Assembly (NCBI RefSeq): GCF_008014745.1
Contig: NZ_VPFD01000017.1
Span: 1-64,000, forward strand
Source of the DNA: Massilia arenae
GTDB taxonomy: Bacteria > Pseudomonadota > Gammaproteobacteria > Burkholderiales > Burkholderiaceae_D
Direction: 5' to 3'
Length of the DNA: 64,000 nucleotides
Shown: piece by piece, positions 1 through 64,000 of the stretch
Position numbering within the stretch: position 1 is the first letter of the stretch
Layout: each line of letters opens with the position of its first letter
Position numbers and translations under genes: made by a program
Notes under the pieces: model-generated
Told to the model about the DNA's origin: nothing
What the model saw: only the letters and a program-made list of their open reading frames with translations
The model's database searches: none

Positions 1-1
1 A

Positions 2-91
2 ACGCCCGTCCTCGCGCTCAAGGAATGGCAACAGAAGCGACCTGAGTTATTCGTTAAACGCGTTTATGATCAAACGGGACTCGACAGCTAA
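2..91 (+). pseudogene. C-terminal end of an IS481/IS3-like transposase (5' part outside window)
   Basis: The second frame from the window edge reads 29 codons to a TAA at 89-91. The peptide includes PVLALKEWQQKRPELFVKR, and resembles the C-terminal tail of DDE integrase-type transposases (the TP-x-AL-x-W-x-x-x-x-PELF-x-K pattern of the IS481 family, by recollection). Whether the element is intact upstream cannot be seen. AT-rich sequence follows, unlike the GC-rich genes downstream, consistent with an insertion boundary next to the exopolysaccharide locus. Confidence 0.6.
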
Positions 92-179
92 TGTCGAATT
101 ATTATAATAAATGGTAGGGGAAATCTGTATGTGGCTTACAGTCTTTATCAAGGTATTTCGTGAGAAATATGACACATCT

Positions 180-201
180 AGCCCAATGGGCTTGGGCTTT
201 T
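180..201 (+). terminator. Putative intrinsic terminator after the transposase tail
   Basis: AGCCCAA (180-186) and TTGGGCT (192-198) form a perfect 7-bp stem around a 5-nt loop, followed by three T residues. It lies 89 nt after the transposase stop and before the exopolysaccharide genes, so it could insulate them. The T-run is short. Confidence 0.4.
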
Positions 202-364
202 CGACGATCTTGTCAATGTGAATTTAATGAGGGATGGTAAAGCCATGCTCGGCAGTGTTAAATGTTTATTGCTCATGCATGGTTTGATATTAATCACGCC
301 CGACCGAGCGCAGAAAAAATAGAATTTGAATGTAAATTCATTTCATGCGGAGGGTGGGAATAAA
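202..364. other. AT-rich upstream region of the exopolysaccharide locus
   Basis: No credible gene is seen. The stretch is clearly more AT-rich than the following genes and presumably holds the promoter for the operon starting at 365. I could not pick a convincing -35/-10 pair. Confidence 0.3.
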
Positions 365-1621
365 ATGGGCATCGAAAACACCACCGCTCATGCGATTCCA
401 GCCAATTTCTGGAAAGAAGGAAGTCCGTCCTTTGCAGCCCATGCAGACAAGAACATCGTCTTCAACCGCTTTTACGATAGCGCCATTCCAGATTTTGCCG
501 ACGCGTCTCTCGAACGCCTCTATGAAAATATCTACTGCACCCTGACCCGGATCGGCCTCTACGAGCGGCTCGACGACATCCACACCTTCGCCGCCGCCGA
601 CGAGCATGACATCGTCCTGCTGATCCTGTTCCGGATCGATCGCAACACGGTTCGCATCGTCAACCAGCAGATTGCCCTGAGCGCGGGCGATCTCGCTTAT
701 TTCGCCGTCAACGTGTTTTCCCGCTACCCGGCGGCAAGGCGCATCGAAGGCTACGCGCTCGACACGCCCGTTGACTCGTCCACCTTCGCGTCCACCTTCG
801 CATCCACCTTCTCCTTCCCCGTCCAGGTCCTGCCCCAGCTGGAAGAGAACGTGGTCGCGCTTCCGTCGAGCGCGGACGCCTATATGGGTCAGCTGGGCAA
901 GAGCACCCGGGAACTGATGCGGCGCAGTATGCGCAAGTGCGCAGCGCAGTTTCCTTCCTGCCGTTTCGAGGTCCTGTCGACGCACCAGATCACGCCGCGC
1001 CACGTGCGCGAACTGGTCGACCTGACCGATCAGCGGATGGATGCGCGCAATGCCACGCCATATGTCGAGAATTCCGACATCGACCGCATCGTACGCCTGG
1101 CGCGCAGCCACGGCTACCTCGGCATCATGCTGATCGACGACACCATCGTGGCGGCCTGCCTCTGCTCCAGGGTCGGGAAGCGGCACTTCCTGCACCTGGT
1201 TGGCCACGCCCCACGTTTCGATGCCTACCGGCTAGGCCGCCAGGTAACCCTGCATACCATCTACCATGCCATCGCCATCGGCGGCCGGGAGCTGTGGATG
1301 ATGGGGGGGCATCATGACTGGAAGTCCCATTTCCTGGCACGCCGCAAGACGCTCGGCAGCGTGACGATCTACCGTTCCCGCGTTGCTGCGCTCGTCTGTT
1401 GGCGCACCTTGTTGCGCAACGCCGCGCGTACCCGGCTGCACAGTCTCCGACTGCTCGTGACGACGGTGCAGGCCCGGGACGGCGCTGGCAAGCGGCTCCT
1501 GGTCCATTCGTTCGCCGCGCTGCGCCATGCCAAAAAAGGCCTGCGGCGCCTGCGCTCCCTTCTGGCGGGTGGAGCGGGCAAGCCGAGCCTCCGGCGCAAT
1601 GGGGACAGTACCGATGCCTGA
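365..1621 (+). CDS. BioF2/CelD-type GNAT acetyltransferase, exopolysaccharide locus (copy 1)
   Basis: This 418-residue protein resembles the acetyltransferase family (Acetyltransf_6, BioF2/CelD-like) found in polysaccharide clusters. It probably transfers an acyl group to a sugar or amino-sugar, but the substrate is unknown. Family-like features are a basic helix YMGQLGKSTRELMRRS near residue 172, a strand-rich segment around 273 (HFLHLVGHAPRFDAYRLGRQ), and a closing GGHHDWKSHFL motif matching the D-x-YK element of the family. The ATG at 365 is preferred over an upstream TTG at 326 because GGAGGG lies about 10 nt before it. Three 12-bp repeats at 779-814 encode STFASTFASTF. The next gene is a diverged paralogue. 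Confidence 0.7.
   Translation: MGIENTTAHAIPANFWKEGSPSFAAHADKNIVFNRFYDSAIPDFADASLERLYENIYCTLTRIGLYERLDDIHTFAAADEHDIVLLILFRIDRNTVRIVNQQIALSAGDLAYFAVNVFSRYPAARRIEGYALDTPVDSSTFASTFASTFSFPVQVLPQLEENVVALPSSADAYMGQLGKSTRELMRRSMRKCAAQFPSCRFEVLSTHQITPRHVRELVDLTDQRMDARNATPYVENSDIDRIVRLARSHGYLGIMLIDDTIVAACLCSRVGKRHFLHLVGHAPRFDAYRLGRQVTLHTIYHAIAIGGRELWMMGGHHDWKSHFLARRKTLGSVTIYRSRVAALVCWRTLLRNAARTRLHSLRLLVTTVQARDGAGKRLLVHSFAALRHAKKGLRRLRSLLAGGAGKPSLRRNGDSTDA
779..814 (+). repeat. Three in-frame 12-bp tandem repeats in the first acetyltransferase gene
   Basis: TCCACCTTCGCG, TCCACCTTCGCA and TCCACCTTCTCC follow each other (779-790, 791-802, 803-814) and encode repeated S-T-F-(A/S). A length change of 12 bp keeps the frame. 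Confidence 0.85.
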
Positions 1622-1688
1622 CGGCCTGCGGACCATGAGGACGGGCGCCGTGCCGCTGGCCTTCGGACCAATATCACATGGTGGAACA

Positions 1689-2741
1689 ATGAATGATCGA
1701 CTCGACGATCGACTCGACCTGGCAAGCGGTGCGGCGCGGCAAGAAGCGGTGCTCGTAGGGCGGCCCTTTCCGCCGTCGCTGCGCGTCCTGCTCGAGACCT
1801 GCCACGAAAACGTGTTCTGCACCGATGCGCGCTGCGCGGCCCTCCCGGCCGACGCCGAGGTGGCCTGCTATCTCGCGCTGCGCGACGGCGACCCGGTCAC
1901 GGGCGTGCTGTATCGCCGCGAAGGGCGCACGATCACCGTCTTGAGCGAGCTGCTCTCCATTGCAGGCGGCGCGCTCGATCAGATGGCGCGCTGCCTGTTC
2001 GCGCGGCATCAGGGTGTCCACCTGATCCACTTCCCGTCGGTGCAGACGCCGCCCTGGCCCCTGCCGTTTCCGTGCCAGCGCTACGAAGCCACCGAAGACC
2101 TCGTGATCTCGCTGCCGGGCACGGCCGAAGCCTATCTCGCCAGCCTCGGCCCGAATACCCGTGCGGCGATCCGGCGCGCCCAGCGGGCGGTCGCGCAGCA
2201 GGCGCCCGATCTGGCGTTTTCCTTCCACGGCCCCGACACCATCGACCGCGCCGATGTCGCCGCCCTGGTCGAGCTCAACTGCCTGCGCCTGGCCAGCAAG
2301 CGACAGGCCCCGAGCCATACGGTGGACTCGGTGGCCACGCTCCAGAGCATGCTCGGCGCGTACGGATGCGTGCTGTTTGCCCGTAGTGGCGGCCGCATCC
2401 GCGCCGGCGTGGCGTGTACCCATGTGGGCCGGCATGCCTACATGCACGTGATCGCGCACGATCCCAGCTTTGACCAGTCCCGGCTCGGCCTGCTGTGCTG
2501 CTTCATGAGCATCTGCGAGTCGATCCGGTGCGGCATGCGCGAGTACCACCTGCTCTCCGGCCGCTATGACTACAAGCGCAGGCTGCTCGGGCAGCAGCGC
2601 GACTTCGACCGCATCGTCGTCTACCGTTCGCTCGCCTCGGTCGTGGCGAGCCTGCCGACCTATGCCCGTACCCTGGTACGCGGGCGGGGGCGACAGGCCA
2701 AACAGCGCATTTCGTCCTGGAGACGATCGTGGAAATCCTAG
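1689..2741 (+). CDS. BioF2/CelD-type GNAT acetyltransferase, exopolysaccharide locus (copy 2)
   Basis: This 350-residue protein is a tandem paralogue of the preceding one. Matching blocks are LGPNTRAAIRRAQRA (about residue 147), LVELNCLRLASK, HAYMHVIAHDPSFDQSRLG (about 248), and LLSGRYDYKRRLLG followed by IVVYRS near the end. The D-Y-K motif is typical of BioF2/CelD-like acetyltransferases, so an acyltransfer role on the polysaccharide or a precursor is inferred. The ATG at 1689 was chosen because upstream in-frame codons overlap or crowd the previous gene; its ribosome site (GGTGG) is weak, so 1635 is possible. A 12-bp repeat at 1695-1718 duplicates D-R-L-D. Confidence 0.68.
   Translation: MNDRLDDRLDLASGAARQEAVLVGRPFPPSLRVLLETCHENVFCTDARCAALPADAEVACYLALRDGDPVTGVLYRREGRTITVLSELLSIAGGALDQMARCLFARHQGVHLIHFPSVQTPPWPLPFPCQRYEATEDLVISLPGTAEAYLASLGPNTRAAIRRAQRAVAQQAPDLAFSFHGPDTIDRADVAALVELNCLRLASKRQAPSHTVDSVATLQSMLGAYGCVLFARSGGRIRAGVACTHVGRHAYMHVIAHDPSFDQSRLGLLCCFMSICESIRCGMREYHLLSGRYDYKRRLLGQQRDFDRIVVYRSLASVVASLPTYARTLVRGRGRQAKQRISSWRRSWKS
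1695..1718 (+). repeat. Two in-frame 12-bp tandem repeats
   Basis: GATCGACTCGAC occurs twice in a row directly after the start codon of the second acetyltransferase, giving DRLDDRLD. Confidence 0.85.
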
Positions 2742-2953
2742 ATATCAGTCGACCCCTGTCCGAACGGGAGCGCAGCGGCCCGCCCGAACAGTTGCCATTG
2801 CTGTGGGACGAGGCAGAGGCGCCGGCTCCCGGGCATCCGGCGCCACGCGCGGCAAGCGAGCGCGATGCCGTCATCGAACGCGAGACGCGGCGCGCCAAGA
2901 CAGTGCTCCTGACGCTGCTCGGCGCGATCCTGCTGGCTTCCCACTTCCTTTGA
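2729..2953 (+). CDS. Small single-helix membrane protein of the exopolysaccharide locus
   Basis: This 74-residue frame starts at GTG with GGAGAC about 5 nt upstream and overlaps the previous gene by 13 nt, a spacing typical of this operon. The first 55 residues are polar and rich in E, R and P. The last 17 or so (TVLLTLLGAILLASHFL) form one hydrophobic helix ending at the C terminus, so it would be a tail-anchored type inner-membrane protein. No family is recognised. Position and overlap support it being real; the short length keeps confidence moderate. Confidence 0.5.
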   Translation: MEILDISRPLSERERSGPPEQLPLLWDEAEAPAPGHPAPRAASERDAVIERETRRAKTVLLTLLGAILLASHFL

Positions 2954-2968
2954 AACGAGGGCGCGCAC

Positions 2969-4117
2969 ATGCCTGGAGCAACAGCCATGAACCGTGAAAA
3001 GAAGATCGTGATGCTCGGAACCCATGTCGACGGCTGCGGCGGCATCGCATCGGTCATCGCGGTATACCGGGCCGCTGGGCTGCTCGCCCGGCGCGACATC
3101 GTCTATCTTCCGACGCATCGCACCGGGCCGGGACGGGCCAAGGTCCACCTGTTCGCGCAGGCCCTGCTGGCCCTGGTCCGCCTCCTGGCCGGGGGCGAAG
3201 TCGCGCTGCTGCACATCCATGTGGCCATCAACGCCAGCTTCTGGCGCAAGTATGTCTTCTTCCTGCTGGGATATCTGTGCCGCGTGCCGGTCGCGCTGCA
3301 CCTGCACGCGGGGCGCTACCCGGACTACTACCGCAGCGGCTGCGGCCCGCTGGCGCGCCTGCTGATGCGCTTCGCCTTCGACCGGGCGCGGGCCGTCGTC
3401 GTCGTCTCGGGCGAGCTGCAGGCCTGGGTGCGCACCGTCTCTTCCCAGGGCCGCGTCGTCGTCCTGCACAACCCGGTGGTGCTGCCGCAGCATGCCCATG
3501 GGGCTGAACCTGCACCCGCGCGCGCACCGGCGACCTTGCTCTTCCTCGGCCATCTGGAGGCAAGCAAGGGCTGCCACGACCTGCTGCGCGCGATGCGCAC
3601 GATCGTCGCCGCCGTGCCGCAGGCGCGGCTGCTGCTGTGCGGTGACGGGCAGCGCGACGAGGCGCGCGCGCTTGTCGCGGCGCTCGGGCTGCAGGCCAAT
3701 GTCGACTTGCCGGGCTGGGTCGACGCAGGCGAACGGGCGGCCCTGCTCGACGCGGCGACCGTCTTCGTGCTGCCGTCGCACGCCGAAGGCTTGCCGATGA
3801 GTCTGCTTGAGGCGATGGCGCATGGCGTCCCGGTCGTCGCCACGGCGGTCGGCGGTATCCCGGAGGCGGTGCGCGATGGGGTGGAAGGCGTGCTGATCGC
3901 GCCCGGCGACACGGCGGCGCTGGCCGACGCGGTGCTCGGCCTGCTGGCCGACCCCGATGCCCGCACGCGCCTGGGCGCCGCCGGCCGCGAGCGGGTCCGG
4001 ACCGAGTTCTCCAGCACGCGGATGATCGCCACGCTGGAAGACCTGTACGAGAAACTGGCGGCCAGGGAGGCGCGCCGCCCCGGGGCGCGCGAGCGCTTCG
4101 ACGAGAAAATCGGCTGA
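2969..4117 (+). CDS. Glycosyltransferase family 4 (GT-B fold)
   Basis: A 382-residue GT-B glycosyltransferase. The N-terminal acceptor domain has the glycine-rich loop DGCGGIASV near residue 20. The C-terminal donor domain begins with LLFLGHLEASKGCHDLL (about 190) and carries the E-x7-E nucleotide-sugar motif in EGLPMSLLEAMAHGVPVV (about 272). It should add one sugar from a nucleotide donor to the lipid-linked repeat unit at the cytoplasmic face. The start may be 2969 (CGAGGG upstream) or the ATG at 2987 (GGAG upstream). Specificity cannot be read. Confidence 0.88.
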   Translation: MPGATAMNREKKIVMLGTHVDGCGGIASVIAVYRAAGLLARRDIVYLPTHRTGPGRAKVHLFAQALLALVRLLAGGEVALLHIHVAINASFWRKYVFFLLGYLCRVPVALHLHAGRYPDYYRSGCGPLARLLMRFAFDRARAVVVVSGELQAWVRTVSSQGRVVVLHNPVVLPQHAHGAEPAPARAPATLLFLGHLEASKGCHDLLRAMRTIVAAVPQARLLLCGDGQRDEARALVAALGLQANVDLPGWVDAGERAALLDAATVFVLPSHAEGLPMSLLEAMAHGVPVVATAVGGIPEAVRDGVEGVLIAPGDTAALADAVLGLLADPDARTRLGAAGRERVRTEFSSTRMIATLEDLYEKLAAREARRPGARERFDEKIG

Positions 4118-4146
4118 CCGTGCCGGGGCCTGACGAGGGGGAATCC

Positions 4147-5196
4147 ATGAAGATCTGGTTCGATCTATCCAATTCGCCGCACATCAATATGTTCCGCACG
4201 ATGATCCGCGACCTGCAGCGGTCCCACGAGGTGATCGTCACCAGCCGTCCGCTGGCCAATACCGAGGACTTGTTGCGCATGCACCGTATCCCGTACACGA
4301 CGGTGGGCGTGCACTATGGCCGCTCCCTGATCGGCAAGACCTGCGGCTTCCCGATCCGCGTCGCGCAACTGGTGCGCTTCCTGCGCCGGCGCGGGGTCGA
4401 TGTGGCGGTGTCGCAGAGCTCCTTCCACTCGCCGGTCGTGGCCCGGCTGCTGGGAATCCGGTCGGTCTACCTGAACGACAACGAGCACGCGGCCGGCAAC
4501 GTGCCGGCCTTCGCCTGCGCCGACCGGATCATGGTGCCAGAATTTCTTACGGCCCAGAATCTCAGGCGTCAGGGCGCGTCGCTGGCCAAGGTGGAACGCT
4601 ATCCCGGCGTGAAGGAGGGGATCTACCTGTGGGAGTATGCGCAGCGTTGTTCGGCCTCGGCCCCAGGCTCGGCGTCGGCGGCGGCGCGCGCCCGCGATCC
4701 GCAGGCGCGGCCGCGCATCTTCGTCCGCCCCGAACCCTGGACAGCCCAGTATTACCGCGGACCGCGCAATTTCCTGGACGACGTCATCGGCGCGTTGCAG
4801 CACCGCGCCAGCGTCACCGTGCTGCCGCGCTCCCGCGAGCAGTACCTGCATTACGCCGGCCCTGCGTTCAAACACTGCCGCACCCTGTCCGGCGTGATCG
4901 ACATCGATACCATCGCCGGCGAGTGCGACCTGTTCATCGGCGCGGGCGGCACCATGACGCGCGAGATGGCCGTGCTGGGCGTGCCCACGATCTCGGTCTA
5001 CCAGGACGCGCTGCTCAACGTCGATCGCTACCTGATCGCCGAGGGCGCCTGCGCCCACCTGCCGGCGCTGACCGCGCAGGACGCCCTGGACTACCTGGCC
5101 TCGCGCGAGCGGGCCGGCCCCAACGCCGGCCTGCTCGCCAAGGGGCGCGCCGCCTACGACATGATCAAGCACGAGGTGACCCATGCACACGCCTGA
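4147..5196 (+). CDS. DUF354 family protein (GT-B/epimerase-like fold)
   Basis: A 349-residue protein opening with MKIWFDLSNSPHINMF and containing GAGGTMTREMAVLGVPTISVY near residue 264. Both are characteristic of DUF354, a family related in fold to UDP-GlcNAc 2-epimerases and MurG-like GT-B enzymes and found in surface polysaccharide clusters. It probably acts on a nucleotide sugar or adds a sugar, but no biochemical role is certain. The ATG at 4147 is preferred to a GTG at 4120 because AGGGGG sits about 6 nt before it. Its end overlaps the next gene by 14 nt, indicating translational coupling. Confidence 0.75.
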   Translation: MKIWFDLSNSPHINMFRTMIRDLQRSHEVIVTSRPLANTEDLLRMHRIPYTTVGVHYGRSLIGKTCGFPIRVAQLVRFLRRRGVDVAVSQSSFHSPVVARLLGIRSVYLNDNEHAAGNVPAFACADRIMVPEFLTAQNLRRQGASLAKVERYPGVKEGIYLWEYAQRCSASAPGSASAAARARDPQARPRIFVRPEPWTAQYYRGPRNFLDDVIGALQHRASVTVLPRSREQYLHYAGPAFKHCRTLSGVIDIDTIAGECDLFIGAGGTMTREMAVLGVPTISVYQDALLNVDRYLIAEGACAHLPALTAQDALDYLASRERAGPNAGLLAKGRAAYDMIKHEVTHAHA

Positions 5197-6370
5197 CACG
5201 CCCCGCATCCGCATCGCCATTGCCGGCCTGGGCAAGATGGGCCTGTCGCACCAGGCCATCGTCAACGCCCACCCCGACCTCGAGCTGGTCGCCGTCTGCG
5301 ATCCCGCCACCTGGTTGCTCGACATCATCGGGCGCTACACAAAGGTGGCCACCTACAGCGACTATGCGCGCATGCTCGAGCGCGAGCGGCTAGACGCGGT
5401 GCTGGTCGCCACGCCATCGCGGCTGCACGCGCGGATGGTGCGCGCGGCGCTCGAGCACGGCCTCGACGTGTTCTGCGAAAAGCCGTTCTGCCTGGACGTC
5501 GAAGAAGGCGCGCGCCTGGTGGCGCTGGCCGCCGAGCGCGGCGCGGTCACCCAGGTCGGCTACCACAACCGCTTCCTGGGCACCTTCGAAGAGGCCAGGC
5601 GCCTGCTCGACGTGGACGCGATCGGACGCGTACACCACGCGCGCGTCGACTGCTATGGCCCGGTGGTATTGCGACCGAAGGGCGTCACCTGGCGCAGCAG
5701 CCGCAACGAGGGCGGCGGCTGCCTGTACGACTATGCATGCCACGGAATCGACCTGCTCAATTTCACGGTCGGCGCGCCGAGCGGCGTATCGGGTTCGATC
5801 CTCAGCAGCGTATTTTCCGCCTCGGCTGACGACGAGGTGTACGCCAACCTGGCTTACGCGGACGGCAAGACCGCGCAGCTGTCCGCCAACTGGAGCGACG
5901 ACAGTCACCGCAAGATGTCGACCACGCTCGTGCTGTGGGGCACCAACGGCAAGATCGAGGCCAGCCGCCAGGAGCTGCACATCCACCTGCGCGCGCCGGT
6001 GGCGGCGCGCCCCGACCTGGCGCCAGGCTGGAACGTCCGCTATACCACCGAGCTGACCAGGCCGGTGTGGTTCTACCTGCGCGGCGAAGAGTATTCGGCA
6101 CAGATCGATTATTTCGCCGAATCGATCCGGCAGCGCCGGGTCGACAGCCATTGCAGCCTTGCCGCTGGCATGACCGCCGACATCGTGGCCGACATGATCT
6201 GGCGCGACGCCGCCAGCGCGGCCGGCGCCGGTGCGGGTGCCGGTGCCGGGGCGGGCGCCGCCACGGACCTGGTGACCGCGCGCGGCGTTCCAGGGCGCTG
6301 GGGAAGACTGCGCGACGCGGTGCTGAGTTCGCCCGAGACGATCATGAAGGCATTGAAAGGGAGCCCTTGA
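5183..6370 (+). CDS. Gfo/Idh/MocA family sugar oxidoreductase
   Basis: A 395-residue NAD(P)-dependent oxidoreductase. The N-terminal Rossmann fold has AGLGKMG (about residue 14), and the family EKPFCLD motif is near residue 97. The CHGIDLL segment near 185 supplies the conserved histidine region of the C-terminal domain. Such enzymes oxidise or reduce nucleotide sugars or polyols during unusual-sugar synthesis, which fits this locus. Residues about 347-360 are an Ala-Gly run (AGAGAGAGAGA) encoded by GC-rich 6-bp repeats and are not part of the usual fold. The gene ends in TGATG shared with the next start. Confidence 0.85.
   Translation: MHTPDTPRIRIAIAGLGKMGLSHQAIVNAHPDLELVAVCDPATWLLDIIGRYTKVATYSDYARMLERERLDAVLVATPSRLHARMVRAALEHGLDVFCEKPFCLDVEEGARLVALAAERGAVTQVGYHNRFLGTFEEARRLLDVDAIGRVHHARVDCYGPVVLRPKGVTWRSSRNEGGGCLYDYACHGIDLLNFTVGAPSGVSGSILSSVFSASADDEVYANLAYADGKTAQLSANWSDDSHRKMSTTLVLWGTNGKIEASRQELHIHLRAPVAARPDLAPGWNVRYTTELTRPVWFYLRGEEYSAQIDYFAESIRQRRVDSHCSLAAGMTADIVADMIWRDAASAAGAGAGAGAGAGAATDLVTARGVPGRWGRLRDAVLSSPETIMKALKGSP
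6221..6261 (+). repeat. Ala-Gly coding microsatellite
   Basis: Imperfect 6-bp GCCGGT/GCCGGG-type units encode alternating Ala and Gly inside the Gfo/Idh gene, shortly before its end. The tract is in frame and could vary by slippage without destroying the reading frame. Confidence 0.7.
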
Positions 6371-7266
6371 TGGACCGTATTCTATTTGGAGATAACCAGT
6401 TCTTCGGCATCAACCACATGTCGGACGAGCATGCGCGGGCCCAGAGCATGCAGTTCCAGAGCAACGAGGCCATCATGGCGATGCTCGACGGCGTCCTCGA
6501 AGAAGGCATCGAGGTGCTGATGTGCACCACCCACGAGCGGGTCGCCGCGATCTGCGAGTCCATTCGCGCGCAGCCGGCGCGCTACCGCCAGCTGAAGATC
6601 TATCCCTGCATGCCTTACGCACACAAGTATGCCAATGCCGTGTCCGATCTGGGGATCGTCGAGGCGGTCCGCAAATTCCTGCCGGACGAATCGCCGCTGA
6701 CAGCGGCGGTCAAGAGCGGCATCGCAGTGGCGCGGCGCGACGTCGACGCCCTGATCCGGCGTCTGATCGACGCCGAGATGAAGATGTTCGTGGCGATCCC
6801 GACACCGGTCATCTTCCTGCAAAACGTGGTCACCGACCTGGCGCTGGGCCTGGGCTTTCACGACGCGCTGCGTACCTTCCACGACCATGTGCGCGAGCGC
6901 TATGGGGCCGAACCGGGCTTCATCACCATGAACCTGCCGCGGCTGCTCGAGGCACTCGACGCGATGGGCATCGACAATCCGATCGTGTGCGCCAACGTCA
7001 ACAAGATCGGCTTTCGGATGTGCGGCGGCTTGCCGGCCTACGAAGAAACCGTCGCTTCGCGCAAGTTCCGCGCGGTGGCGATGTCGGTGTTCGCTTCCGG
7101 TGCGATCCCGGCCGAGGAGGCGATCGAGTACGTCTGTGGCCAGCCGCGCATCGAATCGATCGTGTTCGGCGCCTCCAGCCTGGGCAAGGTGCGCCATACC
7201 AAATACCTGATCGACCGCTATACGGCGCTGGGAAGGGGCGAGTCATGCAGCGTGCGGGTACAGTGA
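6370..7266 (+). CDS. Protein of unknown function in the exopolysaccharide locus
   Basis: A 298-residue soluble protein beginning MDRILFGDNQFFGINHMS, with its ATG overlapping the previous stop by one base (TGATG). I do not recognise a family with certainty. The alternation of strand and helix, GIEVLMCTTHE near residue 50, FITMNLPRLLEALDAMGI near 180 and repeated small-residue strand ends suggest a TIM-barrel-like fold, which is inference only. No signal peptide or membrane helix is seen. Position between an oxidoreductase and a formyltransferase-like gene suggests a role in making or modifying a sugar precursor. Confidence 0.7.
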   Translation: MDRILFGDNQFFGINHMSDEHARAQSMQFQSNEAIMAMLDGVLEEGIEVLMCTTHERVAAICESIRAQPARYRQLKIYPCMPYAHKYANAVSDLGIVEAVRKFLPDESPLTAAVKSGIAVARRDVDALIRRLIDAEMKMFVAIPTPVIFLQNVVTDLALGLGFHDALRTFHDHVRERYGAEPGFITMNLPRLLEALDAMGIDNPIVCANVNKIGFRMCGGLPAYEETVASRKFRAVAMSVFASGAIPAEEAIEYVCGQPRIESIVFGASSLGKVRHTKYLIDRYTALGRGESCSVRVQ

Positions 7267-8972
7267 AGCCCTTGCGCGTCGGCCTGTTGCTAGAGGCGCG
7301 CGCGAGCGACGGCTATGCGGCCGCCCTGTGCGACTGGCTGGCGGAGAGCCGTGACCTGGAGCTGGCGCTGGTGCTGGTGTCGGACGGGGAACCGGCGGGC
7401 CGGGCCGGGCGCAGGCGCCGCTCCGCGGCCCAGGGGCCGACGGCGCCGCGGACACCGCTGCTGTTCGCCGCCGTGATGGCCATCGAACGTCAATTGCTGC
7501 GCCACTACGAGGCGCATCGCGCGCACCTGGCCGTGGTCGACGTGCCCGCCCTGGCCGCCGCGCGCGGGGTGCCGGTGCGCAGCGTAGCGCCGCCCGGCCT
7601 GGCGCTCGCTGTGGGGGCCGCTGAGGTGTTCGATGAGACGTCTGCTGACGTTTCCACTGACGCGCTCCCCGCGATCTCGCATGCCGAGCTGGCCGGCCTC
7701 GAACTCGACCTGCTGGTGTGCTGCGACGGCGTCGCCTGCGACGAGCGCCTGGGACGCGCGGCGCGCCTCGGCGCCATCGGCATCGACTACCGGCGCGACC
7801 AGATCACCGGCAGCGCGCCCATCGGCTTCTGGGAAACCTACCACCGCGCACGCAAGACCGGATTCGCCATCGTCCGGCCGGGACCGGCAGGGGAGGCCGG
7901 CCAGGTCCTGGTCGAGGGGGCGTTCCGCACCAAGTATTCCTTCCTGCTCAACCAGGCCCACCTGTTCTGCAAGGCGCATGCCCAGTTGCGCAGGCTGCTG
8001 GGCGACGTGGCCACGACACGCCAGCTGCCGGCCGCGCGCGATCCGGTGCCCTACTCGGGTTGCTGCCTGGCGCCGCCGGGCAGCCTGCACGCGCTGCTGT
8101 ACGCGTTCAAGCTGGCCGGGCGACTCGGCATGCGCGGCGCGCGGCGCGTGCTCGGCATCCGCCACAAATGGACGCTGTCGGTGACCCGTTCAGGGTGGCG
8201 CAACGCCGCTTTATGGCGCGGCGTACCGGTGGCAGCGCCGCATGGCCATTTCTGGGCCGATCCCTTCCTGCGGGTCCACGCCGGAAGGGTGTACTGCTTC
8301 GTCGAAGACTATGTGTATGCCACCAACCGCGCGCATATCTCGGTGCTCGAGATCACCAAGGCCGACGTCAAGTGCCTCGGGGTGGCGCTGCAGGAGCCCT
8401 TCCACCTGTCGTTTCCCTTCCTGTTCGAGTATGGGGGCCATCTCTATATGTGCCCCGAGACCTCCGAGAGCAACCAGATCCGCATCTACAAATGCGACGA
8501 GTTCCCGCTGCGCTGGACGCAAGATTCGGTCGCCATCGACGGCATCTCGGCGGCCGACTCGATGTTCTTCGAACACCGCGGACGCTGGTGGCTGCTCACC
8601 AGCATCGACCGCTCGGGCCTGAACGACCACTGTTCCGAACTGTGCCTGTTCCATGCGCCCGATCCGCTCGGTGGAGCATGGACCCCGCACCCCATGAACC
8701 CGCTCTATATCGATACCGACATGGGACGCAACGCCGGCCTGATCGTGGACGAAGGGCGCATCTACCGCGCTGCCCAGCGCCAGGGATTCGACCAGTACGG
8801 CGAGGGCCTGGCCCTGTACGAGATCGTCGAACTCGACGAGACCAGGTATTCGGAGCGCAAGGTGACCGATATCCGGCACGATTACCTGCAGCGCTCGCTC
8901 GGCAGCCACCACATCTCGTCCGACGGCAACGTGACCGTGGTCGATTTCAAGACCCATTGCTTCGCTCCCTGA
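7245..8972 (+). CDS. Formyltransferase-like / five-bladed propeller (GIPC-transferase-like) fusion protein
   Basis: A 575-residue two-part protein. The first half (about 1-250) resembles formyltransferase folds (LRVGLLLEARASDG..., LDLLVCCDG, LGAIGIDYRRDQITGSAPIGFWETYH). The catalytic N-H-D set of tRNA formyltransferases is not obvious. From about residue 307, HKWTLSV through GHFWADPF, FVEDYVY and SFPFLFEYGGHLYMCPETSESNQI match the N-terminal propeller domain described for glucosamine inositolphosphorylceramide transferase-like proteins, related to GH43 folds. It may modify or recognise an amino sugar. GGAAGGGG precedes the ATG at 7245, which overlaps the previous gene by 22 nt. Confidence 0.68.
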   Translation: MQRAGTVKPLRVGLLLEARASDGYAAALCDWLAESRDLELALVLVSDGEPAGRAGRRRRSAAQGPTAPRTPLLFAAVMAIERQLLRHYEAHRAHLAVVDVPALAAARGVPVRSVAPPGLALAVGAAEVFDETSADVSTDALPAISHAELAGLELDLLVCCDGVACDERLGRAARLGAIGIDYRRDQITGSAPIGFWETYHRARKTGFAIVRPGPAGEAGQVLVEGAFRTKYSFLLNQAHLFCKAHAQLRRLLGDVATTRQLPAARDPVPYSGCCLAPPGSLHALLYAFKLAGRLGMRGARRVLGIRHKWTLSVTRSGWRNAALWRGVPVAAPHGHFWADPFLRVHAGRVYCFVEDYVYATNRAHISVLEITKADVKCLGVALQEPFHLSFPFLFEYGGHLYMCPETSESNQIRIYKCDEFPLRWTQDSVAIDGISAADSMFFEHRGRWWLLTSIDRSGLNDHCSELCLFHAPDPLGGAWTPHPMNPLYIDTDMGRNAGLIVDEGRIYRAAQRQGFDQYGEGLALYEIVELDETRYSERKVTDIRHDYLQRSLGSHHISSDGNVTVVDFKTHCFAP

Positions 8973-8994
8973 GGGGCCGACCCGACGCACACCC

Positions 8995-10545
8995 ATGAGC
9001 GAACCTATCCTGCCACCGCTGTCGCCACCGCTGTCGCCATCGATCCCGGCAGCCGTTGCGCTTTCGCCCGGCGCGGCCCGGTCCGCCGACGTGGCGCTCG
9101 TGTACCTGGGCTGCCTGGGTGCGGCGCTGGCGGCCGGCGTGGCTTGCGAGCTCCTGGGTGGCGCGCGCGCCGCCGCCGTCCTCGGCGCCGGCGTGGTGAC
9201 GCTGCTCGGCATGCGAGATTTCCGCGTCCTGGCCGTGGCGGCGGCCTTCCTGCTGCCCTATTTGCCGACCTGGTTCCTGTCCGAAGGCGTGGCCGGCGTG
9301 TCCGGCCAGCGCATCGTCGGCCTGGTGATGCTGCTCGTCCTGGTATCGGTCGCCTGCGGCCATGCGCTCGATCCCTGGCGCATCCGTTATCCCCGCTGGC
9401 GGCCGGCTTTCCTGGCCTACGTCGCCGTGTTCGTGTTCGCCGCCCTCAATGGCGCCACGTCGGCGAGCGCCATCCCGGAGTATTTCAGGGTGCTCGAGGT
9501 GGTGCGCGAGACGACGCCGCTGGGCTACCTGCGGGTGAGCCTGTTCGCGCCCGCGCTGATCATCGCGGGCTGCGCGATCGTGGGCCTGCTGGCGGCGAAT
9601 GTGCGCGATCCGCGCTGGCTCCTGTTGCCGGTGCTGTCGTCGGCGGTGCTGCTGGCGGCGCTGGTCGGCCTGTTCGCGCTGCACGGCGCCAGCGCCGGCG
9701 CCGACCTGGCGCAGCAGGAATCGCGCCGCTCATTGTCGGTGCTGGGCCTGCATGCCAACGAACTGGGCCTGCTGCTGAACATGGCGCTCGCGCTGGCGAT
9801 CTGCGCCCTCGGGACGGCCCGGCGGGCCGTGGCCCGGGTCGCGCTGGCGCTGGCCTGCCTGGTGCTGATGGCGGGCGTCCTGATGACGTTCTCGCGCGGC
9901 GCCTTCCTCGGGCTGGCGGTGGTCATCCTGTATGCGCTGGCGGCCGCGCGCGGCCGCAGCTGGCCGCTGTGGGGGCTGGTCGCGCTGGCGCTGGTCGCGG
10001 CCCTGTCGTCCGATTCGCTGGCGCAGCGGGCCTTGCACGGCATCGGCGGCGGCGACCTCGACTTTCTCAGCTCCGGCCGGATCGACGCCATCTGGCTGCC
10101 GCTGATTCCAGAAATACTCGACCACCCGATCCTGGGCGCCGGCCACGGATCGATCCTGTGGTCGCAGGCGGCGCAGGCGCGCACGATCCTGCCGGTGAGC
10201 CACCCACACAGCGCCTACCTGGCCTCGCTGCTCGACGTCGGCATCGTCGGCAGTGTGCTGACCGCGCTGTTCTTCGCCCATGCCTGGCGACTGTTGCGGC
10301 GCGCGGCGCGCCAGGCCGCCCGGCTCGCCCAGGGCGCGCTGGCCGGATTCTTCATTGGCGGCGCGGCCTGCATCCTGCTGCTGCTGGTCCAGGGCCTGAC
10401 CGACGACAGCTTCATGCCGGCGTTCACGCATGTGTATTTCTGGCTGTGCTATGGCGCGGCGGTCGGGACCCTGGCCCGTGCGCAGGCCGCACCTGCGGTG
10501 CGCGCCCCGGCACGCGGCCGGCGCGCAACGGGGGAGGCGACATGA
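8995..10545 (+). CDS. O-antigen ligase / Wzy-type polymerase family membrane protein
   Basis: A 516-residue polytopic membrane protein with about 10-12 predicted helices and the Wzy_C family region around MTFSRGAFLGLAVVILYALAAA (residues about 297-318). A large periplasmic loop lies before it, and a later SHPHSAYLASLLDVGIVGS segment resembles the conserved H-N/H-S region of the family. In this locus it most likely polymerises lipid-linked repeat units in the periplasm. The cytoplasmic N terminus begins with a PPLSPPLSP repeat encoded by a 12-bp duplication. The end overlaps the next gene by 4 nt (ATGA). Confidence 0.82.
   Translation: MSEPILPPLSPPLSPSIPAAVALSPGAARSADVALVYLGCLGAALAAGVACELLGGARAAAVLGAGVVTLLGMRDFRVLAVAAAFLLPYLPTWFLSEGVAGVSGQRIVGLVMLLVLVSVACGHALDPWRIRYPRWRPAFLAYVAVFVFAALNGATSASAIPEYFRVLEVVRETTPLGYLRVSLFAPALIIAGCAIVGLLAANVRDPRWLLLPVLSSAVLLAALVGLFALHGASAGADLAQQESRRSLSVLGLHANELGLLLNMALALAICALGTARRAVARVALALACLVLMAGVLMTFSRGAFLGLAVVILYALAAARGRSWPLWGLVALALVAALSSDSLAQRALHGIGGGDLDFLSSGRIDAIWLPLIPEILDHPILGAGHGSILWSQAAQARTILPVSHPHSAYLASLLDVGIVGSVLTALFFAHAWRLLRRAARQAARLAQGALAGFFIGGAACILLLLVQGLTDDSFMPAFTHVYFWLCYGAAVGTLARAQAAPAVRAPARGRRATGEAT
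9013..9036 (+). repeat. Two in-frame 12-bp tandem repeats
   Basis: CCACCGCTGTCG is present twice in a row near the start of the polymerase gene, encoding PPLSPPLS in the cytoplasmic N terminus. Confidence 0.85.
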
Positions 10546-11657
10546 AAGTCTGTTTCGTCGGCATGGACAATCTGCCGGTGCTGGCCGAGGAATTCAATAT
10601 GCACGGGATCGGCGGCGAGCAGGTCCAGCAGACGCTGCTGGCCGGCGCACTGGTGCGGCGCGGCTTCGAGGTCAGCATGGTCGTGTTCGACTACGGCCAG
10701 GCCGATCGCCGCAGCTGGTCGGGCGTCGTCACCCACCGCGCGTTCCGCCAGGCGGCCGGACTGCCGGTGCTGCGTTTTGTCTATCCACGCTGGATCAAGA
10801 CCTGGCGCGCGCTGCGGCGCGCCGACGCCGACGTGTACTACCTGAGCTGCGCCGGCATGCAGCTGGGCCTGGTAGCGCTGTTCTGCCGCCTTCACGGCCG
10901 CAAGCTGGTGTTCCGGGTTGCGCATGACAGCGACTGCGAGCCGGATGCGCTCCTGATCAAATACCGGCGCGACCGCAAGCTGTACGAATACGGCTTGCAG
11001 CGGGCACACCTGGTGCTGGTCCAGACCGAGCGCCAGCGCGACGCCATGCTGCAGAACTACCTGCGCCACAGCACGGTCGCGCGCATGCTGGTGCAGGCGG
11101 CGGCGGAGCCGGTGGAGCGCGAGGTCGACGTGCTGTGGGTGAACAACCTGCGCCAGTTCAAGCGCCCGGACCTGCTGCTCGAGCTGGCGCGCCGCCTGCC
11201 GCGCCTGCGTTTTTGCATGATCGGAGGAGAACAGCCCGGCGCCGCCGAACTGTATGCTGGCATCGCGGCGCAGGCCGCGCAATTGCCCAACCTGTCGTTC
11301 AGTGGCCGCGTGCCGTACCACCGGATGGCCGGACGCTACGCGGCGGCGCGGGTGTTCGTCAATACCTCGGACAGCGAAGGTTTCCCCAACTCCTACCTGC
11401 AAGCCTGGATCCACGGCACGCCCACGGTCGCCTTCTTCGACCCCGACGGGGTGATCGCCCGCGAAGGACTCGGTCATGCGGCAACCACGCTGGACGACAT
11501 GGCGGCGCAGGTCGCCGCGCTGGCCGCGGGCGGCGCCGACTGGCAGGCGCGCAGCGCGCGCTGCCGCGCCTACATGGAGCGGCATTATGCCGAGCAGGAC
11601 GTGCTTGGCCCCTATCTGGATGGACTCGAGGAGGTCTGCCATGGAACAAGCAACTGA
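10542..11657 (+). CDS. Glycosyltransferase family 4/1 (GT-B fold)
   Basis: A 371-residue GT-B glycosyltransferase. It begins MKVCFVGMDNLPVLAEEFN, and the donor-domain signature is VFVNTSDSEGFPNSYLQAWIHGTPTV (split here as EGFPNSYLQ, about residue 278), in which the second Glu of the usual E-x7-E is replaced by Gln. It probably adds one sugar to the repeat unit. GGGGAGG lies just upstream of the ATG, which overlaps the previous stop as ATGA. Overlap of 17 nt with the next glycosyltransferase indicates coupling. Confidence 0.85.
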   Translation: MKVCFVGMDNLPVLAEEFNMHGIGGEQVQQTLLAGALVRRGFEVSMVVFDYGQADRRSWSGVVTHRAFRQAAGLPVLRFVYPRWIKTWRALRRADADVYYLSCAGMQLGLVALFCRLHGRKLVFRVAHDSDCEPDALLIKYRRDRKLYEYGLQRAHLVLVQTERQRDAMLQNYLRHSTVARMLVQAAAEPVEREVDVLWVNNLRQFKRPDLLLELARRLPRLRFCMIGGEQPGAAELYAGIAAQAAQLPNLSFSGRVPYHRMAGRYAAARVFVNTSDSEGFPNSYLQAWIHGTPTVAFFDPDGVIAREGLGHAATTLDDMAAQVAALAAGGADWQARSARCRAYMERHYAEQDVLGPYLDGLEEVCHGTSN

Positions 11658-12786
11658 ACGGCCGCTGCACGTGATGTTCCTGGTCGTGTCCGCCAGCGTC
11701 GGCGGGGCCGAGACCCATGCGGTGACGCTGGCGCAGGCGCTCGACCGGCGCCGCTTCTCGGTGTCGCTGGTCTACCTGAAGGACGAGGCCGAAATCCCCG
11801 GCGCCTTCGACGACGAACATTGCCGGGTGTCGGCGTTCTGCCTGAACGCCCGCAACAAGCTCGACCTGGGTGCGGCGCGCCGGCTGGCGGACTATGCGGC
11901 AGAGCGCGAGGTCGACATCATCGTCTGCGCCAACCCGTATCCGCTGATCTATGCATGGGCGGTGCGGCTGCTGTCGCGGCGGCGCCTGCGCGTGGTAGAG
12001 ATCCTGCATTCGACCGAGCCGTTTACGCGGCGCGCGTGGCTGCAGATGTATCTGTACCGGCCCCTGATGTGGATGTCCGACCTGCTGGTCTTCGTCTGCA
12101 AGAACCAGCGCTCGTACTGGGAGACCCAGCGGGTGAGGGCGCGCAGTTCGCAGGTGGTGCACAACGGCGTCGACCTGGGCCGCTTCAGGAACGACTTCGG
12201 GCCGGCGCAGATCTGCGCTTTCCGGCGACTGAACGGCTTCGCGGATCACGACTACGTGGTCGGCATCTGCGGGATCCTGCGCCAGGAAAAAGGGCACCAG
12301 GACCTGCTGCGTGCGCTCCACATGGCGCACGCGGCCGGCACCTGCGCCAAGTGCCTGATGATCGGGGACGGGCCGATGCGGCCGGCGATCGAATCCACCA
12401 TCGAAAGCCTGCGCCTGACGGAGGACGTCGCGATCACGGGTGTGCTGGCCGACGTGCGGCTCGCCATCGCCTCGTGCGACGTGATCGTGGTGCCCTCGCA
12501 TAACGAGACCTTCTCGATCGCGGCGCTCGAAGCGATGGCGCTGGGTAAACCCCTGATCATGGCCGACGTGGGCGGCGCCTCGGAGCAGGTCGAACACTCG
12601 GGCAATGGCTACCTGTATCCCAAGGCCGACGTGGCCGCGCTGTCCGACCGCATCCTGCGCATGGCCGACCCGGGCTGCCGCAGCGCCTTCGGCGCCGCCA
12701 GCCTGCGCAAGGTGATCAGCGAATTCTCGCTGACGCGGATGGTGGACGCCTACGCGCGCGAGTTCAGCGACCTGGTGCGGCACTGA
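11641..12786 (+). CDS. Glycosyltransferase family 4 (GT-B fold)
   Basis: A 381-residue GT4 enzyme. The N-terminal loop is SASVGGAETHAVTLAQAL (about 15-32) and the donor domain runs from CGILRQEKGHQDLL (about 211). The E-x7-E motif is in ETFSIAALEAMALGKPLI (about 288). It should transfer a sugar to the growing lipid-linked unit. A strong GAGGAGG ribosome site precedes the ATG at 11641. It shares 17 nt with the preceding glycosyltransferase and is 1 nt from the flippase gene. Confidence 0.88.
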   Translation: MEQATERPLHVMFLVVSASVGGAETHAVTLAQALDRRRFSVSLVYLKDEAEIPGAFDDEHCRVSAFCLNARNKLDLGAARRLADYAAEREVDIIVCANPYPLIYAWAVRLLSRRRLRVVEILHSTEPFTRRAWLQMYLYRPLMWMSDLLVFVCKNQRSYWETQRVRARSSQVVHNGVDLGRFRNDFGPAQICAFRRLNGFADHDYVVGICGILRQEKGHQDLLRALHMAHAAGTCAKCLMIGDGPMRPAIESTIESLRLTEDVAITGVLADVRLAIASCDVIVVPSHNETFSIAALEAMALGKPLIMADVGGASEQVEHSGNGYLYPKADVAALSDRILRMADPGCRSAFGAASLRKVISEFSLTRMVDAYAREFSDLVRH

Positions 12787-12787
12787 T

Positions 12788-14290
12788 ATGGGGCGCGCCG
12801 GTCAAGCCATGGGAGTGAGCCGGTCGGCGGCGTTCCTGACCGCCGGCGGCATGGTCGAGTTCGCCTTGCAGTTCCTGCTGCCCGTGATCCTCGTGCGCCA
12901 GCTCGACGCCGACACCTTCGGCCAGTACCGCTTCCTGACCCTGGTGCTGGGAACGGCGCTGGCGCTGGCCCCGGCCTTCATGCCGCAGGCGCTGTACTAC
13001 TTCCTGCCGCGCGCCGGCAGCCGGCAACTGACGGTGATCGGCAACGCCGCCGCCTGGCTGGCCTGCATGGGCCTGGTCGTGGCCTTCCTCGTGAGTCCGG
13101 CCAGCCCGCTCGCGGGCGAGCTGTTGCGCGCGCTGCACCGGGCCACGCACGGCCTGTCGGCGCTCTACCTGGGCCTGTCGGTGTTGCTGACGATCGTGAC
13201 CACGCTGGCGATCGCCGAGGGGCGCATCCTGTGGCATTGCAGTACCGAGCTGGTGTTGGCCCTACTGCGCACCGCCCTGGTGGCGATGGCCGCGGTCCTG
13301 TCGCACGACATCGGCTGGGTGGTGGCGGCGCTGGTGCTCGACGCTTCGCTGCGCCTGGCGGTGCTGGCTGCCTATCTCCTGACCCGGCCGGGCGGTGCGC
13401 GCCTGCGCTGCGAGCCGGCGAGCCTGCTGGCGCAGTTACGCTATGCGCTGCCGTTCGCCGCGGGCGGCAGCCTGTTCGCCATGCGGGCCCAGGCCGACGG
13501 CTGGATCGCCGCGTCGGTGATGCCGCCGCACGTCTTCGCCGCGTTCACCATCGGCGCCGTGGTGCTGCCGGTCGCCACGCTGATTCGCCAGCCGATCAAT
13601 AGCGCGATGCTCCCGCACCTGAACCGCGCCTTCGCCGGCGGCGCCCGCGGCGAAGTCCACGCGCTGCTGCTCAAGGGGAGCGGGGCGGCGACGCTGCTGC
13701 TGGCGCCCCTGGCCTGCGCGCTGTTCCTGCTGGCGCCCGAGATCGTGGCGCTGGTGTACACCGACCGTTATCTGGCGGCGGTCCCGGTGATGCGCTTGTA
13801 CTTGCTGCTGGTCGTGCTGCAGTCGGTGGCGGTCGGCTTCGCGATGCCGGCGCTCGACATGGGCCGGCTGGCGCTGCGGATCAATCTTGCCGGACTGGCG
13901 CTGTCCGTCACCCTGAGCCTGGCCGGCGTGCACTGGTTCGGCCTGGCCGGGGCGGCGCTCGGCAGCGTTGCCGCCTTCCTGCTGTGCGAACTCGCCAATG
14001 CGCGCGCCGTCGGGAAGGTGCTGGAGCGGCCATGGCGCGCGATGTTTCCGCTGCGGCTGGCGGGGCTGGTGCTGGGCGCCTGCGTGGCGGGAATCCTGCT
14101 GGCCGAATGGTGCGCGCCAGCCTTCGGCGCCGACCCGTGGCGCGCCCTCGGGGGCAAGCTGGGCGTGTACGCCGCCGCAACGCTGGCGCTGTTCGCGGCG
14201 TGTGGCGGCCTGGGAGAGCTGCGCCGCCTGTGCGCGCCATTCGCCGTTACCGGCGTGGTGCCGCTCGCGGCGCGGCCGCCATCGGCCTGA
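12788..14290 (+). CDS. Wzx-type polysaccharide flippase (MVF/MATE-like superfamily)
   Basis: A 500-residue integral membrane protein with about 12-14 hydrophobic segments. The N-terminal region (FLLPVILVRQLDADTFGQYRF, residues about 28-48) is typical of polysaccharide biosynthesis exporters. It probably flips the undecaprenyl-linked repeat unit to the periplasm for the polymerase encoded at 8995. It follows the glycosyltransferase gene by one base. The start may instead be the ATG at 12809. It is the last gene before a 247-nt gap. Confidence 0.82.
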   Translation: MGRAGQAMGVSRSAAFLTAGGMVEFALQFLLPVILVRQLDADTFGQYRFLTLVLGTALALAPAFMPQALYYFLPRAGSRQLTVIGNAAAWLACMGLVVAFLVSPASPLAGELLRALHRATHGLSALYLGLSVLLTIVTTLAIAEGRILWHCSTELVLALLRTALVAMAAVLSHDIGWVVAALVLDASLRLAVLAAYLLTRPGGARLRCEPASLLAQLRYALPFAAGGSLFAMRAQADGWIAASVMPPHVFAAFTIGAVVLPVATLIRQPINSAMLPHLNRAFAGGARGEVHALLLKGSGAATLLLAPLACALFLLAPEIVALVYTDRYLAAVPVMRLYLLLVVLQSVAVGFAMPALDMGRLALRINLAGLALSVTLSLAGVHWFGLAGAALGSVAAFLLCELANARAVGKVLERPWRAMFPLRLAGLVLGACVAGILLAEWCAPAFGADPWRALGGKLGVYAAATLALFAACGGLGELRRLCAPFAVTGVVPLAARPPSA

Positions 14291-14537
14291 AGTCGCCATT
14301 CCTGGAGTATGTAGGTAGCTGAAACCCGCTTCAGCGTCGGCTGGGGGCGCTTGAAGCACAGATTCTTCTTGCTGAGTTACCGATCGCCTTGATCTAACTC
14401 AGCAAGTGATGTGTTTATCGCGATAGGGTAGTGATAGCAGGCTTGCCTTCACGCGCCACGTCATGGAGAGCTTATGAGGATAGGCTCTTGCATAGCCGCG
14501 CAGCAGTGCGCGGTGCCGGTCCAACCGAGGGAGCAGC
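14291..14537 (+). promoter_or_regulatory. Leader region of the chain-length gene with an inverted repeat and possible promoter
   Basis: This 247-nt gap holds no credible gene. CTTGCTGAGTTA (14368-14379) and TAACTCAGCAAG (14395-14406) form a perfect 12-bp inverted repeat around 15 nt. No T-run follows, so an operator or processed hairpin is at least as likely as a terminator. TTGATC at 14389-14394, touching the right arm, with GTTTAT 18 nt later could be a promoter for the chain-length gene, which would put the repeat at its -35 region. GAGGGAG before 14538 is the ribosome site. Confidence 0.45.
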
Positions 14538-15998
14538 ATGGGGAAGAACGAGATCCTGACACCGGAAGCGACGCCCTTGGACAGGTTCGATCCGGGCCCC
14601 GCGCTGGTGCCGTTCAGGCTGACGGAACATGTCGGGGTGATGGTGCGCCACCGGCTGTTCATCGCGCTGGTGACCTTGTCGGTGGCGGCGCTGGGCACCC
14701 TCTACGCCCTGGCGCGGCCACCGTCCTATACGGCCAACCTGATGATCCACGTGACCGACATGCGTTCGTCCGAACCGCGCACGCTGCTCGGCCAGACCAC
14801 GCCCGGCACGGCGTACAAGCGCGCCATGGCCGAAGCCGAACTGCTGCGCTCGCGTGCGGTCATCGGGACGGCCGCGACCCGCTTGCGGCTGGACGTGGTG
14901 GCCGAGCCGCGCTACTTCCCTGCGATCGGCACGGCGCTGGCGCGCTGGAATGCGCGCCACGGCCTGGCGCCGGCGCCCTACGGCGGCTATGCCTGGGGCA
15001 GCGAGCGCATCCGGGTGAGCGAGCTGGCGGTGCCGCCGGACCTCCTCGACCAGCCGCTCCATGTCACGCGCCTCGACCGGGAACGCTACAGCCTGCGCGC
15101 CGGGGACGAAGCCCGCGCCGTCGTCGGCCGGGTCGGCACGCCGTTGGTGACGGAGCAGGGCGGCGGCAGCGTGCGCCTCACGATCGCCGCGCTGGAGGGC
15201 GCGCCCGGCACCACCTACCTGGTGGCGCGGCGCTCGGTCCCGGCCGTGATCGACGAGATCGCGACCGCATTGGAGGTTGCCGAGCTCGGCAAGGACACGG
15301 GCGTCCTCAGCGTGAGGCTCCAGGGAGTCGAGCCGCGCCGGCTCACGGCCGTCCTCAACGAGATCGGCAATGTCTATATGGAGCATGTGCGTAGCGAGAA
15401 AGCGAGCGAGTCGACCGGTTCGATGGACGTACTGCGCGCGCGCCTTCCCGCGCTGCGCCAGCGCGTCGCCGCCGCCGAGGAGCGCTACGAATCCTACCGC
15501 CGCCAGCACGGCGCCGCCGACGTCGTCGAGGATACGCGCCTTGCGCTCGGCCGCCTGTCCGCCACCCGCGAGCAACTGGCCCAGTTGCAGCGCAGGCGCG
15601 CCGAGCTTGGCGTGCGCTTCGGCGACCGGCATCCTGAGCTGCTGGCGCTGGACCGGCAGCTGGACGGGGCGCGCCAGGAGATTGCCGGCCTCGAGGCCGA
15701 GGCCGGGCGCCTGCCCGCCCTGGCGACCGAGCTAGAGCGGCGGGCGCGCGACCTGAAGGCCGAGACCGACCTGTATAACGCGGTGCTGCGCCGCACGGAA
15801 GAACTCGACGTCGATGCCGGAGACCGCTCCAGCAACGTCAGGATCGTCGACGAGGCGGTCGTGCCGATGAAGCCGGCCGGCTCGCGCAAGGTGATCGTCG
15901 CACTGTCCATCGTGCTCGGCCTGTTCCTCGGCATCGGCGGGGCCTTCATCCTGACCTTGCGTGAACGGCTGCGCCAGCCGATTCGGGGGGATACATGA
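14538..15998 (+). CDS. Wzz/GumC-type polysaccharide chain-length and export protein, no kinase domain
   Basis: A 486-residue inner-membrane protein of the polysaccharide co-polymerase family. One membrane helix lies near 37-60 (LFIALVTLSVAALGTLYALA) and another at the C-terminal end (VIVALSIVLGLFLGIGGAFIL). Between them is a periplasmic domain with long coiled-coil segments (about 290-420, rich in Arg, Glu, Ala, Leu). No Walker A or Tyr-rich tail follows, so it lacks the fused tyrosine kinase found in Wzc/ExoP. It should control chain length or couple polymerisation to export. Confidence 0.82.
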   Translation: MGKNEILTPEATPLDRFDPGPALVPFRLTEHVGVMVRHRLFIALVTLSVAALGTLYALARPPSYTANLMIHVTDMRSSEPRTLLGQTTPGTAYKRAMAEAELLRSRAVIGTAATRLRLDVVAEPRYFPAIGTALARWNARHGLAPAPYGGYAWGSERIRVSELAVPPDLLDQPLHVTRLDRERYSLRAGDEARAVVGRVGTPLVTEQGGGSVRLTIAALEGAPGTTYLVARRSVPAVIDEIATALEVAELGKDTGVLSVRLQGVEPRRLTAVLNEIGNVYMEHVRSEKASESTGSMDVLRARLPALRQRVAAAEERYESYRRQHGAADVVEDTRLALGRLSATREQLAQLQRRRAELGVRFGDRHPELLALDRQLDGARQEIAGLEAEAGRLPALATELERRARDLKAETDLYNAVLRRTEELDVDAGDRSSNVRIVDEAVVPMKPAGSRKVIVALSIVLGLFLGIGGAFILTLRERLRQPIRGDT

Positions 15999-16318
15999 AG
16001 CGGATCGCGCGTATCGGGATCGTCCTGCTGGCCGCTTGCGGGCTATGCCTGCTGCGCATCGCCCTCGTGCTCCTGGGAACCTTGGTGTATCTGTTGCTGT
16101 TGCCAGGTGTGATCGCCATGAAGCGCGACTATCCCCATGCCGACCGGGTCTTCCTGTGGTGCGCGCTGCTGGGCTGGACCGGCGCGTTCTGGATCGCGGC
16201 CCTGGTCTTCGTGCTGACGCGGCGGGCAAACGCCATGCCCGCGAATGCCGGTCATCGGCCGTCCATGGCCACCGGCGACGGCGCCGTCGTATTTACCAAA
16301 CGCGGACGGGACTGCTAG
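15995..16318 (+). CDS. Small membrane protein resembling the superinfection-immunity family
   Basis: A 107-residue protein coupled to the chain-length gene by ATGA overlap. Two or three hydrophobic segments are visible: about 8-40 and 55-75. The pattern LLLPGVIAMKRDYPHADRV followed by LLGWTGAFWIAALVFVL resembles the small Imm_superinfect family of membrane proteins (named after phage T4 Imm), many of which occur outside phages and have unknown roles. Here it is more likely an accessory of the exopolysaccharide machinery. Its TAG lies in a CTAG tetranucleotide shared with the stop codon of the convergent regulator gene. Confidence 0.6.
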   Translation: MKRIARIGIVLLAACGLCLLRIALVLLGTLVYLLLLPGVIAMKRDYPHADRVFLWCALLGWTGAFWIAALVFVLTRRANAMPANAGHRPSMATGDGAVVFTKRGRDC

Positions 16319-16914
16319 CCGCGCACACCCACCAGCTTGTGCACCAGCTCCGACGAGGTCGATGCGGCGAATTTGCGCATCAGGCTGGCCCGGTGCATTT
16401 CTACCGTGCGCGGGCTCAGGCCAGTATCGCGTGCAATCATCTTGCTCGTCTTTCCTTCCACCAGCAGCGCCGCGATTTCGCGCTCGCGTGGGGTCAGTTG
16501 CGCCGTCACCGGACGTTTTTCGCTGACGTCCTCGAAGGTCCAAACCCCGGCGCCCAGGGGTAGGGCCGGATCCAGCGCGCGCCCGGTCACGTGACACCAG
16601 AACAGCTCGCCGTTGGCGCGGCGCATGATGCGCTCATCCGAATAGCGCCCCTTGGCGTTCATGATGGGGATGATGCGGTCGCCGGTGCGCAGGAACTCAT
16701 CCATGGTCGGATACAGGACGCTGAACGATTGCCCATCGAGCTTGCCTTCGGCATAACCGAACATCTCCACCAGTGCACCGTTGCAGGTCTGGATCACCCG
16801 GTCGACCGACACGCACATGCCCACCGGCGCGTGCTGGAAGATCATCTCGTAATCGATGCCCGGCGCATGTAGGTTCTGATGGTTCATCTGATGCAGATCG
16901 ACAGCCGTCTTCAT
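16315..16914 (-). CDS. PAS-LuxR family transcriptional regulator
   Basis: A 199-residue regulator with an N-terminal PAS fold (about 20-130: YEMIFQHAPVGMCVSVDRVIQ, then ANGELFWCHVTGRAL) and a C-terminal LuxR/FixJ helix-turn-helix (LTPREREIAALLVEGKTSKMIARDTGLSPRTVEMH, split; about 139-175). No phospho-acceptor receiver domain is present, so the PAS domain probably senses a ligand or redox state directly. The gene is divergent from the CoA-transferase pair and is the obvious candidate to control it. A palindrome in the shared upstream region could be its site. Confidence 0.85.
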   Translation of the reverse strand: MKTAVDLHQMNHQNLHAPGIDYEMIFQHAPVGMCVSVDRVIQTCNGALVEMFGYAEGKLDGQSFSVLYPTMDEFLRTGDRIIPIMNAKGRYSDERIMRRANGELFWCHVTGRALDPALPLGAGVWTFEDVSEKRPVTAQLTPREREIAALLVEGKTSKMIARDTGLSPRTVEMHRASLMRKFAASTSSELVHKLVGVRG

Positions 16915-17040
16915 TCGCGGTGCTATGTGTTGGGATTGGCCGTAGTTCTACGGTATTGTGCTTCTTTGTCACGTATTCTATGCTGAGAGTCTACTCAGTA
17001 GTACAGAAGAGCTTCGGCTTAACCAATAAAAGGGACGGGT
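16915..17040. promoter_or_regulatory. Divergent promoter region with palindrome CCGTAG-TT-CTACGG
   Basis: This 126-nt region separates the PAS-LuxR gene and scoA. CCGTAG (16940-16945) and CTACGG (16948-16953) form a perfect palindrome with a 2-nt spacer, 26 nt upstream of the regulator's start. A second small repeat, CTGAG-N6-CTCAG, lies near 16983-16998, closer to scoA. LuxR-type dimers bind such dyads, so autoregulation plus control of scoAB is inferred. Confidence 0.45.
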
Positions 17041-17736
17041 ATGAATAAAGTTTATCCTGACGCGCGTTCGGCCCTGGCCGGCATCGTGCAAGACGGCCAG
17101 ACCATCGCCGTGGGCGGCTTCGGCCTGTGCGGCATTCCGGAAGCCCTGATCGCGGCGCTGCGCGATTCGGGCGCCAAGAACCTCACCGCCATTTCCAACA
17201 ACGCCGGCGTGGATGGTTTCGGCCTCGGCCAGCTGCTGGAAACGCGCCAGATCAAGAAGATGATCTCGTCCTACGTGGGCGAAAACAAGGAATTCGCGCG
17301 CCAGTTCCTGGCCGGCGAGCTCGAACTCGAATTCACCCCGCAGGGCACCCTGGCCGAGAAGCTGCGCGCCGGCGGCGCTGGCATCCCGGCTTTCTTCACC
17401 AAGACCGGCTACGGCACGATCGTCGCCGAGGGCAAGGAAACCCGTGAGTTCGACGGCGAGCACTACGTGATGGAACATGCGCTGTTCCCGGACGTGTCGC
17501 TGGTCAAGGCCTATAAGGCCGACCGCGCCGGCAACCTGGTGTTCCGCAAGACCGCACGCAACTTCAATCCGAACGTGGCCATGGCCGGCAAGGTCTGCAT
17601 CGTGGAAGTCGAACAGCTGGTCGAGATCGGCGAAATCGATCCGGACCAGGTGCACCTGGCCAGCATCTTCGTGCACCGCATCGTCCACAACCCGACGCCC
17701 GAGAAACGCATCGAACAGCGCACCGTACGCGCTTGA
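17041..17736 (+). CDS. scoA: Succinyl-CoA:3-ketoacid CoA-transferase subunit A
   Basis: A 231-residue CoA-transferase family I alpha subunit. The N-terminal IAVGGFGLCGIPEALIAAL (about 20-38) is the family's CoA-binding glycine-rich region, and ISNNAGVDGFGLGQLL follows. With the B subunit it moves CoA from succinyl-CoA to acetoacetate, letting the cell use ketone bodies and PHB breakdown products. Length and order (A then B, 24 nt apart) match the classical ScoAB/LpsIJ pair. Its upstream region is shared with a PAS-LuxR regulator. Confidence 0.93.
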   Translation: MNKVYPDARSALAGIVQDGQTIAVGGFGLCGIPEALIAALRDSGAKNLTAISNNAGVDGFGLGQLLETRQIKKMISSYVGENKEFARQFLAGELELEFTPQGTLAEKLRAGGAGIPAFFTKTGYGTIVAEGKETREFDGEHYVMEHALFPDVSLVKAYKADRAGNLVFRKTARNFNPNVAMAGKVCIVEVEQLVEIGEIDPDQVHLASIFVHRIVHNPTPEKRIEQRTVRA

Positions 17737-17760
17737 TCACCTATATTCGGAGACAAGAAC

Positions 17761-18411
17761 ATGGCATGGACTCGTGATGAAATGGCCGCGCGCGCGGCCC
17801 GGGAGCTGCAGGACGGCTTCTATGTGAACCTGGGCATCGGCTTGCCGACCCTGGTCGCCAACTATGTACCCAAGGATATCGAGGTCTTCCTGCAGTCCGA
17901 GAATGGCCTGCTGGGCATCGGCCCATTCCCGACGGAAGAAGAAGTCGACGCCGACCTGATCAACGCCGGCAAGCAGACCGTGACGGCGCTGCCCGGCTCG
18001 GCGTACTTCAGCTCGGCCGACTCCTTCGGCATGATCCGCGGCGGCAAGATCAACCTGGCGATCCTGGGCGCGATGCAGGTGTCGGAACACGGCGACCTGG
18101 CCAACTGGATGATCCCAGGCAAGATGGTCAAGGGCATGGGCGGCGCGATGGACCTGGTCGCCGGCGTCAAGCGCGTAGTGGTCGTGATGGAGCACGTCGC
18201 TACCGCCAAGGATGGCAGCACCAGCCACAAGATCCTCAAGAAATGCGACCTGCCGCTGACCGGCGTGGGCGTGGTCGACCGCATCATCACCGACCTGGGC
18301 GTGATCGACGTGACCGATACCGGCCTCAAGGTCGTGGAACTGGCGCCCGGCGTGAGCCGTGACGAAATCGTGGCCGCCACCGGCTGCGAACTGGATACCT
18401 CGGCGCTGTAA
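17761..18411 (+). CDS. scoB: Succinyl-CoA:3-ketoacid CoA-transferase subunit B
   Basis: A 216-residue beta subunit. The catalytic glutamate that forms the glutamyl-CoA thioester is E47 in the SENGLLG motif. The [15 protein letters not shown] segment and the later [18 protein letters not shown] block are typical. It follows scoA in the same direction after a short gap containing GGAGAC as ribosome site. A strong terminator hairpin follows at 18429. Activity should match 3-oxoacid CoA-transferase; a 3-hydroxybutyrate dehydrogenase encoded at 24554 would feed it acetoacetate. Confidence 0.93.
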
Positions 18412-18428
18412 GCAGCGCGGCCGTCAAG

Positions 18429-18463
18429 GACAAAGGGCGCTGGAGCTTCCAGCGCCCTTTGTC
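18429..18463. terminator. Strong terminator hairpin between scoB and the convergent TonB-domain operon
   Basis: GACAAAGGGCGCTGGA (18429-18444) and TCCAGCGCCCTTTGTC (18448-18463) pair perfectly over 16 bp around a 3-nt loop. The AAA/TTT pairs at the base can act as short U-tracts in both directions, so it may terminate both convergent units. Confidence 0.85.
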
Positions 18464-18485
18464 GTTATAGCGTGCCGAATCACGC

Positions 18486-18869
18486 TCAATCCATCTTCCA
18501 GACGTATTGCACCGGAATCCAGGCCTGGGCCGGTTTCCCCTTGTGGCTCGGCGGCCTGAAGGTGCATTGCGAGATCGCGCTGCGGGCGGCCTCGTCGAGC
18601 GACGCATTGCCGCTCGAGGTATAGACCTTCGATGCGATCACCTTGCCGTCGGGACCGACGAGGAAGCCGATCGTCGACGTGCCCTCGATCTTGTCGGCGA
18701 GAGCTTGTGGCGGATACACCGGCCGTTGGCAAGAAGCGAAGTTCACGACCGGCTGCTGCGTCGCATTCGGATTCGCGGCGGCTTGTTCCGCCATCGGCGC
18801 CTGTGTGCAACCCGCCATAACGGCGGCGGCCATGGCAGAGGCCGCGAGCATACCCAGGCTCGGCTTCAT
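18486..18869 (-). CDS. Lipoprotein with TonB C-terminal-like domain (copy 1)
   Basis: A 127-residue predicted lipoprotein: signal helix then VMAGC, with C21 as lipidation site. The rest is a single TonB_C-like domain (about 40-127) with CQRPVYPPQALADKIEGT, FLVGPDGKV, SSGNASLDEAARSAI and a final VQYVW strand. Unlike true TonB there is no membrane anchor by a signal helix, no proline-rich spacer, and no room to span the periplasm. Two cysteines of the domain (in FASC and ISQC) are conserved in the two neighbouring copies, suggesting a disulfide. The function is unknown; it is the last gene of the BlaI-M56 operon. Confidence 0.78.
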   Translation of the reverse strand: MKPSLGMLAASAMAAAVMAGCTQAPMAEQAAANPNATQQPVVNFASCQRPVYPPQALADKIEGTSTIGFLVGPDGKVIASKVYTSSGNASLDEAARSAISQCTFRPPSHKGKPAQAWIPVQYVWKMD

Positions 18870-19297
18870 TCCGGCACCCAGGCGTATTTCAGCTCAGTCC
18901 ACTGCTCCTTCGGCGCACCGTTCACCGTACCCGGCTGGAACCGGCACTTGGCGAGCGCCGCGCGCGCCGTCTCGTCCAGCGAGGCATTGCCGCTGGTCTT
19001 GCGCACCACCGCTTCGCGCACCGTGCCGTCGGCCCTGACCAGGAAGGCGAGGGTGACCGTGCCTTCGACCTTGGCGGCCAGCGCCTGCGGGGGATACTCC
19101 GGCTTGCGGCAAGACTTGAAATTCGCGACCGGCTCGGTGGTGACACTGTCCGGCATCCCGGCGAAGGGATTGACCGGCGCCGTCCCGGTGCAACCGGCCA
19201 GGACCGTGGCTGCCAGCCCCAGCCCCATCGCCATCATCGATATGCCGCCTTTTCCACGCTGGCATGGACGGGAAGGGATGCTCTCCTTGATAGGCAT
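18866..19297 (-). CDS. Lipoprotein with TonB C-terminal-like domain (copy 2)
   Basis: A 143-residue predicted lipoprotein. A charged N-terminal stretch precedes the hydrophobic MMAMGLGLAATVLAGC, giving C36 as lipidation site. The TonB_C-like domain follows with SCRKPEYPPQALAAKVEGTV, FLVRADGTVREAVV and TSGNASLDETARAAL. AAGGAAAA upstream supports the ATG at 19297 over longer forms that would run into the neighbouring gene. The stop overlaps the start of copy 1 as ATGA. The domain is closely similar to the one at the end of the upstream M56 protein, indicating tandem duplication. Confidence 0.78.
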   Translation of the reverse strand: MPIKESIPSRPCQRGKGGISMMAMGLGLAATVLAGCTGTAPVNPFAGMPDSVTTEPVANFKSCRKPEYPPQALAAKVEGTVTLAFLVRADGTVREAVVRKTSGNASLDETARAALAKCRFQPGTVNGAPKEQWTELKYAWVPE

Positions 19298-19313
19298 TAC
19301 TTTTCCTTTTCTC

Positions 19314-20585
19314 TTATTTAGAAACCCAGACGTACTGTACCTCAGTCCACTGCTCGGTCGGCTTGCCGTCGACCGTGCCGGGCGTGAACGTGCACCTGGC
19401 CAGCGCCGTGCGGGCCGCCTCATCCAGCGACGTGTCGCCGCTCGACTTGCGCAAGGCGGTCTCGCGTACCGCCCCTTCGGCGCTGACCAGGAAGCCGAGG
19501 GTTACCGTACCCTGGATATCGCGCGCCAGCGCCTCGGCCGGATACTTCGGCCGTTCGCAGGAGTCGAACTTCGCAATCGGGATATTGACGATGCTGTCGG
19601 TCTTGGCCATTGCCGGGCTGGATGGCGGCGTCTGGGCGCAGCCGGCCAGGCCAGCGAGCAGGAATCCGAGCACCGGGATCGCGGCTTTCCAGTTCAGCGC
19701 TTCGGTATCGGGACGAACCAGTTGTTTGATGCGTGACATGAGATCTCCTCCGTTGGCCGCCTGGGCCAGGTGGTGGGTGGAGAACTGGAGTTTCTCCAGT
19801 TCCGAGAGGGCCAGGGCCAGGCGCCGCGGTTCGCCCAGTTGCCGTGCCGCGATGGAGTCGGCGATCTGTTCCCGTTCGACGCGGATGCGGCGCGAGATCC
19901 ACCAGACCGCCGGGTGGTAGAACAACAGCGATTCGATGACGTTCTGGCACAGGTTGACCAGGTAGTCGTGGCGCCGGATGTGCGCCAGTTCGTGCGCCAG
20001 CAGCGCTTCCAGCAGGTGCGGGGGCATGGTAGTTACCAGCGAGGCCGGCACCAGCACCACCGGACGCCACCAGCCGGCGGTGACCGGGCTTGATAAACCG
20101 TTGACGATGCGCAGGCGGATCGGCCGCGCCAGACCGAATTGCGTGGCGAGGCGGTCGAGGCGCGCCTGCCATGCCGGATCGTGGCCTTCCCGCATGGCCG
20201 CGCGCCGCACCCAGATGAGCCCCGCGATCATGCGCAGCGCCAGGAACAGCGCGCAGACCGCCCAGGCGCCCACGATCCAGGCCAGGTTGCGCTGGAACAG
20301 GCCGCTCCAGCCACTTTCTTGTGCCACGCCGACTGCGGCGCCGGACAGCACGATCGCGAGGGCGCCATCGGCGCCGCTGTCGCTACCCAAGCGCAGGAAT
20401 AGTTCGGTTGCCGGCCATGCCAGGCACAGCAGCAGCCCGATGCAGGCGACGAGGTAGCGCGTCTCGGGACGCGCCTTGCGCAGCAGGGTGAGGGCGAGCG
20501 CGGTCTGGCCACCGACCAATGCGCCCTGCCAGCTGAAATGGATCAGCGTCCAGCCGATGCTGTCGACGATGCCGAAGGCGTTCAT
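19314..20585 (-). CDS. M56 family membrane metallopeptidase fused to a TonB C-terminal-like domain
   Basis: A 423-residue BlaR1/MecR1-like protein. Several membrane helices lie in the first 125 residues (about 12-35, 42-62, 100-125). The zinc motif HELAH is at 198-202 with a likely third ligand in EREQIAD (about 238-243). After a helix at about 302-315 ending in LAGLAGC (C316, resembling a lipobox), a TonB_C-like domain occupies about 335-423. BlaR1 carries a beta-lactam sensor domain there instead. Together with the BlaI-type repressor encoded upstream it probably forms a signal-triggered proteolysis switch. The inducing signal is unknown. Confidence 0.83.
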   Translation of the reverse strand: MNAFGIVDSIGWTLIHFSWQGALVGGQTALALTLLRKARPETRYLVACIGLLLCLAWPATELFLRLGSDSGADGALAIVLSGAAVGVAQESGWSGLFQRNLAWIVGAWAVCALFLALRMIAGLIWVRRAAMREGHDPAWQARLDRLATQFGLARPIRLRIVNGLSSPVTAGWWRPVVLVPASLVTTMPPHLLEALLAHELAHIRRHDYLVNLCQNVIESLLFYHPAVWWISRRIRVEREQIADSIAARQLGEPRRLALALSELEKLQFSTHHLAQAANGGDLMSRIKQLVRPDTEALNWKAAIPVLGFLLAGLAGCAQTPPSSPAMAKTDSIVNIPIAKFDSCERPKYPAEALARDIQGTVTLGFLVSAEGAVRETALRKSSGDTSLDEAARTALARCTFTPGTVDGKPTEQWTEVQYVWVSK

Positions 20586-20968
20586 CGCTTGTCCTCGTCC
20601 TTCAGGAGCTGCTCGATCTCGTCCCGTTCCTTCTTCGAGATGCCGCTTTTCAGCGCGGCCAGCACCAAAGCCTTGGCCGAGCCCGAGAAGGCGCGCTGCA
20701 TCAGGTCTTGCAGCAGATTGGTCTGCAGGGCATCGCGTTCATGCACCGGCGCATACACGTGCGAACGTTCGCTCTCGTCGCGGCTGAGCAAGCCCTTGCC
20801 GTGCATGACCTGCATCAGGCGCAACACCGTGGCATAGGTGACGTCGGGGCGCTGCGGGAGCATCGCCTCGTGCACCTGCTTGGCGGTGGCTGCGCCGAGC
20901 GGCCAGAGCACTTGCAGCAGGTCGAGTTCGGCGGGCGTGGGCTTGGGAGCGTCGGGGGAGCGCGGCAT
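20582..20968 (-). CDS. BlaI/MecI/CopY-family transcriptional repressor
   Basis: A 128-residue winged-helix repressor. The N-terminal region TPAELDLLQVLWPLGAATAKQVHEAM (split; about 11-36) and YATVLRLMQVMHGKGLLSRDES (about 45-66) match the BlaI/Penicillinase_R family. The C-terminal half provides dimerisation and the site usually cut by the partner protease. The gene overlaps the M56 gene by ATGA, so the two are co-translated. It most likely represses its own operon, including the TonB-domain lipoproteins. Confidence 0.9.
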   Translation of the reverse strand: MPRSPDAPKPTPAELDLLQVLWPLGAATAKQVHEAMLPQRPDVTYATVLRLMQVMHGKGLLSRDESERSHVYAPVHERDALQTNLLQDLMQRAFSGSAKALVLAALKSGISKKERDEIEQLLKDEDKR

Positions 20969-21060
20969 GACATGACCTCGTCTGTTCAGGGTGTACCTAG
21001 ATTATCCTGTCTAGATTGCGATGTCTACATCAATTCGCGTGTTCACCCGTGCTGGGTAGT
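20969..21060 (-). promoter_or_regulatory. Probable promoter/operator of the BlaI-M56-TonB operon
   Basis: Upstream of the repressor gene the minus strand contains GATAAT (21001-21006 on the plus strand as ATTATC) as a -10 candidate. A perfect 10-bp palindrome ATGTCTACAT lies at 21021-21030, and TGTCTA is repeated at 21008-21013 and 21022-21027. The dyad is near where a -35 element would be. Its arms are not in the TACA-N2-TGTA order of known BlaI boxes, so assignment as the operator is tentative. Confidence 0.4.
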
Positions 21061-21087
21061 GTGAGGCGATGCCGCGGACATGGCCGG

Positions 21088-21492
21088 TCAGGGCAGGCGC
21101 GGAATCGCGCCGAATCGCTCGATCGTTTCCAGCAGCACCTTGGCGCGGAATGGCTTGAGAATGACGCGGCTGATATTGCGGTCGCGTAGCGCACTCAGCA
21201 GTTCTGCCGTAGCCTGCTCGGCCATGATGGCGATCGGCATTGTCTTGCCCGGCGCATCGTCGGCGCGCAAGCGGTCGATCAGGCCCAGGTCGTATTGCCG
21301 GTCGGCGCCACGACCGACGCAATCGACGGCGACCACGGCGCCATGGAAAGTGCGCGAGCGCAGCAGGCGCAGCGCGGCGTCGTTGCTGGCCGCTTCATGC
21401 ACCTGGCTCATGCAGAGGCTGCGCGCCGTCATGACCACGGTGCGGCGCAACATCGGCTCCGGTTCGACCAGCAGGATGTGGCTGTCAGGCAT
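21088..21492 (-). CDS. Stand-alone CheY-like receiver protein
   Basis: A 134-residue single receiver domain. ILLVEPEP at the N terminus occupies the acidic pocket, but with E10/E12 in place of the usual pair of Asp. D57 in VVAVDCVGRG is the likely phospho-acceptor, and K113 in ILKPF matches the conserved lysine. No output domain follows. It overlaps the upstream GAF gene by 8 nt, so the two probably work together. The altered acidic pocket may weaken magnesium binding or phosphorylation. Confidence 0.7.
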   Translation of the reverse strand: MPDSHILLVEPEPMLRRTVVMTARSLCMSQVHEAASNDAALRLLRSRTFHGAVVAVDCVGRGADRQYDLGLIDRLRADDAPGKTMPIAIMAEQATAELLSALRDRNISRVILKPFRAKVLLETIERFGAIPRLP

Positions 21493-21988
21493 CGTGTTTT
21501 TCCTCCGTGCGCGCCAGTTCCATCACCGCCAGGTCGCGCAGCGTACCGAGGATGCCCAGGTCGAGCGCGTCGAGCGTGCGCGGCCGGCGGTCGATCAGGC
21601 ACAGGGTGCCCAGGCGCAGGCCGGATGGCAGCGCCAGCGGCGCGCCGGCATAGAAGCGGATGTGCGGGGCGCCCGTCACCAGCGGGTTGTCGGCGAAGCG
21701 CGGGTCTTGCAGCGCATCGTCGACCATCATGATGTCGTCGCTCAGGATGGCGTGCGAGCAGAACGAGATGTCGCGTCCCGTCTCGCACACTTTGGTGCCG
21801 ACGCGCGCCTTGAACCACTGGCGCTCGACGTCGAGCAGGGTAATCAGGACGATCGGCATGTCGAATTCGCTGGCGGCGAATTGGGCGATCTTGTCGAAGC
21901 GTTCCTCGGGCGGGGTGTCGAGGATCAGCAGCTCGTAAAGGGCAGCGAGGCGGCTGGCCTCATTATCGGGTTTGGCGGCGATGTGCAT
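21485..21988 (-). CDS. GAF domain protein
   Basis: A 167-residue protein almost entirely made of one GAF domain, starting LYELLILDTPPEERFDKIAQFAA and including FCSHAI, MMVDDALQDPRFADNPLV and FYAGAPL...LGTLCLID. This sequence type is common at the N terminus of signalling proteins, but here it stands alone before a receiver protein. The ATG at 21988 has a poor ribosome site; a GTG further upstream is possible. A cyclic-nucleotide or other small ligand is unknown. Confidence 0.72.
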   Translation of the reverse strand: MHIAAKPDNEASRLAALYELLILDTPPEERFDKIAQFAASEFDMPIVLITLLDVERQWFKARVGTKVCETGRDISFCSHAILSDDIMMVDDALQDPRFADNPLVTGAPHIRFYAGAPLALPSGLRLGTLCLIDRRPRTLDALDLGILGTLRDLAVMELARTEEKHDA

Positions 21989-22055
21989 CGTGGGCGCGGG
22001 CGTCAATCTTGGTAGGCGCAATATAGCAGACACGTTGCGGGCATAAAAACGCGGG

Positions 22056-22087
22056 CATAAAAAAACCGTGCCACGAGGGCACGGTTT
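22056..22087 (-). terminator. Intrinsic terminator of dctA
   Basis: On the minus strand AAACCGTGCC pairs with GGCACGGTTT over 10 bp around a 5-nt loop and is followed by a run of T. The hairpin spans 22063-22087 and the T-tract 22056-22062. It lies 20 nt after the dctA stop. Confidence 0.88.
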
Positions 22088-22107
22088 CCTGGACAGGTAG
22101 TGAGGGA

Positions 22108-23409
22108 TTACGCCGCTTCGCGCACTTCCTTCATGCTGTTCTGGTCTTCGATATGGACGCGACCACTCAGGACGTCGTCCATGCGCGCCGTATCCAGTTC
22201 CTTCTCCCACTTCGACACCACCACCGTCGCGACACCGTTGCCGATGAAGTTGGTCAGGGCGCGCGCTTCGCTCATGAAGCGGTCGATACCGAGGATCAGG
22301 GCCATGCCCGCCACCGGAATGGTCGGCACCACGGCCAGGGTCGCGGCCAGGGTGATGAATCCGGCGCCGGTGATGCCCGATGCGCCTTTCGAGGTCAGCA
22401 TCGCCACCAGCAGGATGGTCAATTCCTGGGTCAGGGTCAGGTCGGTATTGGTGGCCTGCGCCACGAACAGCGCCGCCATCGTCATGTAGATATTGGTGCC
22501 GTCCAGGTTGAACGAGTAGCCGGTCGGAACGACCAGGCCGACCACTGGCTTCGAGCAGCCCAGCTTTTCCAGCTTGCGCATCAGGTTCGGCAGGGCGCTT
22601 TCCGACGACGAGGTGCCCAGCACGATCAGCAGTTCTTCCTTGATGTACTTGATGAACTTGAAGATCGAGAAGCCGGTGAACCTGGCGATCAGGCCCAGCA
22701 CGATGAAGACGAACAGCGCGCAGGTCAGGTAGAACGAACCCATCAGCTTGGCCAGCGGCAGCAGCGAGGCGATGCCGTATTTGCCGATGGTGAAGGCCAT
22801 CGCGCCGAAGGCGCCGAGCGGGGCGACTTTCATGACGATGTTGACGATGCCGAAGATCACGTGGGCGATGTCGTCGATGAACTTGGTCACCGGACGGCCG
22901 CGTTCGCCCATCATCGACAGCGAGAAGCCGAACAGGATCGCGACCAGCAGCACTTGCAGGATATTACCGGTGGCGAAAGCATCCACGAACGTCGTCGGGA
23001 TGATGTGCATGATGAACTCGGTCGTGGTCTGGGCATGCGCATTGGTGGTGTATTGCGCGATCGAGCTCGAATCGAGGTGGGCCGGATCGACGTTGAAGCC
23101 GGCGCCCGGCTTGGCCAGGTTGGCGACCACCAGGCCGATGGCCAGGGCGAAGGTCGACACGACTTCGAAATAGATCAGCGCCTTGCCGCCGACGCGGCCG
23201 ATCTTCTTCATGTCCTGCATCCCGGCGATGCCGGCAACGACGGTACAGAAGATCACGGGGGCGATGATCATCTTGATCAGTTTGATGAAGCCGTCTCCCA
23301 ATGGCTTCATCGCGGTGCCCAGTTCGGGGTAGAACACCCCCAGCAACACGCCAAGGACGATGGCGATCAGCACCTGGACATACAGTACTTTATAAAAAGG
23401 CTTCTTCAT
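22108..23409 (-). CDS. dctA: C4-dicarboxylate/proton symporter (DAACS family)
   Basis: A 433-residue sodium/dicarboxylate symporter family protein with 8 helices and two re-entrant hairpins. The family signature [14 protein letters not shown] lies near residues 262-275, and the second signature [15 protein letters not shown] follows near 298. It imports succinate, fumarate and malate (and possibly orotate). Length and sequence are close to DctA of enterobacteria. It is monocistronic, with its own terminator. No DctB/DctD pair lies beside it, so its regulator is elsewhere or is the neighbouring AraC protein. Confidence 0.92.
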
Positions 23410-23598
23410 GGCAACTCTTCAACGAGGTTGGTGGTTGTTCCATGTTGGAGCAATCGTTCCCTGCGGGCTATTGTGGAAATCCGCATGCTGCACTGCACCA
23501 GGGCATTGTGGAAAACCACGCACCGCAGCGGTGCGAGAGGGAAGGGGCGTCAACAGCGTGTGCGCCATGGCCCTTCTGGCAGAGGGCAGTACCCGGCT
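23410..23598 (-). promoter_or_regulatory. Upstream region of dctA with 10-bp direct repeats
   Basis: This 189-nt gap carries two identical ATTGTGGAAA copies (23470-23479 and 23505-23514), 35 bp apart, upstream of dctA. CGCACCG-CAG-CGGTGCG at 23519-23535 is a small hairpin that could end the AraC transcript. No sigma-54 GG-N10-GC element was found near dctA. AAGAG lies before the dctA ATG. Confidence 0.35.
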
Positions 23599-24576
23599 TC
23601 AGGCGGCCATTGCGGCGCGGCGCCAGGCGCCCGGCCCCACGCCGTAGCGGCGCTTGAAGACACGGCTGAACGCCGCCTCGGACTGGTAGCCGACCGCTTC
23701 GCCGATCGCCGCGATCGGCCGGGTGTCGCGCGCCAGCCACTGCGCGGCCTGGGTCATGCGCAACTGTACCAATGCATCGAGCGGCGTTGTCCCCGCCAAT
23801 TGGCGGAACAGGCGCGCGAAGGTGGCGCGTGACATGAAGCAGGCCGCCGCCAGCTCTTCCACCAGCCAGGAGCGGTCCAGTTGCGCCAGCATCAGGCGCA
23901 GCGCGGGACCAAGGCGGCGGTCGGCGAGCACCGCCAGCAGGCCCGGCGTGGTCGGACTGTCGTCGAGCCAGGCGCGCAGCAGCAGCGTGAACAGCGCCCC
24001 GGACAGTTGCGCCACCACGGCTGCGGCGCCGGGGCGGGCGCTGTCGGCTTCGCTGCGCAGCATCGTCACCAGCGCCAGCAGGCCCGCGAAGTCGGGGCGT
24101 GAAGAGGCGTGCACGACGATCATGGCGGGCAGCGCCGGCTGCAGGACGCGGCGTGCGCCGTCGTCGAACACGAACTGGCCGCACAGGATGCCGGTCGGCG
24201 CGCCGTCGCCGCCATTGGCGACCCAGCGCAGCGGCGCCGGGCCCGGCACGTCCGTCAGCGGACGCGCCTGCTCCGGCGGGCCCGCATACAAGCGGTGCGC
24301 GCCGCCCTGCGGGAAGACGACGATGTCGCCGGCGCGCAGGGCGATCCGTTCGCCGCTGGGCGTGTCGACCGCGGCTTCGCCCTCGACGATCAGGTGGTAG
24401 GGCGCCACGCCGGCGCTGGCCGCCGGCTGCTCCAGCACCCACGGCGCGGCCAGCGCGCAGCGGATGTCGAGCGAGGTGCGCAGGGTGAACAGCGACAGCA
24501 GGCGGCTGAGCGCATCGATGCCCTGGGCCGCGCCGCCGTCGGCCGCCTCGGGCCTATTGCGCAGCCCAGCCTCCAT
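23599..24576 (-). CDS. AraC family transcriptional regulator with cupin domain
   Basis: A 325-residue regulator. The N-terminal part (about 40-190) is a cupin_6-type sensor: APYHLIVEGEAAV, LRAGDIVVFPQGGAHRLYAG. The C-terminal AraC double helix-turn-helix covers about 225-320, with WLVEELAAACFMSRATFARLFRQLAG (split) and IAAIGEAVGYQSEAAFSRVFKRRYG. The start overlaps the end of the 3-hydroxybutyrate dehydrogenase gene by 23 nt and no good ribosome site is seen, so it may be translated by coupling. It probably responds to a metabolite of the neighbouring dehydrogenase pathway. Confidence 0.85.
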   Translation of the reverse strand: MEAGLRNRPEAADGGAAQGIDALSRLLSLFTLRTSLDIRCALAAPWVLEQPAASAGVAPYHLIVEGEAAVDTPSGERIALRAGDIVVFPQGGAHRLYAGPPEQARPLTDVPGPAPLRWVANGGDGAPTGILCGQFVFDDGARRVLQPALPAMIVVHASSRPDFAGLLALVTMLRSEADSARPGAAAVVAQLSGALFTLLLRAWLDDSPTTPGLLAVLADRRLGPALRLMLAQLDRSWLVEELAAACFMSRATFARLFRQLAGTTPLDALVQLRMTQAAQWLARDTRPIAAIGEAVGYQSEAAFSRVFKRRYGVGPGAWRRAAMAA

Positions 24577-25348
24577 CCATATTCCAGGCCACGCCGCGCA
24601 CCTGGGCGGCGGCCGGGCTGCAGAAGAACACGGCCAGCGCGCCCAGTTCTTCCGGGGTCACGAATTCGCCCGAGGGCTGCTTTTCGGACAGCAGGGCCCT
24701 GCGTGCGGCGTCGTTGTCCAGGCCCTCGCGCGCGGCGCGTTCGTCGACCTGTTTCTGCACCAGCGGGGTCAGCACGAAGCCGGGGCAGATCGCATTCGCG
24801 GTCACGCCGGTCTGCGCCGTCTCGAGCGCCGTCACCTTGGTGAAGCCGACCAGGCCGTGCTTGGCGGCGACGTAGGCCGATTTCTGGCTCGATCCCACCA
24901 GGCCGTGCACCGACGCCAGGTTGATGATGCGGCCCCAGTTTTTCTGCTTCATGCCGGGCAGGGCCAGGCGGGTCGTGTGGAAGGCCGAGCTGAGGTTGAT
25001 GGCGATGATGGCGTCCCATTTCTCGGTGGGGAAGTCCTCGACCGCGGCCACATGCTGGATGCCGGCGTTGTTGACCAGGACGTCGATCCCGCCGAATTTT
25101 TCGTTGGCGAAGGCCATCAAGGCCTCGATTTCCTCTGGCTTGGACATGTCGGCGTTGTGGTAGGCCGTCTGCACCCCGAATTCGGCGCCGATGTCGGTGT
25201 ACAGCTTCTCGATCTGCTGGGCGTCGCCGAAGCCGTTGAACACGATGTTGGCGCCCTGTTCGGCCAGCGAGCGCGCGATTCCGAGCCCGATGCCGGAGGT
25301 CGAACCGGTGACGAGAGCCGTTTTGCCAACTAGCATGGTGGATTTCAT
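24554..25348 (-). CDS. 3-hydroxybutyrate dehydrogenase (short-chain dehydrogenase)
   Basis: A 264-residue SDR enzyme. The cofactor motif TGSTSGIG is at about 13-20, NNAG near 95, and the catalytic Ser/Tyr/Lys set includes SVHGLVGSSQKSAYVAAK with Y-x3-K near 158. The sequence closely follows bacterial D-3-hydroxybutyrate dehydrogenases, including the C-terminal NMDGGW ending. It oxidises 3-hydroxybutyrate to acetoacetate with NAD+, which ScoAB (17041-18411) would activate. AGAGGAC lies before the ATG at 25348. Divergent from an alpha/beta hydrolase gene. Confidence 0.88.
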   Translation of the reverse strand: MKSTMLVGKTALVTGSTSGIGLGIARSLAEQGANIVFNGFGDAQQIEKLYTDIGAEFGVQTAYHNADMSKPEEIEALMAFANEKFGGIDVLVNNAGIQHVAAVEDFPTEKWDAIIAINLSSAFHTTRLALPGMKQKNWGRIINLASVHGLVGSSQKSAYVAAKHGLVGFTKVTALETAQTGVTANAICPGFVLTPLVQKQVDERAAREGLDNDAARRALLSEKQPSGEFVTPEELGALAVFFCSPAAAQVRGVAWNMDGGWAAQ

Positions 25349-25480
25349 TGTGTCCTCTATGTGAAGGTGATCGGGGGAACTTCCTAAGAATTGGTAGAAT
25401 TCTAATCGCAACGCCATCGCAATGGTGAATTGCACAGCCGCCGCCAACCGGCGGGTCCATATTGTCATCACGGAGTCACG
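25349..25480. promoter_or_regulatory. Divergent promoter region with palindrome TAGAATTCTA
   Basis: The 132-nt gap between the dehydrogenase and hydrolase genes is locally AT-rich around 25380-25410. It contains a perfect 10-bp palindrome TAGAATTCTA at 25395-25404. It must contain promoters for both directions, but no pair of elements is clear. Confidence 0.35.
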
Positions 25481-26377
25481 ATGTCTGAACCCAGATTAAA
25501 AAGCGTCCAGTGCAGCTCGCCCGCCGGGCTGCACCGCGTCGCCTATAAGGAATGGGGCGACGCGGACAATCCGAAGGTGCTGGTCTGCGTGCACGGCGTG
25601 ACCCGCGTCGGCGACGATTTCGACCATCTGGCGCGCGCCCTGTGCGATGAATACCGTGTGGTGTGCCCGGACATCGTGGGGCGCGGGCGCTCGGAGCGCC
25701 TGCGCGACCCGGCCTATTACACGGTGCCGCAATACGTGGCCGATATGGTGACGCTGATCGCGCGCGTCACAGCCGGCGCCAGCGCCGGGGGTGGGCCAGA
25801 CGACGAAGGAGTAGCCTGGTTCGGCACCTCGATGGGCGGCCTGATCGGCATGGCGCTGGCCGCGCTCGAGGGTAATCCGGTGCGCAGGTTCGTGCTCAAC
25901 GATATCGGGCCGGTGCTCGATGGCGCCGCGCTGCGGCGCATCGGCGACTACATCGGCCAGGACCTGCGCTTCCCCAGCTTCGCCGCCGGGGCCGATTTCG
26001 TGAAAACGGTGTCGGCATCCTTCGGCCCCCATTCCGACGACGAATGGCGCAAGCTGGCGGCCGACGTCCTGCGCGAGGGGCGGGATGGCCAGTGGGAGCG
26101 CCACTACGACTTGAACCTGGCGCAGCCGTTTCGCGCCATCACGCTGGAAGGCGCGGCCCAGGACGAGGCCGCGCTGTGGGCGGCCTGGGACGCGATCCGC
26201 TGCCCGACCCTGCTGGTGCGCGGCGAGCAGTCCGACCTGCTGTCGCGCGAGACGGCGCAGCAGATGACGCAGCGCGGACCGCGTCCGCGCCTGGTCGAGA
26301 TCCCCGGGGTGGGCCATGCGCCGACCTTCGTGCATGACGACCAGATCGCGATTGCGCGCGCGTTCTTAGTTGGCTGA
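25481..26377 (+). CDS. Alpha/beta-hydrolase
   Basis: A 298-residue alpha/beta-hydrolase fold enzyme. The oxyanion region VCVHGVTRVGDDF is near residue 30-42. The nucleophile elbow GTSMGG has S117 as catalytic serine. The acid is probably within LLVRGEQSDLL (about 245), and H280 in GVGHAP is the base. The substrate is unknown; next to 3-hydroxybutyrate dehydrogenase it might be an oligomer or lactone hydrolase, which is inference. CGGAG precedes the ATG. The stop codon lies inside a 12-bp tandem duplication. Confidence 0.82.
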   Translation: MSEPRLKSVQCSSPAGLHRVAYKEWGDADNPKVLVCVHGVTRVGDDFDHLARALCDEYRVVCPDIVGRGRSERLRDPAYYTVPQYVADMVTLIARVTAGASAGGGPDDEGVAWFGTSMGGLIGMALAALEGNPVRRFVLNDIGPVLDGAALRRIGDYIGQDLRFPSFAAGADFVKTVSASFGPHSDDEWRKLAADVLREGRDGQWERHYDLNLAQPFRAITLEGAAQDEAALWAAWDAIRCPTLLVRGEQSDLLSRETAQQMTQRGPRPRLVEIPGVGHAPTFVHDDQIAIARAFLVG

Positions 26378-26391
26378 ATAGTTGGCTGAAT
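26368..26391 (+). repeat. 12-bp tandem duplication across the hydrolase stop codon
   Basis: AGTTGGCTGAAT occurs at 26368-26379 and again at 26380-26391. The first copy holds the hydrolase's TGA stop, so the original gene end has been copied. Confidence 0.9.
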
Positions 26392-26422
26392 ATTTACCTT
26401 TTCGACATAGAAGAAAGAGATC

Positions 26423-26773
26423 ATGGAAATCAAACGACTGCATGTAGGCAAACGACTGTCCGAAGTAGCGATCCACAACGACACCATCTACCTGGCCGGC
26501 CAGATCGCCGAAGACACCAGCCAGGGCATCGAGGAGCAGATGCGCGAAGTGCTGGGTCACGTCGACCGCCTGCTGGGCGAGGCCGGCAGCGACAAGACCT
26601 GCATCCTCTCCTGCCAGATCTTCATTTCCAGCATGGACAACTTCCCCGGCATGAACAGCGTCTGGGACGAGTGGGTGGCGCAGGGCCATACCCCGCCGCG
26701 CGCGACCGTCGAAGCGAAGCTCGCCAACCCCGCCTGCCTGGTCGAGGTCTGCGTCATCGCCGGCCTGCGCTAA
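26423..26773 (+). CDS. Rid family (RidA/YoaB-like) protein
   Basis: A 116-residue protein with the YjgF/Rid fold: IYLAGQIAEDTSQGIEEQM, CILSCQIFISSMDNFPGMNSVWDEW and the ending RATVEAKLANPACLVEVCVIA. The conserved arginine in PPRATVEA that binds the imine substrate in RidA is present. Such proteins hydrolyse reactive enamine/imine intermediates; the sequence appears closer to the YoaB subgroup than to canonical RidA. AGAAAGAG lies before the ATG. It is followed after 14 nt by relA. Confidence 0.85.
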   Translation: MEIKRLHVGKRLSEVAIHNDTIYLAGQIAEDTSQGIEEQMREVLGHVDRLLGEAGSDKTCILSCQIFISSMDNFPGMNSVWDEWVAQGHTPPRATVEAKLANPACLVEVCVIAGLR

Positions 26774-26787
26774 GGCAGCGCCGTCGT

Positions 26788-29028
26788 ATGGTATCGACCG
26801 CCCTGCTGGGCGACGTCAACAGCGGCCTGGTCCAGGGACTGGGGCAGGAGGACTGCGTGCGCGTGCACGCGGCGCTCGAGTACGCGGCCGCGGGCTATGG
26901 CGAACGGGTTGCGGCCTCGGGCCAGGGCGCCTTCGAGTTCTCGCTCGGCGCGGCCGGCACCCTGGCCTACCTGAACACCGACGCCGAGACCCGCATCGCG
27001 GGCCTCTTGTTCGAGCTGGCGCTGATGGATCCTTCCACCTTCGGACGCATCGAGGAGCGCTTTGGCCCCGAGGTGGCGGCGCTGGTGCAGGGCGTGCACC
27101 AGCTGATCCGCCTGCGCGACCTGACCGCCGGCCAGGCGCCGGTGGGCAGCGGCAAGAACGCGGCCCAGCAGGCCGCGGCCCAGAACGAAACGCTGCGCAA
27201 GATGCTGCTGGCGATGGCCACCGACATGCGCGTGGTCCTGATGCGCCTGGCCTCGTGCGCCGCCACCTTGCGCTACTTCGCCGAACATAAACGCTTCGAC
27301 GAGGTCACGCGCGCCTATGGCCGCGAAGTGCTGGATTTCTATGCGCCGCTGGCCAACCGGCTCGGCATCTGGCAACTGAAATGGGAGCTGGAAGACCTGG
27401 CTTTCCGCTTCATCGAGCCGGACACCTATAAACGCATCGCCAAGATGCTCGAAGAGAAGCGCATGTCGCGCGAGAGCTTCGTGGCCTCGTCGATCGCGCG
27501 CCTGCAAAACGAACTGGCCGCGGCCGGCATCAAGGCCGACGTCTCGGGACGGCCGAAGCACATCTACAGCATCTGGAGCAAGATGCGCGGCAAGGAGCTC
27601 GATTTCTCGGAGCTCTATGACGTGCGCGCCTTCCGCGTGATCGTGCCCGACATCAAGACCTGCTACACGGTGCTGGGCGTGATCCACAATATCTGGACCC
27701 CGGTGCCGAAGGAGTTCGACGACTACATCTCGCGGCCCAAGCCGAACGGCTACCGCTCGCTGCACACGGTGGTGACGGCCGACGACGGCCGTCCGCTCGA
27801 AGTGCAGATCCGCACGCAAGAGATGCACAACTTCGCCGAGTACGGCATCGCCGCCCACTGGCGCTACAAGGAAGAGGGCGGCTCCAACTTCAAGAGCCAG
27901 GCCTATGACGAGAAGATCGCCTGGCTGCGCCAGCTGCTGGCCTGGAAGACCGACGTCACCGACGCCGTGGCCGGCCAGGAAGACCTGCAGAAGGAATGGG
28001 TCGAGAAGCTCAAGGCGACCAGCCTGGACGACCGCATCTTCGTGCTGACGCCGCAGGCGCGGGTGCTGGAGCTGCCGGTCGGCGCAACGCCGATCGACTT
28101 CGCCTATCACCTGCACAGCGACGTCGGCCACCGCTGCCGCGGCGCCAAGATCGACGGCACGATGGTGCCGCTGAATACCCAGCTCAAGAACGGCCAGACC
28201 TGCGAGATCATCACCGCCAAGGGTGGCGCCGCCGGCCAGGGGCCGTCGCGCGACTGGCTCAGTCCCGGCTATGCGGCCAGCAGCCGCACCCGCTCCAAGA
28301 TCCGCGCCTGGTTCCACGCCCTGGACCAGGCCGAGACCCTGGCCCAGGGCCGCGCTGCGGTCGAGAAATCTCTCCAGCGCGAGGGCAAGACCGCGGTCAA
28401 CCTCGAGCTGCTGGCGCAGAAGCTGGGCTTCGCCAAGGTGGACGAACTGTTCATCGAGGTCGGCAAGGACAAATTCAGCCTGCGCCACGTGGAAGCGGCG
28501 CTGCATGAAGGCGCCGAGCCGGCTCCCGTCGAAGACGCGGCGGTGGTCAATAAAAGCCGTGCATCGAGCGTGGAGCAGGGCGCCAAGTCGGGCGTGCTGG
28601 TGGTGGGCACCGAGGGGCTGATGACGGTGCTGGCCAAGTGCTGCAAACCAGCGCCGCCGGACCCGATCGTCGGTTTCGTCACGCGCGGCAAGGGCGTCTC
28701 GATCCATCGCCTCAGTTGCAAGAACTTCGCCGAGATGCAGGCCAAGTCGCCCGAGCGCGTGATCCACGTCGAGTGGGGGATGGCCGGGGTCGAAACCGTG
28801 TACCCGGTCGACCTGTTCATCCTGGCGCAAGACCGGCAAGGCCTGCTGCGCGACATCTCCGAGGTGTTCTCGCGCGAGAAGATCAATGTGATCGGGGTGA
28901 ATACCCAAAGCGCCAAGGGGCAGGCGCGCATGGTGTTCACGGCGGAGATCGGGTCGACGGCGCAGGCGCAGAAGGCGCTGGCGGCGATCATGGAGGTGTC
29001 GGGGGTGATGGAGGCGAGGAGGCAGTAG
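26788..29028 (+). CDS. relA: GTP pyrophosphokinase RelA (monofunctional (p)ppGpp synthetase I)
   Basis: A 746-residue RSH protein that makes (p)ppGpp on starved ribosomes. The N-terminal hydrolase-like region (about 60-180) has lost the HD motif (GLLFELALMDPSTF). The synthetase domain begins near YSIWSKMRGKELDF (about 259) and has EFDDYISRPKPNGYRSLHTVV; the acidic E-x-D-D form is typical of monofunctional RelA rather than SpoT. A TGS domain (about 414-475), a zinc-finger/CC region with KCCKPAPPDPIVG and a C-terminal ACT domain (about 674-746) follow. AAGGCAG precedes the ATG at 26788. Confidence 0.93.
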   Translation: MVSTALLGDVNSGLVQGLGQEDCVRVHAALEYAAAGYGERVAASGQGAFEFSLGAAGTLAYLNTDAETRIAGLLFELALMDPSTFGRIEERFGPEVAALVQGVHQLIRLRDLTAGQAPVGSGKNAAQQAAAQNETLRKMLLAMATDMRVVLMRLASCAATLRYFAEHKRFDEVTRAYGREVLDFYAPLANRLGIWQLKWELEDLAFRFIEPDTYKRIAKMLEEKRMSRESFVASSIARLQNELAAAGIKADVSGRPKHIYSIWSKMRGKELDFSELYDVRAFRVIVPDIKTCYTVLGVIHNIWTPVPKEFDDYISRPKPNGYRSLHTVVTADDGRPLEVQIRTQEMHNFAEYGIAAHWRYKEEGGSNFKSQAYDEKIAWLRQLLAWKTDVTDAVAGQEDLQKEWVEKLKATSLDDRIFVLTPQARVLELPVGATPIDFAYHLHSDVGHRCRGAKIDGTMVPLNTQLKNGQTCEIITAKGGAAGQGPSRDWLSPGYAASSRTRSKIRAWFHALDQAETLAQGRAAVEKSLQREGKTAVNLELLAQKLGFAKVDELFIEVGKDKFSLRHVEAALHEGAEPAPVEDAAVVNKSRASSVEQGAKSGVLVVGTEGLMTVLAKCCKPAPPDPIVGFVTRGKGVSIHRLSCKNFAEMQAKSPERVIHVEWGMAGVETVYPVDLFILAQDRQGLLRDISEVFSREKINVIGVNTQSAKGQARMVFTAEIGSTAQAQKALAAIMEVSGVMEARRQ

Positions 29029-29040
29029 GTGTGCGTGCAG

Positions 29041-29154
29041 ACTTGGGTTCCCGCCTGCGCGGGAACGACGTTGATCTAGTGATGCGCTGTGCATGCTGAT
29101 CAGCTTTGACCAAGTACGTATGCACGTCGTCCCCGCGCAGGCGGGGACCCAAGT
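29041..29154. repeat. REP-like inverted pair after relA
   Basis: Two 31-nt palindromic units, 29041-29071 and 29124-29154, are near-perfect reverse complements of each other. Each contains an inner hairpin around GCCTGCGCGGG / CCCGCGCAGGC. The 52-nt spacer has no gene. The sequence type (CCCGC..GCGGG with CCCA(AG) ends) is the common proteobacterial REP/BIME style. It may stabilise or terminate the relA transcript. No nearby REP-associated transposase is present. Confidence 0.8.
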
Positions 29155-29228
29155 GACATGCTCACCACGAACGTAATCATTTGTCACGAGTCCGCGCAAT
29201 CCCTTGCAACCGAAGTATCATTCTGCCC

Positions 29229-30035
29229 ATGCCGCGAACGATCCCGCCCATCGCCCAACCTACCCTGTGGCCCGCCTACCTGGCGCGCTACCTGCGCAGC
29301 TGGTGGTACATGATCCACCTGGGCGCGATCGCCGTCGTCACGGCGCTCTCGCCCTCCACCTGGCGCCGCGCGAGCTTCCACGCCACCGCGCGCCACATCC
29401 ACGCCAGCACCTGGCAGGTGCTGCCCTGGTTCACGCTGGCGTCCTGCCTGGTCAGCCTGGTCATCATCCGCATCGTGCTGGTCACGGCCAAGAGCTACGG
29501 CCTGTCCGGCCTCGCCCTCGAGATAGTGGTGCGGGTGCTGGTGCTGGAGCTGATTCCACTATCTGCGGCGCTGTTCGTGGCCCTGCGCGCCAGCATGGCC
29601 TTCGACGCCTCGGCCCTGGGTCTGGCCCGTTCCGGCCTGTCGATCCGCGCCGCCAGCGACGAAGCGCTGAGGCGCGTGCGGCGCGACCTGGTGCCGCAGC
29701 TGATCGCCAATGCGGTGGCGGTGCTGTCCCTGGCGATGGTCACGTCGATCATCGTGCTGCTGCTGGCCTACCTGAACGTGTATGGCCTGTCGCCCTGGGG
29801 CATCCCCGACTACACCCGCACCGTGGGCCGCGTGTTCGCGCCGGTGGTGACGGCCGGCTTCGTGCTCAAGACGGTGCTGTTCGGCCTGGCCGTGGCCCTG
29901 ATCCCCACTGCCGCCGTGCTCGAATTGCAGCGCTATCCGCGCGCCCTGGCCACCAGCGTGCAGCCCGGCGCGTTGCGCCTGCTGTTCGTGCTGATCGTGA
30001 TCGAGGCCGGCTCGCTGGCCCTGAAATACATCTGA
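29229..30035 (+). CDS. MlaE-like ABC transporter permease
   Basis: A 268-residue membrane protein with about five or six helices: 34-55, 70-95, 100-130, 165-195, 210-240 and the C-terminal end. Its content and position before an MCE gene fit the MlaE/YrbE permease family for intermembrane lipid transport. The loop that touches the ATPase is poorly conserved (ASMAFDASALGLARSG), so it is a divergent member. The ATG at 29229 was chosen because the longer form would start inside the REP-flanking region; its ribosome site is weak. No ATPase gene lies nearby. Confidence 0.75.
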   Translation: MPRTIPPIAQPTLWPAYLARYLRSWWYMIHLGAIAVVTALSPSTWRRASFHATARHIHASTWQVLPWFTLASCLVSLVIIRIVLVTAKSYGLSGLALEIVVRVLVLELIPLSAALFVALRASMAFDASALGLARSGLSIRAASDEALRRVRRDLVPQLIANAVAVLSLAMVTSIIVLLLAYLNVYGLSPWGIPDYTRTVGRVFAPVVTAGFVLKTVLFGLAVALIPTAAVLELQRYPRALATSVQPGALRLLFVLIVIEAGSLALKYI

Positions 30036-30054
30036 ATCCTTGAAGAAGAACACC

Positions 30055-31002
30055 ATGCCGGACCTGACTCCCGATCCATCCATCCCCGACGAACCGAAGA
30101 ACGTCGAAGCCAAGGCGGTGATCCTGCTGGTGCTGCTCGGTTTCATGATCGCGGGCTTCGTGCTGTACGTGATGTACGCGCGCGGCGTGTTCGAGCCGAC
30201 CCAGCGCCTGACCCTGGTGGCCGAGGATTCGTCCGGCGTCATCCCCGGCATGGACATGACCTTCGCCGGCTTTCCGATCGGGCGCGTGCGCCAGGTCGAC
30301 CTGGGCGACGACGGCAAGGTGCAGATCACGGTCGACGTCCAGAGCAAGGATGCCAAGTGGCTGCGTGCCTCGAGCGTGTTCACGCTGGAGTCGAGCATCG
30401 TGGGCGAGACCCGCCTGCGCGCCTACACCGGCGTGCTGACCGACGCGCCGCTGCCGCCCAATTCCACCCGTACCGTGCTGCGCGGCGACGCCACCGCCGA
30501 GATCCCACGCATCGTCGCCACCGCCAGGGCGCTGCTGGAAAACCTGGAAACCATGACGGCATCGGGCTCCGACGTCAACGCCAGCCTGGCCAACCTGTCG
30601 GCGGTGACCGGGCGCATGTCGGGCCGCTACGGCGTGCTCGGTGGGGCGCTGGGCGGCGATGAAGAGGCGAAGAAGCTCATGGAAGCGCTGGACCGGGTCA
30701 ACCTTATCCTGGCCAAGGCCGACCAGCGCGTGTTCGGCAAGGCCGGCGTGATGGACGACACGCAAGCCGCGATCCGCCAGCTGGACGTGGTCCTGCAGGA
30801 CGCCAGCACCACGCTGAAGAAGGTCGACGCGGTGCTGGTCGAGGCCCAGGCGGTGGGCGCGAACACGCGCGAGGCCACCGAAGACCTGGGCGCCCTGCGC
30901 GGCGAGGTCGACGCCAGCTTGCGCAAGGTGAATCGCCTGGTCGAGGAGATTAACCGGAAATGGCCGTTCGCACGGAGTAGCCAGGAGATCAAGCTGCCAT
31001 GA
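30055..31002 (+). CDS. MCE-domain (MlaD-like) lipid transport protein
   Basis: A 315-residue inner-membrane anchored periplasmic protein. A single helix lies at about 22-43 (AVILLVLLGFMIAGFVLYVMY). The MCE domain follows at about 52-125: VAEDSSGVIPGMDMTFAGFPIGRVRQVDL. The C-terminal half is helical and predicted coiled coil (about 150-305). It should carry lipids together with the permease encoded 19 nt upstream. GAAGAAGAA precedes the ATG at 30055, preferred over a TTG at 30040. It overlaps the lipoprotein gene by ATGA. Confidence 0.83.
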   Translation: MPDLTPDPSIPDEPKNVEAKAVILLVLLGFMIAGFVLYVMYARGVFEPTQRLTLVAEDSSGVIPGMDMTFAGFPIGRVRQVDLGDDGKVQITVDVQSKDAKWLRASSVFTLESSIVGETRLRAYTGVLTDAPLPPNSTRTVLRGDATAEIPRIVATARALLENLETMTASGSDVNASLANLSAVTGRMSGRYGVLGGALGGDEEAKKLMEALDRVNLILAKADQRVFGKAGVMDDTQAAIRQLDVVLQDASTTLKKVDAVLVEAQAVGANTREATEDLGALRGEVDASLRKVNRLVEEINRKWPFARSSQEIKLP

Positions 31003-31631
31003 AGATCGCATATATAGTCATCGCAGCCGCCCTGGCAGGCTGCGCGAGCAAGCCATTGCCGCCCGACTGGCAGGCCAACGCCAAGGGCGCGCTCGACGCC
31101 TCGGTCGACGATTACCTGAAGGGCCATACGGCAGCGGCGGCATCGGAATTCCGTGAGGCGCGCGCCGAGACGGCGGCCACCGGCCGGCCCGATCGCGTGG
31201 CCCAGGTCGAGCTGGTGCGTTGCGCGGCGCAGGCGGCCAGCCTGGTGTTCGAGGATTGTCCCGGTTATGCGGCGCTGACCGCCGACGCCACGCCGGCGCA
31301 GCGTACCTACGCCGCCTACCTGGCGGGGCAGTGGGAGGGACTGGACGTGGCGCTGCTGCCCGAGCAGCATCGCGCCGTGGTCGGCGGTGGAGCGCTGGAC
31401 AAGATCGAAGACCCGCTGTCGCGCATGGTTGCGGCCGGGGCGCTGTTCAAGGCCGGGCGCATGACGCCGCAGGGCATCGAGTTGGCGGCCGACACGGCGT
31501 CGAACCAGGGCTGGCGCCGGCCCTTGCTGGCCTGGCTCGGGGTGCAGGAGCAGCGTGCCAGGGCCGCCGGCGACACGGCGGCGGTCGAGGGCATCCGGCG
31601 CCGCATCGCGCTGGTCTCGGGCGAGAACTAG
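30999..31631 (+). CDS. Lipoprotein of the MCE operon
   Basis: A 210-residue predicted lipoprotein with lipobox AALAGC (C15). The mature part is Ala-rich and helical (for example AVVGGGALDKIEDPLSRM), resembling TPR-like repeats, and contains three cysteines in the region 74-90. No family is recognised. Coupling by ATGA to the MCE gene points to a role in the same transport system, perhaps as its outer-membrane partner, in place of the usual auxiliary lipoprotein. Confidence 0.7.
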   Translation: MKIAYIVIAAALAGCASKPLPPDWQANAKGALDASVDDYLKGHTAAAASEFREARAETAATGRPDRVAQVELVRCAAQAASLVFEDCPGYAALTADATPAQRTYAAYLAGQWEGLDVALLPEQHRAVVGGGALDKIEDPLSRMVAAGALFKAGRMTPQGIELAADTASNQGWRRPLLAWLGVQEQRARAAGDTAAVEGIRRRIALVSGEN

Positions 31632-31777
31632 CGGTCTGCCGGCGGGGTGCCCGGACTATTCGTCGTTATGCGTATGTAAACCTTGGTTAATCGATCGTTT
31701 GATCCGGTGGCGATGGTCGTAAGCTGGGTGGTATCCGATCAAGCCGACGGCACCTCACCCATACCATGGAGCAGATC

Positions 31778-32308
31778 ATGACGACCCGCATCGATTCCCC
31801 CAGTCCCTACCGCGTGCAAGGCGCGATTACTTCCCTTGGCGAGTTGGCCAGAAAGCAGCCTGACCTGGCCTTCAAGATGCCCGACGAACTGGTCGCCGAG
31901 GTCAAGCTGCACGAGGAACAGATGGCCGCGCGCTATGAGGCAGCACGGCGCTACGCCGACGCGCATCCCGACAAGATCTATGCCCAGATTACGGTGGGCG
32001 GCAATATCGTGGCGACGATTTACGATTCCGGCGTCACCCATCGGGAGCGTGGCGCCTATGGGGCGCAACTGAGCGATGGCGGCGCCGGCCTGGCCCTTGC
32101 CGATGCCAGGATCGCCGATATCCTCAAGGCAGTGCCGGGAGAAGTGAAGTACAGCGATTTCACCGACCCGGGAGGGCGTTCGGCGCGCAGTGCGCCCGAG
32201 TCGGCCCTGCCCAAGGTGACGGCGCGTAGCCTGATGCAAATCATGCAGGACATGGACTGGCAACTGGCGCGGGCGCGCATGGGCGACGACGGCACGCCCG
32301 CGGCCTGA
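31778..32308 (+). CDS. Hypothetical protein
   Basis: A 176-residue soluble protein of unknown function. It has no signal peptide or membrane helix. The middle YAQITVGGNIVATIYDSGVTH looks like a beta-hairpin, while the ends are helical (ELVAEVKLHEEQMAARYEAARRYADAHP). The ATG at 31778 was preferred to 31766 because GGAG lies 6 nt before it. It stands alone and ends 8 nt from the stop of the convergent flavoprotein gene. Confidence 0.65.
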   Translation: MTTRIDSPSPYRVQGAITSLGELARKQPDLAFKMPDELVAEVKLHEEQMAARYEAARRYADAHPDKIYAQITVGGNIVATIYDSGVTHRERGAYGAQLSDGGAGLALADARIADILKAVPGEVKYSDFTDPGGRSARSAPESALPKVTARSLMQIMQDMDWQLARARMGDDGTPAA

Positions 32309-32316
32309 TCGAGTGC

Positions 32317-33258
32317 TCAAGACGGGCTTGCGCGCAAGGCCCAGGGCAGCGTGTTGTGGATGGTCGTGGCCGCAATCGCCGCCTGGCCCGCCGCCACCGC
32401 GATCTGGTTCAGTCCGCGCGTAACGTCGCCGATGGCGAACAGTCCCGGCACCGAGGTGCGGCAGTGGTCGTCCACCAGCAGCTTGTCGCACTCGACCGTT
32501 TCGGCGCCCAGCGCATTCGCCAGGCCCGACCTCGCGCTTTCACCCAGCATCGGATAGAACACGTCGCATTCGTAATCCTCGCCATCGCGCGTGTGCAGCA
32601 CCGGTCGCAAGTCGTCGGTGAGGGTCACGCCGGCCAGCGGCGAGGTGATGTGGCGCACGTTCGCCGCCCCCAGCTGGCGCTTTTCCTCGGCGTTGACGGC
32701 CGATTCCTCGGCCCGTTCGAACAACCACACGTCGCTGCTGAAGCTGCGCATGAACAGCGCGTGGCCCACCGGATTGACTTCGGACGTCGCCACCGCGATG
32801 CGCCTGTCGATCACGTCGAAGCCGTCGCACACGGGGCATAGCCGCACGGCGCCTGCCGCCACGGCTTCTTCCCAGCGCTCGACCGGCATGCCGGCGTCGG
32901 CCACCCCGGTTGCCAGCAGCACCGTATGCGCGCGCAAGGTCGTCAAATCGCCCTCGGGACTGCAGCAGTCGGCCACGAACAAGCCATCCTCGATGCGCAG
33001 ATCGACGACTTCGCCGGGAATCACGTGCCCGCCATAATTGCCGAGCTGGCAGCGCAGCTGGTCCAGCAGCAGCTTGCCGTTGATTCCATCCGGAAAGCCG
33101 GGGTAATTGTGCGAGACGGGAATCCACCCCAGGCGGCTATTGCCCTTGTCGACCAGGGCCACGTTGCGGGTGAAGCGGTGCAGGTAGATGGCGGCGGTCA
33201 GGCCGCCGGGGCCGCCGCCGACGATCAGCGTGTCGAATACATTTGGTTTGAGTTCCAT
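32317..33258 (-). CDS. Thioredoxin-reductase-like FAD/NAD(P) oxidoreductase
   Basis: A 313-residue flavoprotein. The FAD-binding GGGPGGLTAAIYLHR is at about 14-28, a redox C-x-x-C (CPVC in RLCPVCDGFD) is near residue 140, and the second FAD motif GLFAIGDVTRGLNQIAVAAGQA is close to the end. The layout matches low-molecular-weight thioredoxin reductase, although the NADP-binding G-x-G-x-x-A/G site is replaced (IAVATSEVNPVG), suggesting a different electron donor or partner. The ATG at 33258 was chosen; its ribosome site is weak. Confidence 0.82.
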   Translation of the reverse strand: MELKPNVFDTLIVGGGPGGLTAAIYLHRFTRNVALVDKGNSRLGWIPVSHNYPGFPDGINGKLLLDQLRCQLGNYGGHVIPGEVVDLRIEDGLFVADCCSPEGDLTTLRAHTVLLATGVADAGMPVERWEEAVAAGAVRLCPVCDGFDVIDRRIAVATSEVNPVGHALFMRSFSSDVWLFERAEESAVNAEEKRQLGAANVRHITSPLAGVTLTDDLRPVLHTRDGEDYECDVFYPMLGESARSGLANALGAETVECDKLLVDDHCRTSVPGLFAIGDVTRGLNQIAVAAGQAAIAATTIHNTLPWALRASPS

Positions 33259-33342
33259 GCCGTCGATTATCCCGAACGGCAAACGGCCGGGCTATCGGCG
33301 CGCGCCTGCACGCCGGGTCGGCATCGGCTTACACGGAGCGGC

Positions 33343-34266
33343 CTACAGCGACTTGCCTCCGGCCGCCTCCGGCTGCAGGGTCACGTGATCGATGCCGTGG
33401 CGCTCGCGCAGCATGGCGCGCACCGCTTCCAGCACCGGCGGCCATTCTTCCAGGCTGCGGATCTCGATGTGGCCGATCAGGGCCGGGTGGCCCGGCGACA
33501 TATCCCACACGTGCATATCGTGCACGGCCAGCACGCCGTCGACGGCCGCCATGTCGGCGCCGACCTGCACGTAGTCGATCGCATGCGGCACGCCTTCCAT
33601 CAGGAAGTGGTACGACTCCCGCAAGATGCCGCTGGTCGAGCGCAGGATCAAGAGGGCAACGAAGATCGACAGGATCGGGTCGGCCTGCAACCATCCGGTG
33701 ATATAGATGATGGCGCCGGAGGCGATCGCCGCCAGCGAGCCCAGCAGGTCGCCCATGACATTGACCAGGGCGGCGCGGGTATTGATGCTGTCGTTGTTAC
33801 GGGAAAGAATCCAGGCCACCAGCAGGTTGATCGAGGCGCCCAGGGCCGCGACCACCAGCACGATGCCGCCTTGCACGTGCTCGGGATGAAGCAGGCGCTG
33901 CACGGCCTCGTAGCCGATCCAGGCCACCAGGCCCAGCATCGCCAGGCAGTTGACGAAGGCGGCCAGCGCCTCGGCGCGCACGAATCCGAAGGAGTGGCGG
34001 GCCGACGGCGGGCGCTTGGCGATCAGTTGGGCCAGCAGGGCCAGGCCGAGGGCGGCGGCGTCGGTCACCATATGGCCGGCGTCCGAGATCAGGGCCAGTG
34101 AATTGGAGATGAAGCCGGTGATGACTTCGACCACGGCGAACAGCAGGGTCAGGCCGAGCGCGACCGCCAGCGCCTTCTGGCTGCGCGCCTCGATCGAGTG
34201 CGAATGGCTGGCGTCGCCGTCCAGGTGGGCGTGCAGGTGGGAAGGGTCGAGCTGTTTCAAGTTCAT
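33343..34266 (-). CDS. Cation diffusion facilitator (zinc-type) exporter
   Basis: A 307-residue CDF protein with six membrane helices and a C-terminal cytoplasmic domain (about 215-307). The N terminus is His-rich (HLHAHLDGDASHSHS). Helix 2 carries the metal site SDAGHMVTDA, with the D-x3-(H)-x3-D arrangement typical of zinc exporters such as CzcD/ZitB. It should export Zn2+ (possibly Co2+ or Cd2+) in exchange for protons. The ATG at 34266 is preferred to a more distal codon. No metal regulator gene is adjacent. Confidence 0.88.
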   Translation of the reverse strand: MNLKQLDPSHLHAHLDGDASHSHSIEARSQKALAVALGLTLLFAVVEVITGFISNSLALISDAGHMVTDAAALGLALLAQLIAKRPPSARHSFGFVRAEALAAFVNCLAMLGLVAWIGYEAVQRLLHPEHVQGGIVLVVAALGASINLLVAWILSRNNDSINTRAALVNVMGDLLGSLAAIASGAIIYITGWLQADPILSIFVALLILRSTSGILRESYHFLMEGVPHAIDYVQVGADMAAVDGVLAVHDMHVWDMSPGHPALIGHIEIRSLEEWPPVLEAVRAMLRERHGIDHVTLQPEAAGGKSL

Positions 34267-34360
34267 CGCAAGAAGTAAATATGGGCCTGGTGTCGAAGTG
34301 TAAAGCATCCTGCGCCGCAGGGCGTGGGCGGACTCCGCGGCAACTATTTCCGTGCGAGGG

Positions 34361-34389
34361 TTGCGGTTCCGCGACGCGGTCCCTATAAT
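34361..34389 (+). promoter_or_regulatory. Sigma-70 promoter of tRNA-Val (and probably thrS)
   Basis: TTGCGG (34361-34366) and a consensus TATAAT (34384-34389) are separated by 17 nt. Transcription would begin at about the first base of the tRNA, 10 nt downstream of the -10 element. Confidence 0.85.
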
Positions 34390-34398
34390 GGCGGCATC

Positions 34399-34475
34399 GG
34401 GCGGTTAGTTCAGCTGGTTAGAATACTTGGTCGACATCCAAGGGGTCGCAGATTCGAATTCTGCACCGCCCACCA
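34399..34475 (+). tRNA. tRNA-Val (anticodon GAC), CCA encoded
   Basis: The 77-nt sequence folds as a full cloverleaf: acceptor GGGCGGT/ACCGCCC, D-arm GTTC/GAAT, anticodon arm CTTGG/CCAAG, T-arm GCAGA/TCTGC with TTCGAAT loop, and CCA encoded. The 7-nt anticodon loop reads TCGACAT, giving anticodon GAC. Position 33 is C instead of the nearly universal U. The D-stem is weak (G-U plus two A-U pairs). It lies upstream of thrS and may be cotranscribed with it. Confidence 0.92.
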
Positions 34476-34510
34476 GTACACATGTAAGAGCGAGAAAGGC
34501 ATCAACGGTT

Positions 34511-34552
34511 ATGACACCGCGAACTACAACCTGGTTGTGGGGGAATCGCTAG
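34511..34552 (+). CDS. Candidate threonine-rich leader peptide of thrS
   Basis: A 13-codon frame reads [13 protein letters not shown] and stops at TAG (34550-34552). Four of 13 residues are Thr, three of them consecutive, and GAAAGG lies about 11 nt upstream as a ribosome site. It sits between tRNA-Val and thrS, 38 nt before an intrinsic terminator. This is the arrangement expected of ribosome-mediated attenuation sensing charged tRNA-Thr. The frame is short, so chance cannot be excluded. Confidence 0.55.
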
Positions 34553-34615
34553 ACGCGATGGGGTGTGCTTTTGCTCGACACAACAGAGAAACGCGGCTAG
34601 TGCCGCGTTTTTTTT
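34545..34615 (+). terminator. Attenuator-like terminator and competing hairpins before thrS
   Basis: AACGCGGC (34590-34597) pairs with GCCGCGTT (34602-34609) around TAGT and is followed by a T-run to 34615, a clear intrinsic terminator 67 nt before thrS. Upstream, ATCGC (34545-34549) can pair with GCGAT (34555-34559). The overlapping GACGCG (34552-34557) can instead pair with CGCGTT (34604-34609), the terminator's 3' arm. These mutually exclusive pairings would fit anti-antiterminator, antiterminator and terminator states. The hairpin could also simply end the tRNA transcript. Confidence 0.65.
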
Positions 34616-34682
34616 CGTCTTTTACGTTTTCGTTATCTTTTTGTTTATTTTTCACCGGCGCCTACGCCAATTGGAGAGCAGC

Positions 34683-36593
34683 ATGCTGAACGTCCGACTT
34701 CCCGATGGCTCGAGCCGTCAATTCGACGGCCCCGTGACGGTGGCCCAGGTAGCGCAGAGTATCGCCCCGAGCCTGGCCAAGGCGGCCCTGGCCGGCAAGG
34801 TCAATGGCAAGGTGGTCGACACCTCGCACCTGATCGACGCCGACGCCGACCTGGCGATCGTGACCGACCGCGATCCGGAAGGCCTGGACGTGATCCGTCA
34901 CTCGACCGCCCACTTGCTGGCCTATGCGGTCAAGGAATTGTTCCCGGAAGCCCAGGTCACCATCGGTCCGGTCATCGAGAACGGCTTTTACTACGACTTC
35001 TCGTACAAGCGCCCGTTCACCCCGGACGACCTGGCCGCCATTGAAAAGAAAATGGTCGAGCTGGCCAAGAAGGACGAGCCGGTCACCCGCAAGGTGCTGC
35101 CGCGCGACGAAGCCGTGACCTACTTCAAGTCGATCGGCGAACACTACAAGGCCGAGATCATCGCCTCGATTCCGGCCAATGAAGACGTGTCGCTGTACAG
35201 CGAAGGCGGCTTCACCGACCTGTGCCGCGGCCCGCACGTGCCGTCGACCGGCAAGATCAAGGTCTTCAAGCTGATGAAGCTGGCCGGCGCCTACTGGCGT
35301 GGCGACTCGAAGAACGAGATGCTGCAGCGCGTGTACGGCACCGCCTGGACCAAGAAGGAAGACCAGGAGCAATACCTGCACATGCTGGAAGAAGCGGAAA
35401 AGCGCGACCACCGCAAGCTCGGCAAGGCGTTGGATCTGTTCCACTTCCAGGAAGAGGCGCCGGGCCTGGTGTTCTGGCATCCGAAGGGCTGGACTGTCTG
35501 GCAACAGGTGGAGCAGTATATGCGCCACAAGTATCAGGTCAGCGGCTATAGCGAAGTCAAGGCCCCGCAGATCCTCGATCGCACCTTGTGGGAAAAGACC
35601 GGTCACTGGGAAAACTACCGTGACAATATGTTCACCACTGAGTCGGAAAACCGCTCGTACGCGCTCAAGCCGATGAACTGCCCGGGTCACGTGCAGATCT
35701 ATAACTCCGGCATGCGCTCCTACCGCGACCTGCCGCTGCGCTTCGGCGAATTCGGCCAGTGCCACCGCAACGAGCCATCCGGCGCGCTGCACGGCCTGAT
35801 GCGCGTGCGCGGCTTCACCCAGGATGATGGTCACATCTTCTGTACCGAAGACCAGGTTGAGCGCGAAGTCACCGAATTCCACGCCCAGGCGATGGGTGTC
35901 TACGACGACTTTGGCTTCACCAATATCGACGTCAAGCTGGCGCTGCGTCCGGATAGCCGCATCGGCTCGGACGAGGTCTGGGACCAGGCCGAAGAATCGC
36001 TGCGTTCGGCGCTGCGCGCCTGCGGCGTGGAGTGGACCGAGTTGCCGGGCGAGGGCGCCTTCTATGGTCCGAAGATCGAATATCACCTGAAGGACAGCCT
36101 GGGTCGTCCATGGCAGGTTGGCACCGTGCAGGTGGACTTCTCGATGCCGGGTCGCCTCGGTTCCGAGTATGTCGCAGAAGACAATACCCGCAAGGTTCCC
36201 GTGATGCTGCACCGCGCGATCGTGGGATCGATGGAGCGCTTCATCGGCATCCTGATCGAAAACTACGCCGGCGCGCTGCCGCTCTGGCTTGCTCCAGTGC
36301 AAGTCGCAGTCCTGAATATTTCGGATGCACAGGCCGATTACGTCAAGCAGGTCGAGGCAAAGCTGCGCGCGGCAGGCCTGCGCGTGCACGCTGATTTGCG
36401 AAACGAGAAGATCACCTATAAAATACGTGAACATTCCGTCCAAAAACTGCCGTATATCCTCGTTGTTGGGGATAAGGAAAAGGACGCGAACACAGTGGCT
36501 GTGCGAGCCCGCGGTAATGTCGATCTGGGTGTGATGCCCATCGACACGCTCGTGGAGCGTCTGGTTGGCGAAGTTGCCGCCAAGACGAAATAA
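34683..36593 (+). CDS. thrS: Threonyl-tRNA synthetase
   Basis: A 636-residue class II synthetase that charges tRNA-Thr. An N-terminal TGS domain ([20 protein letters not shown], 1-60) is followed by the editing domain with its H-x3-H site ([12 protein letters not shown]). The catalytic core holds the zinc-binding cysteine in [10 protein letters not shown] (about 335), [20 protein letters not shown] (motif 2) and motif 3 [17 protein letters not shown]. The anticodon-binding domain ends the protein. GGAGAGCAGC precedes the ATG at 34683. A putative Thr-rich leader peptide and terminator lie just upstream. Confidence 0.97.
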
Positions 36594-36628
36594 TCCCGGC
36601 CAATACCAATACATTCAAAGGAAATGAC

Positions 36629-37150
36629 ATAGCTACTGACAAGCAGAATCGCATTAATGGCGAAATCACCCATCCGGAAATGCGTTTGAACGGTGTGGAC
36701 AACGAGCCGCTGGGCATCGTGACCCTGGCCGAAGCGTTCCGTCTGGCCGAAGAAAAGAACGTCGACCTGGTTGAGATCGCGCCAAATGCGGTCCCTCCGG
36801 TTTGCCGCCTGATGGACTACGGCAAGTTCAAGTATTCGGAACAGAAGAAGGCCCACGAAGCCAAGCTCAAGCAGAAGATCATCCAGGTCAAGGAAATCAA
36901 GTTCCGTCCGGGTACCGATGAAGGCGACTACAGCATCAAGCTGCGCAACCTCATCAAATTCCTGGAAGAAGGCGACAAGACCAAGATCACTTTGCGTTTC
37001 CGCGGTCGCGAGATGGCACACCAGGACATCGGCCTGCGCGTGCTTGAGCGCCTGCGCACCGATCTGGAAGCGGTTGGCACGATCGAGCAGTTCCCGAAAC
37101 TCGAAGGCCGCCAGATGGTCATGGTGGTTGCACCGAAGAAGAAGAAGTAA
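36629..37150 (+). CDS. infC: Translation initiation factor IF-3, probable ATA start
   Basis: The protein (173 residues from the proposed start) contains the full IF-3 signature: [39 protein letters not shown], and the C-terminal domain ending VAPKKKK. IF-3 homologues start before the RINGEI motif, but no ATG, GTG or TTG is in frame there. The codon ATA at 36629, with AAAGGA about 6 nt before it, gives [13 protein letters not shown]. This mirrors the AUU start of E. coli infC, by which IF-3 limits its own synthesis. An ATT at 36653 is a less likely alternative, and ATG at 36680 would truncate the conserved N domain. Confidence 0.93.
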
Positions 37151-37191
37151 TTCTTCGAGCGAAGCAGATACACGGCCGGGTCCGTGGTTGG

Positions 37192-37339
37192 GGTGAAAGC
37201 CCTTGCCGTGGCCCGGCTTTCACACGTCCGTGCCCCGCGGGCGGTGTGCGGATCGCCGGATGAGTTGCCGGCGACCATCCTATTCCCCAAAACCTGTGCT
37301 ACAATCTGCGATTCCTGTTTTTAGAAACGGGTTGTAGCA
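37192..37339 (+). promoter_or_regulatory. Leader of rpmI-rplT: hairpins and extended -10 element
   Basis: The 293-nt gap between infC and rpmI has no gene. GTGAAAGCC (37192-37200) pairs with GGCTTTCAC (37214-37222). Further on, TGCTACAA (37297-37304) pairs with TTGTAGCA (37332-37339), enclosing a second hairpin CCTGTTT/AAACGGG. TGCTACAAT at 37297-37305 also reads as an extended -10 promoter element. In E. coli, L20 binds a structured leader here to repress rpmI-rplT; a similar role is plausible but unproven. Confidence 0.4.
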
Positions 37340-37443
37340 GACTCGCTTCTGCTGCAAGACAAGTGAAAGTAGGCATCCAAGAGCAGCGTTGCTGCCACCT
37401 GCAATCCTGTCCCATATGAGGCTGTCCGCGAGGACAGATGACT

Positions 37444-37641
37444 ATGCCAAAAATGAAAACCAAGAGCTCCGCGAAGAAACGTTTTCGCGTGCGTCCGGGC
37501 GGTACCGTCAAGTCGGGCATGGCGTTCAAGCGCCACATCCTGACCAAGAAGACCACCAAGAACAAGCGCCAACTGCGCGGCACCCGTAACATCAATGCGT
37601 CGGACGTGACTAGCGTTCTGCGTATGATGCCGTCTGCTTAA
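37444..37641 (+). CDS. rpmI: 50S ribosomal protein L35
   Basis: A 65-residue basic protein starting [20 protein letters not shown], the hallmark of bL35, and ending [21 protein letters not shown]. The ATG at 37444 is preferred to the one at 37438 because GAGGAC is correctly spaced for it. It sits between infC and rplT in the conserved order. Confidence 0.96.
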
Positions 37642-37661
37642 TCTCACACTAAGGAGCTAAC

Positions 37662-38021
37662 ATGCCTAGAGTTAAACGTGGGGTTACTGCACGTGCCCGT
37701 CATAAGAAAGTCCTTGATCTTGCCAAAGGCTACCGTGGTCGCCGCAGCAAGGTATACCGTGTTGCCAAGCAAGCAGTCATGCGCGCTGGCCAGTATGCCT
37801 ACCGCGATCGCCGCAACAAGAAGCGCGTCTTCCGCGCACTGTGGATCACCCGTATCAACGCGGCTTCGCGTTCGCACGGCATGACCTACAGCGCCTTCAT
37901 GAACGGCCTGAAAAAGTCCGCGATTGAACTGGACCGTAAAGTCCTGGCCGACATGGCTGTGCATGACAAGCCGGCATTCGCCGCGATCGTCAGCGCCGTC
38001 AAGGCCAAGCTGGCTGCTTAA
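37662..38021 (+). CDS. rplT: 50S ribosomal protein L20
   Basis: A 119-residue bL20 protein: [36 protein letters not shown] (split), a long basic N-terminal helix, then the globular C-terminal domain with [22 protein letters not shown]. It binds 23S rRNA early in 50S assembly and, in other bacteria, represses its own operon through the mRNA leader. AAGGAG precedes the ATG. Confidence 0.97.
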
Positions 38022-38040
38022 TTCAGTCTGCTAGCAAGAA

Positions 38041-38100
38041 GCGCCATAGCGATATGGCGCACTAGAAGCGGGGCAAGGTTCACACCTGTGCCCCGTTTTT
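38041..38100 (+). terminator. Two hairpins with terminator between rplT and pheS
   Basis: GCGCCATA/TATGGCGC (38041-38048, 38053-38060) is a perfect 8-bp hairpin. CGGGGCA/TGCCCCG (38069-38075, 38089-38095) with an inner AGGT/ACCT extension is followed by five T residues (38096-38100). The second is an intrinsic terminator. No Phe-rich leader frame like E. coli pheM accompanies it, so regulation of pheST by that mechanism is not supported. Confidence 0.75.
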
Positions 38101-38102
38101 GA

Positions 38103-39158
<1,056 letters not shown>

Positions 39159-39183
39159 TTTGCGAAGCTGAGGTAAAAAGAAT

Positions 39184-41610
39184 ATGCAATTCTCGGAAAA
39201 CTGGCTCCGTTCCATCGTCGATCCGAAGATGAGTTCGGATGAGCTGTCCCATCTGCTGACCATGTCCGGCCTCGAAGTGGAAGAGGTCGAAGCCGTCGCG
39301 CCGCCGTTCTCGAACGTGGTCGTGGCGCACGTCGTCGAAGTGGCGAAGCACCCGAACGCCGACCGCCTGAACGTGTGCCAGGTCGATGCCGGCACCGGCA
39401 CCCTGCTGAACATCGTGTGTGGCGCGCCGAACGTGCGCGCCGGCATGAAGGCGATTTGCGCCAAGGCCGGCGCGCTGCTGCCGCCGGGCGCCGACGGCAA
39501 GCCGTTCGAGATCAAGGTCGGCAAGCTGCGCGGCGTCGAGTCGCAAGGCATGATGTGTTCAAGCAAAGAGCTGGGCATCTCGGAAGAGAGCAATGGCCTG
39601 ATGGAACTGCCGGAAGACGCGCCGGTCGGCCAGAACATCCGCGACTATCTGGGCCTGAACGACCTGAAATTCACCATCAAGCTGACCCCGAACAAGGCCG
39701 ACTGCCTGTCGGTGCTGGGCGTGGCGCGCGAAGTGTCGGCCCTGACCGGTTCGCCCCTGAACCTGGCGCCAACGCGCGCCGTGCCGGTGAGCAGCGACGA
39801 AATCCTGCCGGTCAAGGTGTCGGCGCCTGACCTGTGCGGCCGTTTCGCCGGCCGCGTGATCCGCGGCCTGAACGCGCGCGCGGCCACCCCGGAATGGATG
39901 AAGCGCCGCCTGGAACGCAGCGGCCAGCGCTCGGTGTCGGCCCTGGTCGACATCTCCAACTATGTGATGCTGGAAGTCGGCCGTCCGTCGCACGTGTTTG
40001 ACCTAGCCAAGATCCACGGTTCGCTCGACGTTCGCTGGGGCAAGAAGGGCGAATCGCTCAAGCTGCTGAACGGCAATACCGTCGAGCTCGATGACTGGGT
40101 CGGCGTGATCGCCGACGATAAGGAGATCGAATCGCTGGCCGGCATCATGGGCGGCGATTCCACCGCCGTCTCGCTGGACACGACCGACATCTACCTGGAG
40201 GCGGCCTTCTGGTGGCCGAACGCGATCCAGGGCCGCGCCCGCCGTTATAACTTCTCGACCGACGCGGCGCACCGCTTCGAGCGCGGCGTCGACTACGCGA
40301 CCATTCCCGACCATATCGAGCGCATCACCGCGCTGATCGTCGAGATCTGCGGCACCGGCGAGACCAAAGTCGGCCCGGTCGACGACCAGGTCGTCAATCT
40401 GCCGCAGCGCCAGCCGGTGATACTCCGCACCGCGCGCGCGCAAAAAGTCATCGGCGTGCCGCTGAGCGACGAGCTGATCGCCGACATCTTCACCCGCCTG
40501 GGACTGGAATTCACGCGCGGCGAGGGCACCTTCCTGGTGACGGCGCCGTCGTACCGCTTCGACATCGAGATCGAGGAAGACCTGATCGAAGAAGTTGCGC
40601 GCGTCTACGGCTTCGAGAACATTCCGGCCAATCCGCCGGTGGCCCCGAGCGCCATGCTGATCGAACCGGAAAACACCCGTTCGCTGTTCGCGATCCGCCA
40701 CCAGCTGGCCGACCTGGGTTACCAGGAAGTGGTCAATATGAGCTTCGTCGAAAGCGCCTGGGAGGCCGATTTCGCCGGCAACCTCGAGCCGATCCGCCTG
40801 CAGAACCCGATCGCCAGCCAGCTCTCCGTGATGCGCTCGAGCCTGATCGGCAGCCTGGTCGCCAATGTGCGCTACAACATCAACCGCAAGGCGGGCCGCG
40901 TGCGCGCCTTCGAAGTCGGCGCCGTGTTCATGCGCAATAGCAACGTCCAGGATGGCCCGCTGGCGGTGGCCGGCTACGAGCAGCCCAAGCGCGTGGCCGC
41001 GATCGCCTACGGTCCTGCCGCCGACGAGCAATGGGGCCTGGCGACCCGCGCCGTCGATTTCTTCGACGTAAAAGCCGACCTGGAAGCGCTGTTCGCACCG
41101 CGCCAGCTGCGTTTCACCAAGGCAGAGCACCCGGCGCTGCACCCGGGCCGCTGCGCCACGGTCGAGCTGGACGGCAAGCAGATCGGCCTGGTCGGCGAGC
41201 TGCATCCGCGCTGGCTGCAGAAATACGATCTGCCGCAGGCGCCGGTGCTGTTCGAAGTCGATGCCGCTGCCCTGTGCGAGCGCGTGGTCCCGAGCTACAC
41301 CGAGATTTCGAAGTTCCCGGGCGCCACGCGCGACCTGGCGCTGGTGGTGAAGCAGGACGTTCCGGCCCAGTTGGTGATCGATGCCTTCAACGCCGAGATC
41401 GCCGCCAATCCTGCAGGCAAGATCGTGCAAGCCGTTGTTTTGTTTGATGAATATCGCGGCAAGGGCTTGGGGACGGATGAAAAAAGCCTTGCTTTCCGCT
41501 TTAGCTTGCAAGATACTCAATCGACGCTGCAGGACGAAGCGGTCGACGCCATCATGGCGGCCGTCGCCGAATCCGCATCGACGAAACTGAGCGCGCGGCT
41601 GCGCGCTTGA
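39184..41610 (+). CDS. pheT: Phenylalanyl-tRNA synthetase beta subunit
   Basis: An 808-residue subunit beginning [25 protein letters not shown]. It has the tRNA-binding/EMAP-like domain (about 40-150), the B3/B4 editing region, B5 domain, the class II-like core ([10 protein letters not shown], then LRNPI-type [19 protein letters not shown]), and a C-terminal ferredoxin-fold anticodon-binding domain ending near [12 protein letters not shown]. Length and order are standard. It probably forms one transcript with pheS. Confidence 0.97.
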
Positions 41611-41651
41611 GTAGCGAACCAAGTCGCGACATCCGACAGCAAGACCATTCC

Positions 41652-41682
41652 ATGACGGGCAAGCCCAGGCTTGTCCCGTCAT
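41652..41682. repeat. REP-like long hairpin between pheT and ihfA
   Basis: ATGACGGG (41652-41659) pairs with CCCGTCAT (41675-41682), and the inner CAAGCC (41660-41665) pairs with GGCTTG (41668-41673) around two bases, leaving only T41674 unpaired. This 14-bp stem lacks a T-run. It may stabilise the pheT mRNA 3' end or separate expression of ihfA. Confidence 0.75.
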
Positions 41683-41718
41683 CCGAAACATCGTTTGACT
41701 CGAAGGCAGGGCTTCAAA

Positions 41719-42153
41719 ATTAACAACAACGACGTTGATTCCGCCGTCTTCCAAGAGGCGCTGGCCGCCGATCTGGACCGTGCCATGCAGGTGGCGCGGG
41801 TACGCAAGGAAGCTGAACAGTCATTGCCGACCTTGACCAAGGCCGAGCTGGCCGAGCTGCTGTTCGAGCAGGTCGGCCTGAACAAGCGCGAAGCCAAGGA
41901 CATGGTTGAAACTTTTTTTGACGAGATCCGCAATGCGCTCGAGCGCGGCGAGGCAGTCAAGCTGTCCGGCTTCGGCAATTTCCAGTTGCGCGACAAACCG
42001 CAGCGGCCCGGCCGCAATCCGAAAACGGGGGAAGAAATCCCCATCACGGCGCGCCGCGTCGTGACATTCCACGCCAGCCAGAAACTCAAGGGAATGGTCG
42101 AAGAGACCACGCCAGCTAGTCCAACCGGGGGTTCCCTGGCGCGTGCAGCCTGA
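41719..42153 (+). CDS. ihfA: Integration host factor alpha subunit (start uncertain)
   Basis: A histone-like DNA-bending protein: [33 protein letters not shown] and the DNA-binding arm with [34 protein letters not shown] (both split across motif blocks). It aligns with E. coli IhfA from TLTKAE onwards. An N-terminal extension is present, but no in-frame ATG precedes it. ATT at 41719 has AGGG 7 nt upstream; TTG at 41671 would lie inside the hairpin, and ATG at 41785 gives a shorter form with a poor ribosome site. I chose ATT tentatively. Its place after pheT is conserved. Confidence 0.88.
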
Positions 42154-42169
42154 GGACGCCCGATAAACG

Positions 42170-42574
42170 ATGAATGACCGACCGAACAAGATCGAACCGA
42201 ACGTGCTGCCGCCGATTCCGGCCAAGCGTTATTTCACGATTGGGGAAGTCAGTGACTTGTGCGGAGTCAAACCCCACGTCTTGCGCTACTGGGAACAGGA
42301 ATTTACTCAGCTTAAGCCGGTCAAACGTCGTGGAAACCGCCGTTACTATCAGCACCACGAAGTCCTGCTGATCCGGCGCATCCGTGCGCTGCTGTACGAG
42401 CAGGGCTTCACCATCAGCGGCGCCCGTAACCGCCTCGACGGTCGCGCCAGTGCGGCTGCCGAGTTCGACGGGCTGGACCTGCCCGATAGCCCGCCAGCGA
42501 TCGACGCCGACAAACTGCGCGCCGATTTGCTGGACATTCTCGATTTGCTCAAGAACGGGTCGCGGCCGGCGTAA
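42170..42574 (+). CDS. MerR family transcriptional regulator
   Basis: A 134-residue protein with a MerR winged helix near the N terminus (YFTIGEVSDLCGVKPHVLRYWEQEF, residues 21-45, then RRGNRRYYQHHEVLLIRRIRALLYEQGFTISGAR). It lacks metal-binding cysteines at the C terminus, so its effector is unknown. It is the small MerR homologue that usually follows ihfA in proteobacteria. It is 16 nt from ihfA. A 14-bp palindrome (AGCCTGCGCAGGCT, 42575-42588) directly follows its stop. Confidence 0.9.
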   Translation: MNDRPNKIEPNVLPPIPAKRYFTIGEVSDLCGVKPHVLRYWEQEFTQLKPVKRRGNRRYYQHHEVLLIRRIRALLYEQGFTISGARNRLDGRASAAAEFDGLDLPDSPPAIDADKLRADLLDILDLLKNGSRPA

Positions 42575-42865
42575 AGCCTGCGCAGGCTCTTGCAATCTGT
42601 CGACGCCGGTCGCCAAGCTGGTCGGTCGTGAGCAAATCGTACCTCTCAGAAACTCGCGTTGCCATGCCGGCGGGTCGTCTACGGTTCAGTTGCCGGGATT
42701 ATGCCGGTCGCGCGCTGCGTCTGAATACTCAAGCATTCGTGCACCTGTTGAACGCGGCCCTCTGAGTGTTAAAATGTCACCCGCGCATATGCTGAATCTA
42801 ACGCATGTAAACCGGGCGGTTCAGACCCGGCACTTTCCTGCGCAAGGAAAATTTAAGGGAAGACA
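42575..42865 (+). promoter_or_regulatory. Terminator-like palindrome and promoter of the NarL-type regulator
   Basis: This 291-nt gap has no gene. The palindrome AGCCTGCGCAGGCT at 42575-42588 may end the thrS-merR unit. Near its other end TTGAAC (42748-42753) and TAAAAT (42770-42775) are separated by 16 nt and form a good sigma-70 promoter about 90 nt before the regulator gene. A tRNA-Pro, which often lies here in relatives, is absent. Confidence 0.65.
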
Positions 42866-43498
42866 ATGATACGCGTTGCCATTTGTGACGATCACCAGAT
42901 AGTTAGAGCAGGGTTCAAGCAGATTTTCTCGTCGTCGGGCGACTTTGAAGTCGTCGCCGAAGGCGCCACCGGCCGCGAGGCCCTCGATATCGCACGCCGC
43001 GAGATCTGCGACGTGCTGCTGCTGGACATCGCGATGCCCGACCAGAGCGGCATCGACATCCTGCGCACCATCCGCCAGGGCCAGCCCAATCTGCCGGTGC
43101 TGATCCTGTCCGGCTACCCGGCGCAGCAGTATGCGCTTAACCTGTTCAAGATGGGCGCCAACGGCTACCTGAACAAGGAGTGCGAGGCCGACGAACTCAA
43201 GACCGCCGTGCGCACCGTCTACCAGGGGCGCCGCTATGTGTCCTCGACGGTCGGCGAACTGCTGGCCCAGAGTTTCGACCGCGATCCCAACACGGCGCTG
43301 CACACCGAGCTGTCCGATCGTGAGTTCCAGGTCTTCCTGCGCCTGGCGAAGGGCGCGACCGTGTCCGACATCGGCAACGCGCTGTCGCTGTCGATCAAGA
43401 CCGTGTCTACCTACCGTACCCGCATCATGGAAAAAATGGGCCTGCAGTCGAATTCCGACCTGACCTATTACGCCATGAAGAACAATCTGCTCGATTAA
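42866..43498 (+). CDS. NarL/FixJ-family response regulator
   Basis: A 210-residue regulator: receiver domain with acidic pair D8/D9 (AICDDHQ), phospho-acceptor D54 (LLLDIAMPD), and Thr/Lys partners in ILSGYP and YLNKE. The C-terminal LuxR-type HTH is ELSDREFQVFLRLAKGATVSDIGNALSLSIKTVSTYRTRIMEKM (split; about 148-192). AAGGGAAG precedes the ATG. The HisKA_3 kinase encoded at 43691 is its likely partner. A terminator hairpin separates the two, so they may be expressed unequally. Confidence 0.92.
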   Translation: MIRVAICDDHQIVRAGFKQIFSSSGDFEVVAEGATGREALDIARREICDVLLLDIAMPDQSGIDILRTIRQGQPNLPVLILSGYPAQQYALNLFKMGANGYLNKECEADELKTAVRTVYQGRRYVSSTVGELLAQSFDRDPNTALHTELSDREFQVFLRLAKGATVSDIGNALSLSIKTVSTYRTRIMEKMGLQSNSDLTYYAMKNNLLD

Positions 43499-43532
43499 TC
43501 TTCGGCTGATTTTTTAGCCAGATTCATCTGAC

Positions 43533-43557
43533 AACGCGCCCACCCGGGCGCGTTTTT
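43533..43557 (+). terminator. Intrinsic terminator after the NarL-type regulator
   Basis: AACGCGCCC (43533-43541) pairs with GGGCGCGTT (43546-43554) around a 4-nt loop, followed by T residues to 43557. Confidence 0.9.
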
Positions 43558-43690
43558 GCTTTCGGGTTGAGCGTTCGGCATCTTCAATCGCAAATGCAAC
43601 AAATAGGTACGGCCGAGAATTTCGCAGTGCAACATTCCGTCCATACGCCTATAATGAAGGGCCACATTCCTTGCGCGAAAGGAAGCCTGG

Positions 43691-45229
43691 ATGTACTTCA
43701 CTACCGCTGCGGACGAGAGATCCATTCGCAGTCTCCCCCTTCACAAGACGCTGCTGTGCCTGATGTGCGTGGTGCTGCTGGTCGTCAATGGCGTATTCCT
43801 GGCGCGTAACCTCGACGATTTGCGGGCGGCCAATGCGCTGCAGGCGCAGACCGCCCAGGTGTCGGACGAGCTGCAATACCTGAACCTGATCGTCACCGAT
43901 GCCGAAAGCAGCCTGCGCGGCTATTTTTTGTCGGACGACGAGGTGTACCTCGGCCCGTTGCGCAGCGCTTCCCAGCAAATCGACAAGCAGATGCACTCGC
44001 TGGGTGATCTGCTGCGCGACAATCCCTCCCAGGCAAAGAACCTGCAGCAGTTGCGCATGCTGGTCGACAAGAAATTCGGCCTGCTTCGGCAGTCGCTCGA
44101 GGTCTACCGCGAAGGTGGGTTGAACGATATCGTGGCGATCGCCGCTTCTCCCGACGACCGGGCCCAGATGGACGAGATCCGCCTGCAGGTCGTGATCATG
44201 ACGCGCGAGCAGAACGAATTGCTCACCACCCGCACTGCCGCGTTCTACCAGCAATACCGGCACGCCGTGGTATTTGGTGTCGGCATCAATGCCGCCGCCA
44301 TCTTCGTGCTGCTGCTGTTCTACAAGATGATCAAGCGCGCCTTCCGCCTGCGCCTGTTGGCCGAGCGCGCCTTGCAACACACGAACGACGGCCTGGAAGA
44401 AATCGTTGCCGAGCGCACCGGTCAGTTGTCGGTGCTGTCGCGTCACCTGATCAAGGTGTCTGAAGAAGAAAAATCGCGCCTGGCGCGCGAACTGCACGAT
44501 GAAATGGGCGCCAACCTGACGGCGATCGGCATGGACCTGTCCACGGTTGCCGAGCATCTGCGCGCCAGCCATCCGGAACTGGCGTCGAAGCTGGGACGCG
44601 CCAAGCGCAGCCTGGTCGACACCGTGCAGCTGAAGCGCCGCATCATCGAAAATTTACGGCCGAGCCTGCTCGACAATATGGGGCTGTCGGCTGCGCTGCA
44701 AAGCTACTGCGCCGATTACGCGCGCATCACGTCGCTCGACTGCGATGCGCTGATCGACGCCGAGGTCGATACTGCCGGGCCGATGCAGGCGATCGCGCTG
44801 TTCCGTATCACGCAAGAGGCCCTGAACAATACCGCCAAGTACGCCCAGGCGCGCAACGTGATCGTCAACCTGACCCAGGAGCCCGATGGCTGGGGCCTCG
44901 AGATCACCGACGACGGCATCGGCATTCCGCCTGACGCCATGGCAAGGACGAAATCGCATGGCCTGCTCGGCATGCGCGAACGCGCCTTGCTGCTGGGCGG
45001 CACCCTGGTGGTCGAGCCTGGTGTGAATGGGGTGGGAACTTGCGTGCGCGCCATGATTCCGGCGGCTGCCCCGGGGGGCAATGAAGAGGCGGGTACGGCT
45101 GGGGTGGTGAATGCCGCTGCGGTTGCCTTATCTTACGTTCAGGCCGAAGCGGTCTTGCTGGATCCGCCGGCCCCGGACGGGGCGCAGGCGAATCCGGTAT
45201 CACCTCATCTCAACGCGCCACATCCATGA
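43691..45229 (+). CDS. CHASE3-like sensor histidine kinase (HisKA_3 type)
   Basis: A 512-residue membrane kinase. One helix lies at about 19-38 and another at about 194-215. Between them is a CHASE3-like helical sensor (YLNLIVTDAESSLRGYFLSDDEVYL). The kinase core has the HisKA_3 box RLARELHDEMGANLTAIGMDL with the phospho-histidine near residue 266, then HATPase_c motifs (ALNNTAKYAQA, ITDDGIGIPP, HGLLGMRERA). It should phosphorylate the NarL-type regulator encoded upstream. Its last 20 nt overlap the convergent Crp-like gene; the final 55 residues are low-complexity. Confidence 0.9.
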   Translation: MYFTTAADERSIRSLPLHKTLLCLMCVVLLVVNGVFLARNLDDLRAANALQAQTAQVSDELQYLNLIVTDAESSLRGYFLSDDEVYLGPLRSASQQIDKQMHSLGDLLRDNPSQAKNLQQLRMLVDKKFGLLRQSLEVYREGGLNDIVAIAASPDDRAQMDEIRLQVVIMTREQNELLTTRTAAFYQQYRHAVVFGVGINAAAIFVLLLFYKMIKRAFRLRLLAERALQHTNDGLEEIVAERTGQLSVLSRHLIKVSEEEKSRLARELHDEMGANLTAIGMDLSTVAEHLRASHPELASKLGRAKRSLVDTVQLKRRIIENLRPSLLDNMGLSAALQSYCADYARITSLDCDALIDAEVDTAGPMQAIALFRITQEALNNTAKYAQARNVIVNLTQEPDGWGLEITDDGIGIPPDAMARTKSHGLLGMRERALLLGGTLVVEPGVNGVGTCVRAMIPAAAPGGNEEAGTAGVVNAAAVALSYVQAEAVLLDPPAPDGAQANPVSPHLNAPHP

Positions 45230-46013
45230 GCAGGCGGTCGTATTCCGATTTGGCGACCTTGTAGCATTCGCCTGCATATTCTTCCAGGCCGGCGCGGTCC
45301 AGCACGGTGATATTGCCGCGGCGGTACTGGATCAGGCCTTCGTCCTGCAGCTTGCCGGCGGCGGCGGTGATGCTTTCGCGGCGCACGCCCAGCATGATCG
45401 AGATCAGTTCTTGCGTTACTTTCAGCTCGTTGCTGGCCGAGCGGTCCAAGCGGTCGAGCAGCCAGCGGCACAGCTTCTGTTCGATCGAGCTGTGGCGGCC
45501 GCCGACAGCGTTCTGGGCCATCTGGGCGAACAGCGCATTGGTGTAGCGCATCAGCAGCTGGGGCAGGGCGCCGCCGCGGTTGAAGGCGTCGCGCAGGTAT
45601 TGGGTCTTGAGGCGGTAGCCGTAGCCGGCGCTTTGCACGACTGCGCTGCAGGTAGCGCGCTCGCCCATGAACAGCGATACGCCGACTGCGCCTTCATGAC
45701 CGACCACGGCGATTTCGGTGGTGGCGCCGTCTTCCATCACGTACAGCAGCGACACGATTGCGGTCGTTGGAAAATACACGTATTCCAGTTTGCTGCCATA
45801 CTCGAAAAACTCTTTACCGAAAGGCATCGGGACCAGTTCGAGGTGGTCGAACATGTCTTCCAGGTCGGTGCGGGGCAGGGCGGCCAGCAATTCGTTTTGC
45901 TGGGTGCCGCTATAGCTGACGATCGGTTTGGACGTGGACTTGAGTGCCTCACTCGTGGCAGGAGCCTGGTTCTTCGATTTTTGGGTGAGACCACCAAACT
46001 GAGTGTTGTTCAT
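45210..46013 (-). CDS. Crp/Fnr family transcriptional regulator
   Basis: A 267-residue regulator. The N-terminal cyclic-nucleotide-binding-like domain (about 60-180) includes YFPTTAIVSLLYVMEDGATTEIAVVGHEG (split), in which the cAMP-binding Arg/Glu pattern of Crp is not preserved. There is no Fnr-type cysteine cluster. The C-terminal winged helix has ELKVTQELISIMLGVRRESITAAAGKLQDEGLIQYRRG (split). AGAGGAC precedes the ATG at 46013. The 20-nt convergent overlap with the sensor kinase gene is notable. The signal is unknown. Confidence 0.88.
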   Translation of the reverse strand: MNNTQFGGLTQKSKNQAPATSEALKSTSKPIVSYSGTQQNELLAALPRTDLEDMFDHLELVPMPFGKEFFEYGSKLEYVYFPTTAIVSLLYVMEDGATTEIAVVGHEGAVGVSLFMGERATCSAVVQSAGYGYRLKTQYLRDAFNRGGALPQLLMRYTNALFAQMAQNAVGGRHSSIEQKLCRWLLDRLDRSASNELKVTQELISIMLGVRRESITAAAGKLQDEGLIQYRRGNITVLDRAGLEEYAGECYKVAKSEYDRLLMDVAR

Positions 46014-46303
46014 CTTATGTCCTCTTATGTCTATCATGCTTCGGGGGCGATTCAGGAGGCTTGTCTTTCTTACCTCATCGCGATGGGTGTACTTTAAGGC
46101 TACCGTCTGTTGCCGCACATAAGACGAGTATCCGCCCCCATGTAGGTTCCAAGCATGATGTCGTGTCAGCCCAGTCCTACTAGGGAAGACTGTGCGTTGG
46201 CGCACCTTCCGCCGCAAAGTTTCGTTAAAGAACGTCGAAATGCCGCATAATTCGCTGGCGCCTACCTCACGAGCGCATCACGACACGGGGCGAATTAAAA
46301 GAT
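46014..46303. promoter_or_regulatory. Divergent intergenic region between Crp-like and OmpR-like regulator genes
   Basis: This 290-nt region carries no gene I can support. Next to the Crp-like start the sequence CTTATGTC occurs twice in direct repeat (46014-46030). CATAAT at 46246-46251 might serve as a -10 element for the OmpR-type gene, with no good -35 partner. Confidence 0.3.
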
Positions 46304-46975
46304 ATGGGTCTGCGGGTATTGCTGGTGGAAGACGATGCGGTGCTGGCCGACGGCCTGCTGCGCGCCTTGCAGGCGCAGGACATGACGGTCACGCAGGTGG
46401 CTGACGGCCTGGCCGCCGACCGCGCGCTGCAGGAATCCGGGACCGAGGTCGCGGTGCTCGACATCGGTCTGCCCGGCATCGACGGCTTCGAGGTGGTGCG
46501 CCGCCTGCGCGCGCGCGGCGCGGCCACGCCGGTGCTGCTGCTGACGGCGCGCGACGCGGTCGAGGACCGGGTGCGCGGCCTCGAAACCGGCGCCGACGAC
46601 TACCTCGTGAAACCCTTCGCCACCGCCGAACTCGTGGCCCGCATCCGCGCACTGGCGCGGCGCCACGCGCCGCCTTCCACCAGCATTGCCCTGGCCGGCC
46701 TGAGCCTGGACCGCGCCACCCGCCGCGCCCGCGTCGCCGGCAATCCCATCGACCTGTCGGTACGCGAATGGGGCGTGCTCGAATACCTGCTGCAGCATGC
46801 CGGGCGGGTCGTATCCAAGCAGCAGATCATCGACGCCATCCTGCCCTGGGGCGAGGACGTGACCCAGAACGCGGTCGAGGTCTATGTGTCGCGCCTGCGC
46901 CTCAAACTGGACGGCTCGGGCGTGGCGATCCGCACCATCCGCGGCTTCGGCTACCTGCTGGAGGCGGCCGAATGA
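46304..46975 (+). CDS. OmpR-family response regulator (TctD/QseB-like)
   Basis: A 223-residue regulator: receiver with acidic pair E9/D10/D11, phospho-acceptor D53 (VLDIGLPGIDGFEV) and lysine in DDYLVKPFATAEL. The C-terminal winged helix (about 125-220) has LSVREWGVLEYLLQHAGRVVSKQQI and VEVYVSRLRLKL...IRTIRGFGYLLE. It is 10 nt from a kinase gene and should be its phosphorylation partner. Close relatives control tricarboxylate transport (TctD) or flagella and virulence (QseB); the target here is open. Confidence 0.92.
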   Translation: MGLRVLLVEDDAVLADGLLRALQAQDMTVTQVADGLAADRALQESGTEVAVLDIGLPGIDGFEVVRRLRARGAATPVLLLTARDAVEDRVRGLETGADDYLVKPFATAELVARIRALARRHAPPSTSIALAGLSLDRATRRARVAGNPIDLSVREWGVLEYLLQHAGRVVSKQQIIDAILPWGEDVTQNAVEVYVSRLRLKLDGSGVAIRTIRGFGYLLEAAE

Positions 46976-46985
46976 TCCTCGTGGC

Positions 46986-48302
46986 ATGAGCAGCATCCGG
47001 CTGCGCCTGCTCAAGTGGCTGCTGGGCCCGATCCTGCTGGTCAACCTGGTGCTGGCCGCGCTGGTCGCCGGCCTGGCCTGGACCCCAGCCCAGGTCGCCT
47101 TCGACGGCGGCTTGCAGGACACCGCCAACGGGCTGGCCGCAAGGCTCGCGGCGGGCGCCGCGCCGCAACTGCCGCCCGCCGCGCCGAATGCCGACCGCAG
47201 CTGGTTCGTGGTGCGCGACGGGCACGGCCGCCACCTGGCCGGCGCCGCTGCTTTTCCCGCCCTGCGGCCTGGCGCCGCGCCATACGACGCCGAGGTCGAC
47301 GGCGAGCCGGTGCGGGTGGTCGCATTGGCGGTGCGGACGTCCGACGGCGAACGTCATCTGGGCGTGGCGCGCACCCTGCGCCAGCGGCTCGAGGTGCGCT
47401 CGGCCATCGTGCGTTCGCTGGTGGTGCTGGTCTCGCTCGTGACCCTTACTCTGGCCGGCGTGGTCTGGCTGTCGGTCAGCAATGGCCTGCGCCCGCTGGC
47501 GCGCATCCGCGCCGAACTGGCCGCGCGCGGCCCAGGCGACCTGGCGCCGATTCCCCAGGCCAGCGTGCCCTACGAGATCGCGCCGGTGGTCGCCGGCTTC
47601 AATGAATTGCTGGACAAGGTCGAAGCCGGTGCGCGCGCCCAGCGCGACTTTTTGGCCGACATGGCGCACCAGCTGCGCACGCCGCTGGCCGGCATGCAGC
47701 TGCAGCTCGAGTGGCTGCGCGCGCGCCATGCGCGCGACCCCGATACCGTGCGTTCGCTGGGCATGATGGAACTGGCCAACGAGCGCATGATTCGCCAGGT
47801 CAACCAGCTGCTGGCGCTGGCGCGTGCCAGGGAAGGGCGGCCCGACGGCCAGCATGCGCCGCTCGACCTGGCGCAGCTGGTGCAGGAGACGATCCAGTTC
47901 TTCGTCGGCCAGGCTGGGGCCAAGGACATCGACCTCGGCTTCGAGCTGGCCCCGGCGCCCGTCGAAGGCGACGCCTTCCAGCTGCGCGACCTGGTCGATA
48001 ACCTGGTCGACAATGCCTTGCGTTACACGCCGGCCGGAGGGCGGGCGACCGTCAGCTGCGCTCGCGACGGCGACGCCGTGCTGTTCAGGGTCGAGGATTC
48101 CGGCCCCGGCATTCCGCCCGCCCGCCGCGCTGCCGTGTTCGAACGCTACGTGCGCCTGGACGACAAGACCACCGGCAGCGGACTGGGGCTGGCCATCGTG
48201 CGCGATATCGCGCGCGCGCACGGCGCCACCGTCGTACTGGATGAGGCCGAGGGCGGCGGCACCCGCGTCACGGTGCGTTTTGCTGCGAGAGTGGCAACTT
48301 AA
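46986..48302 (+). CDS. Sensor histidine kinase (TctE-like)
   Basis: A 438-residue kinase. Membrane helices are at about 10-32 and 138-165. The roughly 100-residue periplasmic part resembles the 2CSK_N domain of TctE-type kinases (LQDTANGLAARLAAG, RSWFVVRDGHGRHL). HAMP and HisKA follow with phospho-His in DMAHQLRTPLAGMQLQLEWL (about 226), then HATPase_c blocks DLVDNLVDNALRYTP, VEDSGPGIPP and GSGLGLAIVRDIA. It partners with the regulator encoded just upstream. The pilus genes start 135 nt downstream. Confidence 0.9.
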   Translation: MSSIRLRLLKWLLGPILLVNLVLAALVAGLAWTPAQVAFDGGLQDTANGLAARLAAGAAPQLPPAAPNADRSWFVVRDGHGRHLAGAAAFPALRPGAAPYDAEVDGEPVRVVALAVRTSDGERHLGVARTLRQRLEVRSAIVRSLVVLVSLVTLTLAGVVWLSVSNGLRPLARIRAELAARGPGDLAPIPQASVPYEIAPVVAGFNELLDKVEAGARAQRDFLADMAHQLRTPLAGMQLQLEWLRARHARDPDTVRSLGMMELANERMIRQVNQLLALARAREGRPDGQHAPLDLAQLVQETIQFFVGQAGAKDIDLGFELAPAPVEGDAFQLRDLVDNLVDNALRYTPAGGRATVSCARDGDAVLFRVEDSGPGIPPARRAAVFERYVRLDDKTTGSGLGLAIVRDIARAHGATVVLDEAEGGGTRVTVRFAARVAT

Positions 48303-48437
48303 GAGGCTGCACACCGTCGTATTTGCGTCGCTGTCAGGACTTTGTCAGCATTCCCTCAGGGAAATGACAGGTTCCTGGGCTATCATTCTCCGTGGCAACA
48401 TTATTGGCGGAGTCCGTCCGTCTTCCAGGAGAATCCC

Positions 48438-48872
48438 ATGCAGCGCCAGTCCGGCTTCACCCACGTCGAAATCATGATCGCCATCGTCATCATCGGCATC
48501 CTGACCGCGGTCGCGCTGCCTTCCTACAGCAGTTACGTGATGCGGGCGCGCCTGGCCGAGGCGCACAGCACGCTGGCGTCGACCCAGCCGAAGCTCGAAC
48601 AGTTCTGGGCCAATACCCGCAGCTATGAGGACTTCGACGGCGAGGAGCAGGATCCCAAGCTCATGCCGGACGACACCGACAACTTTGTCTACACGCTGGA
48701 AAACGCCAGCGCCACCGGCTACCAACTGGTCGCCACCGGCCGGGCCGCGGCCGCCGACTTCAAGTACACGCTGAACCAGGCCGGCGCCCGTGCCACCACC
48801 GGGGCGCCGGCAGATTGGACCAGGAGCGATAGCTGCTGGGTCGATCGCAAGGACGGCTCGTGCACCCAGTGA
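48438..48872 (+). CDS. pilE: Type IV pilin PilE-like (minor pilin)
   Basis: A 144-residue pilin with a short leader MQRQSG cut before F7. The helix FTHVEIMIAIVIIGILTAVALPSYSSYVMRARLAEA (split) keeps the E5 needed for pilus assembly. The C-terminal domain has GYQLVATG and a Cys pair (near DSCWVDRKDGSC). It matches the PilE family typical of the minor pilin cluster. AGGAG precedes the ATG. The next gene overlaps it by 13 nt. Confidence 0.88.
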   Translation: MQRQSGFTHVEIMIAIVIIGILTAVALPSYSSYVMRARLAEAHSTLASTQPKLEQFWANTRSYEDFDGEEQDPKLMPDDTDNFVYTLENASATGYQLVATGRAAAADFKYTLNQAGARATTGAPADWTRSDSCWVDRKDGSCTQ

Positions 48873-49510
48873 CGCTGCGTCCCGCCCGGCGCCAGTCGGG
48901 CTTCACGGCGCTCGAAGCCGTGATCGCGGTGTCCATCCTGGGCATCCTGATGGCAGTCGGCGTCCCGCGCATGTCCGGCTGGCTGGCCGCGACCAAGGCC
49001 GCCGGCGCCGGCCAGTTCTATGTCGAGGGTTTCACGCTGGCGCGCACCCAGGCCCTGGCCCACAACAGCCACAGCCGGCTGGTCTTCATCGACAACCCTG
49101 GCGGACAACCGGACTGGCGGGTCGATATCTGCTTTCGCGCCACCGGCAATGCCTGCGACGACACCAGCAACGACTGGTCGACGGCGACCGCCGCGGCCGC
49201 CGATGCGCCGGGCGAGTCGGCGGCATTCCGCTCGATCCGCCGCAGCGCGGCCAGCTTGCCGCCATCGAGCCTGCTGGCCGTGACGCTGGGGCCCGACGAC
49301 GATGCCGACGCGGTCTATTTCACGCCGCTGGGCTGGGTCGACGGCGCGATCACGCCGCGCGTGACCGCAATCGGCCTGGCGCCGGCCGAGGGCAAGGAAA
49401 ACGAATTCAGGCCATCGGCCGTCATGCTGACGCTGGCCGGGGTCGCGACCACCTGCAATCCGTCGCTCGGCGACGACGACGACGGCGATTCGCGCAGGTG
49501 CCCCGAATGA
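48860..49510 (+). CDS. fimT: Type IV pilus minor pilin FimT/GspH-like
   Basis: A 216-residue minor pilin. The prepilin peptidase site is RRQSG^FTALEAVIAVSILGILMAVGVPRM with E5 present. A GspH/FimT domain follows (YVEGFTLARTQALAHNSHSRLVFI), with Cys pairs and an unusually acidic end (GDDDDGDS). The start is GTG at 48860 with AAGGA 6 nt upstream. It overlaps pilV by ATGA. Minor pilins of this set prime pilus assembly together with PilV, PilW, PilX and PilY1. Confidence 0.87.
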   Translation: MHPVTLRPARRQSGFTALEAVIAVSILGILMAVGVPRMSGWLAATKAAGAGQFYVEGFTLARTQALAHNSHSRLVFIDNPGGQPDWRVDICFRATGNACDDTSNDWSTATAAAADAPGESAAFRSIRRSAASLPPSSLLAVTLGPDDDADAVYFTPLGWVDGAITPRVTAIGLAPAEGKENEFRPSAVMLTLAGVATTCNPSLGDDDDGDSRRCPE

Positions 49511-49956
49511 GCGCGCGTCTGCAACGCTTCCACGGTATTGCGCGGCGCGCGCAGCGCGGCATCGCCATGATCGAGTCGTTGATCGCGATCCTCATCCTGG
49601 GCATCGCCCTGGTCGGCACGCTCGGCCTGCAGGCGCGCTCGATGGCGGCCCTGTCCGACGCCGGCCTGCGCGCCGAGGCGACCATCGCCGCCAACCAGCT
49701 GCTGGGCATCATGAATACCGATATCGCCAATGCCGGCGCCTATGCGGTGGCCAAGACCGCAACCCCGGGCGAGCGCCTTGCGCCCTGGTACGCCGGTGTG
49801 CGCGAGCGGATTCCCGGCGCCACCATCGAGATCGCCGTGACGCCGACCGCCGGCACGACGCGCACCGAAGTCGACATCGTCATCGGCTGGCAGCGCACCA
49901 CCGACAGCCAGGTCAACCAACACCAGGTCATCTCCTACCTGTCGCCGGCGACATGA
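49507..49956 (+). CDS. pilV: Type IV pilus minor pilin PilV
   Basis: A 149-residue protein with leader ending in QRG^IAMIESLIAILILGIALVGTLGLQARSM (split); E5 present. The rest fits the PilV family (EATIAANQLLGIMNTDIAN). Coupled to fimT and pilW by ATGA overlaps on each side. Confidence 0.87.
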   Translation: MSARLQRFHGIARRAQRGIAMIESLIAILILGIALVGTLGLQARSMAALSDAGLRAEATIAANQLLGIMNTDIANAGAYAVAKTATPGERLAPWYAGVRERIPGATIEIAVTPTAGTTRTEVDIVIGWQRTTDSQVNQHQVISYLSPAT

Positions 49957-51155
49957 ACCTCCAATTGACCCGCCGCGCGCGCGGCTTCTCGCTCGTCGAA
50001 CTGATGGTCAGCGTGGTCATCGGCCTGCTGGCGATCCTGTTCGCAACCCGCATCATGACCGACGGCGAGCGCAACAAGGATGCGGCGATGGGCGGCTCGG
50101 ACTCGATGCAGAACGGGATGCTGGCCATGTTCCAGATCAGCGCCGATGCCGAGCAGGCCGGTTTCGGCCTGAACGATCCCTTGATTACCGGCTGTAATAC
50201 CGTGTTCAGCGACAGCCAGGGTTATGCGTTGGCGCCGGCCCAGCGCGATGGCGTGACCGTGCGTCCGCTGGCGGCGGCCGTGATCGAGCCGGGCGGCGAG
50301 GGCCCGGACAAGCTGACCCTGTATGCCGGCAGCGCGACCGGCGGCGCCACGACCCTGCGCGTGACCCAGAACTACGTCGGTGGCAACACCATCACCGTCG
50401 ACCGCCGCCCCTGGGGCTATTTCGCCCGGGGCGACGTGATCGTGGTGGCGCCCGAGCAGATCGGCGAGGATTGCGCCATGGCCCAGATCTCGGTCGAGCC
50501 GTCGACCCAGCCGCCGAATCCCATGCAGCTGCAGTTCGGCTCGGTCGAGCAGCGCTTCAACCGGGGCCAGCTCGACGTCCTCTACGACGGCAATACCACC
50601 CGCGTATTCAATCTGGGGCCGGGCGCACGCCTGGCCTTCCATACCTGGTCGGTCGACAAGGGCTACCTGCGCCTGCGCGCTACCGACATGGCCGGCGCCG
50701 CCGGCGAAACCGGCCAGGCGGTGGCCGACAATATCGTCATGCTCAAGGCGCAGTATGGCTTCGATACGCGCGAGGCCACCGACTTCAAGCCGGGCCTGGG
50801 CACGACGGTCGGCGAGTGGTCGTCCGAGATGATCGATGCCGACGGCGATGGCGTGGAGGGCGGCGCGGGCGACTATGGCCGCATCGTGGCGCTGCGCATC
50901 GCCGTGGTGGCGCGGGCAAAGAATCCCGAGCGGCCGGTCGCCGACGCGGACGGCGAAGCCGTGTGCAGGGCCACCGTCGAAGTGGAGAACCAGGAACCGG
51001 TGTACCTGTTCAACCGCGCGCAGCCGGCGGGCGTCGAGGTCGCGCGAGTAAAAGTCGACCTGGCGGTCGAGGGCGACCCGGTCGACTGGCAGTGCTATCG
51101 CTACCGCGTGTTCGAGACCATCGTCCCGTTGCGCAATGCCGGGTGGAGGAACTGA
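49953..51155 (+). CDS. pilW: Type IV pilus minor pilin PilW
   Basis: A 400-residue PilW with prepilin site RARG^FSLVELMVSVVIGLLAILFATRI (E5 present). The large C-terminal domain includes MLAMFQISADAEQAGFGLND and a segment rich in beta strands. It is part of the pilus initiation/tip complex. Its stop overlaps the pilX start as TGATG. Confidence 0.88.
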   Translation: MNLQLTRRARGFSLVELMVSVVIGLLAILFATRIMTDGERNKDAAMGGSDSMQNGMLAMFQISADAEQAGFGLNDPLITGCNTVFSDSQGYALAPAQRDGVTVRPLAAAVIEPGGEGPDKLTLYAGSATGGATTLRVTQNYVGGNTITVDRRPWGYFARGDVIVVAPEQIGEDCAMAQISVEPSTQPPNPMQLQFGSVEQRFNRGQLDVLYDGNTTRVFNLGPGARLAFHTWSVDKGYLRLRATDMAGAAGETGQAVADNIVMLKAQYGFDTREATDFKPGLGTTVGEWSSEMIDADGDGVEGGAGDYGRIVALRIAVVARAKNPERPVADADGEAVCRATVEVENQEPVYLFNRAQPAGVEVARVKVDLAVEGDPVDWQCYRYRVFETIVPLRNAGWRN

Positions 51156-51745
51156 TGCCGATCCCGCACAGCTCACACAGGCAGCGCGGCATCGCGTTGC
51201 CGGTCATGCTGATCATGATGCTGGTGATGCTGGTGACCGGCATCTACCTGCTCAAGTCGACCAATTCGACCACGCTCACGGCCGCCAACCTGGCCTATGA
51301 CGCTTCGCTCAGCCGCGCCGCCGACCTGGGCCTGCACGAGGGCTTCGAGTGGCTCAAGGAAAAGTCCGTCGCCGACAAGATCGCCCTCGACGGCAATCTG
51401 CCGGACGAGGGCTATTCCGCCATCCGGCAGCCCGGGCTGAACAGCCGCGACGACGGATTCTGGGATAGCGCCATGACGGTCGAGGGGCCCGGCGAGACCA
51501 GCGTCGAATACGTCATCCACCGCATGTGCCGCAACACAGGCCCTTATGATGGCGACAACGACTGCGTCCAGACCGCTGCCAATACGGCGATCCTCGGCAC
51601 CCCGGTGGCAATCGGCGAAAGCCTTGCCTCGGACGCGCCGAACTACGCCGGCAGCCCGCAGCTGCATTACGTGATCACCGCCCGCATCCAGGGTGCGCGC
51701 GGCGGCACCGTGGTCAACCAGATGGTGGTCCTGATCGGCGTCTGA
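51155..51745 (+). CDS. pilX: Type IV pilus minor pilin PilX
   Basis: A 196-residue protein. The prepilin-like N terminus RQRG^IALPVMLIMMLVMLVTGIYLL has no Glu at position 5, as is usual for PilX/GspK-type tip pilins. Family features LTAANLAYDASLSRAADLGLHEGFEWL follow. GGAGGAAC precedes the ATG. It is followed after 29 nt by pilY1. Confidence 0.87.
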   Translation: MPIPHSSHRQRGIALPVMLIMMLVMLVTGIYLLKSTNSTTLTAANLAYDASLSRAADLGLHEGFEWLKEKSVADKIALDGNLPDEGYSAIRQPGLNSRDDGFWDSAMTVEGPGETSVEYVIHRMCRNTGPYDGDNDCVQTAANTAILGTPVAIGESLASDAPNYAGSPQLHYVITARIQGARGGTVVNQMVVLIGV

Positions 51746-51774
51746 CGACGCCGCAATACTCTGATGGAATGCGC

Positions 51775-54700
51775 ATGAAACGCCTCATTGCCCTGTTTGC
51801 CCTGCTGTTCGCGCTCCCGGCCTGGGCCGGGCCGACCGCCATCGCCCAACTGCCGCTGATGAACATCAGCGGCAGCGGCACCGTCCAGCCGAACCTGATG
51901 CTGCTGTACGATAACTCGGGCTCGATGAACTTCAATTACACGCCCGACTACGTCAACCTGCGCTCCACCTGCCGGCTCGGCAACACGATGGCCGACAACA
52001 CGACCGCCTGCGTGGCCGGCCATCCGCCTTACGCCAGCGCCGACTTCAACCGCCAGTACTACGATCCGAAAGTGCGCTACATGCCGCCAATGAAGTCCGA
52101 CGGCACGTATTACGGCGAACTGAACGCGGGTGCGACCAACGACTGGAAGTCGGTGCCCAACGACGTGTTCGGGGTGAACCGCACCGACCTGCTGGGCAAC
52201 CGCAACGACACCTCCACCACCAACCTGGTGACAGGCTTCCCCGACCTGAACTGGTGCGTCGGCCGCAACAACAGCTGCGACTACAACCGCACCGGCTACA
52301 CCTATCCGACCAATTCGCGCGACTACGCCCAGTATTTCACCGCGAATCCGTACTACTACACGATCAACGTGGCCGAGTATTGCCTCGACGCCACCATGAC
52401 CGATTGCCGCGCGGCGAGCGCCAGCGGCGGACCGCCCACCGACCGCTACACGGTGCCTGCGCGGGTGCGCTTCTGCAACGCGACCGACCTGAAATATTGC
52501 CAGGCCAAGTACGTCGGCGACTATATCTATCCTCGCTTCTCGGGCAACAGCCAGGCCTCCGCATGGTACGGCACCATCACCATCGGCAGCTCGGCCGGCA
52601 CCCAGGCGCGCACGATCGAGAGCGTCAGCGCGGTCGGCGTCGCGGGCACCGACATCATCACCGCGCGCGCGGTCAGTGCCGAAAACGGCACCAATACCGC
52701 CGACAAGCAGGTCGATCTGGCGCGGGCGCTGGCCCGCTCGATCGTCGACAAGACCGGCCTGGCCAACCAGTTCACGGCCTGCCTTATGTCGCCCGGCACC
52801 AGCGGCGTTCCCTCGTGCGGTTCGCTCGGCATCTCGCTGGCCGGGAACAACGTGGTGGGCGTGCTGCCGATCGTGTGCCCCGAAGGCGTGGTCGGTAAAT
52901 CGATCGGCGACTGCACCCTGGTCACCGACAACAGCCGCGCCGGCACCAACCTGATGGTGGCCAGCGGCACCGGCGCCACCGCGCTGCTGCGCGTCGGCGG
53001 CACCACCAATGGCAGCAGCAACCAGGTGATCAGCAACTTCTCGCTCAACGGGGTGTCGCTGTTCGCGCGTTCGCTGAGCCTGGAGCGCGGCAAGAGCGCG
53101 ACCTGGGTCGCGGACCGCATCCGCAACTACATCAATGAGTCGGTGGCCGGCAAGGGCACCATCCGCGCCTATGTCGGCGGCGACGCCAATTCAACGCCGA
53201 TCTGCCGCGCCGAGCCGGCGACGACCTTGTGCGTCGTCGATTCCTCCGGCAACGCCGACGGCAAGAGCGTCAGCTACGACGGCCCGACCAACAACACCGT
53301 GCTGTTCTGGTCCTACCTGAGCCTGGCCAGGGTGGCGGCGGCATCGGATTCGATGGCCATCACTACCACCGGCCTGGGCAGCTCGGTATTCGTGCGCACC
53401 GACATCGTGCCCACGCGTTCGATCTATCCGCGCTACCCGAACCGCAGCGACTGCACCGGCACCTTCTGCACCTACGCCCAGGAGATGACCAACTTTGCCA
53501 ACTGGTACGGCTACTACAAGACCCGCAACCAGATGATGAAGACCGCGGTGGGCCAGGCCTTCGGCCCGATCAACGACAAGTACAACGTGGGCCTGGTGGC
53601 GCTGTCGGTGGCCGCCGAGGAAGGCACGATGAACCCGCCGAAAGCCTTCGCCGGCCGGGACCGCACCAAGTGGTATGCGGACCTGTACGGCATGAACACG
53701 TCCGGCGCCACGCCGGTGCGCCTGGCCCTGCATGCGATCGGCAAGATGTACGCCAACCAGGCGCCCTACGAGGAGGAGGGCGACGACCGGGTCGTGAAGT
53801 TCGCCTGCCAGCAGAACTTCACCTTCATCACCACCGACGGCTACTGGAACGGCGGCGCGCCAAGCGGCATCGCCAGCAACGACAACAGGGACGACCCGTC
53901 CCGCTTCTGCCTGCAGTCGAAGGGCTGCGTCGACCCGCGTCCCCAGACGGTGCCGTCGCTGGCCGACATCGCCCTGTACTGGTACAACGGCGGCTGGGAC
54001 GGCACCGGCAAGAAGCCCGACATCGCCTCGCTGCGTCTCGACCTGGAAGGCGCGGTGGGTGCGGTGCCGGCCGCCGGCGGCGAGAACAACCGCCTGCACA
54101 TGCGGACCTATGCCCTGGGACTGGGCGTGGACGGCATCATGACCTACGAGCCGAACTACGACGTGGCCCCGCTGCCGGGCGGCGACCTGTACAAGATCAT
54201 CAGCCAGGAGAAGAAGGACTGCCCCTGGAACGGTGGCAATGCCTGGGTCTGGCCCAATCCGGAAACCGGCATCGACAGCGGTTCGGCCGCCTACCAGTCG
54301 CGGGTGGACGACCTGTGGCACGCCGCGATCAATGGTCACGGCAAGTATTTCTCGGCCTCCGATCCGCTGCAGGTGGTCGAGGGCCTGCGTTCGGCGCTGG
54401 CCAATATCGAGGTCAAGACCGGCGCCGCCGCGGCCGCCGCGACCTCGACCCCGAACATCTCGCAGAACGACAACGACATCTTCTCGGCCACCTTCACCAC
54501 CGTGCGCTGGTTCGGCCGCCTGGCCAAGCGCAGCGTCGACGTCGCGACCGGCGAGGTAAGCACGACTGAATCGTGGAATACCTCCGACACGCTCGGCGCC
54601 AAGGTCGACGCCAGCAGCGACGAGCGCAGGATCTATATGCGCAAACCCAACGGCGCGCGCGCCAACTTCCTGTACGCCGAGATGGACCTTGAGAAGGCCT

Positions 54701-56442
54701 GGTTCGACAACAAGTGCAACGCGCTGAGCCAATGCGCCAGCATGTCGGCTGCCAACCGCCAGATCGTCAACAACGGCGCCAACATCGTCAACTGGCTGCG
54801 CGGCCAGCAGCAGCATGCCGACGACACCGTGCTGCGTTCGTATTCGCGCACCACGGCGAGCGAAAGCAGCGGCAACAGTTCTCTGCCGATCGTGCTGGGC
54901 GATATCGCCTCGTCCAAGCCGGCCTACCTGCGCGAGCCGCGCCGCAACTTCGACCGCGACGGCTACAGCGCCTACAAGATCGCCAACGCCCGGCGCGCGG
55001 CGACGGTGTTCGCCGCCGCCAACGACGGCATGCTGCACGCCTTCAACGCCAGCAGCGGCGAAGAAACCTGGGCCTATGCCCCGCGCATCACGATGCAGAA
55101 GCTCTACCAGCTGGCCAGCACCACGTATGGCACCAACCACATCTTCTCGGTCGACGGCTCGCCCGAGGTGGCCGACGTCAAGATCGGCGACACCTGGAAG
55201 ACGGTGCTGGTGGCCGGCCTGAATGCGGGCGGTCGCGGCTACTATGCGCTCGACGTCACCAATCCCGACGATCCCCAGCCGCTGTGGGAACTGTGCGCCG
55301 ACAGCGCCGTGTGCAGCGGCATCCACCATGAGCCGCAGATCGGCTACTCGTTCGGCAATCCGCAGTTCGGCACCATCAAGGACGAAGCGAACGGCGAGGA
55401 GAAATGGGTGGTGTTCCTGACCTCCGGCTACAACAACATCCCGGGCACGGACGGCGTGGCCGGCGGCGACGGCAAGGGCTACCTGTTCGTGGTCGACATC
55501 GCCACCGGCCGCATCCTGCGCAAGATCAGCACCGACGTCGGCAGCGTCGGCACGCCGTCGGGCCTGGCCAAGATCACCGCGATCACGGAAGATCCGAACA
55601 ACGATCCGCTGGTGACCTACGTCTATGGCGGCGACAACACCGGCAAGATGTGGCGCTTCGACTTCACAGTGCCCGGCACGACCACACGCCTGCTGATGGG
55701 CGACGCCGGCGTCGACAAGCCGTTCACCACCCGTCCCGAAGTGACCGCCTGCCGGGTCGAGCGGCCGCTGCTGGACGAGGATGGCGACGAAGACGAGAGC
55801 GGCAAGACCGTGGCCGGGGCCCAGCGCGTGGTGGTGTTCGGCAGCGGACGCCTGCTGGACCTGATTGACGTCGAGAACACCAAGCGCCAGAGCGCCTACG
55901 CCCTCAAGGACAGCGGCGCGACGATCGGCGCCAGCGGCTGGCCCGGCACGTCCATGGTCAAGCGGCAGCTGGCCCGGATCGAGGACGAGGATGCTGAAGA
56001 AGACCAGGAGGACGAGGACGCGGTCAAGAAGGCAGTGCCATACAGCATTTCGGGCAATGACGTCGATCTTGCGCGCCAGGACGGCTGGTACGTGGACTTC
56101 GACCAGAACACGGGCGAGCGGGTCAACCTCGATCCGAAAGTGGTGGCGGGCACCGTCAACGTGGTGACCAACCTGCCGAGTTCCTCGACCGAGTGCTCGG
56201 TGGGCGGCACCAGCATCATGTACCAGCTCAACGTCTGCACCGGCCGCGCCGCTTCGCCCGACGGCGTCGCCGGCTATCCGCTGGCGGCGTCGGCGGCGGT
56301 CGGCTTCATCGTGGTGCGCCTGCCGTCGGGCGCCCTGAAGACGATCACCACCACCGCCGACGGCAGCATGGTGACCGGCCGCTTCCCGCCGTCCGAGACC
56401 ACCGAGGCGCACCGCGCCGGCTGGCGCCGCGTGCGCGATTAA
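51775..56442 (+). CDS. pilY1: Type IV pilus tip/adhesion protein PilY1
   Basis: A very large secreted protein of 1555 residues. A signal peptide (MKRLIALFALLFALPAWAG) leads. The N-terminal half includes a von Willebrand A-like part (LMLLYDNSGSMNFNY, a MIDAS-like D-x-S-x-S). The C-terminal half is the conserved PilY1 beta-propeller (about 1020-1500): FAAANDGMLHAFNASSGEETWAY, LDVTNPDDPQPLWEL, VYGGDNTGKMWRFDF. DEDGDEDESG (about 1341) looks like a calcium site, and another acidic run lies near 1404. It caps the minor pilin complex and may act in adhesion or mechanosensing. Start at 51775 follows TGGA. Confidence 0.9.
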   Translation: MKRLIALFALLFALPAWAGPTAIAQLPLMNISGSGTVQPNLMLLYDNSGSMNFNYTPDYVNLRSTCRLGNTMADNTTACVAGHPPYASADFNRQYYDPKVRYMPPMKSDGTYYGELNAGATNDWKSVPNDVFGVNRTDLLGNRNDTSTTNLVTGFPDLNWCVGRNNSCDYNRTGYTYPTNSRDYAQYFTANPYYYTINVAEYCLDATMTDCRAASASGGPPTDRYTVPARVRFCNATDLKYCQAKYVGDYIYPRFSGNSQASAWYGTITIGSSAGTQARTIESVSAVGVAGTDIITARAVSAENGTNTADKQVDLARALARSIVDKTGLANQFTACLMSPGTSGVPSCGSLGISLAGNNVVGVLPIVCPEGVVGKSIGDCTLVTDNSRAGTNLMVASGTGATALLRVGGTTNGSSNQVISNFSLNGVSLFARSLSLERGKSATWVADRIRNYINESVAGKGTIRAYVGGDANSTPICRAEPATTLCVVDSSGNADGKSVSYDGPTNNTVLFWSYLSLARVAAASDSMAITTTGLGSSVFVRTDIVPTRSIYPRYPNRSDCTGTFCTYAQEMTNFANWYGYYKTRNQMMKTAVGQAFGPINDKYNVGLVALSVAAEEGTMNPPKAFAGRDRTKWYADLYGMNTSGATPVRLALHAIGKMYANQAPYEEEGDDRVVKFACQQNFTFITTDGYWNGGAPSGIASNDNRDDPSRFCLQSKGCVDPRPQTVPSLADIALYWYNGGWDGTGKKPDIASLRLDLEGAVGAVPAAGGENNRLHMRTYALGLGVDGIMTYEPNYDVAPLPGGDLYKIISQEKKDCPWNGGNAWVWPNPETGIDSGSAAYQSRVDDLWHAAINGHGKYFSASDPLQVVEGLRSALANIEVKTGAAAAAATSTPNISQNDNDIFSATFTTVRWFGRLAKRSVDVATGEVSTTESWNTSDTLGAKVDASSDERRIYMRKPNGARANFLYAEMDLEKAWFDNKCNALSQCASMSAANRQIVNNGANIVNWLRGQQQHADDTVLRSYSRTTASESSGNSSLPIVLGDIASSKPAYLREPRRNFDRDGYSAYKIANARRAATVFAAANDGMLHAFNASSGEETWAYAPRITMQKLYQLASTTYGTNHIFSVDGSPEVADVKIGDTWKTVLVAGLNAGGRGYYALDVTNPDDPQPLWELCADSAVCSGIHHEPQIGYSFGNPQFGTIKDEANGEEKWVVFLTSGYNNIPGTDGVAGGDGKGYLFVVDIATGRILRKISTDVGSVGTPSGLAKITAITEDPNNDPLVTYVYGGDNTGKMWRFDFTVPGTTTRLLMGDAGVDKPFTTRPEVTACRVERPLLDEDGDEDESGKTVAGAQRVVVFGSGRLLDLIDVENTKRQSAYALKDSGATIGASGWPGTSMVKRQLARIEDEDAEEDQEDEDAVKKAVPYSISGNDVDLARQDGWYVDFDQNTGERVNLDPKVVAGTVNVVTNLPSSSTECSVGGTSIMYQLNVCTGRAASPDGVAGYPLAASAAVGFIVVRLPSGALKTITTTADGSMVTGRFPPSETTEAHRAGWRRVRD

Positions 56443-56452
56443 AGCACTGGGA

Positions 56453-56475
56453 GGCGCCGCCGCCGTGGCGGCGCC
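56453..56475 (+). terminator. Hairpin after pilY1
   Basis: GGCGCCGCC (56453-56461) pairs with GGCGGCGCC (56467-56475) around 5 nt. No T-run follows, so it may mark a Rho-dependent or processed 3' end. Confidence 0.5.
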
Positions 56476-56551
56476 ATTCAATTCACACGGGAGAGGGCGG
56501 AGACGGTAAAATCGAGGGTTTTCTTACCAGGGCCACCAGAAGGGCTCGACT

Positions 56552-58228
56552 ATGGCCAACGACACCGACATCTCCGCCGCGAACGATACTCCCGACACCG
56601 GCGACGACACCTCCAGCACCACCTCCCGCCAGGGCGGCCTGACCGCGCGCGAAGTCGCGCGCCGCCGCACCTTCGGCATCATTTCCCACCCCGACGCGGG
56701 TAAGACCACGTTGACCGAAAAACTGCTGCTGTTCTCGGGCGCGATCCAGCTGGCCGGCACCGTCAAGGGCCGCAAGAGCGGCCGCCACGCGACCTCGGAC
56801 TGGATGGACATCGAGAAGCAGCGCGGCATTTCGGTCGCGTCCTCGGTGATGCAGTTCGAGTTCCGCGACCACGTGATCAACCTGCTCGACACCCCGGGCC
56901 ACCAGGACTTCTCGGAAGACACCTACCGCGTGCTGACCGCGGTCGACTCGGCCCTGATGGTGATCGACGCCGCCAAGGGCGTCGAGGCACAGACCATCAA
57001 GCTGCTCGACGTCTGCCGCATGCGCGACACCCCGATCGTCACCTTCATGAACAAGATGGACCGCGAGACCCGCGATCCGCTGGAACTGCTGGACGAAGTC
57101 GAGTCGGTGCTCAAGATCGAGTGCGCGCCGGTGACCTGGCCGATCGGCATGGGCAAGAACTTCCGCGGTGTGTACCACCTGCTGAAGGACGAGATCATGC
57201 TGTTCAAGGCCGGCGAAGAGAAGGCCGACGGCGCCTTCGAGATCGTCAAGGGCATCGACAATCCGAAGCTGGCCGCGATGTTCCCGCTCGAGATCGAACA
57301 ACTCAAGATGGAAGTGGAGCTGGTGCACGGCGCCTCGCACGTATTCGACCTCGAACGCTTTTTATCGGGCGTGCAGACCCCGGTGTTCTTCGGTTCGGCG
57401 ATCAACAACTTCGGTGTGCGCGAGATCCTGTCGGCGCTGGTCGACTGGGCTCCGGCGCCGCGCGAGCGCGACGCCACCGTGCGCGCGGTCGAGCCGACCG
57501 AACCCAAATTCTCTGGCTTCGTGTTCAAGATCCAGGCCAATATGGACCCGGCCCACCGTGACCGCATCGCCTTCCTGCGCGTGTGCTCGGGACGCTTCGA
57601 GAAGGGCATGAAGGTCAAGCACCTGCGCCTGGGACGCGAAGTGAAACTGTCGTCGGTCGTGACCTTCATGGCCTCGAGCCGCGAACAGGTCGAAGAAGCC
57701 TACGCCGGCGACATCATCGGCCTGCCGAACCACGGCAATATGCAGATCGGCGACAGCTTCTCGGAAGGCGAGATGCTGACCTTCACCGGCATTCCCTACT
57801 TTGCCCCGGACCTGTTCCGCACGGTGCGGATCCGCAATCCATTGAAAGTGAAGCAGCTGCACAAGGGCTTGCAGCAGCTGGGCGAAGAGGGTGCGGTGCA
57901 GGTGTTCAAGCCGGTGCTGGGCTCGGACCTGATCCTGGGCGCGGTCGGCGTGCTGCAGTTCGAAGTCGTGGCCAGCCGCCTGCTCAACGAGTATGGCGTG
58001 GACGCGGTGTTCGAAAGCAGCAGCATCAGCAGCGCGCGCTGGATCTCGAGCGAGGACAAGAAGTCGCTGGCCGACTTCGAGAACCAGCTCGGCCACCAGG
58101 TCGCCTACGATGCCGCCGGCAATATGGCCTTCCTGGCGACGTCCGGCGTGAACCTGCGCCTGACCCAGGAGCGCTGGCCCAAGCTGGTGTTCCACGCGAC
58201 CCGCGAGCACGCGGCCAAGCTGGCCTGA
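56552..58228 (+). CDS. prfC: Peptide chain release factor 3
   Basis: A 558-residue translational GTPase. After a 27-residue Asp/Thr-rich N-terminal extension the G domain has P-loop [22 protein letters not shown] (switch I region), DTPGHQDF and NKMDR. The later domains match RF3, including the [30 protein letters not shown] segment (split). It removes RF1/RF2 from the ribosome after termination. AAGGG precedes the ATG. It is transcribed toward a convergent gene separated by a shared hairpin. Confidence 0.95.
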
Positions 58229-58235
58229 CGGCCGC

Positions 58236-58263
58236 CACGGCGCGGGAAGCATTCCGCGCCGTG
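58236..58263. terminator. Bidirectional terminator-like hairpin between prfC and the DUF3108 gene
   Basis: CACGGCGCGG-GAA pairs with TTCCGCGCCGTG over 12 bp with one bulged G and a 3-nt loop. It fills the gap between two convergent genes and abuts the stop codon of the minus-strand gene. No long T-run is present. Confidence 0.65.
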
Positions 58264-59256
58264 TTATTCCTCCTGCACCGTCTCGATCGCGATCGAGGCC
58301 AGCGTCTGGGTGCTGACCGTGCCGTCGGCATCGGTCAGGCGCAGCTGCACCGGCATCCAGGCATGCTGCGGCGCCAGCCACAACTCCAGCAGCGGCGCGC
58401 CATGCTCGGCCATACGCGCCAGGCGCACCGTGTCGAGCGGTCCGGCGCCGGTCTCGATCCGCTCGGGGCCCAGCACCTGGTAGCGTTCGACGCCGGCGCC
58501 TCCGCTTCCTCCGACCCAGAATTCCAGTTCATCTTTCACCTGGCGCGCATCGCCCAGGCCGATGCCGGCCAGTTGCAGCAATAGCGAGGCCGGATCCTGG
58601 CTGCCCGGCACCAGCTGGTCGACGCCGCCTTGCGCGCGCGCGATCGTGCCGGCGGTGCGGTCGAAGGTGGTGGTCGCCTGACCGGTCCCCAGGGCGCGGC
58701 GGGCGCGGTCCGGCGCGATCCCCGCGTCATCGACCCGGCCGTCGCTGGCCAGCGTTCCCAGCACTCCGTCGAGTTCCACTGCATAGCGGTTGCCGTCGCT
58801 GCGCCACGCCATGCTGGCCTGGCCCGCGTCCTGTGCCGCGCCGCCGGGTGCGCTGCGCGTGAGCCTGTAGTCGATGCGGCCCGAAGGGGGCGGGGTGACG
58901 CGGTAGGTGTTGGGTACACGGGCCGGGGCCACGTCGCCCTCCGTTTCCGGCGGGGGCGGCTCGGCCATTGGGGCGGGCGCCGGCACCGACACCTGGTCGG
59001 CCGGCGCATCGACGGCCGGCACCGGCGCGGCGTCCGGCGCAGGCACCTCCGGCGCCGGCAGGTCGGGCGTCTGTGGCGCCGGCGCGGCAGGTGGCGCATC
59101 GACCAGGCGTAGTGCCAGCGCCGGATTGCCGACCATGACGGTCGGGGGCGCGAGGCGGGCATCGACCCAGGCGATCGCCAGCAGGTGCAGCAGCAGCGAG
59201 GCAAGGCCGGCGGGCAGCAGGCGCCGGTGGCGCGCCAGGAAGACGGAAAATCTCAT
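58264..59256 (-). CDS. DUF3108 domain protein with TonB-like N terminus
   Basis: A 330-residue protein. One N-terminal helix (LLPAGLASLLLHLLAIAWV, about 13-31) is followed by a Pro/Ala-rich linker (about 50-105, PAP/PEVPAP repeats). The C-terminal DUF3108 domain (about 112-330) has RIDYRLTRS, MAWRSDGNRYAV and DTVRLARMAEHGAPLLELWLAPQHAWMPVQLRL (split). Helix plus Pro-rich linker plus periplasmic beta domain is the layout of TonB. DUF3108 proteins are thought to be envelope proteins of unknown function. Confidence 0.82.
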   Translation of the reverse strand: MRFSVFLARHRRLLPAGLASLLLHLLAIAWVDARLAPPTVMVGNPALALRLVDAPPAAPAPQTPDLPAPEVPAPDAAPVPAVDAPADQVSVPAPAPMAEPPPPETEGDVAPARVPNTYRVTPPPSGRIDYRLTRSAPGGAAQDAGQASMAWRSDGNRYAVELDGVLGTLASDGRVDDAGIAPDRARRALGTGQATTTFDRTAGTIARAQGGVDQLVPGSQDPASLLLQLAGIGLGDARQVKDELEFWVGGSGGAGVERYQVLGPERIETGAGPLDTVRLARMAEHGAPLLELWLAPQHAWMPVQLRLTDADGTVSTQTLASIAIETVQEE

Positions 59257-59294
59257 GGGCGCTAGTGTAGCGCGCACCCGCCCGGGAAGGTGAG

Positions 59295-59933
59295 TCAGAA
59301 GCCGATGTTCAGATTGGCCCTGACCCTGCTGCTGGAGTTGGTCGCATTCTCGAAACGCTCGGCCGCATGGCCGTGATTCTCGAAGGAGCCGTCGAACATG
59401 ACCCGTTCGCTTATCCTGTACTGCGCGCCGACGCCGGTATACAGGCCGGTATCGACGCCCTTGCGGACGCCACGGCGGTTCTGGCTGTGCGCCACACCCA
59501 GCTTGCCGTAGGCCGACAGGCGTTCGCCGAGCGGCTGCGTGACCTTGACGCCCGCGTGCAGGTTGAAGCCGCGCAGGCCGATCGCGCCGGTCGTGTCTTC
59601 GGGGTCGCGTTCGTTCACCGGGCGAAAACCCTGGTCGAGCAGGTTGACGTAGCCGGCCTCGAAGGCCAGCGCCGGCGTCACCGCAACCCCCATCAGCAAC
59701 CTGGGATCGGTCTTGAACAGGCCGCCGAACAGGCGGTCGTTGGGATTGGCGTTGAGGTTCCCGCCATAGCCGCGCGGGTAGGCCTGGCCGTCGGGATCGC
59801 GCGGGGCCGAGAACACGCTGCGTGGGCGGGTGTCGGCCAGCTCGACTGGCGCGGAAGCCGGTTCGGCCAGTTGCGCCTGGGCCGGCGCGCCAATGGCGAC
59901 GGCTGCCGCCAGGAGAAAGGCTGGCGGTTTCAT
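59295..59933 (-). CDS. Outer-membrane barrel-like protein, tandem copy A
   Basis: A 212-residue exported protein: signal peptide ending AQA, then a short Pro/Arg-rich linker, PRGYGGNLNANPNDRLFGGLFKTDPRLLMGV, and a C-terminal half of repeated strands (FEAGYVNLLDQGF, GERLSAYGKLGVAHSQN, DTGLYTGVGAQYRI) ending in ANLNIGF. A final aromatic residue after alternating hydrophobics is the typical barrel signature. It resembles small eight-stranded OmpA/OmpW-like barrels. The neighbouring gene is a paralogue. Confidence 0.68.
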   Translation of the reverse strand: MKPPAFLLAAAVAIGAPAQAQLAEPASAPVELADTRPRSVFSAPRDPDGQAYPRGYGGNLNANPNDRLFGGLFKTDPRLLMGVAVTPALAFEAGYVNLLDQGFRPVNERDPEDTTGAIGLRGFNLHAGVKVTQPLGERLSAYGKLGVAHSQNRRGVRKGVDTGLYTGVGAQYRISERVMFDGSFENHGHAAERFENATNSSSRVRANLNIGF

Positions 59934-59944
59934 ATCGCGTCCTG

Positions 59945-60592
59945 TCAGAAGCCCATTTTGAGGTTGCCCTGCACGCCGTCGCGTACGCGGTCGAACTTCT
60001 TGGCCGCGTCGCCGTGGCGCACATAGTCGCCACTCACGGTGGTGCGCTTGTCGACCTTGTAGCTGGCGCCGGCGCCGGTGTACAGGCCGGTATCGGACCC
60101 GGCCACGCCGCGTTCCCTCTTTTTTTCAGTATAGGCGATGCCGGCCTTGCCGTAGGCCGAGAGGCGGTCGCCAGCCGAGAGCGAATATTTGGCGGCCAGG
60201 TGGTTGCTGGAACCTTTTTCTCCCAGCGGGATCGAGGCGTCGGCGGGCTTGCCCGGCTCGACCTTGTGCAAACCCTTGTCCGGCAGGTTGACGTAGCCGC
60301 CCTCGATGGAGACGTTTGGCGCCACCTCGACACCGCTAACCAGGCGTGGATCGCGCCGCATGTCCGTGAACACGTGGTCGTTCGGCTGGGCTGCCACGTT
60401 GCCGCCGTACACGCGCGGATAGGGCTGGTGGCTGCCGGCGAATGGATCGGGCGCGGCGGGTTGGCTGCGCTCGAGCTGGGCCGGCTGGGGCGGCGCCGGG
60501 TCGGGCAGCAGCTGGGCCTGGGCCTGGGCCTGGGTATGGAAGCCGGCAGCGGCCAGGCATCCAAGCGTCAATACGAAGGCGCGAGCTTTCAT
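59945..60592 (-). CDS. Outer-membrane barrel-like protein, tandem copy B
   Basis: A 215-residue paralogue of copy A. The signal peptide MKARAFVLTLGCLAAAGFHTQAQA is followed by a Pro/Gln-rich linker. The same blocks recur: YPRVYGGNVAAQPNDHVFTDMRRDPRLVSGV (split), IEGGYVNLPDKG, GDRLSAYGKAGIAYTEKK, DTGLYTGAGASYKV and a final LKMGF. GAGGAAAA precedes the ATG at 60592. It is upstream of copy A by 11 nt in the same direction, so the two form an operon. The function is unknown. Confidence 0.68.
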   Translation of the reverse strand: MKARAFVLTLGCLAAAGFHTQAQAQAQLLPDPAPPQPAQLERSQPAAPDPFAGSHQPYPRVYGGNVAAQPNDHVFTDMRRDPRLVSGVEVAPNVSIEGGYVNLPDKGLHKVEPGKPADASIPLGEKGSSNHLAAKYSLSAGDRLSAYGKAGIAYTEKKRERGVAGSDTGLYTGAGASYKVDKRTTVSGDYVRHGDAAKKFDRVRDGVQGNLKMGF

Positions 60593-60648
60593 CGGTTTTT
60601 CCTCGATCGGGGTCTCGTGCAAGCATAGCGCGTTAACTGGCGCTGTGC

Positions 60649-63645
60649 TCATGCACGGCGCATGCCTTGGTAAGCAGTTGTTACCGGTATGCATATACTG
60701 ACGACCGTGCCGGCCGGCGTGCTGTCGATCTCGAGCACGCCGCCGGCCAGGCGCGCCGCCTCGCGCATGCCGGGCAAACCCCAGTGGTCCTGGCGCCCGC
60801 CGCTGGCCAGGATCTCGGGCGCGATGCCCTGGCCGTCGTCGCTCACCGTCAGGCGCAGCTTGCCGGCGCGGTAGTCGAGCGCCAGCGTGACCTGGCTGGC
60901 GCGGGCATGGTGGAAGGCGTTGGACAGGGCTTCGCGACCGATCGTGAACAGCTCGTCCTCGATCTCGGGATCGAGGGGCAGCTCCCGGCCGGCATGCCGT
61001 TCCACGAAGGTGACGCCGCTTGCCGCCGCCAGCTCGCTGCCGGCATCGGCCAGCGCCCGCGCGAGACTGCCGTGGCGCATGCCCGGCACCCGCAGCTGGC
61101 GCACTTGCTGGCGGCCCTCCTCGATCACGTCTTCGGCGCGCGCCAGCACGCCTTCGACCTCGGCCCGCATCCCGCTGCCGGCCGGCAGCCTGCCCATCAG
61201 TACGTGCATGCGCAGCACCAGCGCCTGCACGCTCTGCAGGAAGGTGTCGTGCAGGGTGCGCGCGATGCGCTCGCGTTCGCGGGTACGCACCAGCATCTTC
61301 TCGCGCAGCCGCGCCGCCACGCGCGCCAGGCGCCAGCGGTGCAGCAGCCAGGCCGCGGCCAGCAGGGCAAGGGCGCAAGCCAGGCGGAACCACAGGGTCT
61401 GGGTCCAGGCGGCCTCGATGCGCAGCGCCGCCCGCGCCGGCTGCGGACTCCAGACGCCGTCCTCGTTGGCGGCGCTGACTTCGAACAGGTAGTCGCCCGG
61501 CGCCAGATTGGTGTACACCGCCTGGCGCGGCCCGCTCGCCTCACGCCAATCGACGTCCTGGCCGGTAAGCCGGTAACGGAAGCGCACGCGTTCCGGCATC
61601 GACAGCGCGGTGGCGGTGAAGTCGATTTCGAGCCGGGTCGTGCGCGCCGGCAGGACCAGGCCGGCCACGGGTACATGGCTGCCCTGGTCGGTGCGGATCG
61701 CGGTCACCATGACCGTCGGCGGGCGTGGATTGCGCGGGATCCTGGCGGGATCGATGTGGCCCACGATGCTGGACGTGGCGAGCCACAGGCGGCCGTCGCC
61801 GGCCTGGACCAGCGAGGGCAGGGGCTGCATCTGGGCCGGCATGCCGCGGTGACCGTCCAGGTGGTCGAAGCGCTCGGCCGCCACGCCGGCGCCGGGCGAC
61901 TCCAGCGCCCGGGCGAGGTCGGCGGCGTTGACGCGGGCCAGGCCGCCGGTGTCGTGCAGCCACAGCTCGCCGTCGGCGCGTTCGACGATACCGGACACGC
62001 CGCGGAATCCCCGGCCGCCACGCTCGTCGAGCGGCGTGAAGCGCTCACCGTCGAACCAGGCCAGGCCGCGGTCGCCGCCGATCCAGACCCGGGTGCGGCC
62101 GGGCACGATGGCCAGCGCGTTGCCCACCGCCAGGCCCAGTTGCGGCCCATAGTGGCGCAGCGTGTCTCCATCGAGGATGGCGATGTGGTTGTCGGTGTAG
62201 CCGAACCAGGTCCGGCCCTGGCGGTCGGTCGCCAGGGTGACCGCGGTCGGACCGGCCAGCGCCGCGCGCCCGCCGCCCTTGCTCCAGGCGCCGTCGCGGA
62301 AGGTATGCACGCCGTGGCCGATCACCGACACCCATAGCGCGCCGTCGGCGCCGGTCGTCATCGCCTGCACGTTGCGTCCGGTCAGCCCGGGCGGCAGCGG
62401 CCAGCGCCGGACGGCGCCTTCGCGCACCCGCCACAGGCTAGCGTTATTGCCGAACCAGAGGGCGCCGTCGGGCGCACGGTGGCTGGCGCTGACGTCCATG
62501 ATCGCCGTGCTGCGCCGGCTGCCGTCGGGCGCGAGCACGAAGCTGGCGAAATCGAAGGCGCCGCTGCGGTCGGAATTGCCGATCCAGACCGCGCCGCCGT
62601 CGCCGGGCGTGACGCTGAGCGCGGGAACGAAGCCCGGCGGCAGCGCGACGGTCGACAGGCGGGCCTGGCGTACCCGGTCGACGCCGTTCGCCGTGGTGAA
62701 CCAGAGATTGCCTTCGCGGTCGTGCAGGGTGGTGTTGAAGATGCCGTCGGTGAAGCCGGCGGCCGTCGGGAACTGGCGCACCAGCTTGCCCTCGCCATCG
62801 AGCAGCTGCACCGCATCGCCGGTGGAGATCCACAGGCCGCCGCGCGCATCGCCATCGTAGCCGAGCAGCGGCGCGCCGCCATTGTGCAGCGCCAGCGGCT
62901 TGGTCGCCCCGCTGGCGGGGGCGAACAGCCGCAGGCCGCGCGCCCGGGTGTTGATCACGACCTTGCCGTCGGGACGCGGGTAGCCGCTTCCCAGCTGCGG
63001 CTGGTCGAGTACCTTGACGAAGCGGCGTTCGCCGGCGGCGGAGCCGGGCGCGCCGCGGTAGATCGCGTCGGCGCAGTAGACCAGCAGGCTGCCGTCGGCC
63101 AGTACGCTGAAGCCGTGCGGCCGGCCGTGCGGCAGGCCGGCGGCCGGTCCCACTTCGACCCAGCGCTCGCCCTCGAGCCGGTGCATGCCGGTGCCGCTCG
63201 ATGCCCACATGACGCCGTCGGGCGTGCGCGCGAAACGGAACACGGTGGTGGGCGGCGAATCCTTGCCGACGTAGTGATGGACGGCGCCGCGTTCGAAGCG
63301 GCTGATGTCGCCGAACTGGTAGCTGACCCAGATGGCGTCGCCATCGGCGGCCACGGCCATCGTCAGCGGCGAGCGCAGCTTGTGGCCGAAGACCTCGTCG
63401 GTGCGCACGAAGCGCGCGCCGTCGAAGCTGTACAGGCCATCGGTGGCAGCGAACCACAGCATGCCGGAGGCATCCTGGGTCAGGGAATACACCGCGGACG
63501 GGGCGCCGTCCTGGCGCGTCCATGAGGTGTGCTGCAGGTCGCCGGTCCAGGGCGGCAGCGGGGCGGCGCCGGCCCGGCCGCACAGGGCGATGGTCAGGAT
63601 GGTAAACAGGAGGCAATGCAGGAGGCGTGCACAGGGCAGGCGCAT
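60649..63645 (-). CDS. Two-component propeller sensor kinase (Reg_prop/Y_Y_Y/HisKA_3)
   Basis: A 998-residue membrane kinase. A signal peptide (ends GAA near 28) leads into a periplasmic propeller of Reg_prop repeats (about 45-650; recurring G-x-LWF-A/G-T motifs such as ASGMLWFAATDGLY). A Y_Y_Y domain (about 680-745: RFRYRLTGQDVDWREA, YTNLAPGDYLFEVSA) and one helix (about 750-772) follow. The cytoplasmic HisKA_3 box has RIARTLHDTFLQSVQAL with phospho-His near 797, then HATPase_c blocks ALSNAFHHARAS, VSDDGQGI and WGLPGMREAA. No response regulator gene is adjacent. Related sensors respond to sugars or oligosaccharides. Confidence 0.9.
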   Translation of the reverse strand: MRLPCARLLHCLLFTILTIALCGRAGAAPLPPWTGDLQHTSWTRQDGAPSAVYSLTQDASGMLWFAATDGLYSFDGARFVRTDEVFGHKLRSPLTMAVAADGDAIWVSYQFGDISRFERGAVHHYVGKDSPPTTVFRFARTPDGVMWASSGTGMHRLEGERWVEVGPAAGLPHGRPHGFSVLADGSLLVYCADAIYRGAPGSAAGERRFVKVLDQPQLGSGYPRPDGKVVINTRARGLRLFAPASGATKPLALHNGGAPLLGYDGDARGGLWISTGDAVQLLDGEGKLVRQFPTAAGFTDGIFNTTLHDREGNLWFTTANGVDRVRQARLSTVALPPGFVPALSVTPGDGGAVWIGNSDRSGAFDFASFVLAPDGSRRSTAIMDVSASHRAPDGALWFGNNASLWRVREGAVRRWPLPPGLTGRNVQAMTTGADGALWVSVIGHGVHTFRDGAWSKGGGRAALAGPTAVTLATDRQGRTWFGYTDNHIAILDGDTLRHYGPQLGLAVGNALAIVPGRTRVWIGGDRGLAWFDGERFTPLDERGGRGFRGVSGIVERADGELWLHDTGGLARVNAADLARALESPGAGVAAERFDHLDGHRGMPAQMQPLPSLVQAGDGRLWLATSSIVGHIDPARIPRNPRPPTVMVTAIRTDQGSHVPVAGLVLPARTTRLEIDFTATALSMPERVRFRYRLTGQDVDWREASGPRQAVYTNLAPGDYLFEVSAANEDGVWSPQPARAALRIEAAWTQTLWFRLACALALLAAAWLLHRWRLARVAARLREKMLVRTRERERIARTLHDTFLQSVQALVLRMHVLMGRLPAGSGMRAEVEGVLARAEDVIEEGRQQVRQLRVPGMRHGSLARALADAGSELAAASGVTFVERHAGRELPLDPEIEDELFTIGREALSNAFHHARASQVTLALDYRAGKLRLTVSDDGQGIAPEILASGGRQDHWGLPGMREAARLAGGVLEIDSTPAGTVVSICIPVTTAYQGMRRA

Positions 63646-63822
63646 GGGAGGTTTCCGTGTGGCTCGTTATTATTTGTTGGACGGATTCTTGCCCAAAACT
63701 CCCCTTCGCGGCAAGTCGCCGCCTGCGGACATGGGCCTTGCGCCGCAACAAGTGCGGCGCTCGTCGGCAGCGTACATTGCTGTATGCACTGAGGAAATAA
63801 TGCACTACGACGAGAGGACGCC
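63646..63822. promoter_or_regulatory. Divergent region between the propeller kinase and chemotaxis genes
   Basis: This 177-nt region has no gene I can support. For the kinase, the minus strand carries TTGGGC (63691-63696 as GCCCAA) and TAATAA (63667-63672 as TTATTA), 18 nt apart, a fair promoter. GAGAGG lies before the chemotaxis gene's ATG. Confidence 0.4.
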
Positions 63823-64000
63823 ATGACCACGCCGCCCGCCGACCGCGTTCCCGGGTTCTCCACGCTGTCCCGCCTGCTGTCCCGGCTGAAAGTCGGCCCC
63901 AAGCTCCTGCTCGCCCCCGGCGCCGTCCTGATCCTGCTGCTGTTGCTGTCGTGGGTGGCGTATTACGCGATGGTGCGCCAGAACGATTCGCTCGAGTCGA
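63823..64000 (+). CDS. Methyl-accepting chemotaxis protein, N-terminal part (cut by window end)
   Basis: The first 59 codons are present, with GAGAGG about 5 nt before the ATG. The sequence has a short cytoplasmic lead, a basic LKVGPKLLLAPGAV segment and a membrane helix (about 31-47, LILLLLLSWVAYYAM), then the start of a periplasmic sensor. This N-terminal form is typical of MCPs in this group, but the HAMP and signalling domains lie outside the window, so the call is tentative. Confidence 0.6.
   Translation, partial: MTTPPADRVPGFSTLSRLLSRLKVGPKLLLAPGAVLILLLLLSWVAYYAMVRQNDSLES

Follow-up and report, generated by a model that had tools for sequence, protein, structure and literature searches.

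The interval between a tRNA-Val gene and thrS in the 64,000-nucleotide stretch of Massilia arenae contig NZ_VPFD01000017.1 analysed here (the window) is very probably a ribosome-mediated transcription attenuator, which couples expression of thrS, the gene for threonine--tRNA ligase, to the charging of tRNA-Thr. The anatomy of this interval, its conservation and its placement before thrS are established, and mutually exclusive RNA structures are found in calculation. The conservation in many relatives suggests that slow threonine decoding turns thrS on.

Architecture of the thrS leader region

The interval and its neighbours comprise the following features, all on the forward strand (P1 is a predicted long-range helix; strands 2 and 3 are the two sides of the predicted antiterminator).

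34361..34389 (+): probable promoter of tRNA-Val and, via read-through, of thrS (TTGCGG-N17-TATAAT), proposed from reading the sequence and absent from the consensus scan list
34399..34475 (+): tRNA-Val(gac), the upstream neighbour, probably co-transcribed (ARAGORN; Rfam tRNA, 62 bits)
34488..34503 (+): 5' strand of P1, which is the leader ribosome-binding region (GAGCGAGAAAGGC...), with its partner at 34562-34576 (minimum free energy fold of the free RNA; tested in 131 distinct leaders)
34511..34552 (+): 13-codon leader peptide ORF, ATG...TAG, with the stop codon UAG at 34550-34552
34514-34516, 34523-34525, 34526-34528 and 34529-34531 (+): Thr codons of the leader
34520-34522 (+): Arg codon CGA of the leader
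34524..34540 (+): hairpin A, 7 bp, -5.1 kcal/mol, over the Thr codons, a candidate pause hairpin (folding)
34545..34559 (+): hairpin B, ATCGC (34545-34549)/GCGAT (34555-34559), -4.5 kcal/mol, over the stop codon and competing with the antiterminator (folding)
34547..34557 (+): antiterminator strand 2 (CGCUAGACGCG), overlapping the leader stop codon (folding, duplex energies)
34562..34576 (+): 3' strand of P1 (...CUUUUGCUC), between strand 2 and the terminator (folding, P1 pairing tests)
34587..34615 (+): intrinsic terminator, stem -16.9 kcal/mol, U-tract 34608-34615 (the terminator scan lists 34585-34614)
34592..34602 (+): antiterminator strand 3, the 5' arm and loop of the terminator (CGCGGCUAGUG; folding, duplex energies)
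34683..36593 (+): thrS, threonine--tRNA ligase, the controlled gene, with its ATG at 34683 (NCBIfam TIGR00418 equivalog, 734 bits against a cutoff of 384)

The initial annotation had marked here the upstream ORF, the ATCGC/GCGAT stem, GACGCG (34552-34557), CGCGTT (34604-34609) and the terminator, each of which is present exactly where it had been placed; it had counted three Thr codons in the leader, which has four (codons 2, 5, 6 and 7). The ORF is preceded by an SD-like AAGG (34496-34499) at the long spacing of 11 nt before the leader ATG, and at the search cutoff applied the assembly has thrS once. The 150 nt 3' of tRNA-Val fold better than dinucleotide shuffles of the same stretch (z -2.77; 2/200 as good). 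Directly before the SD sequence of thrS itself lies a short GC hairpin (GGCG-CCTA-CGCC, 34657-34668).

Threonine codons and distribution of the leader ORF

A short ORF before thrS with at least three Thr in five residues is present in all 24 same-genus loci including the window (shuffle mean 1.05) and in 25 of 28 further family loci, 2 of them same-genus (shuffles 0.25). In a sample of the whole order, 31 of 132 upstream regions contain such an ORF (Thr in shuffles: mean 1.3, maximum 4), spread over 14 of the 48 families represented; the other 18 of the 150 genomes sampled, with which three families were lost, did not contribute: 2 had no ThrS match, 4 carry partial genes, in 2 the locus lies at a contig end, and 10 are among the most distant by score. 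By the same run criterion, Thr stands at the top of the 20 amino acids in this sample, followed by Phe with 14. Thr-run ORFs are absent from all 28 loci of other orders examined, chosen as the nearest in ThrS score from the 174 class genomes (of 185) that had a match, and from the 29th locus of that set (L303), which belongs to the order of the window.

In the 24 same-genus loci the leader reads MTPRTTT or MTPRTTM, residue 8 varies, and the end of the peptide is nearly fixed. Between lineages the peptides diverge (MSFRTTTTGTLNLG, MFRTCTTTWC, MFKRTTTTRISR, MQLNRTTTTS and MVPPTTTLGAFTA), so that the Thr run is kept while the remainder is not. Insertions and deletions within the ORF come in steps of three bases in the family alignment, an indirect sign that it may be translated, and the leader and terminator share an identity of 0.82 among the 24 same-genus loci, compared with 0.24 in the upstream flank and 0.51 in the downstream flank. 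Several leaders of named genomes keep three Thr codons only (MTPRTTP...), and ATGACACCGC, the start of the family leader, is found in 10 of the 101 order regions scored negative by the strict criterion; these ten look like leaders with fewer Thr codons. One family locus, L182, has no recognisable Thr leader. A record titled uncultured Alphaproteobacteria (L188) carries a Thr leader of the Burkholderiales type and a ThrS 63% identical to that of the window, and is possibly a mislabelled bin.

The Thr codons of the leaders are mostly rare ones: in 72 leaders picked without the pattern, ACT and ACA account for 180 of the 288 Thr codons, compared with about 10% in 35 ORFs of the window. In the same 72 leaders, many of which are close relatives, CGA stands immediately 5' of the Thr codon in 67 of 69 Arg-Thr pairs. 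The pair CGA-ACT (34520-34525 in the window) also recurs in unlike Thr leaders, namely in 12 of 18 Arg-Thr pairs from 21 non-MTPR leaders; this recurrence suggests that either slow decoding or the RNA motif CGAACU is under selection.

Of 116 family genomes, 91 contain a single place that reaches 49.7 bits or more with R1, a covariance model built for the leader element, and some match at E <=0.01 occurs in 109 of the 116, the weak ones being mostly chance. All 75 strong matches with a known position of thrS lie 13-162 nt (median 64) upstream of that gene on the same strand, 25 of these 75 loci having supplied sequences to the model. A leader pattern was found in at least 119 stretches of named genomes, with ThrS 120-306 nt after the leader ATG in 116 of the 119 listed, while in the remaining three the sequence ends within 47-351 nt of the pattern. 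This pattern fixes MTPxTT, and the loci selected by it are thus no independent evidence for those codons; 77 of these at least 119 loci were used in the terminator, antiterminator, P1 and set-wide fold tests. The comparison of relatives that the initial annotation had proposed supports its assignment of the interval as a Thr leader attenuator for thrS: start codon, Thr codons, stop region and terminator are conserved as a set in the genus and in most of the family.

Terminator and predicted antiterminator

The terminator is recognised by a hairpin finder in 146 of 155 leaders, and some of the nine finder-negative leaders have one by eye (L094, L167). It covaries, with 98.6% of cells paired and GC/CG exchange of 28/17 in 45 sequences. 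The tetranucleotide CGTC directly after the U-tract (34616-34619) is common to many family leaders and lies beyond the expected end of the terminated RNA.

Strand 2 (CGCUAGACGCG, 34547-34557) can form ten pairs with strand 3 (CGCGGCUAGUG, 34592-34602) with one mismatch (-13.0 kcal/mol). The initial annotation had instead paired GACGCG with the 3' arm of the terminator, a duplex of -8.5 to -8.7 kcal/mol which was rejected as the antiterminator because the pairing with the 5' arm and loop is stronger. It had also supposed that a stalled ribosome masks ATCGC; with the footprint assumed here (P-site -15 to +15, counted from the first base of the P-site codon), a ribosome at codon 7 reaches about 34541 and leaves ATCGC (34545-34549) uncovered. 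The antiterminator belongs to the minimum free energy structure of the nascent RNA when a ribosome occupies the Thr codons. For a nascent transcript that stops at 34602, the antiterminator pairs have a mean probability of 0.70, 0.86 and 0.93 when Thr codons 5, 6 and 7, respectively, occupy the A-site, against 0.00 with the ribosome at the stop codon and 0.03 without a ribosome. The calculation for the window thus gives an antiterminator which excludes the terminator, is exposed by the stall and is covered at the stop codon. From 34606 onwards, equilibrium folding gives the terminator a probability of 1.00 wherever the ribosome stands; the switch therefore has to operate kinetically, as in known attenuators.

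The effect is weaker across the whole set: over 136 leaders, sequestration of strand 3 is 0.55 in the stalled state and 0.33 at the stop codon, and is higher in the stalled state in 119 of them; leaders with shuffled spacers give 0.54 and 0.51 (Wilcoxon 1.5e-14). The difference between the two states is therefore 0.22 compared with 0.03 in shuffles, and exceeds 0.3 in 48 of the 136 leaders. Sequestration in the stalled state is no greater than in shuffled spacers, and only the difference between stall and stop stands out; the special feature is the position of the complement beside the stop codon, not the total strength of pairing.

The antiterminator duplex is better than its shuffles in 115 of 126 leaders (Wilcoxon 2e-20, relatedness not removed), reaching p <=0.05 in 14 of 18 loci from other genera of the family; a Fisher test over 21 loci of 12 other families, treated as independent, gives p 1.4e-6. 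Within the genus alone the duplex is unremarkable against shuffles (median p 0.14). Own strands average -14.9 compared with -12.9 for strands taken from other loci, whose segments perform as well as the own partner in 0.31 of cases on average. In the family alignment the antiterminator is 88% kept, shows no two-sided change and has a covariation score no better than shuffles. The clearest sign of constraint at the RNA level comes from the Duganella- and Janthinobacterium-type leaders, in which the stop codon is a TGA six bases earlier and CGCTAGTCG and its partner are nevertheless kept. Hairpin A gained no support as a covarying element, since shuffles of the family alignment give pair counts that are as good. 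Two loci with spacers above 70 nt (L162 and L221) were dropped from the antiterminator, P1 and set-wide fold tests, and duplicates were removed each time.

A predicted long-range helix over the leader ribosome-binding site

In P1 the ribosome-binding segment of the leader (34488-34503) pairs with the segment just before the terminator (34562-34576). The helix recurs with unrelated sequences, such as AUCAAGCUC x GAGCUUGAU (L045), GUCAAGCCCA x UGGGCUUGAU (L083), GAGUAAACGAA x UUCGUUUAUUC (L058) and AUCAAACUC x GAGUUUGAU (L133), and is also found in L079, L093, L116, L135 and L148. Among 131 distinct leaders (L183, which has a short 5' end, was dropped), own pairs average -16.9 compared with -13.2 for shuffles and -14.4 for segments of other loci; the Wilcoxon value against shuffles is 1.4e-17 with relatedness not removed, and the segments of other loci perform as well as the own partner in 0.30 of cases on average. 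Values of p <=0.05 were obtained in 14 of 22 loci of the genus, 12 of 20 of other family genera and 11 of 21 from 12 other families (Fisher p 1.7e-9, the 21 loci being taken as independent), while the signal is weak in the pattern-selected leaders (14 of 66). As the linear order is SD, strand 2, 3' strand of P1 and strand 3, the two helices cross, and P1 and the antiterminator are mutually exclusive unless they form a pseudoknot. From this model we infer that P1 may make termination the default when the leader is not translated, and may limit repeat translation of the leader.

Alternative explanations

The hairpin could simply be the terminator of tRNA-Val, with thrS transcribed from its own downstream promoter and the ORF being incidental. 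The tRNA gene does lie immediately upstream, and tRNA-Val precedes thrS in 18 of the 28 loci of other orders, none of which has a Thr-run ORF. Where order regions lack a strict Thr-run ORF, a terminator-like hairpin occurs in 61 of 101, compared with 26 of the 31 that have such an ORF, which slightly raises this explanation, and the same-family genome L035 (2.2 Mb) has a tRNA-Val–thrS interval of 97 nt that keeps the terminator (AAAACGCGGCTAGCCGCGTTTTTTTT) and has no leader ORF. The initial annotation had named a terminator retained in relatives without the Thr codons as evidence against a leader; this arrangement is seen in L035, L182 and those 61 order regions, and is not seen in the genus, where Thr codons, frame and stop region are kept together with the terminator and the DNA after the terminator is less conserved (0.51 vs 0.82). 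The leader moreover occurs at loci with no tRNA-Val detected within 1.5 kb upstream of thrS (L031, L040, L166, L172 and L178) and at loci with a tRNA-Val more than 1.2 kb away on that side (L179 and L181), and no promoter-like site was detected in 34201-35000 by a weak scan, which also misses the likely tRNA promoter. A plain tRNA terminator is thus highly improbable as the explanation, and we read the arrangements in relatives as those of a leader that may have arisen on an older tRNA-Val terminator or may have been lost from one.

Two further explanations accept a regulatory role of the region. If ThrRS bound the leader or the ribosome site of thrS and repressed translation, as is known from E. 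coli, the upstream ORF would be secondary; a hairpin with at least 4 GC pairs does stand just before the thrS SD sequence in 20 of 24 same-genus loci, with changing loops (mean 4.0 vs 1.9 in mononucleotide shuffles), but no Rfam match was obtained near the thrS ribosome site and no loop resembling the tRNA-Thr anticodon was noticed by eye. As the main explanation this is very unlikely; the short GC hairpin leaves room for a second layer of control. Slightly less unlikely, although still improbable, is a general translation-stress ORF, in which drug-induced stalling or slow decoding of CGA and ACU, rather than threonine supply, drives read-through. The prevalence of CGA directly before Thr (67 of 69 pairs, with many close relatives) and the named leaders with three Thr codons only would agree with such a sensor, whereas the prominence of Thr among all 20 amino acids and the identity of the controlled gene as a Thr enzyme argue for threonine itself as the signal.

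Proposed mechanism

In the attenuator proposed here, transcription would start before or near tRNA-Val, probably at the TATAAT element preceding it. With ample charged tRNA-Thr, the leading ribosome would translate the leader ORF as far as its stop codon and cover strand 2 (34547-34557), allowing the terminator to fold and to stop transcription near 34615. Under a shortage of charged tRNA-Thr, the ribosome would halt on codons 5-7 and leave strand 2 free, which could then capture 34592-34602 before the 3' arm of the terminator is made, and the polymerase would continue into thrS; the stall would also remove the hairpin at 34524-34540 and disfavour P1. On transcripts whose leader is not translated, P1 together with hairpins A and B would keep strand 2 from strand 3, and termination would be the default.

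It is possible, if on the whole rather doubtful, that this amounts to a three-state attenuator peculiar to Burkholderiales between tRNA-Val and thrS, in which P1 hides the leader ribosome site and blocks the antiterminator, so that transcripts without a translated leader terminate. For the polymerase to reach thrS, ribosomes would then have to load on the leader and charged tRNA-Thr would have to be short; the CGA-ACU pair would time the ribosome, and the leader may replace the ThrRS operator used in E. coli.

If the attenuator is confirmed, many Burkholderiales, including soil, plant-associated and industrial genera, would rely on a leader peptide between a tRNA gene and the synthetase gene to sense threonyl-tRNA, and not on a synthetase that represses its own translation. 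The relatives form a series (leader present, stop codon moved, tRNA-Val gone, and leader absent with the terminator left) which may show how attenuators are built, rewired and discarded.

Comparison with known systems

No T-box was matched in 34000-38500 at E up to 1, and Rfam 15 gave in the same range and threshold the tRNA-Val and a chance-level snoRNA inside thrS (E 0.96), with no leader family; ten related loci searched at the gathering score gave tRNA only. Assignment of the leader to the T-box or another Rfam-listed family was thus rejected.

The trp, his, thr, leu, ilv and pheA leaders of enterobacteria are ribosome-mediated attenuators, with which the thrS leader shares an ORF with a run of the relevant codon, mutually exclusive terminator and antiterminator, and a stop codon beside strand 2. 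Unlike these, it acts on an aminoacyl-tRNA synthetase gene that follows a tRNA gene, its strand 2 overlaps the stop codon, and a long-range helix covers the leader ribosome site; a similar masking of the leader ribosome site has been described for the E. coli trp leader. The E. coli pheST attenuator, with its pheM leader, is a synthetase operon attenuated by its own amino acid, and resembles the thrS leader in being leader-peptide attenuation of a synthetase gene, with Phe there and Thr here. The window itself contains a GC-rich hairpin followed by a T-tract (GGGGCAAGGTTCACACCTGTGCCCCGTTTTTG, 38070-38101) between rplT and pheS, and no obvious Phe-rich leader was seen before pheS by eye.

Downstream of thrS, infC apparently starts with AUA (36629-36643: AAAGGAAATGAC ATA GCT ACT GAC AAG), and the codon before A-T-D-K of infC is ATA in 26 of 26 same-genus loci. 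In E. coli, infC has an AUU start and is autoregulated by IF3; by analogy, the non-canonical start found here would fit IF3 autoregulation.

For thrS itself, the textbook case is that of E. coli, where ThrRS binds a translational operator and the synthetase represses its own translation. Both systems would provide feedback control of thrS, by protein binding and translation there and by leader-peptide transcription attenuation here.

No description of a Thr leader before thrS in Burkholderiales was found in the full-text literature searched. The 2010 paper of Lopatovskaya et al., which by its title covers attenuation of aminoacyl-tRNA biosynthesis operons, may already predict this leader. The mechanism is classical, and the thrS leader of this order is apparently unrecorded in the literature searched.

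In bacilli, a leader with a His run before the synthetase gene hisS was found by terminator screening (PMC2965389); these leaders differ from the present one in amino acid and phylum, and the main text of that report does not include thrS. In Streptomyces lividans, which belongs to the Actinobacteria, a thrL-thrS candidate is described with a leader peptide (MKRVRPFLETTPGFVPAR) containing two Thr, a leaderless transcript and no U-rich terminator (PMC8079986). It resembles the present system, as far as its description goes, in having a leader peptide before thrS, and this two-Thr candidate is the nearest report found.
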